Shown: piece after piece, positions 1 to 64,000 of the stretch
Numbering within the stretch: the stretch's first letter is position 1
Layout: each line of letters begins with the position of its first letter
DNA from: Auricularia sp. M13
Taxonomy: Eukaryota > Basidiomycota > Agaricomycetes > Auriculariales > Auriculariaceae
DNA: 64,000 bases
Assembly (NCBI GenBank): GCA_037042915.1
Contig: CM073199.1
Location: forward strand, 1,612,001-1,676,000
Reading direction: 5' to 3'
Notes under the pieces: model-generated
The model's database searches: none
Told to the model about the DNA's origin: nothing
What the model saw: only the letters and a program-made list of their open reading frames with translations
Program-made: the position numbers and the translations under genes

Positions 1-1645
1 AACCGTCCCCTGAACTGCAAATTTATCGAACCTTTCAAAGGGACTGGGTGGGCTCCCTGATCCCCTACGGCGAAGCATGGCGCGAGAATCGTCGCGTGGT
101 GCACTACTTCTTCCACGAGGGCGCAGCCAGGCGGTACCGCGAGATGCAAACGGCGCGCAATCTCACGCTCCTACAAGACCTACTTCGCGCGCCCGCAGAC
201 TTCGCAGAGCACATCCGGCACTGGACGGCGGCAAGCATCATGTCTCTTGCATACGATATCGACGTCGCACGAGCAAACGATCCGTGGGTTAGGCTTGCCG
301 ACTCAGCGTTCGAGGTCATGACGGGTGCCGGGCTACCCGGGCGGTATGCTGTGGACTGGGTTCCGCTGCGTGAGACAGCTCCCCTTCCCGCGAAGCAAGT
401 TTCTTATCAGTACTATGCTGCAGTGAAATATGTTCCCGCCTGGTTCCCCGGAGCAGGATTTCAGAAAATGGCCCGCGAATCACGCGTGGTCGCGGACCGC
501 GCCCGCTTTGCGCCTTTGCAGCAAGTCAAAGCACAGATAGTAAGCGACCGAACTGTCTCTAATGCAAGCTAGCATCCGTTAATCAGTTGTCGTAGAACTC
601 AGGAAAGAGCGGGACATCAGTGGCAGCTTCCCTCCTTCAGAATGGCCTGGAAGGCCGGCCCATTTCCGAGGAGCTCGTTGCTAACGCAGCCGGCGTGATA
701 TATCTAGGTGCGCAGCGTCGTCGTCGTACCGATGAGACCCGCTCACTATTTCCCCGCACACGCAGGCGGCGCTGAGACCACTGTCGCAGTGGTCACCGCG
801 TTCTTCTTGTGCATGGTTTTGAACCCTGCCAAACAACACGCTGCACAGGAAGAAATCGACCGTGTTCTTGGTCACGGGCGCCTTCCGGAGTTTTCAGACA
901 GGAAAGTACTGCCGTATGTTGAGAGCGTTTTGCTCGAGGTGTACAGACTGTACCCGGTCCTTCCGCTGGGCACGTATATTTCCTGTTCCTGAGTGACCCA
1001 TGAGAGCAGTTTCTGATGACTGCGACGATAGCTATTGGCCGTCGAGTAATGGAAGAAGATGAATACGCTGGTATGAGAATCCCCAAGGGTGCGACGATTA
1101 TTCCCAATTTATGGTGCGTCCGATGTGGCTGCCTTTCACACCTCACATCATATCTCAACGTCAAAGGTCAATACTGCGCGACGAGAACGTCTATAACAAC
1201 CCCGAAGACTTCATCCCTGAGCGCTACATGAAGGGCGGTAAATTGGATCTGATGGCAAAGACAGACCCCCGCCGAGTTCTCTTTGGGTTCGGAAGGTATA
1301 CTTTCTGGAAATATTCTCCACATGCCCCCAAAATAATTACAACTGCAAGGCGGATCTGTCCCGGGCGCCACTACGCTGACGCCTCAGCATGGCTAGCAGT
1401 TGCAACTATCCTCGCATGTTTCGACATTTCGCCTACAAAGGACAAAGACGGAAACGATGTGCTTCCAGGCGGGGAGCTTCGAAAAGGGCTCGTCACGTGA
1501 GTAGTACTGTACATCTCCTGCCCTTTGAACAGCGGGTTAATTGTACAAACACAATGGCAGCTGCCCTCGGCCGTTCAAATGCGAAATCGCCCCGCGCTCC
1601 GATGAAACCAGACGGCTACTAGAGGTCGTCATAGACACGCTGTGA
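1..1645 (+). CDS. Cytochrome P450, OrdA-like (5' end outside window)
   Basis: Heme-thiolate monooxygenase of the basidiomycete OrdA-like type; the substrate is unknown. The first coding bases seen are near 42 (DWVGSLIPYGEAWREN, helix C region). Spliced by eye, the exons give the I-helix GGAETT motif (about 765-785), the K-helix ExxR as EVYR (about 937), a PERY motif (about 1222) and, across an intron, FGFGR joined to RRICPGRHYAD, the heme-binding loop with its Cys. The last intron is 1497-1560 and the final exon reads CPRPFKCEI and stops at TGA 1643-1645. I saw no disabling change across about eight exons, so it looks functional. The N-terminal anchor and proline hinge lie upstream of the window. 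It faces the P450 at 1956-4043 tail to tail, and the two are very similar. Family membership is sure; subfamily is not. Confidence 0.9.
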
Positions 1646-1955
1646 TAGCTGAGTTCAGACGATGATGGGGTGCGGCTCTGCACGAGTCCGATATGTGAAT
1701 TCCGTCTGTCTGTCATAATCGAGAGGTCTGCGAGGAGGAGAAGTATGGACCGGCTTTTAGATTTACGACGGCTGGGCGGTGGTGATCTCCATTATCCCTT
1801 CTTAGCGACCTGCAACATTGTCGAGCTCCTTCGCAGACTTTACGTTCGAAGATAATCATTCAAAGGCAACGAGCTATTGTACCTGTTATATATGTTACTA
1901 CAGGTGTATGTGCTTTCAGGTAGCTCTACACATAACGATGCAGTGACTCGGAGTG

Positions 1956-4043
1956 TCACAGTGTGTCAGTGACAATCTGCAGCAGCCGTCTGGTCTCTGC
2001 GGAGCGCAGGGTGATGTTACATTTGAACGGCCAAGGACAACTGTCATTCCACAATTATGCCATGACTCGCAGGGTAGGGGATTTACTCACGCGACAAGTC
2101 CGCGGTCTTGGAGCTCATCATTGGGGAGCTCATCTCTCCCGTCTTTGTTCTGCGCAGGTGCAATATCAAAGCAGGCAACGATAGTGGCAACCGCCAGCCA
2201 AGCTGAGGCGTCCGCGAAATGGCGCCCAGGACAGATGCGCCTTGTTGTGATATAATTTCATCAACTCGCCTCGTAGAAAATGTTTGTGCAGCTTACCTTC
2301 CAAATCCAAAGAGTGGCCCACGCGGGTCTGTCGTGGCGGTCAGTGCCAACTTACCATCCTTCATGTAGCGCTCGGGTATGAAATCTCCTGGGCTTGTATA
2401 GACATTCTCGTTGCGCAGAATTGACCTATGAATGTCAGCATACGTTGATACGCATTAAGACAGGCATGCACCCACCAAACGTTGGGAACAACCGTTGCGC
2501 CTTTAGGGATCCTCATGCCAGCGTATTCATCTTCTTCCATTGCTCGATGACCGATTGCTTTCAACGCTGGCATCAGAACGTGCACCTCACGCCCTGCATA
2601 TATGCATACCTAACGGGAGGACGGGGTACAGTCGGTATACCTCGAGTAAGACGCTTTCAATGTATGGCAATGACGGCCTGTCCGAGAATTCTGGAAGGCG
2701 CCCGTGACCGAGAATGTCGTCAATTTCTTCTTGCGCGGCCCGCTGCTTCGCAGGATGTAAAACCATGCACAGAACGAATGCGGTGATCACCGCGACTGTG
2801 GACTCCGCGCCTCCTTATGGGTCGGGAAACATTGAGAGATATGGTCTTTTCAAAGACAGAAGGACGCATACCTATGTATATCGCGCCCGCTGCGTTGGCA
2901 ATAAGCTCCTCAGAGATGGTCCGCCCTTCGAATCCATTCTGAAGCAGGGAAGCTGCCACTGATGTCCCACTCTTTCCGGCGTTCTTCATCACGTGAGTAG
3001 TGAGTTATAACCGTCGTGAAAGATAAGGATGGTGTGCCTACAATTTGTGCCTTGACCTCGTCCAAAGGCGCAAACCGGATACGGTCCGCAACCTCACGCG
3101 AAAGTCGGGCCTTCTTCTGAAATCCAGCTCCAGGGAACCATGCGGGAATATACCTTACTGCAGGTATAATAGCAGATCAATCAATATGACGCTCGTTTTC
3201 CGAGCGCGGAATGTATCTCACGCCAGGGTATCCAGTCGACAGCATACTGCCCGGGCAGCCCACTACCTCTGACGACATCGAACGCCGAGTCGGCAAGCCT
3301 GACCCATGGATCTTCCCTCGGCGCCACGTCAATGTCGTATGCAAGTGACATGATACTCGACGCCGCCAGGTGCCGGATGTGGTCCAAGAAGTCGGCGGGA
3401 GAATGGAGCAAGTCTTGTAAGAACGCGAGATTGCGCGTCGTTTGCAGCTCGCGATATCGCCTTGATGCGTCCTCGTGAAAGAAGTGGTGCACAACCCGCC
3501 GATTCTCCCGCCATTCTTCGCCATAGGGCATCAGGGAGCCCAGCCAGGACCTTTGACAGGACCGTTGAGTCGAGCTAAAGCTGGAAGGCAGTAACCCTCA
3601 CCATCCCATGCTGTTACAGCCATATTAAATATACCATGTTTTGAAACTGAAGGGAAGCGATACGCACAGTTCGGAGAGCATGTTAAATGCGGGTCGGTCA
3701 GAGTAAATGCTTCCTCGCCTGTCGAGCAGCTCTGTGACAGCATCCAGCGAATTCAAGACAATGAAACGCTGCGTGAGCACGCGCAGGTACACAACGGGAC
3801 CTAGAAATCGCGCTTCATAAGCAGAAGAGGCTAGGACTTGTTCGCCGCACCATAGAGCTTGCCCAACTGTGCGAATGCTAGCCACTGGTCCGACTTCGGA
3901 ACGTCGTGTACATTGCCTAGAATCGCGTGCCGCGGAGGACCAGGAGGGAGAGGGAGTGATGATTTACGCCGCCCGAGAAACACCGCGGCAGAAAAGATGA
4001 AGAGGCAGACAATGACCAAGTAGTAGGTGCTGACGTGAATCAT
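1956..4043 (-). CDS. Cytochrome P450, OrdA-like
   Basis: Complete P450 gene. The protein starts with a membrane anchor (MIHVSTYYLVIVCLFIFSA) followed by the proline hinge LPLPPGPP, so it should be ER-anchored with a cytosolic catalytic domain. Visible motifs on the minus strand are WRENRRVVHHFF (helix C), EVYR in helix K, PERY, and FGFGR spliced to RRICPGRHFADA with the heme Cys. The last exon ends PFKCNITLRS...TDTL with stop at 1956-1958. It has about ten short introns. Proteins 1 and 2 share long near-identical stretches (for example SVAASLLQNG, EEDEYAGMRIPKGAT), so they are recent paralogues in inverted, convergent orientation with only about 310 bp between stops. A TATATA box lies 60 bp before the ATG. 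Substrate unknown. Confidence 0.9.
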
Positions 4044-4102
4044 GGTGGTGGGCCACTGGAAATAGGCGAATTTACAACTTGAAGTGACGAGCGAGCCCAG
4101 GA

Positions 4103-4108
4103 TATATA
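4103..4108 (-). promoter_or_regulatory. TATA-like box of the P450 at 1956-4043
   Basis: TATATA on the minus strand, 60 bp before the ATG at 4043. The same 50-60 bp spacing recurs before several other genes in the window. Confidence 0.5.
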
Positions 4109-5207
4109 GTGTGCACGAGCGCTCGTTCCAGTTGCCCAGTCATTGGAGCGTGAGGCCAGAGGGCTGTGGGTTGACAGCAAGCCTGAGGGGCCTCGGGAAT
4201 CATGCAATCATGGTTCAGTATATCCGTTAGAGCCTGTCAGAAGCCCGAGGCCACTCATGTACTTGATGACGTACCAATGACTACACCTATACGGCACCTC
4301 CGCTGCCAGATGGCCTGTTTCGAGGCGCCAGACGTCCCGCCGAGTGTCATTTCACTGTCAAGGGCGTTGCTTACACTTAGTATGACATGACTGTAGCGAA
4401 GAGATGAAAAGCTTCGACGCAGCTGGAGCATATGATGACTGATCCTGGACCAAGACGAAATCTCGTCCTGCAAGGGACAAACAGCCGGACTTACCAACAA
4501 ATTGAGCGCGGGCTCCTATCCTGGATTGTATAGGCCAACTGGCAGAAGACCTCAGAACTCGACGGAGACACTTGGGCTTGTTTCCAGGTGTACGCTGCGG
4601 TCCGGGTGTCGTGACCACAGACAGGATCAGGCGTACGCCGTATGCCAACGAAGGGGTTCGATTCAACAACCCTGGCAAGGCGGGGCACGGGAAAAGGTAG
4701 ACATTGGAGCCAACGCATTTGGCAGCGATGCGCGAATGAGCATATCCCGGCGAGTTCTCCATGCTGGCGCGCTGTTCCTCTCCACCGAGGTCCGGACGTG
4801 GAGATCGTCGTCAACAATTGCATCAGTCTGCAAAGTGTTTGGTGAAACCAGCGGCAACATGTCTGGGGAAAGCGAAGCGCTGACAGCCCTCTGACAGCTG
4901 CAGCAAACGTACTGGATGGAAGAGTCAGCACGAAACGCCTGCGCCATGGCAGAATGGGATGCGCCCGTCCAACAGCAAACCGTAAAATTCAATCAAACAC
5001 TAGGAGAGACACTGGTACTGTCGCAAATAGGCAGCGGGACCGACGGCGTCTGAGTGAAGAGACGCGGGGAAGAGCAAGTCGATCAGGACGGGCGCGGCAA
5101 ATACAAGAAATAAGACGAAAATAACGTGAGCAACAGTCGGGGGAGAGACGGAAGCGCTGCGACAGGGGCCAGCCGCGATGATGGCAAGGGTAGAGGTGGG
5201 TATGTCA
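4109..5207. other. Intergenic stretch without a supportable gene
   Basis: About 1.1 kb between the P450 promoter and the 3' end of the secreted barrel protein. Both strands have open frames of up to about 145 codons (4491-4931 minus, 4502-4894 plus), but they overlap each other, lack recognisable motifs and have no convincing splice partners. A GGTTCGATTC string near 4655 recalls a tRNA T-loop but cannot form the arm. Confidence 0.4.
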
Positions 5208-6236
5208 TCAGACCTGGACCTCGGCATCGACGGCGACGGCGGCGTTGAGCATCTCGGCAAGGCCGAGAACAGCCTGCTTGAGCCCGACGATGTTCTCTGG
5301 GCCAGTGGGCGTAGGAGTGCTCGTCGTCGTCGTCGTTGTGGTCGTGGTGGATGTAGAAGTGGAGGTTCCGCGCGTCTTCGTGCTGGTGGGCTTGTGCGTG
5401 CTCGACGGCTTCGGCGTCCAGGTGGACGTGGGCTTGGGTTTGGGCGTCCAGGTCGACGTGGGCTTGGGTGACGGCTTCGGCGATGGTTTTGGGGAAGGCT
5501 TGGGAGCAGGAGAGCTGTCCTCGCCTGCCCAGGACCACGTCACGTAGAGAACGCCCGCACCGAGCGATGAGAAATGCTGGAAGAGGCCCTTCGAGAAGTC
5601 AAGGCCGCCATACGGGCACCCGGGGCACTGATGGGCACATGATCAGCCTGAGGGCCCAGTGCAGAATGTATAATGCAGCGCCTACCTCGTCCATGACGGT
5701 GGCCGTGGCTGAAATGCCCTTATAGGAGATGTTGATCTTCCTGAAGCAGTTCGGGCCAGGGTAGCCTGTACCAGGAGACGTTGAGCTGCAGCCAGTCAAG
5801 ATGCAATGGCACATACCTCCACCGTACTGAGGCGAGTTGAGGGCAACAATCTACAACGCACGGAATCGAAAGTGGGTCTTCGCAATTCAAGTGATAAATA
5901 AAAAGCGAACGCACGTAGTCACCGGGCACATTGCGCTTGCCGCAGGCGCCTCTGGAGAGCCAATGAGCATGGCAGCAGGTGCGAAATGCTGAATACGCAC
6001 AGTCCAACATCATACCAAGTAACCCTTGCATTCGTAAAGGCCCGCTTGGCCAGAACGTGGGTGCCGTTGTTCTCGACCGTCTCCACTTCTTCGAACAGAG
6101 GCTGGGGCTCAGGACCAAGCACGGGGGAGCGGTTGGCGAGCTCGTGGTGTCTTCTGGCGACGCCTGCGGGGGCGTTGCCGTGGATGGAGGCGAATGCAAC
6201 GCCGGCGGCGAGGGCGAGGGTAGCAAGGACCTGCAT
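5208..6236 (-). CDS. Secreted double-psi beta-barrel (RlpA/barwin-like) protein with P/T-rich tail
   Basis: Five exons (6236-6001, 5951-5915, 5850-5817, 5765-5686, 5627-5208) join in frame to give 268 residues. A signal peptide (MQVLATLALAAGVAFASIHG) is followed by a variable region and then a DPBB core with the family hallmarks: VTWYDVGLGACGKRN, NSPQYGG, GPNCFRKI, and VMDECPGCPYGGLDFSKGLF with conserved Cys and the D-x-S segment. The barrel ends in VTWSWAG. The C-terminus is a low-complexity stalk with KPSP repeats, WTPKP repeats and a run of Thr, likely heavily O-glycosylated, then about 40 ordinary residues. Such proteins act outside the cell, often at walls, or as cerato-platanin/expansin-like or protease-inhibitor-like factors. 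The exact role is unknown and no enzymatic activity can be assigned. Confidence 0.88.
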
Positions 6237-7128
6237 AAGTGATTCTTTGCCGTTGGGAGTAACGAGCGGGCTAGGTAAAACGAGTGTGTGCGCCTGGCGC
6301 AGGGGGGCGGCGGGAGATCAGACAGACAGATGCGTTGAGCTTGAGCGGACTGTTGGTTGTCACCTCGCTTGCGCCGGGTTTTGCCATCGCACTTGTCCCC
6401 GATGGCCGCAAATCCCTACTGTACCTGTATCCACAAATTTATAATATAGCCAGTGAGAGAAAAATTCTGTGAATCCTTGTAAATCTCTATGATCCTCCTC
6501 AAACGGAGGAATGCTGCTCTACCTATTTCTGGACTGATGTCCTATCCACCGAATCGCCGGCAATGTATAACAGCCGATCATCCACATCTCGTCGCTCAAC
6601 ATAACACAACGTATACAATCAGGGAAAACCAGCTCAATCCGCTACACCGCCTCCTGGGAAACGCCTCAAAGGCGTGTATCCGATACGCAGGACGAAGCCG
6701 ACTTCCTGTCAGCGGGCGTCAAAGCAGTGGCTTGTGACCCATTGCCAGGTAGTGGGCACGTTCTCAAGGCCTTTATAAGTGTTGAAAGGCAGCTTGTGAC
6801 TTGAGGGCCTGCAGGGTTGCGCACCTGGCCTGCTCCAACATTGCACCAATGTAACCCCATACGACGCAGGCATCTGCAATCAGGCCAAATCAGTGTTGAC
6901 CCGCGAAGCCCTTCGAAGCGCTGTGGCGATCTAGACACATAGCGGCAGAGCGAACGCCTCGCGTTCTGCACGATGGGTGGTGATGAGAGGATGTCGAAGC
7001 TCCGGGCGTGGCCGTCCTTCCATGGCGGATGTTGTGCCTTTCATAGCGATACCTGTGGCCATAAAAGCCAACGTCGTGAAGGAACGACCCCATCGTCTTC
7101 TGTGTCGAGCACCTGCACCAACATCAGC
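6237..7128. other. Divergent intergenic region between barrel protein and vWA gene
   Basis: About 890 bp shared upstream region of two divergently transcribed genes. It holds an AT-rich spot with TTTATAATATA near 6438-6450 that could serve the minus-strand gene, but at about 200 bp it is farther from the ATG than usual here. No supportable gene. Confidence 0.4.
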
Positions 7129-8840
7129 ATGCCCAACATCATTGGCAACGCAGACGCCAAACTCGAGATCGGTGGTGTCACCGCCAGAAAGCTCAGCAAC
7201 TACCTCACGTCAGTCAACGTCGACAACAACGTATAGTAGAGGACTCACGAGTCTCTCAGCTCCTATGACACGCTTTTCCTCATCGACGACTCGGCCAGCG
7301 TACGTTGACCTGTGTCCCGACTCGCAGGCGACTGCCCGCTGACGTATCTGTCGCAGATGCAAGGCGCAGTGTGGAACAGCGTCAAGACCGCCCTTATCGG
7401 CCTGGCAAAGGAGGCCTCCAAGTTCGACGGCGATGGAGTTAGCCTGCGCTTCTTCAACTCGCTGCATAAGTGCGACAATGCCAAGGTAAAGTCCAGCGTG
7501 GTTTTCGAGTAGGACGATCCTAACCTTGCCTCGCAGACACTGGAGGACATCAAGGACACAATGGACAAGGTCTATCCCAAGGGCGTCGCACCGATCGGCA
7601 ATAAATTGAAGACGATCATGACGGAGCTCTTGGGCAAGCTGGTGAACGCGCTGCGCAAGAGTGTCGACGCGCTCTACGCCGTTAAGCCGCTCAACATCAT
7701 CGTCCTGACTAGCGGTGAATTCAGTAAGCGCCAGATTCCATGTCCCGGGAGAATGAAGCTGATCCTGGTCGTAGCCGAGAGCGCCGAGCATATCATAAAA
7801 ACGATCCACCCCGTCATCCAGCAGATCAAGCACATCAAGACGCCGCCCAACTTCCAGCGCTACATCGGCATCGAATTCGTCCAGCTCGGCGAGAGTCAAG
7901 AAGGGTCGGAGACCCTTCAGGAGTTGGATGATGCGAACGTCGAGGACGAAGTGTGCCCCATCGAGATTCCCAACATGGACGAAAGGCTGACGTTTGAGCA
8001 GGACATCATCGACACGACGCGCTGGACGGAGGACTTGTCTACGCACAACTTGTTCAAGATCCTCCTTGGCGCTATCAACAAGGACATCGACGAAGAGGAG
8101 GCGGACTACACGCAAGCTCCGAAGCCCGAGCCTGTATCGTTCCCTGGCGCAAACAAGCCTGTGTACCCAGAAGCGCTGAGGTGGGTCCCATCCAGCAGGT
8201 TGCCGCATGGCCAACTGACCCGATTGACTGGCAGACCCAACGAGAAGGCGTTCATCATCCCTCACGGATGCAAGGCCCTCGTGTCGGCAGTGCGTGGTGC
8301 AGACCAAAGGTGCTCAACGGAGCGCTAACCTGCAGACGCCTTCAGAAATCGAACGCAAGCCTGCTGCAGCGTGTGCAACTGCAGCTGCGCACCTGGGCGG
8401 CGGACGGGTACTCGCTCGTGGACATGCCCGGCCTGACCTACTTCCTCGAGGGCAGCGGCGAGGGCTGCGACCTGACGAACCCGAATGCGCCGGGCAAGGC
8501 GTCGCGCGTCATTACGATCAGCACGCCCGGATGGCTGGTCATCAAGACGCTGCACGCCCGCCCGGCTGGCGAGGGGACGCAGTTCTTCGACTCCCCGAAT
8601 AAGCTGCTGTCCGAGGTGCGCGAGCCTGATGGTGGTTTCAGTTTTATAACGCTAACCTCAAATTGTAGGAGCCTACCTCGACCACGACCTGCTATATGGT
8701 GCGCCCCAGCGCCGCAGCATGAAGTGAAAATGGACTTATGGTGCTTGTAGGTTGGCGCGGAGGACGGCGGGTTTGGCACCAAGCCCGACTTGGACTTCGA
8801 CGACACGCTCATCAAGATCGTCGTGGAGAGGCTTGCGTGA
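7129..8840 (+). CDS. von Willebrand factor A-domain protein
   Basis: Fungal vWA-domain protein of unknown function. From ATG 7129 the exons 7129-7208, 7260-7299, 7357-7485 and 7537 onward join in frame. The domain opens with SYDTLFLIDDSASM, which gives the D-x-S-x-S metal-ion-dependent adhesion motif split across an intron, then GLAKEASKFDGDGVSLRFFN, LNIIVLTSGE and YIGIEFVQLG...GSETLQELDD, the usual late strands. After the domain, short introns near 8180-8235 and 8309-8334 lead to a C-terminal half (GYSLVDMPGLTYFLEG, TISTPGWLVIK) and the final exon ending IVVERLA with TGA 8838-8840. The segment near 7726-7760, just after LTSGEF, does not match the family well; it could be a short intron, a divergent loop or a small frame change. 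No signal peptide, so probably cytosolic. Confidence 0.82.
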
Positions 8841-9706
8841 AGGCCGTGGAGACGCGCATACTCATTTGCCCGTGCCTGCGGACACGCATGTTGACATGAG
8901 TTTCATTCTGAATCGTAGTCAAATGCACTAGAATCGAAATTTTTGGGCAGATCATGCTGAAGTCGCGCTGATAGCTTGAGGCTGGAAAGGGTGGCTTCAT
9001 CAGGACGCGAGCCTCGAAATGCCGAATTGCGGTAGAGTCGAAAAATGTAGTCAAGTTATACGGCACGCATCGGAACGAAGCGCTGGTCTTCAGTGACAGG
9101 GGGCCGGACATGGTCAGATTGTTGCGCGTGAAGGACAGTACGCGAAACGCGGTCGGGTGAAGTGGAGCAGGGCAAGCCGCATGAGCGCTCTCCGGCAGAG
9201 TCCGTGTGAAGCTTGAGCTTCGCTCATGATCAAACTCGTGTTTTCGTCCTCACAACTATTGCAACGCGCATAGAGGATATGTCACTCGTCCAACAAATGC
9301 AGGTTGTTTCTGGGTCTACATTCGGATAAATCAAGTCGGAGATGGACTCACCGCAGAAGCGCGCTCAGGAATCGATCCCGTTAGACTCTAACAGCGCACC
9401 CCGGCCGATAACTGATAAACACGCTGGTAACTTAGGAAGGATGGATTGGGCGCTTGCCCTCTAACGTGCAAGCCCGTCTGCCAGGACGAACCCGAACTGG
9501 AGCCACAGTGATGGACACTTCGTTCTTTTCGCTGGTCCTTCGAGCGCGTCAAATGATCCGGCGCGGCGTCCTAGATGTGCCCTCTGCTCTGTCGACAACC
9601 GGGTCACGGGCTAGTCACGGGGTCTCCTGCGGGCGCCGGCGATTCATTGGCCTACATATTCCCAATCTAATCGATTGACAGAAGCATTCCTTTTCTTCGC
9701 ACTACC
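8841..9706. other. Intergenic stretch, nothing recognised
   Basis: About 870 bp between two plus-strand genes. Only short open frames without motifs are present. Just before the next ATG there is an ATTGG (reverse CCAAT) near 9648 and a weak ACATATT, but no clear TATA box. Confidence 0.35.
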
Positions 9707-10831
9707 ATGTCCATCCCAGATTTTGACGACCTGCCCAAGGTCGAGGGCATGCCGCAAGGCTGCGCCTGGGGCATTTTCGACAAGGAGAAGGGGAAGAAGG
9801 ATTTGCTTGGCACGCTCAACCTCCTCACGCCGGACGTTGTAAAGGCCGCCGGTGCTGAAGTGAAGGAGGGAATCTCTGTCTCGCTGAAGTATGTCGCTGA
9901 TCCACAGCAAGAGCCCGAATGTGGCTAACGCGGAAAACGTAGCTGGCCGCTGAACGGCATGAAGATGGAGGTCTTCGGTCGCAAGAAGCTTGTGCACACG
10001 GTGGCAGGCTCGATCAACACTCCTGTCGCCGCCCACATCTGGGACGATACTGTGGAATTCAACACGCAGTCCAGCTCGCAGTGGGACTCACTCTGCCACT
10101 TCTTGCACCAGCCCACGGGGCTGGCGTACAACGGCATCGCGTGCCCATCCCCCGAGGCATTTACGAAGGCCACGACAGAAGAAGTCGAGCAACCGACGCT
10201 CGACCACTGGCACGCGCGAGGAGGGCTCGTTGCGCGGGGCGTGCTGATCGATTATAAGGCCTACGTCGAGGAACAGGGCAAGGACTACACGCCACTCTCG
10301 CAAACGCGGATTACCGTCGAGGAAATCGAGGCCATCGCGAAGCACCAGGGCGTTGAGTTCCGGCGTGGCGACGTGCTCATAATTCGTACAGGCTGGACGG
10401 AAGCCCTGGAGCCTCTCGACGCCGATGGACAGCTCCAAGAGCTCATAAAAGGCGGAGGCTGTACCGGCGTGCATGGCTCAGTCGCCACGGCCAAATGGGT
10501 ATGGAATAAGCATTTTGCCGCAGTCGCCGGCGACGCCGTCGCTTTTGAGGCTATTCCGCCTCTGAAGGAAGATGGCACTCCGGGAGACCCGACCAAAGAA
10601 CTGGGTTTGTCGATCGTCTTGATTGTGCGACATTTATGCTGAAATGTCGCCGTAGTGCTTCACCCTTGGTTCCTCAGCATGTTTGGCATGCCTATCGGCG
10701 AGCTCTGGGACCTCAAGCGCCTCTCAGAAGTTTGCAAGCAGCTTAAGAGGTACAGCTTCCTGCTGACCTCCGTTCCCCTCCGCGTTCCCGGCCTTGTCGG
10801 CTCCCCGCCGAACGCCCTGGCAATCTTCTGA
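9707..10831 (+). CDS. Putative cyclase / kynurenine formamidase-like hydrolase
   Basis: Member of the cyclase family (PF04199-type fold), metal-dependent hydrolases related to arylformamidase and to isatin hydrolase. Three exons, 9707-9888, 9943-10604 and 10656-10831, join in frame to 339 residues. The fungal version of the metal-binding region is visible as NTQSSSQWDSLCHF; it replaces the bacterial HxGTHxDxPxH signature. Then come a GVLIDYK segment, GDVLIIRTGWTEAL, CTGVHGSVATAKW and a C-terminal VLHPWFLSMFGMPIGELWDLKRL, all typical of the fungal group. The branch site GGCTAACG is visible in intron 1. No targeting signal. The substrate cannot be read from sequence; amide or lactone hydrolysis is the family expectation. 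Confidence 0.88.
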
Positions 10832-12273
10832 ACAGCATGAAGCACTCGAACTTGTAAGAATATCGCTTGTGTAGCAATGGAACGTATGCATTGTCGAACG
10901 ACATGAACTGCGCAGAAGCTCGTCGCGAGTTGAGTCTGGGACGGGAGCCAGAATGTCACCTCCTCGCCACATGCAGAGGAAGGTATTCAATCGATAGCGC
11001 GCGTATGTTCTAGATGGTGACATATGCATCCTCTTGCCATTCTGGTAGACGTGATGAGATGACGATTGCAAGGAGAATCCGGCACGCACGAAAGAACCTC
11101 ACGCAACGCGGCGAAGGTTTATCCTGGCACTTGTAGAATACGCTGAGTGAAAAAGAAAATGAGCCGTGCACACTTGTACCAACGGTCTATACTGACCGTC
11201 CTTTGCTTGGAGGCAGCATCGACACCAGAGCAAGTGACGGGCCGTTGCATTCCGTGCAGACAACGCGTCCTACGTCTGGCACGTCACGTGCGCTAGGCTG
11301 GCTTGGCTGCTCTTGTAATTCTGATTCCGAAAATGTACTTCCAGTGCTCGAAATGGAGATCCAACCAGAGCTTATGTCCGAGGGGCCATGCGACTGAACC
11401 AAGTCCAAGTCTTGCCACCCTGACCATCTGATAAGATCCAATGTGGGGGCAATGAAGTATCAAGTGCGCACGGAAGAAGGTCTGGCACCGCACCAACGGT
11501 TTATTCTGGCATTTATGGAACACGCTGGACAATACGGTGAGTTGAACATGCTGCTGACGGCGCTCGATGTTACTGACCGTCCCCTAGTCGCACTCGTACC
11601 GGAGACACACGCGACGGCCGGGCCAAGGCAGGCATCGCAAAGGACCTGACCTTGGTCGTCGAATGGACCTGCGCGCGACATGCTGTGTGAAGCTCAAGAC
11701 ACGAGGCAGAGCTTCCGGCGGCGGGCCGGCCAGCAGACTCCGCTTTACATCGTCGCAGTCACCGCTCAGTTCACGCTTCCAGGCCAGCTAGTCGACGTGG
11801 CTTACGGGCACGGCATTCTGAGCTGCTCGCTCAAGGCGTCTACACCGAGTTGCACCAGGCAGCTGTTATTTCGTGCTGAACCATCGACCGAGGCATATTT
11901 TGGAATACGATGAGCGCGTGAACGCCTGCGCGTTCCTTATATGCTCGGGCCTCTACATCTATGAGCTCCCAGTGGCAGTGCATTTTGGTTCCTGTCTCTC
12001 GCCAATACGCTGCCATGTTTCCGCCAGAGCCTCAACACGAAGCTTACAGCCTTTGGAACTTGCAACGCCTGCTGCTGCATACCTTGCCGCCTTTGGCCTG
12101 CGAGACGAGGATGCAGTCCAATCATATACTCCGTCAACTGCACCCCAGCTTGAACGCTCTGGCTTAAATCATCAGTACAACTGGAAGTCTATACAGTTGG
12201 AGCCATCATTATGGACATGGATGCAGCCGACATGACCTGTGCCAAAGTGAGAAAAGTACATGCAACACGCCGA
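10832..12273. other. Intergenic region, no supportable gene
   Basis: About 1.4 kb lying beyond the 3' ends of the cyclase (plus) and of the minus-strand basic protein. Apart from the degenerate duplication at 11.1-11.6 kb, it holds only overlapping open frames (for example 11873-12235 plus) with no motif or plausible splice support. Confidence 0.35.
11095..11600 (+). repeat. Degenerate direct duplication
   Basis: A segment at about 11095-11190 (GGTTTATCCTGGCACTTGTA...CGCTGA, then ACTGACCGTCC) recurs at about 11465-11591 as GGTTTATTCTGGCATTTATG...CGCTGG and ACTGACCGTCC. Matches are roughly 70-75 percent by eye, in the same orientation and about 390 bp apart. Nothing in it identifies a transposon family. 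Confidence 0.35.
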
Positions 12274-13079
12274 TTACTGTACGCGCGCCCGCTTTCGGGC
12301 AAACCTGTGATGCTCGACTATACATTCCTTCTTCGTCTCCACGACAGGGTCAGGCTCTGGCGTAGTGATAGCAGTATCGTGCGTGGAGGCGCGTGAAGTC
12401 GAGGTCGACGCAGATGATGGAGAAGCGCGCGTGCGTTTCCTCTTCAAAGGTGGGCGCGTAGAGGCAAGTAAAGGCTCCTCGCGGCGAGGAGCAAGCTCTT
12501 CGCGCGCATGCAGAGCCGTATAATGTTCGCGATCGAGCTTGAACTCTTCGTCGCGAATCTTCTTGTGCATGGCCCACCCGGGAGTGAAAGTCGAAGATTT
12601 AACCACAATGCCCCGCCGAGTCAGTTCCGCGTCAATCTCGTCGAGCCTGCGCCCGGTGCGCTGGACGCGCGGGTCGAGTTTCACGAGCGCGTAATCTTCT
12701 GCCGAGGGTTTCTCCTCGCGCTCACGTGGCCGGCTGTACCACCACGCGTAGACTGCATCGTGATATTCTGTCCGTGCTGCCCTGAAGGCGGCGACGAGTT
12801 CCGGGGGCCCGCGAACAAATTCTATGTGTTGCTTCCGCGGAGCTTGATGTCGTGCAGGAAGAGGAGTCGTTTCGGGCAGAGGGTGTCCTTTGGCTCGCGT
12901 AGATCTACGAGGAACCTGTTCAGATGCGCCTGTTTCTGTAATGAATGATGAGCTGTGGCAATATGGCACCGAAGAGAGGAAGACTGACGTTGTTCGTGGT
13001 GCGCGTCCTGGAAAGACCTCTCCGCCGCAGGTATCGAACTCATGGGGTTACTCGGAGTATCAAGCGCTGGCTTAGACAT
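12274..13079 (-). CDS. Hypothetical basic, probably nuclear protein
   Basis: An open frame of over 200 codons with strongly non-random charged composition. I place the start at MSKPALDTPSN (13079) and a short intron ending in CATTACAG, which joins ...AHHEQ to QTGASEQVPRRSTRAKG; the alternative is a single exon starting at 12969. The middle is rich in helix-forming charged residues (AFRAARTEYHDAVYAWWYS, LDEIDAELTRRGIVVK) and the C-terminal third carries a nuclear-localisation-like PPLKRKRTR followed by a Ser/Thr-rich tail. No known domain was recognised. Its size and basic tail resemble the small protein at 14822-15456, but the two do not share clear sequence. Confidence 0.5.
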
Positions 13080-14757
13080 GCTCTCTGCGAAGAGAGTGAG
13101 CGGTGGTTGATTTCCTGCATCGATGTGGCCTACCTTCATGGGGAGCACGATGACCAGGTGTGTTATCAAGCTGAGAAGAGGCGCTGCTGTGGGCAACTGA
13201 AGTACTCATGGCTGGCAGAGAGTTTCAGGTGAATGCAACCAGAACTGAATGAGTGGTCCTACCTGGAGGGGGGAGAGAAGGGACGGACGGAGTTGTCTGT
13301 TGTTTACCCTTTTATGCGCCCGGTAACGCCCGCGGTGTCCAGACTGACCGAGCGATAACCATGGCCCGTAGGACGCATCGCAGGACGCTGTACCATAGTA
13401 TAGCCTCATGCTGCTGGTATTGCGAGTGCAAATAGTACCGGACCACCCATTTGGTCTACCGGGACGAGTCGCGCTGAACCTGCCGTCGTCGTCGCCTGCA
13501 CTGGCGAACTGGCCTGAGGAGGGGCTGAAAATGCGCGATGGGATATGCTATGAGCGCGCAAGTACTTTTAAGAAAGTAGAGCTCAGAATTAACAGCAGCA
13601 CGAGCAAAACGTCGCCTTGCCACCCGACGATAGCGATACTCTGGGACTAATAACGATACACTGGGGCTTAAAATTAGAGTTACAGCTGGTAAAAATATAC
13701 CTCACACGCTCCGCATTGTCTCTCATTGCATAGTCGCTCGTGGTGGAGTAGGAGTCGACGCTCAAAACATGGACGCTGCCTGTGGCGGTGCAGTAACCGG
13801 AACTAAAACGTTCCATCTCCGCTCTCGCTGTCGTCTTGCTCACCCGCAGTCCAGCCACTGCTTCACCGCTGCACACTCTATTACTGCCCGGAGGGTCTCT
13901 GTCTTGCCTCTGTGTATTGCGCACGCTGGTTGGACCTCTATCTTCAGCGCTATGGCCGTGCTCTATGGCCGATGACCCGGCTTGCATCCCTCCCTTGTCC
14001 TGCACGGGCGCATACGATCTGTTGTTCACTTTGGATCCAGCCAACCGGTGGCAACTGCCCTGCGCCGATAATGTGCTTCTCATTGACCGGTGCGCATGGG
14101 TTACCACATTACCCCGTGCTCGTCGTCTGATAAGTAACTCTAGTGCCTCTGAATCTCTCGTTCTGTTGACAGGCTTACTCAAACCCTGGCTATACTTATG
14201 GTCTGGTCCCATCTGCGCTTTGTTTCTGCCTGCCGTCTTTGGAGACTCGCCACACTGCTCAGCGCAGAACACTGCCCGCCCGGTCGAGCGCAAGGAACAT
14301 CGGCTCACTGTTTGTTGATAAGGGCTTCAGGACCATTTCTGCCCGCCACCTTTACGCGTATTTGACCTGGAAACTTGGCGCTCATGCTCTGCACCGGAAT
14401 ATGGCTGCGGCATGATCTGACTTGGTCTAGCTATCTGTTGCCTGCCACTCGCTTGGACCGGACGTGTGCTAGTTGAGCTCTGGCATTTTGCACGTTCTCT
14501 GGGCTCTTCTGTGTGCTGCGATGGGAATCCGTTCGTCCAAATCCTGCTCCATAGACTGTGGCACATTGTCGGCTTCGTCCCAGCCTGCGCCTCGCATCGG
14601 ACAGCTGTGAACATCCGCGGGTCTCGGAGTCGCCTGGCGATCAGTCCGTCTGCTAATGATCATTGCAGTTTGGGCCATTGACGTCCTGACGAGACATCGG
14701 CGAGTCCCGCTCTCCTCGCTCCCCGACCCGCCAGTCCACTTCGATACGTCTCTTCCA
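13080..14757. other. Region with long antiparallel open frames, status unknown
   Basis: About 1.7 kb. A minus-strand frame of 239 codons (13589-14308) and a plus-strand frame of 160 codons (13836-14318) overlap almost fully. Both are Cys/Ser/Arg-rich, without motif, hydrophobic segment or intron logic. They look like products of a GC-rich sequence with few stops rather than genes, but neither can be excluded. Confidence 0.3.
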
Positions 14758-14764
14758 TATAAAA
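14758..14764 (+). promoter_or_regulatory. TATA box of the gene at 14822
   Basis: Perfect TATAAAA ending 57 bp before ATG 14822, which itself sits in the good context CAACCATGG. This supports both the gene and its start. Confidence 0.65.
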
Positions 14765-14821
14765 CGCGACCCGTGACTGCCTACTCTGCCATCCGCTCAA
14801 GCCTAAGCACTCCAAGCAACC

Positions 14822-15456
14822 ATGGTCGTCACCCGCTCTAACACTAATGGCTGGTCCATCGCACGCGCTGCGTCCATCTCGTGTGGCCCCGAGCAGGGTG
14901 CGTCCGATTCCCAGCTCGCACAAACGCAGCGTACTGACATCCCTCACAGCTCCCAGTCGCAAAATCGCGCCGATCCCCAGACGCAGCCGCCAACCTGCGG
15001 AAGAGGTGCGTCGCGTCTCCCCGGTGTCATCTGAGACAACCCCGGCTCACGCTCTGTCCCTCCCTCCCGCAGATTCTTTCCTCTCAAGCTCATAGTCAGA
15101 GTCAGACTGGCACTGGCACCCGCACGGCCGAGGACAGCCACCCCAGCGCTGGTCGCACCGTAAACCCGAGCCCGAAGCGGAAGCGCGCCGCGGAGGAGGA
15201 GCAGGACGAGGCGGAGCGCGCGCGCAAGCTGCCGCGCGTGCGCCTCGTCGTGCGCCCGCCGCGGCTCTTCATCACCATCCCGCGCCCGCAGGTCCTCGCG
15301 CGCATCGCGCACAACAACCGCACCATCACGCTGCTCGGCCGCCGCCGCATCTCCTGCGCCTGGCGGCCTGCTGCTTCTCCGGTTGTCGCGGCGCCCGTCG
15401 TGTCGCAGGCACGACGGTCCAAGCGCATCCAGTCCCGGCAGGCATCTGTCGCGTGA
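14822..15456 (+). CDS. Small basic protein of unknown function, likely nuclear
   Basis: Three exons (14822-14897, 14950-15005, 15073-15456) with GT/AG borders keep frame and give 171 residues ending QSRQASVA. The N-terminus is MVVTRSNTNGWSIARAAS; the middle has a polar, Gln/Ser/Thr-rich stretch and then PSPKRKRAAEEE, a good nuclear localisation signal next to an acidic helix, followed by LPRVRLVVRPPRLFITIPRP and an Arg-rich tail. No known domain. A TATA box stands before it at the usual distance, and it converges on the F-box-like gene. The gene is likely real; its role is unknown, with a DNA- or RNA-binding protein as a guess from charge only. Confidence 0.6.
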
Positions 15457-16320
15457 ACTCGACGTGCTGTAGATCTGCTGTACACCTGGACGCTGCTGCG
15501 ATTGTGTATGTGTGCGTAGGGACGGTTGAGGAGCCTGCTGGCAGGTTCCCGCTCACTTAATATTATCTAATCATATTATCCGCTCTCAACATCCATCTCA
15601 ACGCTGGCTTCGTTACACACCTCTCAAGCAAGCACCAAGGATTCTAGTTCTTATTGAGATGCTCTTCTAGGGGCGCAGGGGGTCTACGAGGAACGGGTTG
15701 TATGTACATGTACAATGCGCGATGCGTCGCGCCAATGGGGGATGGGGATGGGGATGCGAGTGCGGGGTGCGGGGTGCAGGACAGCGATACAGTACAGCAT
15801 GGCGACAGCGGGGAGGATTATAGTGGTACACCGATTTCGCGAGCCGAAGGAAACAAGAACGACAATGTGCAATGTGCGGCTTTTCTGACAGTCCGCTGCT
15901 GGACGGGCGGACGGGGGACACTGGCAAGAAACACCGCGGACAGACGGGGACGTGTGGACCAATTGAGCGGACGGGCCGCGAGGCGTGGAACGGTGGCACG
16001 GAGAAGAGGGAAGAGGGAAGAGGGAAGAGGGAAAGAGGCCGCGCGCGCAGGTTTATCTGGACGGCAACGCGAACGCGAACCATGAAGTTGACGGGAAGAC
16101 CTGCGGTGTGCACGTAACGGGAACGATAACGCGCCGCCGGTGCATTGCATTAACGCGAGAAGAAGGGGGTGCGGGGTGGGGGGTGCGCGGATCGTCATGA
16201 TCAGGCACCGGAGAGCGGAGGGCCTGAGATCTGACACTGAGAGCTGGGGTACCGGGGCCGGGGACGTTCGTTCGTTCGACTTCTGTGACTGGCCAGCGGG
16301 GAGCGGTGGCCAGTCACCAG
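15457..16320. other. Convergent intergenic region with purine-rich microsatellite
   Basis: About 860 bp between two converging genes. It contains GGATGGGGATGGGGATG-like runs (15737-15760) and a GGGAAGA repeat at 16001-16037. Long open frames on the minus strand (15667-16113, 15818-16438) translate these repeats and are not credible genes. Confidence 0.4.
16001..16037. repeat. GGGAAGA microsatellite
   Basis: Four to five copies of GAGGGAA/GGGAAGA just beyond the 3' end of the F-box-like gene. A second short array of the same unit sits inside an intron of that gene at 16811-16836. Confidence 0.6.
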
Positions 16321-18634
16321 TCAGAGCGCGGAGCGGGCGACCATAAAGCTCCCCGAGATGGCGATGAGCCCAATGGGCTGGTTGGTCATGCGAAAGCGGC
16401 CGATCCAATTCAGCCCGGCGTGCAGGTAGCCGTACCACAGCCAGCGCCCGCCGGGCGCGTCGTGCGGGACCTGTGAAAGCGAAAAGGAGAAAGAGAAGAC
16501 GTCAGCGCGGGAGCCAGCCTGGAAGGGGCGGGGCCACTCACGCAGTCGCGCCGGAGCACCACGAGGCCGTCCGCGGCGCGCACGCGGCCGTGCACCTCGA
16601 ACGCGCCGAACGCCGCCGCCCAGTCGTCCTCGGGCTCGCCGAACAGCAGCGTGTCGCGCACCTCGCGCCGCGCGCGCCCGGGCGCGTGCGGGTGGTATTC
16701 GGTATACGCGCCGCGCGCGGGATCCCAGATGCGAAGCGTGCCCTGGAAAGGAACGAACAAGCGCGTGTTAGCACCCGCCCGCACGCCAAACAGGACCCGC
16801 GAAAATGAAAATGAAGGGAAGAGGGAAGAGGGAAGAATTCGTCAGGGGCGCGCACGCGTCACGGGGGAATCGATTTGGGATTTGGGGGGTATGCGCGGGT
16901 GTCGTGAGTCAAGTCAACGCACCTCGGGCGTGCGGTGCTTCGACCAGCCGGTGGGGAACCACGCGTCGATCGCGTCATCGGTCGCGCCGGAGAGGGGGAC
17001 GTTGTCGGCCAGGCAGTGGTACTCGCGCAGGCGCCACTGTACGGGCGCGCCGAAGAACGACGGCGGGTCGTCGACGGGCGGGCGGAGCAGCCACTCGGGC
17101 GGCGGCGCGGGGTTCGCGCGGATGAGCCGGTCGTAGACGAGCATGTCGGGCATCTGCAGTGCAGGTCGCATTTCACACACCAGGTGTCAGAGCGGCAGCG
17201 GGAATCGTGTCATGTCATTTCGTCGTTGGGCGCCAGACGTGTGGCGCAGGGCATTGAAAATCAGACCCCAGGCGGAGGATCGACATTGACCGTCAAACAT
17301 GGACGTGGGCGTGCGTGCGTGCGCGGCAACCAGCGCAATGGACGCGGACATTCGACGCGCGCGAGCGAGAACGGAGGGCAAAGCAAGAGGAGCCAAAGGC
17401 GTCAGCTATCCGATCACATAGGGGGAGGGAAGCGGGGAATGGCGCACGCGATAGAAGCCGTCCCAGCGTCCCTGCAGGTCGCCGGGGTCGAGCATGGGCT
17501 CGAGGCCGGGCACGGGGCCGTGGTAGAGGTCGGCGCAGTACACGAGGCGGCGCCACTCGGTGTCGCGGCGGGCGCTGCCTTGGCCGTGGGCGCCGCCGAA
17601 GAAGCGCGTGTGGCCGTCGGCCCAGGTCTTCTGCTGGGCGGCCCAGGCGGCGTCGGACATCCAGTTTGGGCGCTCCTTGAGCGGGAAGTTGATGCGCGCG
17701 AAGAGGAGCGCGATGGCGGCGTGTGCGAGCGGCGGGACGGCGAGCGGGCGCTGGACGCTGTAGAAGCTGGGCGTCGCGTGGGCGGGCGCGGACTGGGCGC
17801 GCGGGGTCGAGACGGGGTGCGGCATGGACATGACGTTGGCGATGTCGAGCGCCATGTCAGAGTCGGACGGGAGCGGAACGTCGAATATGTTCCACTGTGC
17901 GAATGCGGACGGATACTGGGCGAGACCCGCCGTCTAGTCAGCTGCATACATAGAGGTCCTGAGTGCGGGCGTACCATGAAGACGACATAGACAAAGACGA
18001 GATACAGGCGCTGGACGTCCTGGCGGCACTGGTGCGAGTCGCCGCGGATGGCCTCTGTGCGGGACGTCAGTAGGCGTGAGAATAATAGCCGAGAACGCGC
18101 ACCCTCGCTGTCTGTGAGGGCCAGAATCCAAGCCATAAGAGCACTGGATGCAGTTTCGACCGGCCAGTGGGTGGGCAGGGAGGACGGGGGCCCGTGTATG
18201 AAGGCCTCTATGCGGCGGAGGAGCTGGGTGCGGACGCGGGCGTAGTAGAGGACGTGGGGCATGTTGCGGCCGTCGTCCTCGAGCAGCATGAGATAGACGA
18301 GCCAGAGGTCGTGGTCGGCGTGCAGGTCGGGCGGCGGCGGGCGGCCATGGCGCAGACGGGTGAGCGCGCGGCAGCGGCCGACGAGCTCGCGCGCGAGGAC
18401 CGGGACCGTCAGCGCCGCGGGGCCGAGACGGCGGCGGGCGGCGGCGGTGTCAAAGAGCCTGCGGAAGACGCGGGCGCGGACGTGGGGGCCGGCGAGGGCG
18501 TGGGCGACGGCGCGGCAGACGAGGAGGACGTTGAGGAGCGGGGCGGGCGGGCCGCAGGCAGCATGAGTTGCGGCGCGGGCTGCAATGTCCTCGAGGATGT
18601 GGGTCGGGAGGGAGGGGAGGGCGGGCGTGGGCAT
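16321..18634 (-). CDS. F-box-like fungal protein (hypothetical)
   Basis: Multi-exon minus-strand gene. The start MPTPALPSLPTHILEDIAAR begins a helical F-box-like segment (LPTHILEDIA...LLNVLLVCRAVAHAL), the usual adaptor to SKP1 in SCF ubiquitin ligases. Further exons give a conserved basidiomycete body: LDIANVMSMPHPVS, INFPLKERPNWMSDAAWAAQ, YCADLYHGPVPGLEP and LQGRWDGFYR; then MPDMLVYDRLIRANPAPPPE, WFPTGWSKHRTPE, GTLRIWDPARGAYTEYHP and finally GRWLWYGYLHAGLNWIGRF, with stop at 16321-16323. GT/AG borders are visible at each join. The body resembles a widespread family of fungal F-box proteins whose targets are unknown. Several longer frames in other phases run through this GC-rich gene and are shadows. 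An earlier in-frame ATG at 18691 is possible. Confidence 0.78.
16811..16836. repeat. GGGAAGA microsatellite within an intron
   Basis: About three copies of GGGAAGA in the intron between the WFPTGWSKHRTPE and GTLRIWDPARG exons of the F-box-like gene; same unit as at 16001-16037. Confidence 0.55.
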
Positions 18635-21600
18635 TGGGCAGCATTGGGCACTCGCTCTCGGGGGCTGGGATAATGAACGCGGGCCTCGCACACTCTCAGT
18701 TCAAAAACGATTGATCGGCGTTGGACGCGCACAAAACTCCGCAATCTCCAATCTCAGATTTCCCCCGTTCCCACGCTTCTTCCTGCTCCGTCCCCCGTCC
18801 GTGCCTGGAGACTCGCGGGCCCCGGCACCGCCCACGCCCGTCTCACACGCCCTGCAGCCACGCATACACTCTCCGTCCAATATAGCACGAGTCGCCGCCC
18901 CCTCCGCCACACAGCTCCCGCACGCTTGCCTCGTTCTCCCGTCCGGCCCCACGCGTCACGCTGCCACTGTGCCAGTTCCCGTCCCGCCCACTCATCGATG
19001 AGCCCAGTCTCCCAGCTGACTCTCCGCGCGTCTACACGGACACGCCCGACGTCGCCGTGTTTGTGCGCCGCCATGAACCGAGCTGTCACCCGCGCCCGTC
19101 CGCGCCAAACTGGCCACTCCTCCGCATCCGCTTCCGAATCCGAGAAACCTGCTAAGCTTATCCAGATCGCCGCTTCGTCCTCATCCCTGCCTGATTGCAT
19201 TTACCCGCGTGCAAGTGGAAGCCACGCCCTCGCCCAACATCTGAATCTCATCCCAGCCGCGGCCTCTCTCGTTCTATAGTATCATATCGTCGTGGCGTCA
19301 ACGATCCCATGCGCATATTTTCCCCGCGCTTCTCGCTTATCGTCCACTCAGCCTGCCAACGCAGCTCCGTCACCGTGCTACCATTCCATTACATGCATGA
19401 TTCGAATCCGCCGCGGCGACCCTGCGCCCCTCGCAACGCGCACCCTTGTTTGGCACGCATGACACCGTGCGCCACATCGGTATTACAAGCTGCCCAGCCG
19501 CCGCCCAGGGATTCCCGGCGTGCTCAATCAATGACACGTCTGTCCGATGCTGAATACGGCCCGCGGGGCAGATACACATACATGCCTCAGGCTGTCAATG
19601 TACACGCGCAGCTCGCAGTAGCCCGTCGCTCTGCATGCTTGCTTGAACTTCCCGGTGCAAATTGCGTTGCGAGTCACTGGCACGCTAGCGCTGCACGCTT
19701 GATTGCACGGCGCAAGAGGGTCCCTTCTCCCAGTCCCCAGCCTGCCTCCAGTGGCGTAACACAGCTTTACGTCCCTCTCCCTCGCTAGCGCCATGCCACC
19801 GTATAGACGGAATTGGAGAGTCGCGATAAGCCTGGTCCTTCCCCAAACACACTGCGCTGCCAGACTGAGATACCGGATACCGCTTCCACACAGGCTGCTT
19901 GCTACCCACCCCCGTCTCATGTTTGTTCTGGACTGGCAGTTTCAATGCAGCTTGCGTGGGAATCAATGCTCCCCCGCGCGGCCTCACGATCGCGACACAC
20001 TGCGATACGCGTTCGCCACGCTCCAGCGGCGTCTCACCATGCCTTCAATGCTGCGTTCTCCATCCCCTTCTCCTTCTCCTTCTCCTTATCTCTCAGTCGA
20101 CGTGGGCTATTATTGCGCCGCGGAGTTCGCAGCTCAGTCCGCGCCATCTGCCAGCCAGTGAGTGAGAATAATGGCGCCAACGACCTTCCCAACTTGGGAA
20201 GGTCGCTTCCCTGCCGCGGCGGGGGATCATCCTCATCCTCATCCTGCCAGCTAGTGTGTGGCCGAGTGGCGTCACTGGTCGCGCTGCTTCCTGCGATTCC
20301 CCCGAGTCTGGGCGAGCCGGCTACTTGAAGGCGAATGAAGGGAGCGGTGTGTTGGCACCGTTAGTGACGCGGTGAGACTGAGACTGAGCCTGAGAGCGCT
20401 TGGCGGACAGATCTCAGAGATGAAGCTGAAGACGAACACTTCTGCTTCTCTAAGTCTTGCCGCGGAACCCTCACAGTGACAGTGACACCCATCGTCGACA
20501 CGACACTTACTTATCTCCGGCTGTACTAGTGCGCTGCTGGACTCAGGTAAGTAACGGACCGAGCTGCGCCACCCGACGCCCTGTCCCTGCCTCAGTTCAG
20601 TTCAGTTCGGCTCGGCAAGCAAAGCGCATATGCATCAGATTCACTGTCAGGCTGGCAGAGCAGACGTTTCGCGGCGCAAGTCGCGTGTTTGGCCCATCTC
20701 GTGGTCTGAGCGCCGGGAGGTTTCATGCATTCAATGATTCATCCCCGTCGCGCGCGGTGCCAGTCCGACGATCAGGACAGTTCTTCCGATACTGGCCCGA
20801 ATTACTGTAGTAGGCTCTGTGTACCCGCACAGTCTTGGAGTTGGAGTGCGAGGACCATTCTCGAACTCGACGGGCCCGGGGGGCAATTTAAGTTGAACCT
20901 GACTCGGACTCGGACTCGTGTACAATACGATACAGTGCGATGCGGGCGCTGTTAAGTAACTTCAGTTGGCCCCTGCTTGCATGGCATAAGCTTGTGTTTA
21001 CTGCGAACGTGCGTCGGCGCGGTGAGCTGCCAGTGAGGATCTGCTAACGGCGCGCAGCCACAGAGTCAACCTTGCCCTTCAGTCCGACAGAACTACTTAG
21101 TGCCCTCCCACGTGCACTCTCGCCGACAAGCGAAGCGAGGGGGCAATTCACTCCTTCGCGGCGTCCGACCTCAAATCTCAGATCTAGAGGGATGGATGTA
21201 TAGCGCAAATCGCCCGCCATTATGGATTAGCGGTGAGAGTACAGTACAGTAGACACGCGCCGTTACAGCTGTTATCTTCTCTATCGCATAATGGCCTCGA
21301 GGGGCGAGGTAAGGTTAGCAAACGAAGTGCCCCGATGCAAACACTGAACAGATCCTGATGAAGCCGTCGCATCTCACCCGGCGCCAAATTCCCCCTGGCC
21401 CGTGCGCACCCTCCGCGTCCCCCTATAAGCCGCGCGCCGCGCGTTCAGCGGTTTCCTTAGAACATACTCAGCTAGGATCTATTTATAGAAACTAACTGCA
21501 GTCTTGCGCACTCAAACGTGCCGCATTCTTCACATCCACTCGATGACACCGCCCGCACCCTGCTTTAGCAGAGAACATGCTCCCCCGCTCGCGCGGGAGC

Positions 21601-22122
21601 TCGATGAAGCTGGCTTGCGTCCTTTGCTCTCTGCTTCGGCGGTTTGCAGGCGTGGGCCGCGGGGTTGCGGCTTGTCTGATGGATGCCTCTTTGTCTTCGG
21701 TTTTCCTATGTACAATTCTGCTCAATACACGTCTTTTCTCCTTTTACATTTTGGCCGTCGTTCTGAGTGAATTCTGTCTCCTTTTGCTGAAAATTGGTCA
21801 TTCTGTAAATGTTGACGTCGGAGTGAAGTTGCGTCGAGGAGTGGCATATTCGAGGTCCGAACGCCGTCAAACTTCCTTTCCCAATCCCCGAACAGCTCTG
21901 TACTTCTGCTACTCATTAGCGACAATTCCGACCCACGAATGTCTGTGTAGCCACTGTGCCTTGAATTGCTGCATTTCCGCGAGGGTCTGCCGCACTCGAA
22001 GCCAGTTTTGCGCGAATCCGGATATGAGATCGTAACGGCTGACATATGACACCGGAAGACATGGGCAATACTAGTACAGTACACTGTATCGGAAACGTCA
22101 CTCTAGAAGCTGACGCTACCAT
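18635..22122. other. 3.5-kb stretch without a supportable gene
   Basis: Long region rich in short C/T and purine repeats: CTTCTC-type runs near 20060-20090, CATCCT near 20220-20240, TTCAGTTCAGTTC near 20592, GGACTCGGACTCG near 20900. Open frames (18585-19001, 19195-19788, 19813-20328 plus; 18754-19200 minus; 21577-22035 plus) show Ser/Arg/Pro-rich translations with no motif. CCTATAAGCC at 21423-21432, about 60 bp before the A-rich ATTTATAGAAAC near 21480, could be a promoter for an unseen short or non-coding transcript. Confidence 0.35.
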
Positions 22123-22756
22123 CTAATCTGAATCGGTGTAGAAGTACTCGCGACCTCGCCAGTCCTCAGGTGCTCGCCAGTCCTCAGTCGGCTCGGTCCG
22201 CACGACGATGGACGAATTCAGGCTGTCCGCGAACTCCAGGATGCGCACGATCTTGAAGACGCCCTTCTCGTACTCCCGCAGTTGGAAGACAATCAGGAAC
22301 TCGTTCGTCATCAGCTCTCCGCCTTTCGTGACGCCCTTTGCACCGATCTGCGAGTGCGTTCTGCTTCAGGACATGGTTCTGGTGCATGCTGCAGACTCAC
22401 GTGGGCCGTGACGTGGTTGGGACCTTCGAAGTGCTCGTGCAGGGTATACTACAGTAGATGCTCAGTCGGTCGTTGGCAGATGGAGCATTCGAAAGCGACG
22501 ATCGCTCGCGCACCTCGAATGCGTTCTTGTCGAACCAGGACGCTATCCCGCTATTGAACAGCTCGACCCACGCGGCCTTGCTCGTGCACGCAGGGAAGCC
22601 GAGAGACGTCGGGAGGATGTTGTCTTGGAACGATTCGTCGCTCATCACCGCGGACAGTCGATCAATGTCGAGGTCCTCGGACGCGCTCATCCAGGTCAGC
22701 ACGGGCTTCAGCTGCGGCGAGGGCTCGCGCGGCACGTTCGAGAGGATCTTGGGCAT
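22123..22756 (-). CDS. NTF2/SnoaL-like domain protein
   Basis: Small protein with the cone-shaped NTF2/SnoaL-like fold as judged by pattern. Exon 1 (from ATG 22756) reads MPKILSNVPREPSPQ...MSDESFQDNILPTSLGFP...WVELFNSGI, the typical opening helices and 'D...ILP' segment. Two short introns near 22511-22455 and 22405-22350 bracket YTLHEHFEGPNHVTAH. The last exon (IGAKGVTKGGELMTNEF, VFQLREYEKGVFKIVRILEF) gives the sheet strands and ends REYFYTDSD at 22123. A TATTATAAG box lies on the minus strand about 70 bp upstream. Fungal members are often found near secondary-metabolism genes but many are of unknown function; no catalytic residues can be assigned here. Confidence 0.75.
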
Positions 22757-22825
22757 GGTGATGGCTACTGGTCGACGGCGAGGCAACGCACAGAAGCGTT
22801 TTTTACGAAGCACTCCTAACGCATG

Positions 22826-22834
22826 CTTATAATA
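22826..22834 (-). promoter_or_regulatory. TATA-like box of the NTF2-like gene
   Basis: TATTATAAG on the minus strand, about 70 bp before ATG 22756. Confidence 0.4.
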
Positions 22835-23106
22835 CCTATCGCCGTGGGCGCTGCGCGAAGGTCACGACGGTCGCGGCGCGGAGAGATCTGCCCCGGCATG
22901 ACTAAGGGTCCAGGTCATCAGTGCAATGGGATCATGGATATGAGCAAGATTATGAGCCCCATGCCACCCTCGTCCGCATGGATCGTCCGTTTGAGGGCAC
23001 CGTGCTGACTTATTTCCGGTACCACGGAGGTACTCGGGGATTACACTGGCATTGCCACCTTGAGCAGCGGACATAAAGATAGGAGAACGTCCTGCGCGGA
23101 CAGTTT

Positions 23107-24919
23107 TTAATTATGCTTGACCTCTGCCGCCACGGGGACCTGATGAATGGTGTCCGCCCTCGCTGGCTTCGGTGCCAGGTGCGCCCCACCCATTCCGAAG
23201 TTGATACTCGAGACACCGCTCGTCTCGCCGCGCTTCCTCGCCTCCTCATGCTTCAGCGTAGTCCATACCAAGCCCTGCAAGCTCGTAAACGGCGCGCGAT
23301 ACCCAATGCCCCCGTCCTTCGGCGGGCTCCTTGCTCTGGAGTCGTCGAACACCACGTGCACGGTGGTGAGCGTGAACACCGACGGCTGCAGGAGCACCAG
23401 CTCGCCCCGAATCTTCGGGATGGGAAGCCAGGGGAAGCGGGCGCGCGTAACGTGTAGGAACTCGACGATATGCGCGAGCAACATCATGACGCCAGCTGGA
23501 ACAGACGGGAAGGTCACACGGCCGCCAGACAGGAGCGACAGTACGCGGTACATGTCGCCGTAGGAGATGGCAGGGTTCGGGTCCGTGATGTAGTAGGCAT
23601 TTCCGCCGACTGATGCTGGGTTGGACAGCAGGGCTTCTTCGGCGTTCAGGTGCGCAATGGAGCAGTTCTCTAAGGAGCTCGATGAATATGATGATGCGAC
23701 GTACTTCACAGGAGGAACATCGCCAGCTCACCTACGTAGATTGCGTTCTGGATGATGTTTGGTATCCATCTATAACGGAGTGAGTGCGCATTGAGGCCGC
23801 GAAGAGCGAGCGGCGCACGATGGATTCTTCTCGCGAAGAAGATAAGCATCAGCCAGCGAATCGCCGCCACTGTGGTCATATTTAGCTAACAGCTATCGCA
23901 CGTTGTAGGGTGCGCAAGACGTACATCCCGTAGACCCCATTCGACGGGCGCACGCTAGCAGTATGCAGCCCGTCCTTCCCGTTCGCCTCCCTAACGAGCT
24001 TCTCTGCCTGAATCTTGGTGACGGCGTAGTTAGAGAAGTAGTCGGTGTGCTTCACGGGCATGTCCAGGTCTCGGTCGTCGAGTTTCTGGAAGAAGCCGCG
24101 AGGCACGGATTGCCACGGTGCGACCCAAAGGTTGGAGCTCTTGACGCCAACGCTTCCTGAGCTCGTGTATACCAGCACGCTGGCTCCTGCTTTACGCGCT
24201 GCAGCAAGCACATTGGCTGTTCCATCAACATTAATTTTAACGACCTACTCAAAACATAAGCAAAGTATCACAGTGTCAAGAGTTCAAGCGTACCGGCGGT
24301 AAGAGGAATTCTGCGCGCTCGATGTAGCGCAATATCGAGGCGCCATGGAAAACGGTTAGGCCATGCTCCAGAGCAGCATTGCCCTCCGGCCAAGCATCCT
24401 GGAAGGCTGCGTCCACACTGGCCGGGTCTGTGATGTCCGTCTGCACGAATTCGACGTCCCGTGCGACGCCGGAGACGAACTCCTTGCGCGACGGTGCGCG
24501 TATGTCGAGGATTCGAATTCTGCGCGGGTCTTCACCGCGCGCGAGCAAATGAAGCACAATCCAGCCGCCCACGAAGCCTGCGTGAGCACCGAATAAGCAC
24601 TCTGGATCCTCACAGCTGACAGCGTCCCGGCACGTGGATTGACGTCCGTCGAAGAATTGGTGGCCGCTGCTATACACTTACCTGAACCTCCGATGACAAT
24701 ATAACGTCGCCCAGTGCGCGGTCCAAGAAACGGCTTCACGTCTATCGGCTCGCGTTCAAGCTGGCGGGACGCTTCGAGGACGTCTTCGTCGGTGTAGCGT
24801 TTGGGCGATGCCTTCAGAGCCTCAGGATGCACACGTCCTAGAACGCGCCCAACGTGGCGCAGGTAAAGCGCCGTGCCAACGAGAACCGCGGCTGTTGCTG
24901 CGAGAGCATAGCTGGTCAT
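23107..24919 (-). CDS. Membrane-anchored 3-beta-HSD / extended SDR family oxidoreductase
   Basis: NAD(P)-dependent extended short-chain dehydrogenase of the 3-beta-hydroxysteroid dehydrogenase/isomerase type, related to the sterol C-4 decarboxylase Erg26. An N-terminal hydrophobic helix (MTSYALAATAAVLVGTALYL) suggests ER membrane attachment. The Rossmann glycine motif spans an intron: YIVIGGSG then FVGGWIVLHLLARGE. Then ARDVEFVQTDITD, VFHGASILRYI, INVDGTANVLAAARKAGASVLVYTSSGSV and the catalytic Y-x-x-x-K as SNYAVTKIQAEK; ASVRPSNGVYG and WIPNIIQNAIYVENCSIAHL follow across introns. The tail includes AISYGDMYRVLSLLSGG and a hydrophobic stretch (PAGVMMLLAHIVEFLHV). It ends VAAEVKHN at 23107. Substrate may be a sterol or another alcohol; Erg26 itself is a possibility but not shown. 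Confidence 0.85.
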
Positions 24920-25254
24920 GGTGAAAGGAAAGACCGTCCGGCGATAGCTGAGCTATCCCGTTTGGGCTTGTGCCTGGCGTTGGCAGTGGCAAAGTACTGA
25001 TCGTTTGACGCCTACGTATCCGCGGACTGCGCAAAGCAGCATGGCAGAATGTGTCGGAGGGCTATCATCTGTTGACCTCTCAGGAATAAACATGAACACT
25101 GCAGAGAGATCGCCGTTAGAGAACTAAGGGGCCAGAAGGCCGGCAGAAACCTTATTTTCAGTCGCAACGCTCGTTCTCATTTTTTTCTCTACCCACGAAT
25201 GCCGTGACATAGGTTGGTTACACGCAAGCGGGACCCACACATCCTTCTCGGCGC

Positions 25255-25985
25255 TCATCCAGAGCTCTCGCGAACATTGATGACGACTGCAGACCGAGTG
25301 TTCAGACAATTCTGTCCTGCTGCACGAGTAACAAGAAAACGCACCAGGTACTCCATCCACAGTGCATGTGGCTAAGGAATAACCGGAGGTCGTCGGGCAG
25401 GCTGTCATCACAAGCGTTCAGCAATGCATGTGCCCTCGTCCACTGGGGGGTAATACTCACCGTCGGCGGCCTGCTGCGCAAGTGCCTTGATGCCTACAAG
25501 CAGTCGAGAATTAGCTGGAGCTCGCATGTTTGGTGGGTTGCAAGCACGCACCGGTGTATGTGATCGTGCAGGTGTTCGTGTTGCTCCTGCGAGAACATCC
25601 AAGACTCAGCGAGTTCAACTGGGAAAGAGTGGGGCCAGACGTACGCCTGAACCGCGCAGCCGCCGATGAAGTACTGGTAGCCATTCTGGTTCACGACGAC
25701 GCGGTCTGGCACGCCGTCGATCGCAGGCTGGCCTATTGAGGTCATCGTCTGTTAGCCACTACACCCTCTCTTTGGACAGCGAAACCTACAGCTGACCTGG
25801 ATTTCAACACAGTCAGCTCACAGTGTTGAGGACAATGGGAAATAATGAGAAGAGCTTACTGGGTTGGTGCCAGGCAAGGCAGTCTTGCACGTGATGTTGG
25901 TGCACGCGGTGAGGGCAATGGGAGAGGTGGGGCACTGGGCCGCGACGACTGCGACGAGGGCAAGGAGAGCAGTAGCGACGCGCAT
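25255..25985 (-). CDS. Small secreted Cys-containing protein, unknown function
   Basis: Starts with a clean signal peptide MRVATALLALVAVVAA followed by QCPTSPIALTACTNITCKTA. After intron(s) between about 25860 and 25740 comes QPAIDGVPDRVVVNQNGYQY and FIGGCAVQ, then spliced short exons SNTNTCTITYTGIKALAQQA, ADACPTTSGYSLATCTVDG and a last exon QNCLNTRSAVVINVRE ending in TGA 25255-25257. At least six Cys and several N-x-T/S sites suggest a disulfide-bonded, glycosylated extracellular protein. The join between exons 1 and 2 is not simple: either a 7-nt microexon or an unusual splice site is needed to keep frame. A TATA box is 57 bp upstream. No known family recognised. Confidence 0.6.
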
Positions 25986-26041
25986 TGTTGAGGACTCAGA
26001 GGAGAAGAGAGACGCAGCTCGATGATCCTTCCTACTCAGTC

Positions 26042-26048
26042 TTTTATA
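26042..26048 (-). promoter_or_regulatory. TATA box of the secreted protein gene
   Basis: TATAAAA on the minus strand, 57 bp before ATG 25985. Confidence 0.6.
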
Positions 26049-26491
26049 AGAATTCTCTTCCAGGCACCCGGCCGGGACGCTTATGCGAATGCATCACTGC
26101 GCAGCAGCACACTGCGTGATCATGAGCGTCCAGTGCGGGGGTGCTCTGCCTATGTAACCCATACGCATTCTGCAGGCCTTCATCTGAGTCGATTGATTCA
26201 GTGCTTCTTCTGAGTAGCATTTTGCATTGACAGGCAATATTTATCAAGGGTATGGCGACAGCTCAGTTGGAGGATCCTTCCGGTTCGATCTGTCAAACGT
26301 CAACGATGGATCATATGCGGATCCATACCCGGTCAAAACGGGAATACAGCCTCAAGTATTAGGCTCAATTGAGGTAAAATACCAACAGAATTACACAACA
26401 GGGTAGGATAAAAAAATTAACTATCAAGACACTTGCCCCCTGAGGACGATTCTACAATACAGCACCGGGAGCTTGCGTCCATAACGACCAA
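26049..26491. other. AT-richer intergenic stretch
   Basis: About 440 bp upstream of the secreted-protein gene and beyond the 3' end of the membrane-protein gene. It is clearly more AT-rich than its neighbours around 26220-26430. No gene, hairpin or repeat recognised. Confidence 0.35.
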
Positions 26492-28092
26492 CTAGCTTGG
26501 GCGACCGCGAGCGCTACTAGGTGCTATGGGAGCCTGCGCCTGCGCTGGAACTGTCAGCGTCTTGCCCTCATTCGCCAGACTGGTCTGGGTGGACGCCGCT
26601 GCAGCTGAGCCCGAGCGGACCCAGATGACCATGACGACAAGACTCTGCAGGCTGGCAGGGATGTTGGCCGTAAACGGCTGGAGCGCGGTGGGAATAGTAG
26701 CGACGACGTTGGGAAGGTCCGCGTTGCCACCAGAGGAGAAAGCCTGAACTGTTGACGGTGAAGGCGTGGGTATTGTCGGAGGGGGGAGTGTGGCTTCGGC
26801 CGGGTCGGTGACGATGAAGGCCGCGACGCCGCTGACAATGACCAATGTAAGGACTTGCACCACGACGGGCACCCAATCTGCGAGTCCAGGGTAAAAGCAG
26901 CCTGATACCTGCAGGCAGCAAAAGTTGAGTATGTCTATACCATGGGAAGAGCGAGAGGGCTCACTTGGGTGTTCATAAGGGAGAGGGCAGCAAAAGCGCA
27001 GACGCTCACGAATGCGTGCAACAACGTCTGCCTGTTGAATGCGAGGTACTGCTGCTGCTGGTTGAGCACCCAGCCCCAGTGTGGCTGCAGCGCTGGTACA
27101 TGGTCCTGGATCTCGGCGTCGATCGTGTTGTCCCGCGGCGGAATGGAGCCGGTGTTAGAGGCGGCGTCGTTGTCTGCCTAGAGCGACGACCACTATTTAG
27201 CAGATGCGCATGACGATGAGTGAATTTGCTCGACGCACCCTTGGCACGAGGTCCACAACAGCAGTAGATGTCTGTACAGCATTAGCAGGAACTCGAATGA
27301 ATTTTGAAATGCACGAACGCGTCGAAAGAGACGCCGAAATAGGCTGTCATCCGCAACCTGAAACGCAAACTTCTTGTCGAATACAATGACGCCGATGTAC
27401 TGCCCGTCGCGGACCCAGTCGTTCTTCTCGCCGTCCTGCACAAGCGGCCAGACGTAGTGACCCTCAGGTGTACGATAGGGGAAAGTTGCACCCGTGACGT
27501 TGTCGCGCACGCGGTTTGCGACGCTCGCGCCGCTCGGTGCAGGGTAGGCGATGGCGCCGTTGGCGTCGAGCACGAAGTTCTTGATGAAGGGCGCGACAAA
27601 GGCCCAGAGACCGGATAAGCCGACGAATACAGAGAGCGCAAGGAGCTGCGAGGTGTTGCAGTTCCGCGAGCCGTTCGGCGCGACATTTGGACTACGGAGC
27701 GTATCAGTACGTGTCTGTACAGCCTGGACAGGACAAACCTCAGGGAAAAAGCAAGCGTTTGCAGAGCAGTGAATGTCTAGGAGAATATCAATCCACACTT
27801 CCTCGGCGCATCGGGCAATGTTGCACTCACGATCCATGTGCCCGTTGGAAGGTACCTGCGAGACTCTGAGCATGCTACCAATACCAATGTCCAAGCATGC
27901 GTACGTTTGCAGTTTCGCGGCCTTGGAAATTGCAATAGGAGGAGTCGCGCTCGCCGCGGTTGCCGCTGAAGACTTGGCGTTCGTAGATGCTAGAGCGTTC
28001 AGGGAAGCATTGGTGGCGGGCGGAGGCGCTGGCGGTGTCGCCGGTTGTACGCGTACAGACGCAGAGGATGCAGCCTTCTCGGACAGCGACAT
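26492..28092 (-). CDS. Multi-pass membrane protein of unknown function
   Basis: Multi-exon minus-strand gene. The N-terminus (MSLSEKAASSASVRVQPATP) is polar and Ala/Pro/Ser-rich, then membrane segments are visible: LLALSVFVGLSGLWAFVAPF, a soluble loop with FPYRTPEGHYVWPLVQDGEK and DGQYIGVIVFDKKFAFQ, then LHAFVSVCAFAALSLMN, VVVQVLTLVIVSGVAAFIV, and a final hydrophobic LQSLVVMVIWVRS before a polar tail ending PSSARGRPS. Introns lie near 27893-27700, 27352-27180 and 26965-26895. A minus-strand ATAAATA (28138-28144) is about 46 bp before the ATG and supports the start. I do not recognise the family; four helices with a large loop between the first two would fit an uncharacterised fungal membrane protein. 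Confidence 0.6.
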
Positions 28093-28947
28093 GGGGGCGC
28101 AGGTGGAAAGGGTGGAAGAGGCAGACTCGGAGAGGGGTATTTATCCGGGAACGTCATCGACGCTTCGATATCAAAGTGGCCGTAACCACCGAATCCAGTT
28201 CTCCGTCCAGCCTGGCAGCGGCGCACAGTCGCCAGTCACTGACAGCCACACAGAACAGCGGATTTCCAGGGTCAGGTAGCCCAGAGCGCATGTTTCGTCC
28301 CCACAGCAGTTTGGCCCGCAGATACAACAGCTACAGTGCCCGTCGTTTGCGCACGTCTGCGCTGTCAAAGTCCGGAATAGGGGACTTGAACGCGGGATTT
28401 GGGAGCTAGAACCTCAGCGCTCCTGGACCATCGACCGTACGAAGCGTTGGCGCCGATGCATCAGGAGATGTACGCCCGCACGACCATGTGGTGCAAAACA
28501 GAGAGTTGCGGAAGGAGAAGAGAAGCATCGGAAGCATCCTCCGCGGCTGCAGTCTCAAAACAACTTTATTTCCTCGGAGATGCATAGCCATGGGATAGCC
28601 CACTATGTTCCATACAGGGAAATTATTGACCTAGCGGCTATCTGGAGATAAGGCCCCTTACAGTGCTACGGTGATTAAACCCTGCTCAAACGGCCGCTCA
28701 TACCAGGGACACACCGCTCGAGCTACGCCCTGCCCTGCCTTAATTCTATTCAGAGAGCCGTCTTTAGACGACTACTGCATGAGTAATCGATTTCTTGTTA
28801 TTGTGTTCCGAAAAACCTACTAATAGCTACTTGATACAAGGTACATGATGCATGATGGGTCGACCTAAACATGAAAAGCATGCAATGACAAAGCGCACAG
28901 TGACAGAAAAAGTGAGGGCAAGCACACCGAATGACAATAATCTGAAG
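28093..28947. other. Intergenic region upstream of the membrane-protein gene
   Basis: About 850 bp between the start of the membrane-protein gene and the stop of the nucleoporin gene, both on the minus strand. Apart from the ATAAATA at 28138-28144, no gene or repeat was found. Confidence 0.4.
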
Positions 28948-31188
28948 TCACCGCAGCTCGACGGGCGGCGCCCAGTCGGGGATCTTCCCAAACTCAAACT
29001 CGGGCGCCTCGAAGGCGGCGCGGACGTCGGGCGGCAGGGAGGCGAGGTAGTCTGGCGGGAGAGTCTGCGCGTACGGGTCCTGCGTCACGCCTGCCGCGAG
29101 GCTGGCGAACGCCGACGGCTTCGGCGGCTCGGCAAGAGTCTTGTTGGAGGGTGCGCTGATGCGCAGGCCGAGCGGGTTGGCCGTCGGCTTGGAACCGAAT
29201 GCTGAGGAGCCGCCACCAAATGCTGCAGAGGAGCCGAATGCTGATGTCGACGAGGCGGCGGGGGCGCCGAATGCGGATGTAGATGCCGCTGGTGCGCCGA
29301 ACGCTGAAGAGCCAGAGGGGGCGGGCGCTCCAAATGCAGACGTCGGCGCCGCGGGGGCGCCAAAGGCGGACGTGGACGCCGTAGGGGCCCCGAAAGCCGA
29401 TGTTGTAGATGCTGCAGGAGCTCCGAACGCCGAGGCAGCAGCAGGCGCCCCGAAGGCCGACTGCGACTGCGCAGGCGCGCCAAACGCGCTGGGCGCAGAG
29501 CTAGTATTTCCGAAGGCAGACGGCTGCCCAAATGCAGAGGTAGTCGCCGCGGGCGCACCAAACGCAGACGGTTGTGTCGCCGGTGCAGTCGAAAACGGGT
29601 TGGCAGCAGCAGCACTGGGAGCGCCGAAAGCCGACGTCTGACTGGCAGGAGGCGCCCCGAACGGTGTGGCCGTCGTAGCGCTACCAAACGCCGACGTCGC
29701 TGCAGGCTGGCTAAATGTAGACGTGGGCTGCGCCGGTGCGCCAAAGCTTGTCTGTCCGAAGGCCGGGGCTGCTGGCGCACCAAATGCCGACGCCTGTCCG
29801 CCGCTGGCGAACGCTCCGAAACCGCCACCGCCGGATGATGTACCCGCCGCTGGCTTTGCACCGAATGCCGACGGCGTGGTTGAAGGCTGCGTATTAAAGC
29901 CCGTACTGCCGAACGCTGGAGTTGCAGCAGCCGCACCGAACGCGCTCGCCGTTCCGCCCGCGCCGAAAGCTGAAGGTTTCGCGGCTGTGCCGAACGCGCT
30001 GGTCGTGCTGCCGCCACCAAACGCACTTCCACTATTCGCGCCTCCGCCAAATGCACTGGGTGTCGAAGTTGCGCCAAAAGCGCTGGGAGTGGATGATGAA
30101 CCGAATGCACTGGTGCCTCCTGCGGCTGCGCCAAACGCGCTAGGTTTTCCAAACGCTGTTTGGCCTGCGGGTTGGCCGAACGCTGATGTCGTTGTGGAGG
30201 CTGCGGGCTGGCCAAACGTGGAGGGCTGGCCGAATGCAGATGTCGTGCTTCCACCTCCGAATGCTGTTGGTTGTCCGAATGTCGAAGTTGTACCCGAAGT
30301 GCTGAATGGATTAGGTTTTGCCTGGCCGAAGGCAGAAGGTTGTCCAAACGCGGATGTGGATGAGGAGGAGCCAAATGTGGATGTAGGTCCTGTTGGTGGA
30401 CTGCTTGCAGCTTTCGCGGCGGCCATAAACGCGTCTTTGGCGTTATTATACGCGTTGGAATATTGAGCAGCCGCAGCATTGACACGCTGGGATTCGGATG
30501 CGGCCTATGCAATGGTGCAATGATGTGAAAGTCAGTACGGTGGCAGGAAACAACGTTGAGGCCTTGAGGACGAACATATTCAGCCATTTTGCCAGCGGCG
30601 CGAGCTGCGTAGGCCTCGACGCGCACTTCCTCGGCCGAGACGTCGAGGCCGGAGATGAGGTTGGGTTCAGATTTGCCTGGGCCGTAACTGGATAGTGGCC
30701 ACTCTGGCTTCTCGGCGCCTTGCTTCAGATCCCGGCGAATACTCTCCTCACTGTCCCTGTTATCAGCAAGCAGTCCGATCGGAAGCACTGTCGACATACG
30801 TGAAGGAAAACTGTATCCTGTTTGCCGGAGATGATCCTAGGAAAGTCATGAGTGATAGTTACGATTGCAATGAGGAACAGGTGTAAGCCGAACACCAAAC
30901 AGGTGGCAAAGTGGCCGTAGTTTCTAACACCCTGACAGTAACAGCACTGTTCATGGATGGGCTGCACATCACATAGGATGGCACAATGCCCATACTACGG
31001 CCGCTGCTCGGGTTCATCGTTCACGGTTTGCAGCCACAGGTACGCACCGTTGAAAGCAGTTGTCTGTCCAGGGTGCTCATTTCTGCAGTTAGAGCCGAAG
31101 CGACATTGACCGCGAAGAAAATGCTGGCAGACAACCTGAACCAAAGTGTTAAGGCACCAGATTTCGTAGCGTCTTGTGCACGCACCAT
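28948..31188 (-). CDS. AMO1: CCCH zinc-finger FG nucleoporin, Nup42/Amo1-like
   Basis: Nuclear pore component of the Nup42 (Rip1, NUPL2, S. pombe Amo1) type, acting in mRNA export with the DEAD-box helicase Dbp5/Gle1. Five exons (31188-31186, 31135-31048, 30836-30800, 30756-30576, 30504-28948) keep frame and give 621 residues. Exon 1 is just the ATG; exon 2 encodes the CCCH finger CQHFLRGQCRFGSNCRNEH. The linker NRIQFSFTDSEESIRRDLKQ, PEWPLSSYGPGKSEPNLISG is the conserved Amo1 block. Then SQRVNAAAAQYSNAYNNA leads to some 300 residues of SAFG/GFG repeats and the C-terminal FEFGKIPDWAPP, the Gle1-binding-like tail of the family. Long antisense and out-of-phase frames through the repeat region are shadows. 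Confidence 0.92.
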
Positions 31189-31831
31189 GCTGGTTTTGCG
31201 AGAGTCGGCGTCGCGTTCCGAACTCCGCTCGGGATCCGAGTTCCTCTCTTGCCTTCTGCGCTGAATCATGTCGAGTCACTGTTCCTGGACGACGCGCTGC
31301 AGACGGGCTCCGGGCAACATCGCATAGCCCGTAGTTTGGGACTCAAATATATGCCCTTCTGACTCAACTGATGTTGAGCGCCTGCCTCGAGCGCCTGCAA
31401 CTGGGCCGCACAACAGAACAACAGCTCCAATTTCCCAACTCTCAGACCTTCTTGCACGTTGACTTGCCATCAGCGACGAACGATGAACTCATACTGCAGC
31501 CTGCGCCTGTTGCAACGGACCACTGCAGCCCCTTGACCGTCGACTGGACCCGGCACAGGACTACGGCCGTCCACTGCCATCGGGATGCTATGTTGGCACA
31601 GCGTGCAATAGCCTCGACGAGTGATCATGCGTTCTGTCTCTTAAAGCTCTTGTGTCTCAGGGTCGGCGCCCATCCATGCCGCTGCCCTCGCAAACAATTC
31701 TCCACGTACGCGCAGACCTCGCAGGCGCTCTGACGAAGCATGGACTCGACCTCCATGCTAAGCTGGCGCCCTCGTCTGCTGCCCATAAATCATGGAGACA
31801 TCGGACTTCTATTCGTCTGAGAGTCGTCGCC
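31189..31831. other. Shared promoter region of nucleoporin and F-box/LRR genes
   Basis: 643 bp between divergently transcribed genes. No TATA box at the usual distance on either side, as expected for housekeeping genes. Short frames only. Confidence 0.45.
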
Positions 31832-33236
31832 ATGTCATCAGGTTCGTTCAAGTTGTTCTCCCCCTTTCTCTCCACCTAAACTCCGTTCAGCACGAAAACA
31901 AGTAATCGCAGCCCCGTCGCCCAAGTCGAGCGCTGTGGCGTCCGCCAGCGCTTTGGTGGACATCATGCTCCTCGTGTTCGACCAAGTTCAAGACTTCGCA
32001 CCACCAGAGCGATCAGCAACGCTACGCTCTGCGGCGCTGGTATGCCGACTTTGGCACGACATGGCGCAACCGTTATTATGGCGGTGTCCACCGCCGCTTC
32101 TCTCGTTTGAATCCCAAGCGCATTTCATGCACGGTATCGAAGCGTCACGAGGCCGGCTCGGACTTCTTGTCCACGCACTGAATCTCACATGGTACCCCAT
32201 GCGCCTGCACGGCCAGCTATTGCAATGCATCGCGAAGTACTGCATCAATGTCTCGACGCTCGTTCTCCAGCGCGCGCCCGTGGCGGACGTTGATAATTAC
32301 AGCTTTCACGACATTGAGATCCTCACCGCGCTCCTCCCAATGTTCCCCAAGCTCAAACATCTCGACATCCACCACTATGACAGCCCCTCGGCCCTCGCAC
32401 TCCCCGCCCTACACACCATCCCGCTCCCGGAGCTAGAGACGCTCCGCCTGAGCGGTCTGCCGCATCTGCAGCTCGGCGTCGGCGCCGGCTTGCGTGCGCT
32501 GCACATATCCTCGTGGACACGTCTCACAGGCACCCGCGTCGAGGCGCTCGCGCGCGCGTGCCCGAATCTTCGCAGGCTCCGACTGCAGTGGCACATCTCC
32601 GACACGGACATCATCGCGTTCATCCGGCACTGCCCGCTGCTCGAGGTGCTCGACATCGTGCAGCTGCGCGAGGCGCGCTCCGCGTCCACATCCTGGATAC
32701 AGGCCGCCGCGGTGCATCTGGGCGGCCTGCGCTCCGTGCGGACGAACGCGGCTGTCTCTGCGGCGGATGTCCGGGCGCTCGCGGGTGCCATGGGCCCGCT
32801 GGAGACGCTCGCGTTCAACAGGCTGGAGATCCGCGACGAGCTGGACCTCGTAGCGCTCGTGCGCGCGCATCGGCGCTCGCTCAGACACGTGACGCTCATC
32901 AACTGGGACGCGCTCACCGTGGCCGGGCTCCCGGCTGGCGATGCACTGCTCCGCGAACTCGGTGCTTGCGCCGGGCTTGAGAGCATGGAGGTGGATTTCA
33001 ACATTACTCCGAACTTCGGTGCGGGCTTGTGCTTTGTGGACGGCAGGAGCGTCCGGCCGGCGACGATTGAGCTGCTGTTTGCGCGCTGTCCAAATCTCGT
33101 GCGGACGACGGAGCTCTTGGCGCTTGCCAAGTTACATCCTCGACACGATGAGCTTTTTGCAGCACGTCTGTTGGCTCTGGATGACTGGCGTCACGAGGAC
33201 GAGAGCGAATGTGGCGACCGCGTCGTGGGTTGGTGA
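31832..33236 (+). CDS. F-box / leucine-rich-repeat-like protein
   Basis: Two exons, 31832-31841 (ATG plus three residues' worth) and 31912-33236, give 444 residues. The tiny first exon supplies MSS and joins to APSPKSSAVASASALVDIM; without it the frame has no ATG near the domain. The N-terminal F-box-like helix set is LVDIMLLVFDQVQDF...ALVCRLWHDMAQPLLW, followed by irregular leucine-rich repeats (LPELETLRLSGLPHLQLG, LRALHISSWTRLTG, CPNLRRLRLQWHI, CPLLEVLDIVQL). This is the usual architecture of the many basidiomycete F-box proteins that recruit unknown substrates to SCF ubiquitin ligases. It stops at TGA 33234-33236. Confidence 0.85.
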
Positions 33237-33476
33237 CGAGACGTTTACTTCATTCATAGACTATCTAATCAGATTGCATTGTAACTTATCCTGTAGCCAT
33301 ACCTCGCCTTGCAGACCTACACTACTAGCTGTAATACTGTAGTGTATTCACAGTGCTTATTCTAATCAATTGGGCTTCTTCCAGCGAGCGAGTCGTCCCG
33401 GAGCCGCGCGAGTAACTGTTTGGCTTGGTACTCACTGTAACCTTGTTTACTGTCTCTCTCAAGACACTCTGCCTGC

Positions 33477-34424
33477 ATGCCGCCACATTTTGATCTGTCG
33501 CTACACTGCAGGCTTCAGGACATTGCTAGGAGCACTCTAGCGGCGCTAGGGCGAGCCAGATTCGAAGCTGCTGGCACTTCTTATGACTTGACATCGTCTT
33601 TGGAGACTCTGCGTGCTCAAACGGAGCTGGAGCCTGCTGATTCGTCTTCGTCTCGCCTATACACTTGGAATTCTAGTCCTGGCACCCACGCTTCTCCCAG
33701 ACGCGCAGGCAATATCACCTTCTCGCAGACGTCCACGCTACTCGCATTGCGACGCCTCGCGTCCTCTGGAGTTCGCCCGGGCGTGTTAAACTTCGCCAAC
33801 GCCGAGCACCCAGGCGGCGGCTTCCAGCACGGCGCCCAAGCACAAGAGGAGAGCCTCGCGCGCTCGTCCACGCTCTACGCGTCGCTCACCTCCGAGCGAG
33901 GCAGCCCGTTCTACTCCATGCACTCCACCGACCCGCCGGGGCTCTACACACACGCGATGCTCTGGAGCCCGTGCGTGCAGTTCTTCCGCGCAGACGACGG
34001 CGCGTGGCTGCCGCCAGTCGAGGCAGACGTGCTCACCAGTCCCGCGGTGAATGCGCATGAAGTCCGGCTTAGACGGCGCCTCTCTCACGATGCAGACAGT
34101 GACACTGAGGTCCTCATCGCCAGCACTATGCGCGAACGCATGGCCCGCATCCTCAGACTATTCGAGCTCAAGCAGAGCACGCACCTCGTGCTGGGCAGCT
34201 TCGGGACTGGCGCATTCGGAAACGACGTCGCAACTGTGGCGCGCATCTGGGCACAGGTGCTTGGTCCTGGCTCCCGCTACGAGCGCTCGTTTGACTGGGT
34301 CGAGTTTGCGATCATCGACCACCGCACGCATGACCTTTTCAAAGCGCAGTTCGAGCAAGATACTGTACTGCAGACATGGCTTCGCGGAAGGACTGACCAG
34401 CTCCATGTTCTGAGAATGGCCTAG
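33477..34424 (+). CDS. Microbial-type poly(ADP-ribose) glycohydrolase (PARG)
   Basis: Single-exon gene, 315 residues. It has the microbial-type PARG catalytic domain (TIGR02452/PF10021 type), which removes ADP-ribose chains. The macrodomain-like signature is complete: VLNFANAEHPGGGFQHG AQAQEESLAR, with the GGG-X-QEE catalytic pair. Flanking family blocks are ITFSQTSTLLAL, LARSSTLYASL, MLWSPCVQFFR, VLTSPAVNAHE, MRERMARILRLF and HLVLGSFGTGAFGNDVATVA, then FDWVEFAIIDH. No targeting signal. The gene lies 240 bp after the F-box/LRR gene on the same strand and converges on the DUF4246 gene. Family assignment is strong; cellular role in this fungus is inferred. Confidence 0.9.
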   Translation: MPPHFDLSLHCRLQDIARSTLAALGRARFEAAGTSYDLTSSLETLRAQTELEPADSSSSRLYTWNSSPGTHASPRRAGNITFSQTSTLLALRRLASSGVRPGVLNFANAEHPGGGFQHGAQAQEESLARSSTLYASLTSERGSPFYSMHSTDPPGLYTHAMLWSPCVQFFRADDGAWLPPVEADVLTSPAVNAHEVRLRRRLSHDADSDTEVLIASTMRERMARILRLFELKQSTHLVLGSFGTGAFGNDVATVARIWAQVLGPGSRYERSFDWVEFAIIDHRTHDLFKAQFEQDTVLQTWLRGRTDQLHVLRMA

Positions 34425-34631
34425 CTAGACTAAAAAATGAGTGTTTGATTCGTAGAAGCTCTACACTAGGTGCCACTACACTGCAGCACAAACTACAGAG
34501 CTGGGGCGCAAAGCAAACAAGAGAGCGAATTACACAGTGATACACTGGCAGCACGCAGAAGTACAGTAACAGTCCATAAGTACTAAGCGTCCGAGAATAG
34601 TCCCAGTCCGCGTTTTGGAGTACGAAGTATG

Positions 34632-34740
34632 AAAGTCCCAAGTCCAAGTCCAAGTCCAAAGTCCAACACCCAAAGTCCAAAAGAGTGTCCAAAGTCCAGA
34701 AGAGTGTCCAAAGCGCAGAGTCCAAGAGTCCAAGCGTCCG
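34632..34740. repeat. AAGTCC hexamer satellite at a convergent 3' end
   Basis: An imperfect array of AAGTCC/AAAGTCC/AGAGTGTCC units covers about 110 bp between the PARG and DUF4246 stops. The same GTCC phase runs on into the end of the DUF4246 frame, where it encodes a D-x-D-rich tail (DEMDTDMDSDTMDLQ), so the coding end seems to have grown from or into the satellite. Confidence 0.7.
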
Positions 34741-36350
34741 TCATTGCAAGTCCATAGTGTCCGAGTCCATATCCGTGTCCATTTCATCCACCGCCCAGCG
34801 CTCCTCGGCCCACGCATTCTGCGTGAGCATGGCGAACGCATCGCGCTCGTCCTCCAGCTGCTCGCGGTACAGTTGCGCCTCGCGCGCCCAGAAAACATGA
34901 TGCGGCAGCCCGACACGCCTGTCAGGCTCCCGCATCACGTCGAGCCGCGCGCCGAGCAGCCATTCCGCCTGCTGCGCGGGCACGTCGGACGTCGAGGGCA
35001 CGCGCGCGTTCGGATCGACGAGCAGCAGCGACAGAATCGTCCGCCAGCCGCGCTGCGTGCGATCGCGCAACGAGAACGCGCCGACGCGGTGTTGGTACAT
35101 GTTCGGGAAGGCGAGGCCGCGCCCGGCGGGCAAGCGCGTCGAAGGCAGTTCCTGGTGGAGCATACCGTCCCTCATGGGTAGTTCAGATTGTGCTTGAGCG
35201 AGATGCGGCGAGATTAGCACTTACAGTGGTATGCCCCAGACTTCACTGGCGCGCTGGGCTTCGTCTCGAGTCATATTAGTGGGAGGGTCGACCCTCATGC
35301 GGAAAGAGAGCTCTAGCTCTTCTACGTTGCTTTAGACTTCGTTAGAAGCAAGTCGTAGTGCCACAGAAGACGCGAACAACGCACCATTCGTCCATGCAAT
35401 ATACACCACACGCTACAATCCTCTCATTTCGAAGACCTTCATAATGATAATCCCCGCCTGGGAACGTTGGATCCTCAGGCGTCTAGCAAGAATGAGCCTG
35501 TCGATCGAACAGACCGGACACACGACTGCGCACCAGGCAAATTCGGGAAACCTTTACGAAGAGCTGAATATCTCGTCCTGCGAGGCGGAGGCCGTATCCC
35601 TGGCCTCCAGAATCGGGGGATGGCGAATTGGTATCGTTGCATTCATGAATGAGTGTCGGTAGGGAACGTGGTATACTTGCGTCGTCTAGTACCCTTTCAA
35701 ATAAAGGAATGAATACGCCAACGACGTGGTCGATGGCGGCGCGTAGGTTAACATTATCGGGGTGCAAGTTGTTTATGTAGCCATGCCGTTCAGCTTGCGG
35801 GCGCCCGCACGAGGTGAGCGTCACGGAGTAGTCCGTGGCCAGCCATGCGAAGGTGCGCGAAGTCGCGTCAATCGCGCCAGGAGTGATCTCCTGCGGCGGC
35901 GAATCCGAATAAAGAGTGCGACCGGCCACCCAGCAGTAAAGACTTGGGTGGATGAGGTCGAAGACCTGTCGCGACCACTTGGGGTTGCGGAACCCGCCGT
36001 AGTTGCTAGCGAATTCGCGCTGCACCCCGTCCTGCAGCGCTTGCGAAATCTCAAGGGAAAGAAGACTATCACTTTGCCAGATGCGGGCAAAGCAAGAAGC
36101 CTAGAAGCCAAATCACACGTGAGCACATGTCCGCGGCGGACACAGACGAGACGCAACGGACCTCGATGCCCGTAATCTCGTCGCGCAGCTGGGCGTGCCT
36201 GTCCAGCGCAGCGAGCACGATGTGCACCTGGTCCGCAGCCAGATGGCGCTCGCGGCCCTCGGCCAGCCAATGCGCGCGGAAGCTAGCATTGCTGCGCTGC
36301 CGCAGCCAAGTCACGTCGGCATCCCGGATATCCGCCGAAAGCCCGCACAT
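34741..36350 (-). CDS. DUF4246 family protein
   Basis: Fungal DUF4246 protein of unknown activity; the family has features that recall 2-oxoglutarate/Fe(II) oxygenases, but this is not proven. I choose MCGLSADIRDADVTWLRQRS (36350) as start because the family begins with this helix; 36425 is an upstream alternative. Exons then give WSRQVFDLIHPSLYCWVAGR, ATDYSVTLTSC, HGYINNLHPDNVNLRAAID, VFIPLFERVLDD, then FDYHYEGLRNERIVACGVY-type residues, NVEELELSFRMRVDPPTN, EVWGIPL and LPAGRGLAFPNMYQHRVGAF, SLRDRTQRGWRTILSLLLVD, all standard family blocks. It ends in an acidic DMD-type tail over a satellite. Introns near 36130, 35860, 35480, 35380 and 35220-35165. Part of the middle (after 35560) is spliced only approximately. 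Confidence 0.82.
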
Positions 36351-36425
36351 CCGCAGCAGGGATGCCTGCGGGGGTCGTCCCAGTGAGCAAAACCGCACAG
36401 CAGCAGTTGCCCGTGCCACGGCCAT

Positions 36426-37644
36426 GGCGCAGGCGGGATTATAGGACGTACGGCTAAGGGGCGCTCTCCGGGATCATGTGCGTCTCCGGTAGACGCGCTA
36501 GTGGAGGGATCGACGTACGGCTGTCGAAAGCGCGGAAGCGGACGGAGTGACATGGCTGGACGGCTGGGAGGCAGGACGAGGGATGGACGCGGCTTGCAGC
36601 AAGAATTACAGCCGTACCCCGCCTGCTTGAAGTATCCCCAGACCGTGCCGCTGACTTGGCTTAAGGCGAGAAAGAAAGGATGGCGATGCGACTTGCGTTA
36701 GAGCCCCGATCACACGGATCTTCGCGCGAGTGCAACGCGCTGACCCGATAAACTGTAAGCAAGGGGCCGTGTTTTGTTGTCTGCGACCTCGGTTAGAATG
36801 GGCGTGGACATGCATAACGACGATGGGGTGCGAAAGAGGGATTGAGGAGGAGGAGGGGAAATAGAAAGTCGCACCGGAAATTGTTGTTAGCTCTGACCGT
36901 CGCGTTATCATTCCGGACCGTGCACGCCGGCGATAGAACACCGGACTGTTTTAGAGGTGGCCGGTGACGAACGGCGCCGGCATCGCACTTTGCCAGCAAC
37001 GAGCTTCGCAGCACCAGTGCAGCACCGACCGCGTCAGAGCAAGCAATAAGACAGAATTCAGCAGAAACAGCGAATCCAGATTCAGAGCGTTACGTTCGCA
37101 GATCTTGTCCCGCGTTCCTGGATACATGCCCTGCCCATCGTTGTGCAAGACTGACAACCAGATCTGCGTCCAAGGCCCACTTGACAGTCAACGGAGCGAT
37201 ATTGGAGCCAGGGCCATAAATCTGAGAGCATAGATACGGTGGCCCAAGGAACCTCCTCAGATCTGCCATCGAGCGTTCATTGCTGGACGTGCCTGTGAAT
37301 CTCTATGTCGCGCCGTGGTTGCCTAGGAGCGCGACAGCCAGATGCAGTCAGGGACGCGACGAGACGGGTTGGAAATCTGACAGAGCCAACAATGCACTGC
37401 AGGAGAGCAAGAGCGGTGCCTAGACGGTGTCGTTCAGGGAGAATAGGTGGTTCAATGGCTGCCCAGGGTCGGTGCTATCAGACTATGCTGGGCAGGGTTC
37501 GTTCTCGGGCAGATGGAGTTTGTTGCATGGTGCGACAAGCTGTCGAGGCAGGGTTCAAAGAACGGTGACGTCCCGAGTATCCAACTGTTTGGCCGCAAAC
37601 AAAGTCCGATCTGGGATCATTCGCTTTTATCAGATACCCGCATA
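36426..37644. other. Divergent intergenic region, no supportable gene
   Basis: About 1.2 kb between the DUF4246 gene (minus) and the BolA gene (plus). Short open frames on both strands (36501-36701, 36964-37233, 37305-37568) have no motif. No TATA box at the usual distance before BolA. Confidence 0.4.
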
Positions 37645-38069
37645 ATGCCAGTATCGCAAGAGCTGCTCGAGACGACGCTCAAGAACGCGCTCAACATCGC
37701 CTATCTCGTAAGCGCCGCCGTCCTGTGCGCACGCCGTGATACCTGAAGTATCCCAGGAAATCCTCGACACCTCGAGCGGATGCGGCGAAAATTACAGCGT
37801 TACGATCGTGAGCGATTCGTTTGAGGGCAAGACAACCCTTGCGCGGCATCGATTGGGTTCGTGTATTTACCGACGCGGCGTTTTATTGTGCTCACGGCGC
37901 CATGTAGTGAACGAACTGTTGAAGGAGCAGATCGCACAGATGCACGCCTTCTCGCAGGTAGGGTGCACCCGTGGTTTCATCCTGTCGTCGTAGCTTACTA
38001 ACCTGCTTTCAGAAAACGTACACGCCGAAACAGTGGTCAGATCTGCAGGCGAAACAGGCTGCGGCCTAG
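37645..38069 (+). CDS. BolA-like protein (Fra2/Uvi31 type)
   Basis: Four exons (37645-37707, 37757-37856, 37908-37957, 38013-38069) keep frame and give 89 residues, the normal size of a BolA-like protein. BolA proteins bind monothiol glutaredoxins and help sense or deliver iron-sulfur clusters; the cytosolic form Fra2/BOLA2 regulates iron response. The sequence shows the class: [20 protein letters not shown] with a Cys near the usual metal ligand, then the helix-turn-helix-like [19 protein letters not shown] with the conserved RHRxVxxxL and the C-terminal His of [15 protein letters not shown]. The last intron contains a textbook branch site CTTACTAAC. No mitochondrial presequence, so the cytosolic paralogue is likely. 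Confidence 0.92.
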
Positions 38070-38523
38070 AAGATTGATATCATTCTCGTGCATCCTATGA
38101 CCAAGCTCTGTGGCTTCCTATTGCTCTCGAATGGACGGAAATCTGCTGCCTATCTCGATCTTGGCTGAGTCCTCGGCCCTTGGGCGAGCAAGAGGGACGC
38201 CACTGACGGTGCCACCATGATCTGCAGCCACGACAATGGCGCCGAGGCCCATTCATCCAGGGATCCTCGAGAAACGCCAGCGGTTCCTATGACCCCGGAT
38301 TCCGCACCTAAGCGCTTGCTGCCTCCCGCCAAATATGGGCCCCTGCTCTGTCATGCACTGCCTGAACTTCGCCGTCTGGCGCCCGCCAGATCATTTATTT
38401 ACTTGACGCGAAAGAATGCGCGCTGGCACCTCTCCCTGCTTCTTTCGTCTCACCCGCTCCTTCCACGCGTGAATTGTCTCGCAGCAGCCAGCACCATCCC
38501 GGAGACGCGTCGCACACGCGCCA
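38070..38523. other. Intergenic stretch upstream of the DUF6533-like gene
   Basis: 450 bp between two plus-strand genes. A plus-strand frame runs through it (38217-38744) but has no features of its own. No TATA box at the usual spacing. Confidence 0.35.
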
Positions 38524-40515
38524 TGAGCAGCGGCCCCCTAGCCTCGCAGCAGCAAGCCGTCAATTTCAATGCTATCGCAGTTGCGACTCTGGTGCTATAC
38601 GACGCGCTTATCTCCGCGGACCGTGAGGTGCGTTTCAGGAGGATCCCGTCCGCGTTTGCTGATCGCGGCTCTCAGGTCGTGCTCGTGTGGAGGTCCGCAT
38701 TTCTTCCCACACTCAGAGCGCGAAGTCCTCAGAAAGACTCGTAGGAGACGTTGGGACTGGTCCAAGCTAATGCATCTGTGGGTGGCCTCGCTGATAGATG
38801 GACGACGTCACTGAGCTCTGCCAGTCTCACGCGTGGAAGCGGACTTGCGCTCTTAATGTGCGCGGCCTCGATTCCTCACCGTATATTGACCGCGATTGAC
38901 CGTCGCGACAGCGCAAATGCCGCCGGTGAGCCCGTGTACCCTTCCTTCCCGCGCACAATTCTTTCTCATGCGCTTCCTCAGTGAGCGTCACAACACACGA
39001 AGCAGAGGTTCGGCGTGCCATGCACCGTTTGGACATCTAATCTAACCGAACTCATTGGCAGTTCTGTAAACATTTCCAATATTTCAACACTGCGTGCGTC
39101 GTCCGCTTTCAGCATATATCCGCACGGTGTTAGACCTGGAGCCCCTCGCTGACCTGGCACGTCAGCTTATCTCAAATTCTCATCATCATCGTCGAGCTTG
39201 TCCTCGCCCAACGCATTTCCAGCATATATCGTCATAATCGCATATGTACGTCCTGTCGCTGTCTCCCGCCGAGGCACACGCGCAATTGTCTGGTGGCTGA
39301 CCTGCCACAGTGCGTCTCAGCATGTTCAGCCTGGCATCTGGTGCGTTCGCGCCTTGCGTCAGGATGTCAACAGAGGAGCTAAACATGCATGGACCCTTCC
39401 TCTCCCGCGCGGCCCCGCTGCAGCATCCATTACGGTGCGTGCCTTCTGTGTCCGCGCCGCAACGATGCGTTGGGCGTTGGCAACAATCTGTTTATCGAGA
39501 TCTTACGCCCGTCCCAATCCAGGCGCAGACCGTTATTATCGGCCTCGCGTTCGGCATATGCAAACCGAGTCCGAAACTGGACCTCATAGCGCCCGCGACG
39601 GGCTGCCTCTCGCTCGACCTCCCGGAGCAGGTCGCGGCATATTGGTGCGTGTGCCCCTTCATCTCATTCGTTCCTCGGACACGGGCTGACTCCGGCGGGT
39701 CATAGGTGGCCTCCCTTTATTCTGCATAGTGCGCCACTTTGAGGGCGGGCCTGAGGGTTGACGCTGACGCTCTGTCCAGCTGTTCTGGCCATCATGGCGG
39801 TGTGGCATGTCGGGGCTGTGGCGCGCCGGAACTCGTCTCTCGACTCGATCGGGTCCGTTGTGAAGCACGAGGGCGTATTGTTCTTCCTCGCAGTGTGGGG
39901 TAAGTGCGCCCCGGCCGCGGCGAGACTTTTTCGAAAAAGGGATGGGGCTGAGAAGATGTGTAGCGGTTTTGTTGTGCGAGCTGGTGTTTCACCACACCAA
40001 CGAGGTCGCGGCGGCTCGTTCTACCGCGTTGTGAGTCAAGCATTACGCGTGTTGGGGTCTCTTCTCACATGTTGTCTTCGAACTAGGTGGACACTCGCGA
40101 TATACTACAGAGCGGTAAGCGCCGTCCAGCCAAGTGGTACCGCGGGGCTCACGCCGCACAGGGCACTGGAGTGCATCTCAACGAGCAGTCCGCTGTCCGG
40201 GCTGTCAGTGGCCGCGCGACAACATTGCCCTCTGCCTCCAATGTCGTCGATGGCTTTGTGATTGTCCAATCTCCCGGGGCTGCCGCGCGGCGAAACCCAG
40301 AGTGGTTTGGCACTGGCAGCACGGCGACTACGACTGTCAGCGTGGAGTTCGCGCCGCAACGCGCCATATCGCCCGATAATGGGCGAGTCGCAGCGTTCTA
40401 CGACGCGGGAGACGTGTATGTGCCGGTCAGCCGACGTTACGCGATCGACGAGGAGACGCCCCCGCCCGGCCATTCCTGGTTGCGAATGGCCGACTCACCC
40501 CTTCCCTTCCATTAA
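38524..40515 (+). CDS. Probable DUF6533-like multi-pass membrane protein (structure uncertain)
   Basis: The first exon MSSGPLASQQQAVNFNAIAV, ATLVLYDALISADRE, followed after a 49-nt intron by VVLVWRSAF, matches the opening of the DUF6533 proteins common in Agaricomycetes (a helix with L-x-Y-D and then W-R). Further downstream, matching pieces are TVIIGLAFGICK (about 39510), DLPEQVAAYW (about 39620) and PAVLAIMAVWHVGAVARR, SVVKHEGVLFFLAVWG (39770-39900), which look like the fourth to sixth membrane helices. A C-terminal open frame of 142 codons ends at 40515. The middle part (38740-39480) cannot be spliced cleanly and the expected ends of some helices are missing, so it may be a decaying copy or have exons I cannot see. 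Function of the family is unknown. Confidence 0.45.
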
Positions 40516-40905
40516 CCCACCATTCATTTAGTTGCTCTGCATTCTGAACTTTCGCTATTGCTGTCGCACGCATCATCCGCACCAGCCTGATTCCTCAGTC
40601 CCTAATATCCCTCGCATTATGCATACCCTCATCGTTCGCTGTATTCCCCTCCCGGCGCAGTCTGCCCACAACGTTAACCCTCCTTGCCGCATTCTTGGTG
40701 TACACTACCGTGTAATTGGCGGTCTGCCAGTTGTAAAAATGAGACCATTGGCATTGCCGTTGCTGCACTGAATTGGCGCCAAGGCACGGTTCCAATTTCG
40801 CTGCCGAAGCCGCGCTCACTCACAGCCTTGACCATCGCCCTCGGCGCATCTGTCACTGCAGCCTGCACCGGCCACAGTCGACACTCTCTTTCTCTCCGAA
40901 CGACC
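40516..40905. other. Promoter region of the AKR1 gene
   Basis: 390 bp with pyrimidine-rich tracts (TCTCTTTCTCTCC just before the ATG at 40906) and no TATA box, as for a housekeeping gene. Nothing else recognised. Confidence 0.4.
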
Positions 40906-43183
40906 ATGACCGACGCGCCGCGCGGTGTGCCCACGAAAGGCGCGGCCTCTGCGGCCGTGAACGACGACGCCGTGCTGGCTGGCCCGCTCGTGCACGCCAA
41001 CCCGAACCAGACCGTCTATGAGCCCGAGAACGACGTGCGTGGCCCCTGGCACCCCCGCCGGCACGTACTGGCTGACAGTATCTCAGATGAATATATTCGT
41101 GGCCGCCCAGCGCGGCGACGTGAACCGCATACGACAGCTCATTGAAAGTGGCGAGGCGAGCGCGACCGACCGCGACGCGCAGAACGTCACCGCGCTGCAC
41201 TGGGCGGCCATCAACGCGCATGTAGCGGCCTGCAGGTACCTCCTGGAGCAGGGTGCCGAGGTCGACGCGCGCGGCGGCGACCTCGATGCCACGCCAATGC
41301 AATGGGCGGCCAGGTCCGTCTACCATTATGCCAGCTTTGCTGACGTGCTAACTGGGCGGTCTTGTAGAAACGGCTACCTTTATGTCATACACCTGCTCAT
41401 CTCGCACAACGCAGACCCTACGCTGTCGGATGGCCAGGGCTACAACACCCTCCACCTCGCAACGCATTCGTCTTCCGTTATGCCGCTGCTATACTTGCTG
41501 CACCAACCGGTAGCTGTGGACTCGCCGGACTCTGACAGCCACACTGCCTTGATGTGGGCCGCATACCAAGGCGACGCCATCTCCGTCGATGTGTTGCTCA
41601 AGCACGGCGCATCGCCCCATGCGCGCGACACCGCCGGCCTAACTCCATTGCACTGGGCGGTCGTGCGCGGCAACAAGGTCTGCATTCGCCGCCTTCTCGA
41701 GGCAGGTGCCGAGTTCAACGCTCGCGACGCCAACGGCAAGACGCCGAGAGACATGGCCGAAGAGCTCAAAAGCCTCGGTGCGTTCAAGCGCGCATTGGAA
41801 GAGGGCAACTTCAAGGAGGACGGCACGAAGAAGACAAAGATGCTAAGCGACCGCCAAACGAAATGGGCGATATTCCTGCTCCCTACGTTCTTCCTCTGGC
41901 TCATCTTCAAAACGGTGTCCTTCCTGACATGGTACACCGCGATCCCGCTCGCTATGGCAGAGTTCTTCGGCATGCACCACATCGTCACCCGCGTCCTCCT
42001 CAACCACAACAGCTACACGGACACCGTAACACACAGCCCGTACTTCTCTGGCATTATTTTTGGATCGATGATTTGGATCGGCTGGGCTTGGTCTACACAA
42101 CTTGTGCAGTACTACACAGGTTACGGTCTTTGGCATTCTGCCTTCGCGATCTGCTACGCGCTGTGTGTCTACAACTTCTTCCGCGCCGTCACGCTCGACC
42201 CGGGAACTTGTCCGAAACCTGCCAACGACGCAGAGCTCAAGGCGATTATTGAGGAGCTGACGAGCGAAGGCCGCTTGAATGGTCAGACGTTCTGCATAAA
42301 CTGCATGGGTCGCAAGGCGCTCCGTTCCAAGCACTGCCGCGTGTGTGACAAGTGCGTCGCCCGCTTCGACCATCACTGCCCCTGGGTATGGAACTGCGTT
42401 GGCGTCAACAACCACCGCCAGTTCATCATTTTCGTCACGACGCTCGTCTTTGGCATCATCATCTACGACTACCTTGCCTACGCGTACTTCTCAGAGCACC
42501 TCACGCGACTGCCAGACGCGGACCTCGAGATCTGCTCCTTCCCCGAGTTCATCTGCACTGCCGCGGCGCACGCGCCGTTCGTGCTGGCGATCACGGCGTG
42601 GTGCACGCTGCAGCTGTCGTGGACGATCATCCTCTGGCTGTCGCAGCTGTGGCAGATCGCGCGGCAGATGACGACTCTGGAGGTGACGAACCTCGGCCGG
42701 TACGGCTACATGGGCTCCAAGGGCACGTCGCTCGCGACACAGATGGGCCACTCGCACGCGCAGGCGCACACGCGCGCCGCGGACGACCTGGGCGACTCCG
42801 TCGGCCCGCGCCACACGCACCGGCACGCGGGCGGCTGCATGGGCTGCGCGAACTTCCTGCTCAACGTGCTCGGCCTCGACCGGTTCACGAAGGGCAAGGC
42901 CGTCGACGGCCTCGCGCGCGCGGGCAAGGCGAGCAACCCGTTCAACGTTGGCATCGTGGGCAACTGCAAGGACTTCTGGACGGGCGGCCGCGAGCTCGGC
43001 GTCGACTACCAGCGGCTCTACGCCATCCCGCAGGAGGGCTGGGAGGAGCGCAAGCGCCGCTGGGCGGCCGAGCAGGACAGCGGGCGGAGGCCCGAGGGGT
43101 TGCTCGCGAAAATGGGCCTGCGCATGGGCGGCGGACGGTCGAGGGAGGGATATTTGCCTGTGCGGATGGACGACCAGGTATAA
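40906..43183 (+). CDS. AKR1: Ankyrin-repeat palmitoyltransferase Akr1
   Basis: Protein S-acyltransferase of the Golgi/endosome, family DHHC with ankyrin repeats (Akr1/HIP14). Exons 40906-41034, 41087-41313 and 41368-43183 keep frame and give 723 residues. About six ankyrin repeats occupy roughly residues 45-240 (for example TALHWAAINAHVAACRYLLE, NTLHLATHSS, TALMWAAYQGDAISVDVLL, TPLHWAVVRGNKVCIRRLLE). Then membrane helices (WAIFLLPTFFLWLIFKTVSF, FGSMIWIGWAWS), the Cys-rich domain FCINCMGRKALRSKHCRVCD and the catalytic DHHC in ARFDHHCPWVWNCVGVNNH, two more helices (FIIFVTTLVFGIIIYDYL), a TTxE-like MTTLEV motif, and a His-rich tail. A stop-free intron at 41314-41367 can be misread as coding. Complete and intact. 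Confidence 0.96.
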
Positions 43184-43407
43184 ATGCGGCTTGCCCGCTA
43201 GTGCGGACTCTGCCACGGCGTGTCTCGTCTTGTGTATTCTGTATCGCTGTCTACGAATCTGTTCGACATGATAATGAATGGAAAATGGGATTTCCGCGTC
43301 CTTTACTTCGATTACTGTACACGAACGATGTCTGGATTGAATGTCTGGACCAAGACCTCACACCATCCATCTGTTGCCATCTGGTACATATTTTTCACAT
43401 TGGCAGC

Positions 43408-43608
43408 CTATCTCTTGGCCTCCGATTCTGCGTGCAATGCGGCAGACATCTTGCGCAACTGCGCACCGACGGCTGATTCGCCTTGCGTGCGCGAGTCGTA
43501 CTCCGCGACGAACTGGTCCAACATCGCGCTTGCTTCAGCCGCGGTGCATGGTGCCGAGGACGTAGTAGAAATGCGGAGAGGTGGGTGCGGAAGGGCGTCC
43601 GACATCAC
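43408..43608 (-). CDS. Possible small protein of unknown function
   Basis: A 66-codon frame reading MMSDALPHPPLRISTTSS..., then AEASAMLDQFVAEYDSRTQG and KMSAALHAESEAKR, a composition typical of coding sequence with a short coiled-coil-like helix. About 120 bp covering its first half and upstream flank recur at 46010-46175, where the frame has changed. Either this is a small real gene of which the other is a decayed copy, or both are repeat debris. No known family recognised; a longer gene with an upstream exon cannot be excluded. Confidence 0.35.
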   Translation of the reverse strand: MMSDALPHPPLRISTTSSAPCTAAEASAMLDQFVAEYDSRTQGESAVGAQLRKMSAALHAESEAKR

Positions 43609-43794
43609 GACTTGGGTAAAGAGTGGGAATCGGAGTTCACAATGGCGCTTGCTTCTTGCCTTTCTTCAAATGCTCAGAGTTCGAGCCGTTGTCTGGTGAT
43701 CATGCGCAGGGGCTGATTATCATGCCCTCCTCAACCATGAATTTTTCTGCTTCATCGTGCCCTGCGAGGTCGCCAGTTTTGGCCGTTGACCACC

Positions 43795-43890
43795 GTACAC
43801 GTATTCTGGTTGAACTCACGGATATTAGGATCAATGTCTACTGCGTACGTCCCAAAGGTGCCAGCAACCGTCACAAGCTTATTCAGAAAA
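43795..43890 (-). pseudogene. Internal exon fragment of a P450 (relic)
   Basis: On the minus strand, AGTFGTYAVDIDPNIRE resembles the exon end AAVNFGTYAVDYLPIRE of the P450 at 47076-49193 (about 48365-48420), and the nucleotide match includes ACTGCNTACGTCCC and the CTCACGGAT splice region. No other P450 exon is next to it, so it is a short orphan fragment. Confidence 0.5.
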
Positions 43891-44037
43891 TGACTCAGGC
43901 GTGCTGACGACAAAGCTGTATTACGTACGCTTCGTGAATTGCGGTTGTTTTGAACGTCGCCGGTACGCACGCAGGAGCGCCACGGTTCCAATTGTTTACG
44001 TGGCACATCAGATTGCTGATTCAGAGATCTAGACGCG

Positions 44038-44044
44038 TATTTAA
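44038..44044 (+). promoter_or_regulatory. TATA-like box of the amidohydrolase gene
   Basis: TATTTAA 57 bp before ATG 44101 but only 9 bp before the upstream in-frame ATG 44053, which argues for the 44101 start. Confidence 0.55.
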
Positions 44045-44100
44045 GAGGAGATGTGCGACCTGTGCGCGGCAACAATCAACGCAGCCTTCTCCCACTCGCC

Positions 44101-45910
44101 ATGCAGCCGTTACGCACCACTGTGCTCACTGTAGCGTTGCTGGTAGGCCATATTGCGAACGCATCCCTGAACATTCAGGGAGGGAAGATCCTTGCATACG
44201 GCGAGGAACTTGCGCAGGAAGTCCTCGGTGGCGAAAGTTCTCCTCCCATCGTCGACAGCGGTGGCTCCTCCGCGGCATCTTACTCTCCTAGCAGCATCTT
44301 ACTCAGGGGAGGCACTGTCATTGCTTTCAACGAAAAGACCGAGTCGCTCGAAATCCTGCGCAATACATCAGTCCACATCCTCGACGACCGAATCGCCGGT
44401 TTCTACACTGGCAGCGCGAGCGACGCCTTCGTCCCAGCTCCTGCGACAGAGGAGATTGACGTGCGCGGGCACATCGTCTCGCCTGGCTTTGTGGACACGC
44501 ACCGGCACGGGTGGCAGACGGCGTTCAAGACGCTGGGCGCGGACACGACGCTGCCGGAGTACTTCATCCGCTACGTCGGCATGATCCGCACTCCGGATTT
44601 CCAGCTCTGGCCCGAGGACGTCTACATCGGCACGCTCGCGGGCCTGTACGAGGCGCTCAACTCGGGCGTTACCACCATCCTCGACCACGCGCACAACACC
44701 TGGACGCCCGAGACGGCGGAGGCGGGACTTGACGCGTCCATCGACAGCGGGTTGAGGGTCATGTGGGCATATGCCATCCAGTCGGCCGATCCTGGGTTCA
44801 CGATGGAGGACCAGATGAAGCATGTCAGAGCATTGTATGATGCTGGGAAATGGAAGGGCACAGCGACGACGGTGCGTCTGAGTGAGACGTTGCCATGATC
44901 TGGTTCGCTAACGCCCATTTTGTTAGATCGGTGTGAGCTACGACAGGATGACTGCCAATCCGCCCGAAGTTGCAAAACAGGTGTTTGATCTGGCTAAGTA
45001 CGCAATCCAGCCCCTAGCTAAAACGTACAGTACTCTCACGATATCGTAGTGGAATCAATGCCAGCGCGTTTACCATGCATTATCTGGGCGGCCCATGGGG
45101 AGGTAAGCGTGCCTTCACAACGTTTACGCATATGCGTACCATACTCCCTGTTCCACAGACGATGGCCTCCCCGAGATCATGCACAAGAAATTCGACTTCC
45201 TGAACGGAACCATCCCCGTCGTCTTCTCGCACGCCTCATTCCTGAGTGCAACAGATGCGGAACTCCTGCGGTCGACGAACCAGTTCATCTCAATCACCCC
45301 CGAGTCCGAGATGCACTACGGGCACGACCACCCAAACGCGCACCTGATCATGGACCAAGCTGCGCTGGGGGTCGACACACACTTCACCTTCAGCACCGAC
45401 ATCGTCGGGCAAGCACGCCTGTGGCTGCAGCGCACGCGCGTGACGGCCTACTCGAAGCGGCTGCGCGAGTTCGAGATCGCCGTGAACAACCCGATGAGCG
45501 TTAACCAAGCCTTCCTCCTTGCGACGCGCAACGGCGGGCGCGCTCTCCGCCGCGACGACGTCGGCGTCCTGCGCGTCGGTGCGAAGGCCGACGTCGTGGT
45601 GTTTGACGGCGAGTCGCCCAACATGCTCGGTTGGCGCGACCCCGTCGCCGCCGTCATCCTGCACTCGCACGTCTCCGACGTATTACACGTCCTCGTCGAC
45701 GGCCAGTTCCGCAAGCGCGACGGGCGCATCGTGCATGGTGATTGGAAGGCGGTCAAGGAGCGCTTTATGAAGAGCTGCAATCGGATACAGACTCTGTGGG
45801 AGCAAAGGTGGTTCCCTGAATGGTTCGAGGGCCGCCTGCGCGGGGCGGGCTTGGGCGTAAAGGTGCCCACGATGGACGTCGTGCGCGGCGATGCGACTGG
45901 TTATTACTAG
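44101..45910 (+). CDS. Secreted amidohydrolase (metal-dependent hydrolase)
   Basis: Amidohydrolase-superfamily enzyme (cytosine deaminase/ATZ-TRZ-like branch), probably exported: from ATG 44101 a signal-like MQPLRTTVLTVALLVGHIAN leads into SLNIQGGK. The TIM-barrel opens with DVRGHIVSPGFVDTHRHGWQ, whose H-x-H supplies metal ligands, then VTTILDHAHNTW, INASAFTMHYLGGPWG, PVVFSHASFLS, SITPESEMHYGHDHP and THFTFSTDIVGQARLW, whose STD and His residues complete the metal site. NPMSVNQAFLLATRNGGRAL and GVLRVGAKADVVVFDGES are the usual C-terminal strands. Introns near 44874-44927, 44997-45048 and 45102-45159. The stop is TAG 45908-45910. Substrate unknown. It lies between two blocks of P450 debris that share a duplicated segment. 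Confidence 0.87.
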
Positions 45911-46009
45911 AAGTAATGGAAGACGGTAGTAGCACCCTAAAGCAGTAGATGAAATCAAAACCCAAATCGCAGATTCCAAGACGATGCCTTTGATTGGAGG
46001 AGTGCGTGC

Positions 46010-46175
46010 AGGAACTCAGTTAAAGGTTCGCTTGTGACTGTCCACCGCAGTGCATAGTGTGTAGGACGTAGTTGATACGCGGAGAGGCGCCTCGACGGCA
46101 GAGCGTCTGAGACCACGACTTGGGTAAAGAGTGGAATTCGGAGTTTGCAATAGCGTTTGCTTCTTGTCTTCCTTC
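46010..46175 (-). repeat. Second copy of the block at 43480-43675
   Basis: Roughly 75 percent identical by eye over at least 120 bp to 43530-43650 in the same orientation, including ACGACTTGGGTAAAGAGTGG and GTTTGCTTCTTG/GCTTGCTTCTTG. The two copies bracket the amidohydrolase gene and each lies beside a P450 fragment. Confidence 0.55.
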
Positions 46176-46189
46176 TTCCTAGTACACGG

Positions 46190-46612
46190 AAACTGTTCGC
46201 AGTTGAACGGAGGCCATACAGATCATTTACCATGGTTAATACTGGACGATCTGAGTAGGTACCGCCACGCCTCTCCAAGAGCTCCGTCGCATGCTCAAGC
46301 GAATTCAGGACAATAACCCGCTTGTTGTGAAGACGCAGGTAAAAAAGGGGACCTTCAGATGTAGGCGTCAGAGTGGACGGATGTCTATTCGCCCTAAGCG
46401 CGTCACTTGCCATATATCTTGCTGGGGCACGCGAAAGCCTCCCACTGTTTCTCAGTCGGTATGTCACCGGTATTACCCTTGATCATGTGCGCTGGGGGCC
46501 AGGAAGCAAAGGCACCGAGTAGACATTGCGTCGTGGTCTAAACAGGAGTCCAGCCGCGCACAAGATACTTGTGAGAAAGGCATAGGCGTACAGTGGGAAG
46601 TCATGATGATGG
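46190..46612 (-). pseudogene. N-terminal P450 relic
   Basis: Reads like the first two exons of the neighbouring P450 but is broken. In one frame YAYAFLTSILCAAGLLF then VPLLPGPQRT matches the anchor and proline hinge; a frame change then gives GNTGDIPTEKQWEAFA, and later LTPTSEGPLFYLRLHNKRVI, VLNSLEHATELLERRGGTYS and DRPVLTMVNDLYGL, which match exon 2. In-frame stop and frame change lie near the hinge, and everything after this exon (helix C through heme loop) is absent, replaced by the duplicated block at 46010-46175. It is a 5' remnant of a tandem copy of the gene at 47076-49193. Confidence 0.8.
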
Positions 46613-47075
46613 GAGTTGGCGAGGGGAGTCCGAGTACCTTTGGACCAGTCCTCCTTGGACGCAGCTTATCTGGCCCGGGACTTTCATGTAATTGTGGGAA
46701 GGGGGGAGGAAGGGGTTGATTGATCGAGCAAAGGCTGTAACAAACGAACTCCTACCGAAATTTGCCACACCAGTCGCATGGACGGCGACCCGTTCTCCCG
46801 AATACCCAGCACGGACAGCCTTTGCAGCCCAGCGTAATAGTATTGGTACAGGCTGATCGGCAGTATCGCGATGACCAGTGGCGCCTTTATAACGACCACG
46901 CGCCCTGTCCTGCATTCTGCGTGATACTAAGCCCAAGTTTTTCCATTCTTGCACTTTGCCTAATGACCATCACTCTCAATCGTAACAATGAGGTTTCTCC
47001 ATGGTCATTGTACTTGGTCAACATCGTCACGCTCTTCGTCGATTCTCAAACGCTCCTCGAAGACGGAAGACGCCT
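46613..47075. other. Intergenic stretch between P450 relic and intact P450
   Basis: About 460 bp with overlapping short frames on both strands. No P450-like or other motif was recognised. Confidence 0.35.
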
Positions 47076-49193
47076 TCAGATGGTCTCCGTTACTTCGACG
47101 AGCAGCTTTTTCGTGGCCTCTGACCGCGGCTTTATGATGCATTGGAATGGTCGTACACAGCTATCCCAGATTCGCATAGGCTTTGTAAATGACATTGCAT
47201 TCTGCGGATGGGGTACAACATACGTGAGTGCGCCAGTGCGAAGCTTTCCTTCGGGCACGATCTCGTTGCCATCGTTGTCCCTTGCGCGTACAATGTCGAA
47301 GCATGCGAGCGTGGTCGCTATGGCTAGCCAGGCTGTAGCGTCTGCAAAATGGCGACCGGGGCAGACCCGCCTGTCAATTCAGCAATGTCTTGTCAATCCT
47401 CACTAGTTCAGAGGAAATTCATTGCCGCGTACCGTCCGAATCCGAAGAGGGGGCCCCGTGGGTCTGGTTCCGTGTTCTTCAAGTCAAGTACACCATCTTT
47501 GGTGTAGCGCTCGGGAATGAATTGGCCTGGATTGCGGTAGTTGTCTTTGTCGCGCAGTATTGCCCTGCTCGAACAGAAAACCATCAACACCTCGCAGCTC
47601 CCGGATGGTCAAGTATATCACTGACCACACGTTCGCCAAAATCGTAGCATCTTTTGGAATTCGCATGCCCTTGTATTCGTCGTCCTCCATAACTCGATGG
47701 TACAGTCCTGGAGTAAAATCAACACAGGCATATGTCCGGTTGCGTCGACTCACCCAGGGGCAGTACGGGATACAATCGCATGGTTTCTAGCAGGACCCCG
47801 TTGACGTATGGCAGAGAATCCCTATCTGCGAACGATGGAAGAGAACCGTGTCCCAGCACGCAATCGATCTCGTCCTGCGCGGCTTTTTGGACTTCGGGGT
47901 GAAGGACCATGCACAGGAAGAACGCGCTTATCACGGAGACGGTTGTGTCAGAGCCGCCTGGTGAAGTTGAATCATTGTCAATTCCGGCAAGCGTCAACTC
48001 CCCGTAGTACTCATACCGATGTAAAGAATGGCAGTGACATCGGCAAGCGTCTCCTCGGATATGGGGCGTCCTTCCAGACCGTCTTGCATCAGTCTCTCCG
48101 CAATGGATACGCCATGACTGCCTTGCATCTAACAAGGCTCATGTTCAGCTCTATTAATCGTGAATGCGTGAAGTGCCCACAATTTTCTGCTTGACCCACT
48201 CCAGCGGGCCGTAGCGGAATTGGTCTGACATCTCTCTGGCTTTCTGCGCAAGTTTTTGAAAGGATGCTCCCGGGAACCAAGAAGGAATGTGCTTGACTAC
48301 CAAAATGCAGCGTAAGATCGGCTACCATTGGTGAATTCGGGTTGGATTTGTAGACTCACGGATAGGGAGATAGTCCACTGCATACGTCCCGAAATTAACG
48401 GCGGCCGTTAATATTTCTATACATTCGTCGGCGAGATTGACCCAGCGGTCGAGTTCATCCCCTTCCATGCCGTACGTGAGCTTCAGAATGCTGGACGCGG
48501 TGAGGTGGTGGATGTGTTGCATGAATGCGGATGGTGAATGAAGAAGTGCGCGCACGAACTCGAGGTTCGTCTGCGTCTGCAAGTCTCTATATTTTTCAGA
48601 AGCTCCCTCGTGAAAGAAGTAGTGTATAGCGCGGCGGTTGGAACGCCACATGTCGCCATATGGCATGAGCGATGTTTGCCATCCCCTTTGAGAATGGTGT
48701 GTCAATCAGAGCGACTCGATGTGAGCTGACCTCACCATCCCATCCTATGCAACGAAGAAAATGTGTCAGAAAGGACGTATGTATGGGTCACAATTGAACG
48801 GGAGTCGTACACTTCGCACACCATGGTCATTGCTGGACGATCCGAATAGATGCTGCCACGCTTATTCAAGAGTTCCGTGACATCTTCAAGGGAATTTAGG
48901 ACAATAATCCGTTTGTTGAGCACGCGCAGGTGAATGATAGGTCCTTCAGATGCGAGCGTTAGAGTGGTCGAATTTCTGCTAGCACGGTTGCGCGACTTAC
49001 CATATATATTGCCTAGGCGTGCGAAAGCCTCCCATTGGTTCTCCGCTGGTATGTCCGCGCTGTTCCCCGTAATAATGTGGGGTGGCGGCCCGGGCGGTAA
49101 AGGAAACGGAGGGGAATTGCGTCGCATGAGGAACCAAATACTCAGTGCGCCGAGCATAGTGGTACAGAGGGCGTAGGCGTAGTACGAACTCAT
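47076..49193 (-). CDS. Cytochrome P450, OrdA-like
   Basis: Complete multi-exon P450. From ATG 49193 the anchor MSSYYAYALCTTMLGALSIWF is followed by the hinge FPLPPGPPPH and GNSADIPAENQWEAFARLGN. Later exons give SLMPYGDMWRSNRRAIHYFF, FGTYAVDYLP, GGSDTTVSVISAFFLCMVLH (I helix with the Thr), ETMR (K helix), HRVMEDDEYKGMRIPKDAT, PERY and FGFGR spliced to RRVCPGRHFADATAWLA with the heme Cys, ending PFQCIIKPRSEATKKLL...ETI at 47076. No disabling change seen. It belongs to the same family as the copies at 0-4 kb but to a separate branch. A TATA-like box lies about 50 bp before the ATG. Likely ER-bound; substrate unknown. Confidence 0.9.
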
Positions 49194-49241
49194 GTTGCCA
49201 GAATATCGGCTGCGAGTGTAGAGTGACCAACCTGCATTGGC

Positions 49242-49251
49242 TTTAATATAT
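49242..49251 (-). promoter_or_regulatory. TATA-like box of the P450 at 47076-49193
   Basis: TATATTAAAG on the minus strand about 50 bp before the ATG. Confidence 0.5.
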
Positions 49252-49552
49252 GTCAGAATCCGCACCATAGAACGGTCTCGACGTACCGCTGAGCTGGTGC
49301 AAGCCCCGCAAAACGCCACATCACGACTTTTTATGTGTTAAGCCAATACTAAGTAAAGGGCCATACATCGCGTGTAGGCGGCAGCGGGAGAAACGGAGCG
49401 CCGTTCTTGCGAGAGAAGTAGTTGAATTCGGCACGATTTCGTGTGTAAAAGAACCGACTAACATGGGACGACGACGTCAGAATCCAAACAGGCCTCATGA
49501 TTCGGGTGGAACTTGTCCGACTGTATACACACTTTAAACCATGGAAAGCACT

Positions 49553-51659
49553 TCAGATATTCTCCAGCACGGTACTGAGCACGCGTTTCGTCTCCTCAGA
49601 GCGCGGCACGATATTGCATTCGAACGGTCTTGGGCAGCTGCATGAACGTGAGTTGGCAGTCAGGGTGTCCAGAACTGTCAAAGCAAATTCTCACGTGACT
49701 GCGCCTGTCCGTAGCTCTCCCGTTGGTGGCACATCATTCCCCTTCTCGTCCTTCGCGGGCGCGATACTGAAACAAGCCAACACGGAGGCAATGGCCATCC
49801 AAGCTGCAGCGTCCGCGAAGTGACGTCCAGGACAAATTCGCCTGTCCAACTGTTATCACCTCCCTCCAAAGCAAAGCACTCACATGAGCCATACGCACCT
49901 CCCAAATCCGAATAGAAGGGTACGAGGGTCGGGAACTGAAACAAGATCCAATACGCCATTCTTGAGATAGCGGTCTGGACGGAATCGATGCGGTTCTGGG
50001 TAATGATTTTCGTCGCGAAGGATGGCCCTAATCGAGTGCATGGGCATCTTTCTGCAGCACCAAAGCAAGCAGCGGACGTACCACACATTCGGCAGAATCG
50101 TCGAGCCCTTGGGGATCCGCATGCCTTGGTATTCATCGTCCTCCATCACTTGGCGGGGTAGGGCTATCCATCCGGTTGTGAGCGCGCAACATTCCCACTA
50201 CATATTGCACATGAACGTGCTGACTTACAGAGAGGCAGAACCGGGTAAAGTCGAATGACCTCGAGCATCACGGCGTCAACGTATGGCAAGGCATCCCTGT
50301 CCGCGAGTTCGGGGATGCGGCCGTGGCCAAGCACACGATCGATTTCTTCCTGCGCCGCCTTTTGCTCCGCAGGGTAGAGGACCATGCATAGAAAGAACGA
50401 GGCGAGTAAGGAAACGGTGGTCTCGGCGCCGCCTGAAAGCTTTGTTAGCAGGGCTGACGGCATTGTTGGGTTACAGATGCACGCACCTAAGTAGATCGTG
50501 GCCACGCTGTGGGCTAAGATGTCCTCGGGAATGGGGCGGCCGTCCAGGCCGTTCTGAATTAAACTTGCTGCTATTGACGGTCCGCTCTTTTCAGCACGCT
50601 GCCATCGGTATATGTAAGCAGCATTCTTTGGACGGTGAAGACAGTGGACGTACAATTTGTTCCCGTGTCCATTCCAAGGGTTCAAAGCAGAGTCGATGCG
50701 CGAGTTTTTGCGATTCTTGGGCACGTCTCTTGAAAGAAGCGCCGGGAAACCAAGCAGGAACGTACTTCACTAGAAGAATATCGCTGCATTAGGAGCGCCG
50801 CGACAATGACATTGCCGAAGAACTTTAACTCACAGGCAGGGATCCACTCGACGAGGAAAGATCCCGGCATACCAGCCACAGTCATGTCTTCTATCGCCTC
50901 GTCTGCGAGTTTGACCCAGGGATCGTCTTCGCCATCGACCTTGATGCCGTACGCCAGAGACATAATGCTCGACGCCGTAAGAGTTTGAAGGTGCTGGAAG
51001 AACTGATGTGGCGCTCGGCGCAGTGCGTCCAAGAACTCGAGATTTGACTTGGTCTGCTGCTCCAGGTAGTCTTTGGTTGCTCCTTGATGGAAGAAGTGGT
51101 GGTATACGCGTCTGTGTGCGCGCCATGTCTCCCCGTAACGAAGGACAGAGCCAACACATCCCCTAAGCGCGTGAGCTCCTGGGCGACTGTGATAATTGCA
51201 GGGTGGAATTGTCTTACCATCCCGACCTGAACTAGCGTCAGAGAGCGCGCAAGCCTTACATGAGCAACGAGTCGGCGTACAGTTCGGTCAACATGATGAA
51301 CTCAGGCCTATCTGAATAAATGTTGCCGCGCTTGTCGAGAAGATCCAGTACGGCGTCCAAGGAGCTTAAGATGATGATGTGCTGGGACAGCACTCGCAGG
51401 TGCATCACAGGTCCTTCACCAGCATTAGAGCTATATAGCGCCGTGTAGACTATGACGGCGCACCATAAACTCTACCCAAGCGCGTGAATTCCAACCATTG
51501 ATTCGTTGCAGGAATGTCCCTGGCGTTACCGAAGATAGGATGTGCTGGCGGACCGGGTGGGAGAGGCAAAGAGTTTGCTTTGCGGTAGTGATTGATCAAG
51601 AATACGAGGCCCACGCTCAGGGTCGAGAGCCCGAGGAGGGACGAGCTGGTTAGCGCCAT
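49553..51659 (-). CDS. Cytochrome P450, OrdA-like
   Basis: Complete multi-exon P450. From ATG 51659: anchor MALTSSSLLGLSTLSVGLVF, hinge LPLPPGPPAHPIFGNARDIP, ATNQWLEFTRLGRVYG. Later exons show SSIMSLAYGIKVDGEDDPWV, GPSIAASLIQNGLDGRPIPE, GGAETTVSLLASFFLCMVLY (I helix), EVIR (K helix), MMEDDEYQGMRIPKGSTILP, FRPDRYLKNG, FGFGR then RRICPGRHFADAAAWMA with the heme Cys. The last exon CPRPFECNIVPRSEETKRVL ends at TGA 49553-49555. All motifs are intact. It is in tandem with the P450 at 47076-49193, separated by about 360 bp, and has a TTTAAA box 55 bp before the ATG. Substrate unknown. Confidence 0.9.
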
Positions 51660-51713
51660 GGTGGGTGCTAGTCACATCTGCAGGGTGATGCAACTTGCCC
51701 ATGCCTTCCAGTC

Positions 51714-51719
51714 TTTAAA
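51714..51719 (-). promoter_or_regulatory. TATA-like box of the P450 at 49553-51659
   Basis: TTTAAA, 55 bp before ATG 51659, the common spacing of this window. Confidence 0.4.
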
Positions 51720-52354
51720 CGATCGACGAACTGATATCGGCACGTTGACAGATTTTCCCAGGAGCACCCAATGCAGCTACAGGTGGCGCAGGGCGGGAGT
51801 TATAAACTTGAGCTTGATGACTGAGTCGGATTCGAGCAGTCCGTCCAGAGGCATTCGCATGTTCACCAATCAGAAGCTCGCGTGATCGGCGGTATGCGCA
51901 GCTCGAGTCGTGTCGCTCGCCAGGACTGTCACTAAGCCTAAGGCCTAAGGCTTTGTAAGGGTCATTCCCTAGCCTCGTCATTGTTCTGAGGCAGCAGGTC
52001 GAGCGTAGAGGGACAGAACAAGTCTTTATAGCGGCGCTTGAAGCTTGAAAGTTTCTCATGATCAGGACAATGCGCCATGTTGACGCCGCACTTAGGAGTG
52101 CCTGCAAAAACCCATTTTATCTCCCAATGCGAGGTAGCGAAGAGCGAGTAAGATATGGTATTGCAACCCAAGGCGAAAGCGTCGAGCGGTGGTGTATTGG
52201 ATTTCTTCCTCTATATCAATGCAGAGTGTATGGACGGAAGCTTGCAGAATGCAATTTTTAAGCCACTAGATAGACAAGTAGTAAGGTGAGATGGGGCGAC
52301 GGTGAGCATGCGCGGGACAGCTGACGGTCCGGTGAGCAGAACGTCTCTGCTCAC
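51720..52354. other. Intergenic region, nothing recognised
   Basis: About 635 bp between the P450 promoter and the stop of the RRM gene. A small palindromic motif CCTAAGGCCTAAGG lies near 51940. Short frames only. Confidence 0.35.
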
Positions 52355-53245
52355 TTAGTACTCGCGGTACCCCAGCTGCTGCTGCTGCTGCTCCGTTGAA
52401 CGGCGCGGGGGCTTCGCTGTGGCATAGCGCATCTTGGCAACTTGACCATTATGCTCCACCACCTCGCCAAGCTCCTCGAAGGCCTTGGTGGCATACTCGA
52501 CCTCATAAAACTCGATGAAGGCAAGGCCCTTGTAGGCCCGGGTTTCGCGATCACGGACTACGTGGATACGGTTGATGAAGCGGATGTAGGGCGCAAAGAT
52601 CTCCTGCAGACCCTGCTCGTCGCCGAAGTAGCCGTGAAGGAGCAAGTTGTTGCTAGCAGAGTTGACATCAACTTTGGGCTCAAGATAAGATAGTAAATAG
52701 AATCAACATACGTGGGTGCCATGTTGTCGACGTTGAGGAGTTCATCATCCCTGGCCGCAAACTCGACGCGAGCGTGCCGGCCAGCGAAGAATATGGGCTC
52801 AACGGCCGCCCGCTCGACGGCAGCCGTCGCGTCCTCGACGTTCGCGAAATGAATGTGCGCAAAGCCACGCGTTTGCCCGACCTGGTTCGTCGCTGTAGAT
52901 CTGGGTTAGCGGAGCAAGAAAAAAAATCTAGGTAAATTTTGACTGACGAATGCGGACGTCGACGATCTCTCCGAATTGCCTGAAAGTCATGCCCAGCTCC
53001 TCCGGCGTTATCGACCATGGCAAGTTTCCAACGAAGACTTTGCGCTGGGGTCCCGCGGCCGTCGGCTGCCTCTGTGCTGGGCCACGAGGGTCATATTCTC
53101 GGCGCGCAGCGCTCAGCGAAAACGACCGCGTCGCCTGGGGCTGGCGCAACAGTCGCAGGCCGGTCAGAACCACAGAAGGAGCAACAGACGAAGACGCGAC
53201 GACGGCGCGCAGAGAAGCACGGGGGAGCGCAGCACGCAGCGACAT
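52355..53245 (-). CDS. Two-RRM RNA-binding protein, probably mitochondrial
   Basis: RNA-binding protein with two RRM domains. From ATG 53245 the N-terminus is Arg/Ser/Ala-rich without acids (MSLRAALPRASLRAVVASSS, TRSFSLSAARRE), like a mitochondrial presequence with an RSFS-type cleavage region. RRM1 shows RNP2 as KVFVGNLPW and, after an intron, RNP1 as RGFAHIHF. RRM2 after a second intron shows LLLHGYF as RNP2 and KGLAFIEF as RNP1. The end is a Gln run (from CAG/CTG repeats at about 52372-52395) and GYREY. Introns near 52945-52898 and 52715-52665. A role in mitochondrial RNA metabolism is inferred from the presequence. Confidence 0.85.
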
Positions 53246-53551
53246 TTTCGACGACGAACGGGCGAGACGACTGAAGTTTTTTTTGAGCTCCGGCTCGGCA
53301 CAAAAAATACCAGATACTTGCCTGCACAGAAATCCGGAACATATACTGTAGTAACCCTAAGGCATACTCTAACATTCAACTAACAGCCCGTAATGTTCAA
53401 TATGTCCACGCCGTACAAAAAGTGTTCAATAGGAGATACATACACTCAGCAACGGTTAATCAAGGGAGAGTATAATCTGCCGCTGCTGCTCCGCAGAGTA
53501 TCGTGCGCTGCCAGCAAACAGAAATCAGCCAGCTACTTAAGAAACAACCAG

Positions 53552-56500
53552 TCATACGCACAAGACTTTTGCGTACGCCGGATAGTCTTCCTTGCACGCG
53601 ATATACCCCTTACGCACGAGCCCCGCGACGCGCTTGTCGAGTCTGACAGCCAGTCAGCTCTGCAGGCAAGTGCTAGCACATATGGAAAAAACATTGACGC
53701 ACTTATTCCGCAAGGGATTCGGATGCGCAGGTTCGCGATGGTGCTTGCGCTTTGGCGGCCAGCTCGGATCGTCCACCGTAGCAAACCGCTTCTTCCTCCC
53801 AGGACTCGCGTCGGCCTCCGCCTCAAACGCCGCCTCGTCTTCGTCGGGCTCGTCGCCAGTGATCTCTCTCCGGCGCTGCAAGTCTGCCTGCAGCTTCTCC
53901 TTCTCCTTCTCCTTGTCTCGACCAGACGAGCTACGGCGCCCAGCACGCTCTTGCAGGCGCTCGAGCTCGTCGTTCTTCAAGAGTTGGTTGTGCTGCACAG
54001 CGAATGTCACACCCGACTTCTGCAAAATAGCCGGCACGTCGCTGTTCTTCATTAGCTCTTCAGCATCTGCAAGCATGAAGTCGCCAAGCTTGCTCAACTG
54101 GCGATGCATTGGTATGTGCAGAATGCAGGCGGGTTGGACTACACGCACGGCATGGTCGCCCTCGGGGTCGCCTTCGACGTTGCGCAATGCCCATTCGAGA
54201 CCTTCAAGTTCTGCTCGCTCAATCTGCCACGCAAGATCAGTTGGTCAGCTATTGTGAGTACAGGACATGGCTGGATGCGTACACGATACTGAGTACGAGT
54301 CTCGTCGTCCTTGGCCTTGAGTTTGAAGATGTTCTTCAGCCCAAATAGCTCTCCTTGCTTGTCCTTGTCGAACTGCACGCCATCGAACATCCTAGAGGGC
54401 GCTCAACGATTATTGTATTTCTCACGACAGTATAAACGCACCGTGTAGGTTCAGCATTCTTATAGATCCTCTCCGACTGTTGGCCCTTATAAACCTGACG
54501 CTGGTAGATATTCTCTTCCAGTGTACCTTCCTACAAGCGCGAGAGAAGGCTTGAGCACCAAAAATCAAGTAGTCGAAACGGAACGCACACTTAAAAGGCG
54601 GAAAACATCCACATCACGCTGCTGCCCGAACCGATACGCGCGGTCCATCGCCTGCATGTCGTGCGCAGGGTTCCAATTAGGGTCTAACACAGGTAAGTTG
54701 AGCTCAAGCGAACGACAACAAACGAGGACCGTTGCACACCGAAAATCACGACCTTATTGGCGCTCGTCAAATTAAGCCCTGTCCCTCCCGCGCGCGTCGA
54801 GATGAGGAACGCGAAGATGTCGGGGTCCAGGTTGAAGCGGTCGACAATGGTCATGCGGTCGCTCTGCTTTGTGCCGCCATCCAAGCGTTCGAAGCTGATA
54901 TCTGCCAATACTGTTCAGTGGACAGAAAAGGCTCATTGCAGCGAAGGACGTACTGCAGGACTTGAGGTTATAGTCGATAAAGTCCAGCAGTTGTACGGAG
55001 CGTGTGAAGATGAGGACCTTATTGCTTTTGTCTTTGCGCCACTCGCGGAGCAGGGTCAGGAGAACCTGCAATGTGACCGTTTGCGAGGCTGGTACAAGAC
55101 GATGAGCAATCGCTTACCTGCCACTTGCCGCAGAAATTGGTGGAATATGCCACATCGGCGTACTTTAACCGCGGGCCATTACCCCACGCAATTGAAGACA
55201 GCGCTTGGTTGCGGAGATTCTGCTCGGGCGTCATGTTGGGACCTACATTAATGATAAGCACCACCGCGGGAGAATCAGCATTTTTCATACCTGGCATGAT
55301 AAGAATGGGATGGTTGGACACTTTGAGGATGATGTCCATATAGCGTAACATCTCTGCCTTGTCGAATGGATAACAGCAGTCCTTTCGTCTATCGCAGAGC
55401 GTCAGAGTAGAAAATTTCCCGCAACAATGAGAAGGCACACTTGATCTTCTTGGCCTGTCCGTCATAGCAATCGCATATCTCGTCCTTTCGCACCATGTTG
55501 ATCACAGCCTCCTGGTTCAAGAACGCCTGGTACACCCGCCGTTGAGGTTCGAGCAGCGGGCAGAAGACCACCCTGTCCGTCTTCTTTGGAAGCGCGAGCT
55601 CGATGCGTGGATCGTGTTTCTCTCTACAGACAGAGAAAAAATCAGCCTTGCGTTATGCTCGCCGCGTAGACTTACCTGCGAAGAAAATGCAAAGGCAACA
55701 ACTTATTGTACAGCGCCTTGGCAACGGCGCGTCCAGTATTAATGGCCTTGCGGTCCGCATCGTGCGCCTGGCCCGCGCGCAGCGGATTCGCGATACACTT
55801 GCGCCAGGCATCGAGCGTGCCGACTTGTCCGGGCACAGCGAAGTCGAGGATGCACCAGAGTTCTTCGTACGAATTCTGCACGGCTGTACCCTAGCAAAGA
55901 AGTAGCAACGTCAGCGTAGAACAGCACGAGGCGGGCGGGATTAGGAACGCACTGTCATACCGAAGCGCACGGTACACGCAAAAGAATGCAGCGTCTCGAA
56001 CATCTTGCTTGTCGGGCTCTTGGCACTGTGGCACTCGTCGATGAAGATGCATGAGAAAGGTAAGTCCTTCAGGTCGTCGATGTCGCGCTTCATCGTGTCG
56101 ACTGACGTCAATACTGTTTGGAAATGTCAGTCCACACAGGAGAAAATGATCCATGGAGACCCACAGATGTCCAGTTTACCAAGTTGAAATTTGCGAAGAA
56201 TGGAGCGCCGTTCGTGGCCGGTGTACACCCCAAATTCGAAGTGCCCCCACTGCGTAAGGGAAGCTGCCTGAGCACCGGGTCTGTCAGGTATAGTTGAGAG
56301 CTTACTGTCTCGAGCTCGCGCTCCCAGTTTCCCACGAGCGTTGCAGGCGCGGCAATGAGGCACGTTGGCCATTTCGTTATAGCCTCCAGGTCAATTCGCG
56401 CGTCAGAGTACGACCGTCCTGCAACGAACTTTTCGCGCCGTGCAATGTCGCGCCGGTCATTGCGCTTTTCCATGATCGCGCACAGGAACGAGATCACTTG

Positions 56501-57690
56501 GATGGTCTTGCCTGTTTGTCCGACATGAGCTTGTAGCAAAGCTTACAGGATTCTAGACGTACCCAACCCCATGTCGTCTGCAAGTATACCACCTCGGCCC
56601 GCGGAGAACCGTTTGGCGAAGAACTCGGCGCCCTCGCGCTGATACGGCCGCAGAAAGCGGTTGATGTGGGCCGGCATGATGTACCCACCGCTGAGGACGA
56701 GGCTCGGCATACACGATTGCTGGTAGGTCGGCGCGAACTTGGGACGGATGCAGGGGTCTTCCTCGTCATCCGGATCCTCTGCCTTCGGGGTGACCTTTGG
56801 CTTCGCGGCGATGATTTCAACCTTGCGCCGCTTGTTTGGTCCTCCTTGGGCTTCGTCCGCTTTGCGTTTGCCGAGATCCTTTGTTGGTCGCGGTGCTGTG
56901 GCGTAATGCTCAGAAGAACGGCAGGAGTCTGAGAAGGTGACTTACGATCATCTGGTTCTGACTCGGTTTCCGTGACCGAGTCCTCGCCCTGCGGGTTAAG
57001 CAGGTCGTCGCTGTCTTCTGTGACGGATTCTGCGGCGAAGTTAGGGTCTCACGGCTAATACAACGCCTGCGAAGAATGCTGTACCATCGTCTGTAACGCC
57101 AGATTAAGCTGGTAATCTGTAGTGACAAGCAAAAGACATACCTGCGACCTTCTTAGGCTGAGCAGCCTTTCGCCCGCCTATACTTCTGCGCAGGGTCGCA
57201 GGATTCTCGTCTTGGTCGTCCGACGAATCAATATCCGCTGACGATGTCAGGCATAAGCACTTCAGCTCTGTAACGACGATACCAACATACCCAAGAATTC
57301 TCGCAGCTCGAGCGGAACAATGTCCCTGTATTTCTGGCGCGGTTCGCCTGGCTTGCGCTTGCGACCTCGCGTCGCTGCAGTGACCTTGCGTTTCTTAGGT
57401 TCCTTCTTGTACTGGTTGATCTCAGCGTGCGGGTTGAACTCGTCGTCCGATTCTGACAGCACTGGTGCTGACTTCAGCGGCAACGAAACAACCAGTTGGC
57501 AAAGCAGCAAACCTGGCGCTGGAATTGACTTCACTTGGCCTACAAGTGGAAAGCTTGAGTATTTGCTAAAGCGACAGTTCAGCCAGCACGGACGCGACAG
57601 GTACGCATTCTTGCTGGACGCGCTTGTAGCAGGCTTCGCGGTACTTGTCGCTGTCTTGCTTTGTATGGTCTTGCTCGTTGACGCAGGCAT
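53552..57690 (-). CDS. SNF2-family ATPase, ERCC6L2/Rad26-like
   Basis: Large multi-exon SNF2 helicase-like ATPase that probably acts on chromatin or in DNA repair; the closest match by pattern is ERCC6L2 (Hebo). The N-terminus has a Lys-rich nuclear signal ([20 protein letters not shown]). Motor motifs appear in order: [40 protein letters not shown] (Walker A across an intron), [27 protein letters not shown] (DECH box), [16 protein letters not shown], then in the second lobe [79 protein letters not shown], and [13 protein letters not shown], the last typical of ERCC6L2. The C-terminus has [11 protein letters not shown] and a final exon [20 protein letters not shown] ending at TGA 53552-53554. 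Confidence 0.83.
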
Positions 57691-57874
57691 CCTGGCAGAC
57701 CCAGGTAATGGAGCGGCGACAAGAACAGTATTAATAGTCGGATTTAAACCGGTACGCTGCGCCGTACAGCACCGAGCACCACGCCACTGTTGAGACCACA
57801 GTTCAAGGGCCTCTCGGCCGGCTCCGAGAAAGTCCGCTGCCGAATCCCGACGGGCGTTTACACTGGTTAGCTTA

Positions 57875-57970
57875 CTGCCCTTTGCATAATATTCCGGACA
57901 CCTCCGAAAAAGAAAAAGCGGGCGGGGCCGACCGAACCCCCGACGAACACCGACCGGCAGACAGTAGCGA
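57875..57970 (+). repeat. Left terminal inverted repeat of the MITE
   Basis: Pairs with 58260-58355; includes CCGAAAAAGAAAAAGCGGGC and CCGACCGAACCCCCGAC. Confidence 0.85.
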
Positions 57971-58259
57971 CGTTACGTGGGCAGATCCACTCAAGCCAAG
58001 TACATGGCTAGCCTCGGGGAGGCTGGAAGCCTCTGCCGCGCAGTTTTTTCGAAGAATAGGAGTGCCGTTGCAGTGTGCTCGCCCGCCAGCCCTCCGGGCT
58101 GCGGTTTGAGCGGCATCGGCCGATTTGCTCAGCTCCGTCGTCGTGGACGGCGCAGACGGCGAGCGCGCCTTTGCAGCCAATTCTTCCTGCGGGATGCGTG
58201 TAATATGACGGCACAATGCACCCTATGTTAAAAGCTGGCCTGCAGCAGTCGAAAAACGG

Positions 58260-58355
58260 TCGCTACCGTCTGCCGGGCTGGGTTGGTCGGGGGTTCGGTC
58301 GGCCCCGCCCGCTTTTTCTTTTTCGGAGGTGTCCGGAATATTATGCAAAGGGCAG
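58260..58355 (-). repeat. Right terminal inverted repeat of the MITE
   Basis: Reverse complement of the left repeat, ending GCAAAGGGCAG before the TA duplication. Confidence 0.85.
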
Positions 58356-58357
58356 TA

Positions 58358-60664
58358 CAGCCATTTGCACGACGAACGCACTGTCACCACTACCGTCGTT
58401 CATCCTACAATTTCTCTGGACCATGACCACTTGTGTGCTTACTGCGGCGTTTCGGGCGTTTCGTTTGACCATTGCGGATGGTCTATGGACATTGACCTCC
58501 GAATCAATGGCCTATTGGAGCTAGCCCTGACAGCGCACCCGCTCTAGATGTGCGGCCCCCACATCCAGGATCACAAGCATGGCATACCCAAGCATGCGCT
58601 CGACTGCGCTATTTCGACTCATCGGGCCTTACTATTCGGTGTACTGTTATGCCACTTTCCACGCTCGGTATCGGCTACACCTGGCCGCCGATCCACATCG
58701 AACGGCTTCCAAGGGCTCTGTAACGCGAAAACATGATCGCAAGACTTGCAGTCGCCGCCGCTGCCACTGTTTACTCCAGTGCGCTTACCCATGGCGCTCG
58801 CGATCATAACAAAGGCCGCAGCTCCGTCTGGCGCTGGCGGCCTCATGTGTCTCACTAATATTTAATTCGGTATGCCCGTCCATGGTCCGGCACCTGGGAT
58901 TTTCAGCTTTGAGATGGGAACTCGGCATCCGGAATGGGCGCTGTCCGACGGTGGCGTGGCGGGCTTCCCATTGCAGGTCCTCCGGATGCGTCGCCTCTAC
59001 TTCCTAACACGTGCGCGGAAATGAACAATAAACTTTGATCTCGTGCGCGACATGACGCCTGGATATTGCTTGTTCGCGATTAAACGTTCATTTCTTGCGA
59101 ATAATCTGCGGCGGCATGAAATTGCGACTCGGCCGCGGCTGCGCGATACCATTGTGTCCAGAATTCACATCTCCAACTGTCGCTCGTTCTTGTACGTACC
59201 TGCTCACTTGGTTCTTATTCTCCACTTGTTCGATGCCGCCTTGTCTCTGTTTGCTATCACTGAGCTTCATCTCCGCCCACCATTGGACTCTGGATGGACC
59301 AATCAAGGGGTGATGGGGTCTGCATGGCTCTTGTCCATTGTGTCCAGCCGCGCGAGACGGTGACACGAACGTGCCCTCTGCCGCAAAGGCGGAGATGAAC
59401 GGGATCGCGCTCCCTCGAGCTCCTGAGTCTTTCTCTGGTCCATCTCCATCTGGGAGATCCTCCGTGACATGCCAGGGTGGCGTTTCACTCTCCGATCCGA
59501 GACTGTGCTTGCTGTGTTTTTGTTTTTTCACAGCAATTTTGTTGTGGCGTGGAAAATCCTCGAGTCCGATGCATTCACTTTGGTGCCTAGAAATCTTCCA
59601 GGCACAGTGTTCATGATCAATGATCATCCAGTGATCCTGGACGTAACCGACGCAGCACAGTCTATTCGCAATTACGATACTTATGTGTGGTATCAGGCAC
59701 GCATGGCGACCCGCATGGTTGGGAGGGCAACGGCGCGCCGAAGAGAGGCCGAGCGACCGTGGGAGCTGCACAGCACACCAGCATGGCGCTTCGATGTCGG
59801 TGTAACCTGTGGCAAAAACTTCGACCTTCCAAGTTCGATACCTCGGGCGGTTCGAACCCTGCGAGAGGTGCCCATCCAAACGCCGTGGGTGCTCTAGCAT
59901 GTTAAGAGATCACAAGCTCAAGGTGTTCACTGTTTACTTCAGATCTAATCTCATGTTACAATCTTACTTTTTGTTATACCTTACCATTCACCGGTCCGTA
60001 GCGCACGCTAGCTATTCCTGTGCAGTGTACTACTGTTTCGGCCGCAGCTGAAATATCAACGGCGCCCTACGTCAACGGGAGAGCTTGCATGCGCGCAGCG
60101 CTAGTACTAAGGATGCAGGGCCAGGCTTCCCAGTTCATTGCTGCCACTCTGACCGACTGGGCAGCATTCTGGTGCTTTACCAGGCACTGCAGGGCTGCAA
60201 TTCACCAGATTCAGCTATTGTCCCATTACGCTGGCGTCGCCACTGAAAATAGTGTGAATCGCTGTTCCGCCGGTTGTAGCAGTCAGCGGTTTGTGTCCGC
60301 CAACTTCGGAAGTTCGTTGACTCACTGTAACTTGGCGGCCGCCGCGATGTTTCTGCGACAGGACGGAACATTCTTACCCACCATTGTTGCACACATACTA
60401 CCAGACGCCGCGCTGTCTCGTCGCCGGACCAGTCCAGTCACACGCGGACATTGATCGATAGATGCGAGAACAAAACGACGTTGACCACAGCACAAGAGAT
60501 ATGAGGAGAAGACAGCTTGCGCAGATGGACGCATACTTAGTCAAATTGACTGCAGGAGGCTTTATAATATGACGAGATTATACGTGGATAGAGCTAAGTG
60601 TAAGAGACGTAAACAAAAATTGAAAGAGTGCTAATGTACGAATACGAATATAGATTCTGGGTCC
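58358..60664. other. 2.3-kb stretch without a supportable gene
   Basis: Region between the MITE and the stop of the terpene cyclase gene. A 270-codon minus-strand frame (59088-59900) and a plus-strand frame (59469-59897) overlap; the plus frame starts with a hydrophobic stretch (LRSETVLAVFLFFHSNFVVA) but has no known motif. TGATCAATGATCATCCAGTGATC near 59614 is a small TGATC cluster. No RNA gene or repeat end was found. Confidence 0.35.
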
Positions 60665-62216
60665 TCACCACGCCCATGCCTCGGTGGCAGGGCATTCGCT
60701 CAGAAGGATAGCCTTGCGCGCGAGCGCAGTGGCGACGCCGACAGCCCAGATGGTGAGCGGGATGCTCGGGAACTGGAATATCGTGCCGGACCAGCTACCG
60801 TCCTCCTCCTGCTCGTCCAAGAGCGTCTCAAGATCCTCGCTATTGGGCACGCCGGCCATGCAGCACGCGAGCACGCGCATGGCGAGGCTGAGCGCGTCGC
60901 CGGGCTCGCCGACACGCTCCTCCAGGCGCGCCTTGAGCAGCGGCGCCCACTCCTTCCGCAGGGCGGGCGCGCGGTACAGCAGCCGGCACGCGAAGAACAA
61001 AAACGCGTCGGGCACGGGGTAGTACCGCGTCCCGTTCGGGATGTAGCCGCGCTGCTCGAGCGTCGCGCGCGCAAACGCCACGCTCTCCGTGATGTCCTCC
61101 CCGCGGTCGTGCGAGAAGAACAGGGAGGCGATGTTCAGGCACACCGTCGGGTCCACACGCGGCCGCGAGCGGTCGAAGTACGTCTGCAAGCGTGTCGCGT
61201 TAGCAATACATCCGCGCTGAGTGAGCAGGGTCGACCACGCACCATGAGGATGCCGTTCTCGTTTTTGTAGGTCAGCATCTCGTCCATGACGGTCTGCACG
61301 GCCTTCGTGTCCGCGTTCAGCGCAGTCAGCGACAGCGACGTGGTGTCCATGTCGTCAGGGAACGACTCCGCTTCGGGCCCTGCAGCCGATCAGTATATGC
61401 GCCACACAAGCTAAGGGAAATCGCACCCTGATAAAAGTTGTAGTGGAGGCCATCGCGTGCCTCGATGGTAACCAAGCTCCGGTCGTCGGTGAGCTCGAGG
61501 ATCATCATCTGCGAGAAGTTGTCCGTAATGAGCTCGCCCGTCTCCTTGTAGCAGTACATGCGGCCAGCATGTTCTTCGAGGAACTCGTTCGCGAGATGGA
61601 GCACGCCGGAGAATGCGCCCGCGAGGAGCGTGCGGAACGTCGCCTCCTCCGCGAAGACGATGCTGCGAAGGCCGAGGTCGCGGGCAATCCGGACGTGTTC
61701 GACGTTGTCGTCGAAAAACACGGTCTGCCTGGGGTCGACGCCAGTCTGCTCGAGCACGTGTTCGAAGAACCTGCGCTCGGGCTTGCGCGCGCCAGCTTCG
61801 CACGACATGAAGACGCGATCGAAGAGCCCCCACGAGTTGACGAGCTTGAGCGCCGCACGCGAGTGCTCGGCACCGACGTTGGTCATCGCGTAGACCTGGA
61901 GACCGTAGCGCTGTTTCAATGAACGGATAAAGGAGACGAGCTCCATGTTGGCGCGCAGCGTGGTCGTCGCGGAGGTGATGGCTTGGCGCAGGAGCGACGT
62001 GCGGACGCCGGTCTCAAGAGAAATGCGCGCGTAGCACTCATCGACGGTGATGCGTCCGCGTTCGAGTTCTTGCCACGGCGCGGACTTGGTGGCGGCGCGA
62101 AGAACGTCGGGAGGAACATCGCTCGTTGTCGGGGCCGACCAGTGGAGAAGGACGTCGCCGAGGTCGCAAATGAGCGCGTTGTAAGGGCTGGGCTCGGCGA
62201 AGGTTTGGGGCTTCAT
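60665..62216 (-). CDS. HAD-fused class II terpene cyclase, AstC/drimane synthase-like
   Basis: Two-domain protein; exons 62216-61427, 61379-61243 and 61183-60665 keep frame to give 481 residues. Residues 10-235 form a HAD-like domain with motif I ICDLGDVLLHW (Asp18), motif II AMTNVG (Thr112), motif III Lys145 in RKPERRFF and motif IV VFFDDN (Asp169/Asp170). The C-terminal half carries DMDTTS (residues 273-278), the D-x-D-T-T motif by which class II terpene cyclases protonate a double bond, then QTYFDRSRPRVDPTVCLNIA-like family blocks. This is the layout of the fungal AstC/AncC-type enzymes that cyclise farnesyl diphosphate to drimane-type products. With HAD residues present, the enzyme may also dephosphorylate its product, but that is inferred. 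A start at 62327 is possible; 62216 fits the family and a TTTTTAT box (reverse ATAAAAA) at about 62302. Confidence 0.86.
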
Positions 62217-64000
62217 GAGTATAGAAGTATAGGGTAGATAGGATATTAGAGAGGTAGGGGACTTGGGGGGGTGGGAGTGCTGAGAATCAAGTCGCGTGCG
62301 CCTTTTTATCGCTGCGCGGATGTTCACACGCGTGAGATCACTGACACCGGAAAGTCAATTGTGACAAAATAGTTCGTTGCACTGCTGATCGGCTCGCTTA
62401 TTCTCTCCGGCTCTCACCGGTTGTCAGTCATTTTGTTGTGGGCTTGTGGGCGCAGCAGAGTCCCGGGACGGGTTCATTTCATTCAGGAAAAAGCGTCTGC
62501 CGTGCTTGGCTTCTCCGGGGCCTTCTCGCGCAACTGTCTTCGGGATTCGAAGAACCCATACATATCCTTTTGACCATATATAGCGCATGCTTGCGATTCC
62601 CGAGCTCGCTGATGCATCAGCCGAGAGGGCCCCGACAAGGAGGTTCCTATCGGTGCGCACCAAAGAGTCCGTGCTTGCTCCTGACGCAGATCAAACGGTC
62701 GATGACCGTCCTCGGCGAGGGCCTGCGAACCAACTGCGAACCGGAGGAAGGCGGCGGGAGCTCTCGTGCAGGGCGCTAACCGCGAGCTACATCTTCAATG
62801 CATCCCTGTGCGAAAAATCCACCAGCCACAGTGTCCAGGTCGCAGGCTTGGTCACTCGGCCAACATCATGGCTGTACATGCTCATGAGGGCTTATGCTCG
62901 CGTAAAATACCGTACAATATTTGCCGAGAACCTACTCCAACTACATCAGGGGCTCCAGCGCTCCAAGGAATCATCGCCCACGCATCCAGATACGGTACTG
63001 CTGCGCCTGCCATCTTGCCACAGCTACAAATCTGCACGATGACGCAGGGCAGACACAAGAACATACTCGAATCGTTGGTGCACAGTGGGGCTTTCTCATG
63101 AAAATTCTGGAGCGTGCCAGCCATCATCCGGGTTTTGCGGCCGCTACTGCGTGTGAGTATGATCGGATAAATTTCACACGCTCTGGGCCACACATTCGAA
63201 TCTCGGCAAAAACAATACATACTACGGCTAGCAGATCCAATTCAGTAATACTAATACTAACCTGTCGATGTCGCCTCGACGTCGAGGACCCTGCAATACG
63301 CTAATGATGTCTTACACCGTGTCACGTGACGTGCGTTGGGCAGCTGTGTCAACCAATTGTATAGTCAAAAGTCTAATCATCTCAATTACGGAAGTTTCTA
63401 AACATTGTCTGTATGTGTATGTACATGTCAAACTGATGGTTGCGAAACGGCTGTCACTGGATACGGTTGACTTTTTGACCGACATGGCTCGCATCTCAAT
63501 TTGAATATTGGCCGCAGAAGTAGCTGAATGCTTTGAAACTTGGATATTAGCGAGGTAGTCAGGAGCTGAGAGATGCTCTCCGCAGTGAGAAAATCCGTGG
63601 GACGCGGTGGGAGTGCACGCCTTCGGTATCTCAGAAGCTTTTTGCGGGCCTGAGATCAGCCTGAAATTGTCCGAATGCCGTCGCATACTGATACTCAAGA
63701 CGCAGCTTGCCTCCTCCTCCGCCGTCCAAGAGTCTCCTTTGCAGACTTTACGGAGGAAAATAATCGTTCCAAAGTAATGATCTTGCTATGGATGCAGCTT
63801 GGAAATTGGTATCACACGGGAGCGACCTCCAAATATCTCACCCACTTTAGCGCGAAGAAAACTCTGTTATGGAATTCGCAGACGATAAGTATGATAACGT
63901 GCAAACTCGCCGACGACGCTGTACCTTGGGGCCGCAGAGATGAATGAGCTCCGGCGTGAGGTCCTCTCAAACAAGTGCGCTGGTCGATGACAATATGCAG
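62217..64000. other. Intergenic region to the window end, nothing supportable
   Basis: About 1.8 kb beyond the start of the terpene cyclase gene. Open frames (62438-62779, 62587-63042 plus; 63312-63698 minus; 63675-63947 plus) lack motifs. A TTTGCAGACTTTACGGAGGAAAATAATCG segment near 63738 loosely resembles 1830-1860, just past the first P450. The stretch from 63200 to 63550 is AT-richer. Confidence 0.35.

Follow-up and report, generated by a model that had tools for sequence, protein, structure and literature searches.

In terpene cyclases of the HAD-TC beta type, one polypeptide joins an N-terminal HAD domain to a class II cyclase beta domain at the C-terminus. Through them, drimane and monocyclofarnesyl skeletons can be reached with a single enzyme. 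Description of the family began with one member in 2016 (PMC5024094), and crystal structures have been reported for bacterial (PMC12365925) and fungal (PMC13244436) enzymes. The closest described systems are AstC of Aspergillus oryzae, a drim-8-ene-11-yl diphosphate synthase (PDB 22TZ, 22TY and 22UA), and AsDMS, the drimenol synthase of Aquimarina spongiae (PDB 9MHS). The basidiomycete members that we saw described as characterised are few: AncA, AncC and DS3 (PMC10608071, PMC10126200). AncC of Antrodia cinnamomea is a (+)-albicanol synthase with a bicyclic product, and AncA yields (R)-trans-gamma-monocyclofarnesol (PMC10608071). DS3 of Termitomyces makes monocyclofarnesyl alcohols and, according to its authors, may be a dysfunctional drimenol synthase; the homologues DS1 and DS2 are reported to show no activity as fusion proteins (PMC10126200), so family membership is no guarantee of an active recombinant enzyme.

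Here we describe a gene that very probably encodes an intact, bifunctional class II HAD-terpene cyclase (HAD-TC beta), as predicted from its sequence. It lies in a window of 64,000 nucleotides, the whole stretch of DNA analysed, on contig 7, which is 3.9 Mb long, in a genome of 52.1 Mb and 14 contigs. Since the family was published in 2016 and is represented by crystal structures, the gene adds a member to a known family and does not open a new enzyme class. An intact, single-copy member with a mixed pocket would, however, help to distinguish residues governing the number of rings and the position of the double bond from residues governing phosphorylation state.

Gene model and exon structure

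The cyclase gene occupies 62216-60665 on the minus strand, a strand that the earlier note on this DNA had not given, with the ATG at 62216 and the stop codon at 60667-60665. Removing two GT..AG introns leaves a predicted coding sequence of 1446 nt with the stop, encoding 481 residues without internal stops, arranged as follows.

61427-62216, minus strand: exon 1, the HAD phosphatase domain and the start of the cyclase domain, residues 1-263 and the first base of codon 264 (translation; tblastn with AstC 1-244 and AsDMS 37-243; Pfam PF00702, 7.6e-11)
61380-61426, minus strand: intron 1, 47 nt, GTGCGA..CTGCAG, with the AstC/AsDMS alignment restored across the junction
61243-61379, minus strand: exon 2, the class II motif D273-M-D275-T-T-S (tblastn with AstC 264-303 and AsDMS 314-372)
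61184-61242, minus strand: intron 2, 59 nt, GTGCGT..TTGCAG (translation)
60665-61183, minus strand: exon 3, the rest of the cyclase alpha-helical domain, the QW-type motif QEEDGSW and the stop at 60667-60665, the coding part ending at 60668 (translation; tblastn with AstC 302-465 and AsDMS 370-503)

To locate the introns, GT..AG segments of 40-110 nt were removed in pairs by brute force, the first of each pair starting more than 600 nt into the frame. Because 811 intron pairs keep at least 460 codons open, an open frame alone proves little, and the pair listed above is preferred not for the greatest length but because its junctions restore the alignment with AstC and AsDMS. Further support comes from tblastn across the window, where AstC, AsDMS and a relative from Aquimarina aggregata each match the three exons collinearly in three frames. 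E values on the exons were 4e-70 for AstC (best match elsewhere in the window, 0.067), 2.5e-25 and 2.5e-23 for AsDMS (elsewhere, 2.7), and 7.5e-21, 1.4e-20 and 1.3e-7 for the A. aggregata relative (elsewhere, 0.12). The translation places D18 in DLGDVLL, T112 and N113 in MTNV (111-114), K145 in KPE, D169 and D170 in FFDDN, DMDTTS at residues 273-278 and QEEDGSW at 434-440. The 481 residues, the three in-frame exons, and the positions of Asp18, Thr112, Lys145, Asp169/170 and DMDTTS given in the earlier note are all reproduced in this translation.

Relationship to characterised HAD-cyclases

Among solved structures, the full protein matched AstC over residues 10-473 (E 4e-84), the isolated AstC cyclase domain, AstC-TC (2.6e-56), AsDMS in both halves (9MHS, 1.9e-53) and 9M7D, an entry named only as a HAD protein (9.1e-53); the next match after these HAD-cyclases was a HAD phosphatase at 1.4e-13. 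Identical residues occupy 159/456 aligned positions with AstC and 137/470 with AsDMS, while AstC and AsDMS share 111/460. Under the two-intron model the chain has the HAD-TC beta layout. The DxDT(T) acid/base set is present, with D273, D275, T276, N326 and Y364 aligning with D271, D273, T274, N324 and Y361 of AstC (position 273 is Asn in the crystallised variant), and QEEDGSW matches the published definition of the QW motif, Qxx(D/G)G(G/S)W (PMC5024094). The full-length matches and catalytic residues support the earlier assignment to the HAD-fused class II cyclases of the AstC/AncC/AsDMS family, and the protein search against AstC and a bacterial drimenol synthase, proposed at that stage as a check, ranked HAD-cyclases and not plain HAD phosphatases at the top.

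Scanning bacterial and archaeal genomes with a single sequence gave no relatives among 277 pattern matches; a three-sequence alignment gave 37 pattern matches and, among them, six loci: five carry the label Aquimarina, the sixth Flavivirga, and one of the six is AsDMS itself. These six were added as rows to the residue alignment. At two of the three bacterial loci for which upstream ORFs were listed, the gene for the HAD-type drimenol synthase is immediately preceded by an ORF that by eye resembles a polyprenyl diphosphate synthase (L009 1963-2832 and L013 1959-2828; absent at L014), an arrangement that would fit a supply of farnesyl diphosphate. One copy of the cyclase was found in the query genome, with no second copy at E 0.001 or better.

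Cyclase pocket and predicted product

We assessed pocket geometry by mapping residues onto published structures. In AsDMS, changes at D331, D333, Y427, Y373, Y426 and Y319 are reported to leave no activity, and a change at R378 to remove 96% of it (PMC12365925). All seven matching residues are present here (D273, D275, Y364, Y311, Y363, Y262 and R316), as are N326 and T276, the counterparts of AstC N324 and T274, mutants of which are reported to give no product (PMC13244436). Two diphosphate-sensing residues of AstC are missing, with I450 in place of K451 and a gap in place of Q265; AsDMS likewise has no lysine at the K451 position (S514). AsDMS F518, which as alanine costs 73% of activity (PMC12365925), corresponds to I454 and is isoleucine in AstC too, and W455 stands where all seven other aligned sequences have glycine.

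Exchanging AsDMS Y319, F509, A511 and F518 for the AncC residues F271, Y459, F461 and A468 is reported to shift drimenol towards albicanol (PMC12365925). The same four positions read Y262, F445, F447 and I454 here, two of drimenol type, one of albicanol type and one of AstC type. Two of four thus agree with the drimenol synthase set (Y262/F445; F447 and I454 differ) and one of four with the (+)-albicanol synthase set, so the pocket is not of the AncC type. In AacA, joint replacement of Y253 and F444 by the DrtB residues gave some drimenol (PMC13244436); this pair corresponds to F261 and F447, the Y253 equivalence being a probable one. As a mosaic of drimenol-, albicanol- and AstC-type positions, the pocket gives no clear product prediction.

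On our best reading, by analogy with the relatives, the product would be a cyclised farnesyl monophosphate or alcohol. Of the earlier proposal of a drimane-type or related cyclase, the family holds and the drimane skeleton is plausible but not proven, since two basidiomycete relatives, AncA and DS3, make monocyclic products. We regard it as possible, though tentative, that this member of the family closes one ring only and gives an AncA/DS3-type monocyclofarnesyl product of the kind that leads to abscisic-acid-like or nectrianolin-like compounds; our best explanation, which allows either ring number, in part includes this case. Among the three basidiomycete members considered here with a reported product, AncC alone is bicyclic (PMC10608071, PMC10126200), and the pocket matches no bicyclic reference cleanly, both of which favour a single ring, but F261, Y262 and F445 are residues of AsDMS, an enzyme with a bicyclic product, and DS3, as its authors allow, may be a drimenol synthase that no longer functions (PMC10126200). 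In our judgement, which is not a measurement, a bicyclic drimane is about twice as likely as a monocyclic product. The mosaic pocket (drimenol-type F261/Y262/F445, albicanol-type F447 and AstC-type I454, together with I450 and W455) may also lead to a product not yet reported for the family, with a fungal HAD domain removing both phosphates. We consider this unlikely; such a product might be a drimane isomer with the double bond elsewhere, a drimane diol formed by water quenching or a compound of different chain length.

Phosphatase site

In AsDMS, alanine variants of D43, G45, N139, K171, D195 and D196 are reported to lose all activity on drimenyl monophosphate (PMC12365925). The query retains all six of these residues, as D18, G20, N113, K145, D169 and D170, and the same six are conserved in 6/6 bacterial loci, AsDMS among these. 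AstC, described as having no phosphatase activity on its product (PMC13244436), differs at three of the six, with E13, K15 and N166 against D18, G20 and D170 here. The published numbering of AstC conflicts with its deposited sequence at this site: PMC13244436 lists Glu13, Asp166 and Asp167 as the non-canonical HAD sites, and the deposited sequence reads D165-N166-D167. Should the numbering in the paper be right, two of the six positions certainly differ between AstC and AsDMS, and whether a third does depends on the alignment.

With six of six AsDMS-essential residues kept, and three changed in AstC, the HAD site is by sequence of the active AsDMS type and not of the inactive AstC type, which strengthens the suggestion in the earlier note that the enzyme is possibly bifunctional. 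A cyclase-only enzyme with a non-hydrolytic, AstC-like HAD cap would suit the fact that AstC is the closest solved sequence, with 159 of 456 aligned positions identical, but is improbable given a site that shows none of the degeneracy seen in AstC. An intact HAD site does not in itself predict full dephosphorylation, since the metal and phosphate centre of AacA is described as conserved relative to AsDMS and yet AacA is reported to stop at the monophosphate (PMC13244436).

Pfam reports HAD families only for this protein, and NCBIfam likewise, bar one chance-level match (E 0.13). Because Pfam also sees AncA, AncC and DS3 just as HAD_2 (PMC10608071), this picture is not evidence against a cyclase, and the plain HAD phosphatase, or pseudogene with a decayed cyclase half, to which it might point is highly improbable for a gene with no stops or frameshifts under the two-intron model and a cyclase half that matches AstC-TC on its own and keeps its catalytic residues.

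Proposed mechanism

Gene structure, full-length homology and catalytic residues are taken from the locus itself; for substrate, chemistry and dimer we draw on published relatives. In the bifunctional HAD-TC beta enzyme that we favour, the C-terminal domain would bind farnesyl diphosphate with the headgroup at Y311, R316 and Y363, and D275, polarised by N326 and Y364, would protonate the terminal double bond. The ensuing cation cascade would close one or, more probably, two rings, and the cation would be quenched by proton loss, with D273/T276 in the role of base as proposed for AstC; for AsDMS, a water molecule has been proposed as the base instead. By analogy with AstC and AacA, the dimer would be head-to-tail, and the cyclised diphosphate would then pass to the HAD domain of the other subunit. 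There D18, aided by K145, would attack the phosphate, while the G20 carbonyl, D169 and D170 coordinate Mg2+. The reaction would end at the monophosphate, as it does in AacA, or go on to the free alcohol, as in AsDMS and AncC.

Genomic surroundings

The genome had been described in the earlier note as rich in P450s, and rightly so: we found at least 114 P450 exon matches genome-wide (a lower bound, with 92 of 288 candidates scored), the nearest about 9 kb from the cyclase gene. The P450 genes of the neighbourhood, and the gene that separates them from the cyclase, are given below.

50170-51548, minus strand: exons of the P450 gene nearest to the cyclase, about 9 kb away (Pfam p450, 3.7e-17 and 4e-05; genome scan; tblastn)
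47740-49337, minus strand: exons of a second, related P450 gene (Pfam p450, 1.2e-19 and, below the family cut-off, 0.003; genome scan; tblastn)
52.4-52.7 kb: RRM gene, between the P450 genes and the cyclase (Pfam)
39-968, plus strand, and 2542-4037, minus strand: further members, with the two genes above, of a local P450 family (genome scan; tblastn)
L015 2466-5506 and 9579-9949, plus strand: members of the same family beyond the left edge of the window (genome scan; tblastn)

The P450 genes at 47740-49337 and 50170-51548 are possible but unproven pathway partners. Our search for partners covered P450s and class I terpene synthases genome-wide, and other families among 37 ORFs in the window and the 40 kb to its right; these ORFs were selected for their length and from a set of 75 coding-like segments, and represent part of the exons only. 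Class I terpene synthases (PF19086) matched at four places in the genome, none of them on the contig of the cyclase. The other ORFs scanned at 53-60 kb had no Pfam family match. Six ORFs were scanned in the 10 kb that follow the window (L005); two scored above the family cut-off, one as a carbohydrate-binding domain (CBM_4_9) and one as a CCDC90-like protein. Further to the right lie a pectate-lyase-like gene, an AMP-binding enzyme and a HAD-like hydrolase. With the nearest P450 about 9 kb off and beyond the RRM gene, we saw no compact dedicated cluster among the ORFs scanned, and nothing there resembles the compact clusters described for antrocin (PMC12001456) and astellolide (PMC5024094). 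Phosphatases accompany AstC in its cluster; the HAD-like hydrolase ORF at L008:5046-5741 (plus strand; PF12710, 4e-05, scoring 24.6 bits where the cut-off is 27) is by contrast far from the cyclase, some 37 kb to its right.

The related P450 genes extend over about 60 kb on both strands, with 33-86% identity between matching exons. A piece at 46180-46590 on the minus strand resembles a P450 N-terminal region (44% identity) and has an in-frame stop in the frame tested; with the P450 queries used, no C-terminal part was found between it and the amidohydrolase gene at 44.0-45.9 kb, and it may be a truncated copy. On one contig (C11), P450 exons at 353253-354608 (plus) and 2114843-2116198 (minus) score 253.3 and 253.1 bits in opposite orientation, and a further equal-scoring pair lies at 276667 (plus) and 2157835 (minus). 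These pairs may reflect an inverted duplication, although spacing within the copies differs (about 77 against 43 kb).

Elsewhere in the window, on the plus strand, are an ankyrin-repeat DHHC palmitoyltransferase (41030-43177; Pfam DHHC 7.6e-32, Ank_2 2.3e-31), a microbial-type poly(ADP-ribose) glycohydrolase domain (33444-34418; PF10021, 3.3e-34) and a member of the putative cyclase family PF04199 (9929-10636; 8.2e-16). The peroxidase extension family PF11895 has 16 matches in the genome against none in 14 control genomes, which we take to point to a white-rot basidiomycete. The basidiomycete pheromone family had no matches in the genome but none in the controls either, and is uninformative.

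Comparison with known systems

AstC and the query have domain order, length, DxDTT and QW motif in common. Unlike in the query, the HAD site of AstC is degenerate and inactive (E13, K15 and N166), and its pocket reads Y256/F257/F309/F360/Y446/Y448 against F261/Y262/Y311/Y363/F445/F447 here. AsDMS shares all the HAD and cyclase residues listed above, and its F318-Y319-F509 is the F261-Y262-F445 of the query; it differs in A511 (F447 here) and F518 (I454), and is longer at the N-terminus and in the stretch that links the domains.

AncA, AncC, AacA, DrtB and DS1-3 were compared through published positions and descriptions, AstC and AsDMS through aligned sequences. AncC and AncA are, like the query, basidiomycete HAD-like cyclases. 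By the published AsDMS-AncC equivalences (PMC12365925), AncC F461 is retained as F447, and F271, Y459 and A468 are replaced by Y262, F445 and I454. AacA, the albicanyl monophosphate synthase of Aspergillus aculeatus, has an active phosphatase half that stops at the monophosphate (PMC13244436). Its Y306, Y357 and F444 would correspond to Y311, Y363 and F447 of the query, the first two by way of published residue swaps (PMC13244436), whereas its Y253 probably becomes F261, R443 becomes Q446 and G445 becomes P448.
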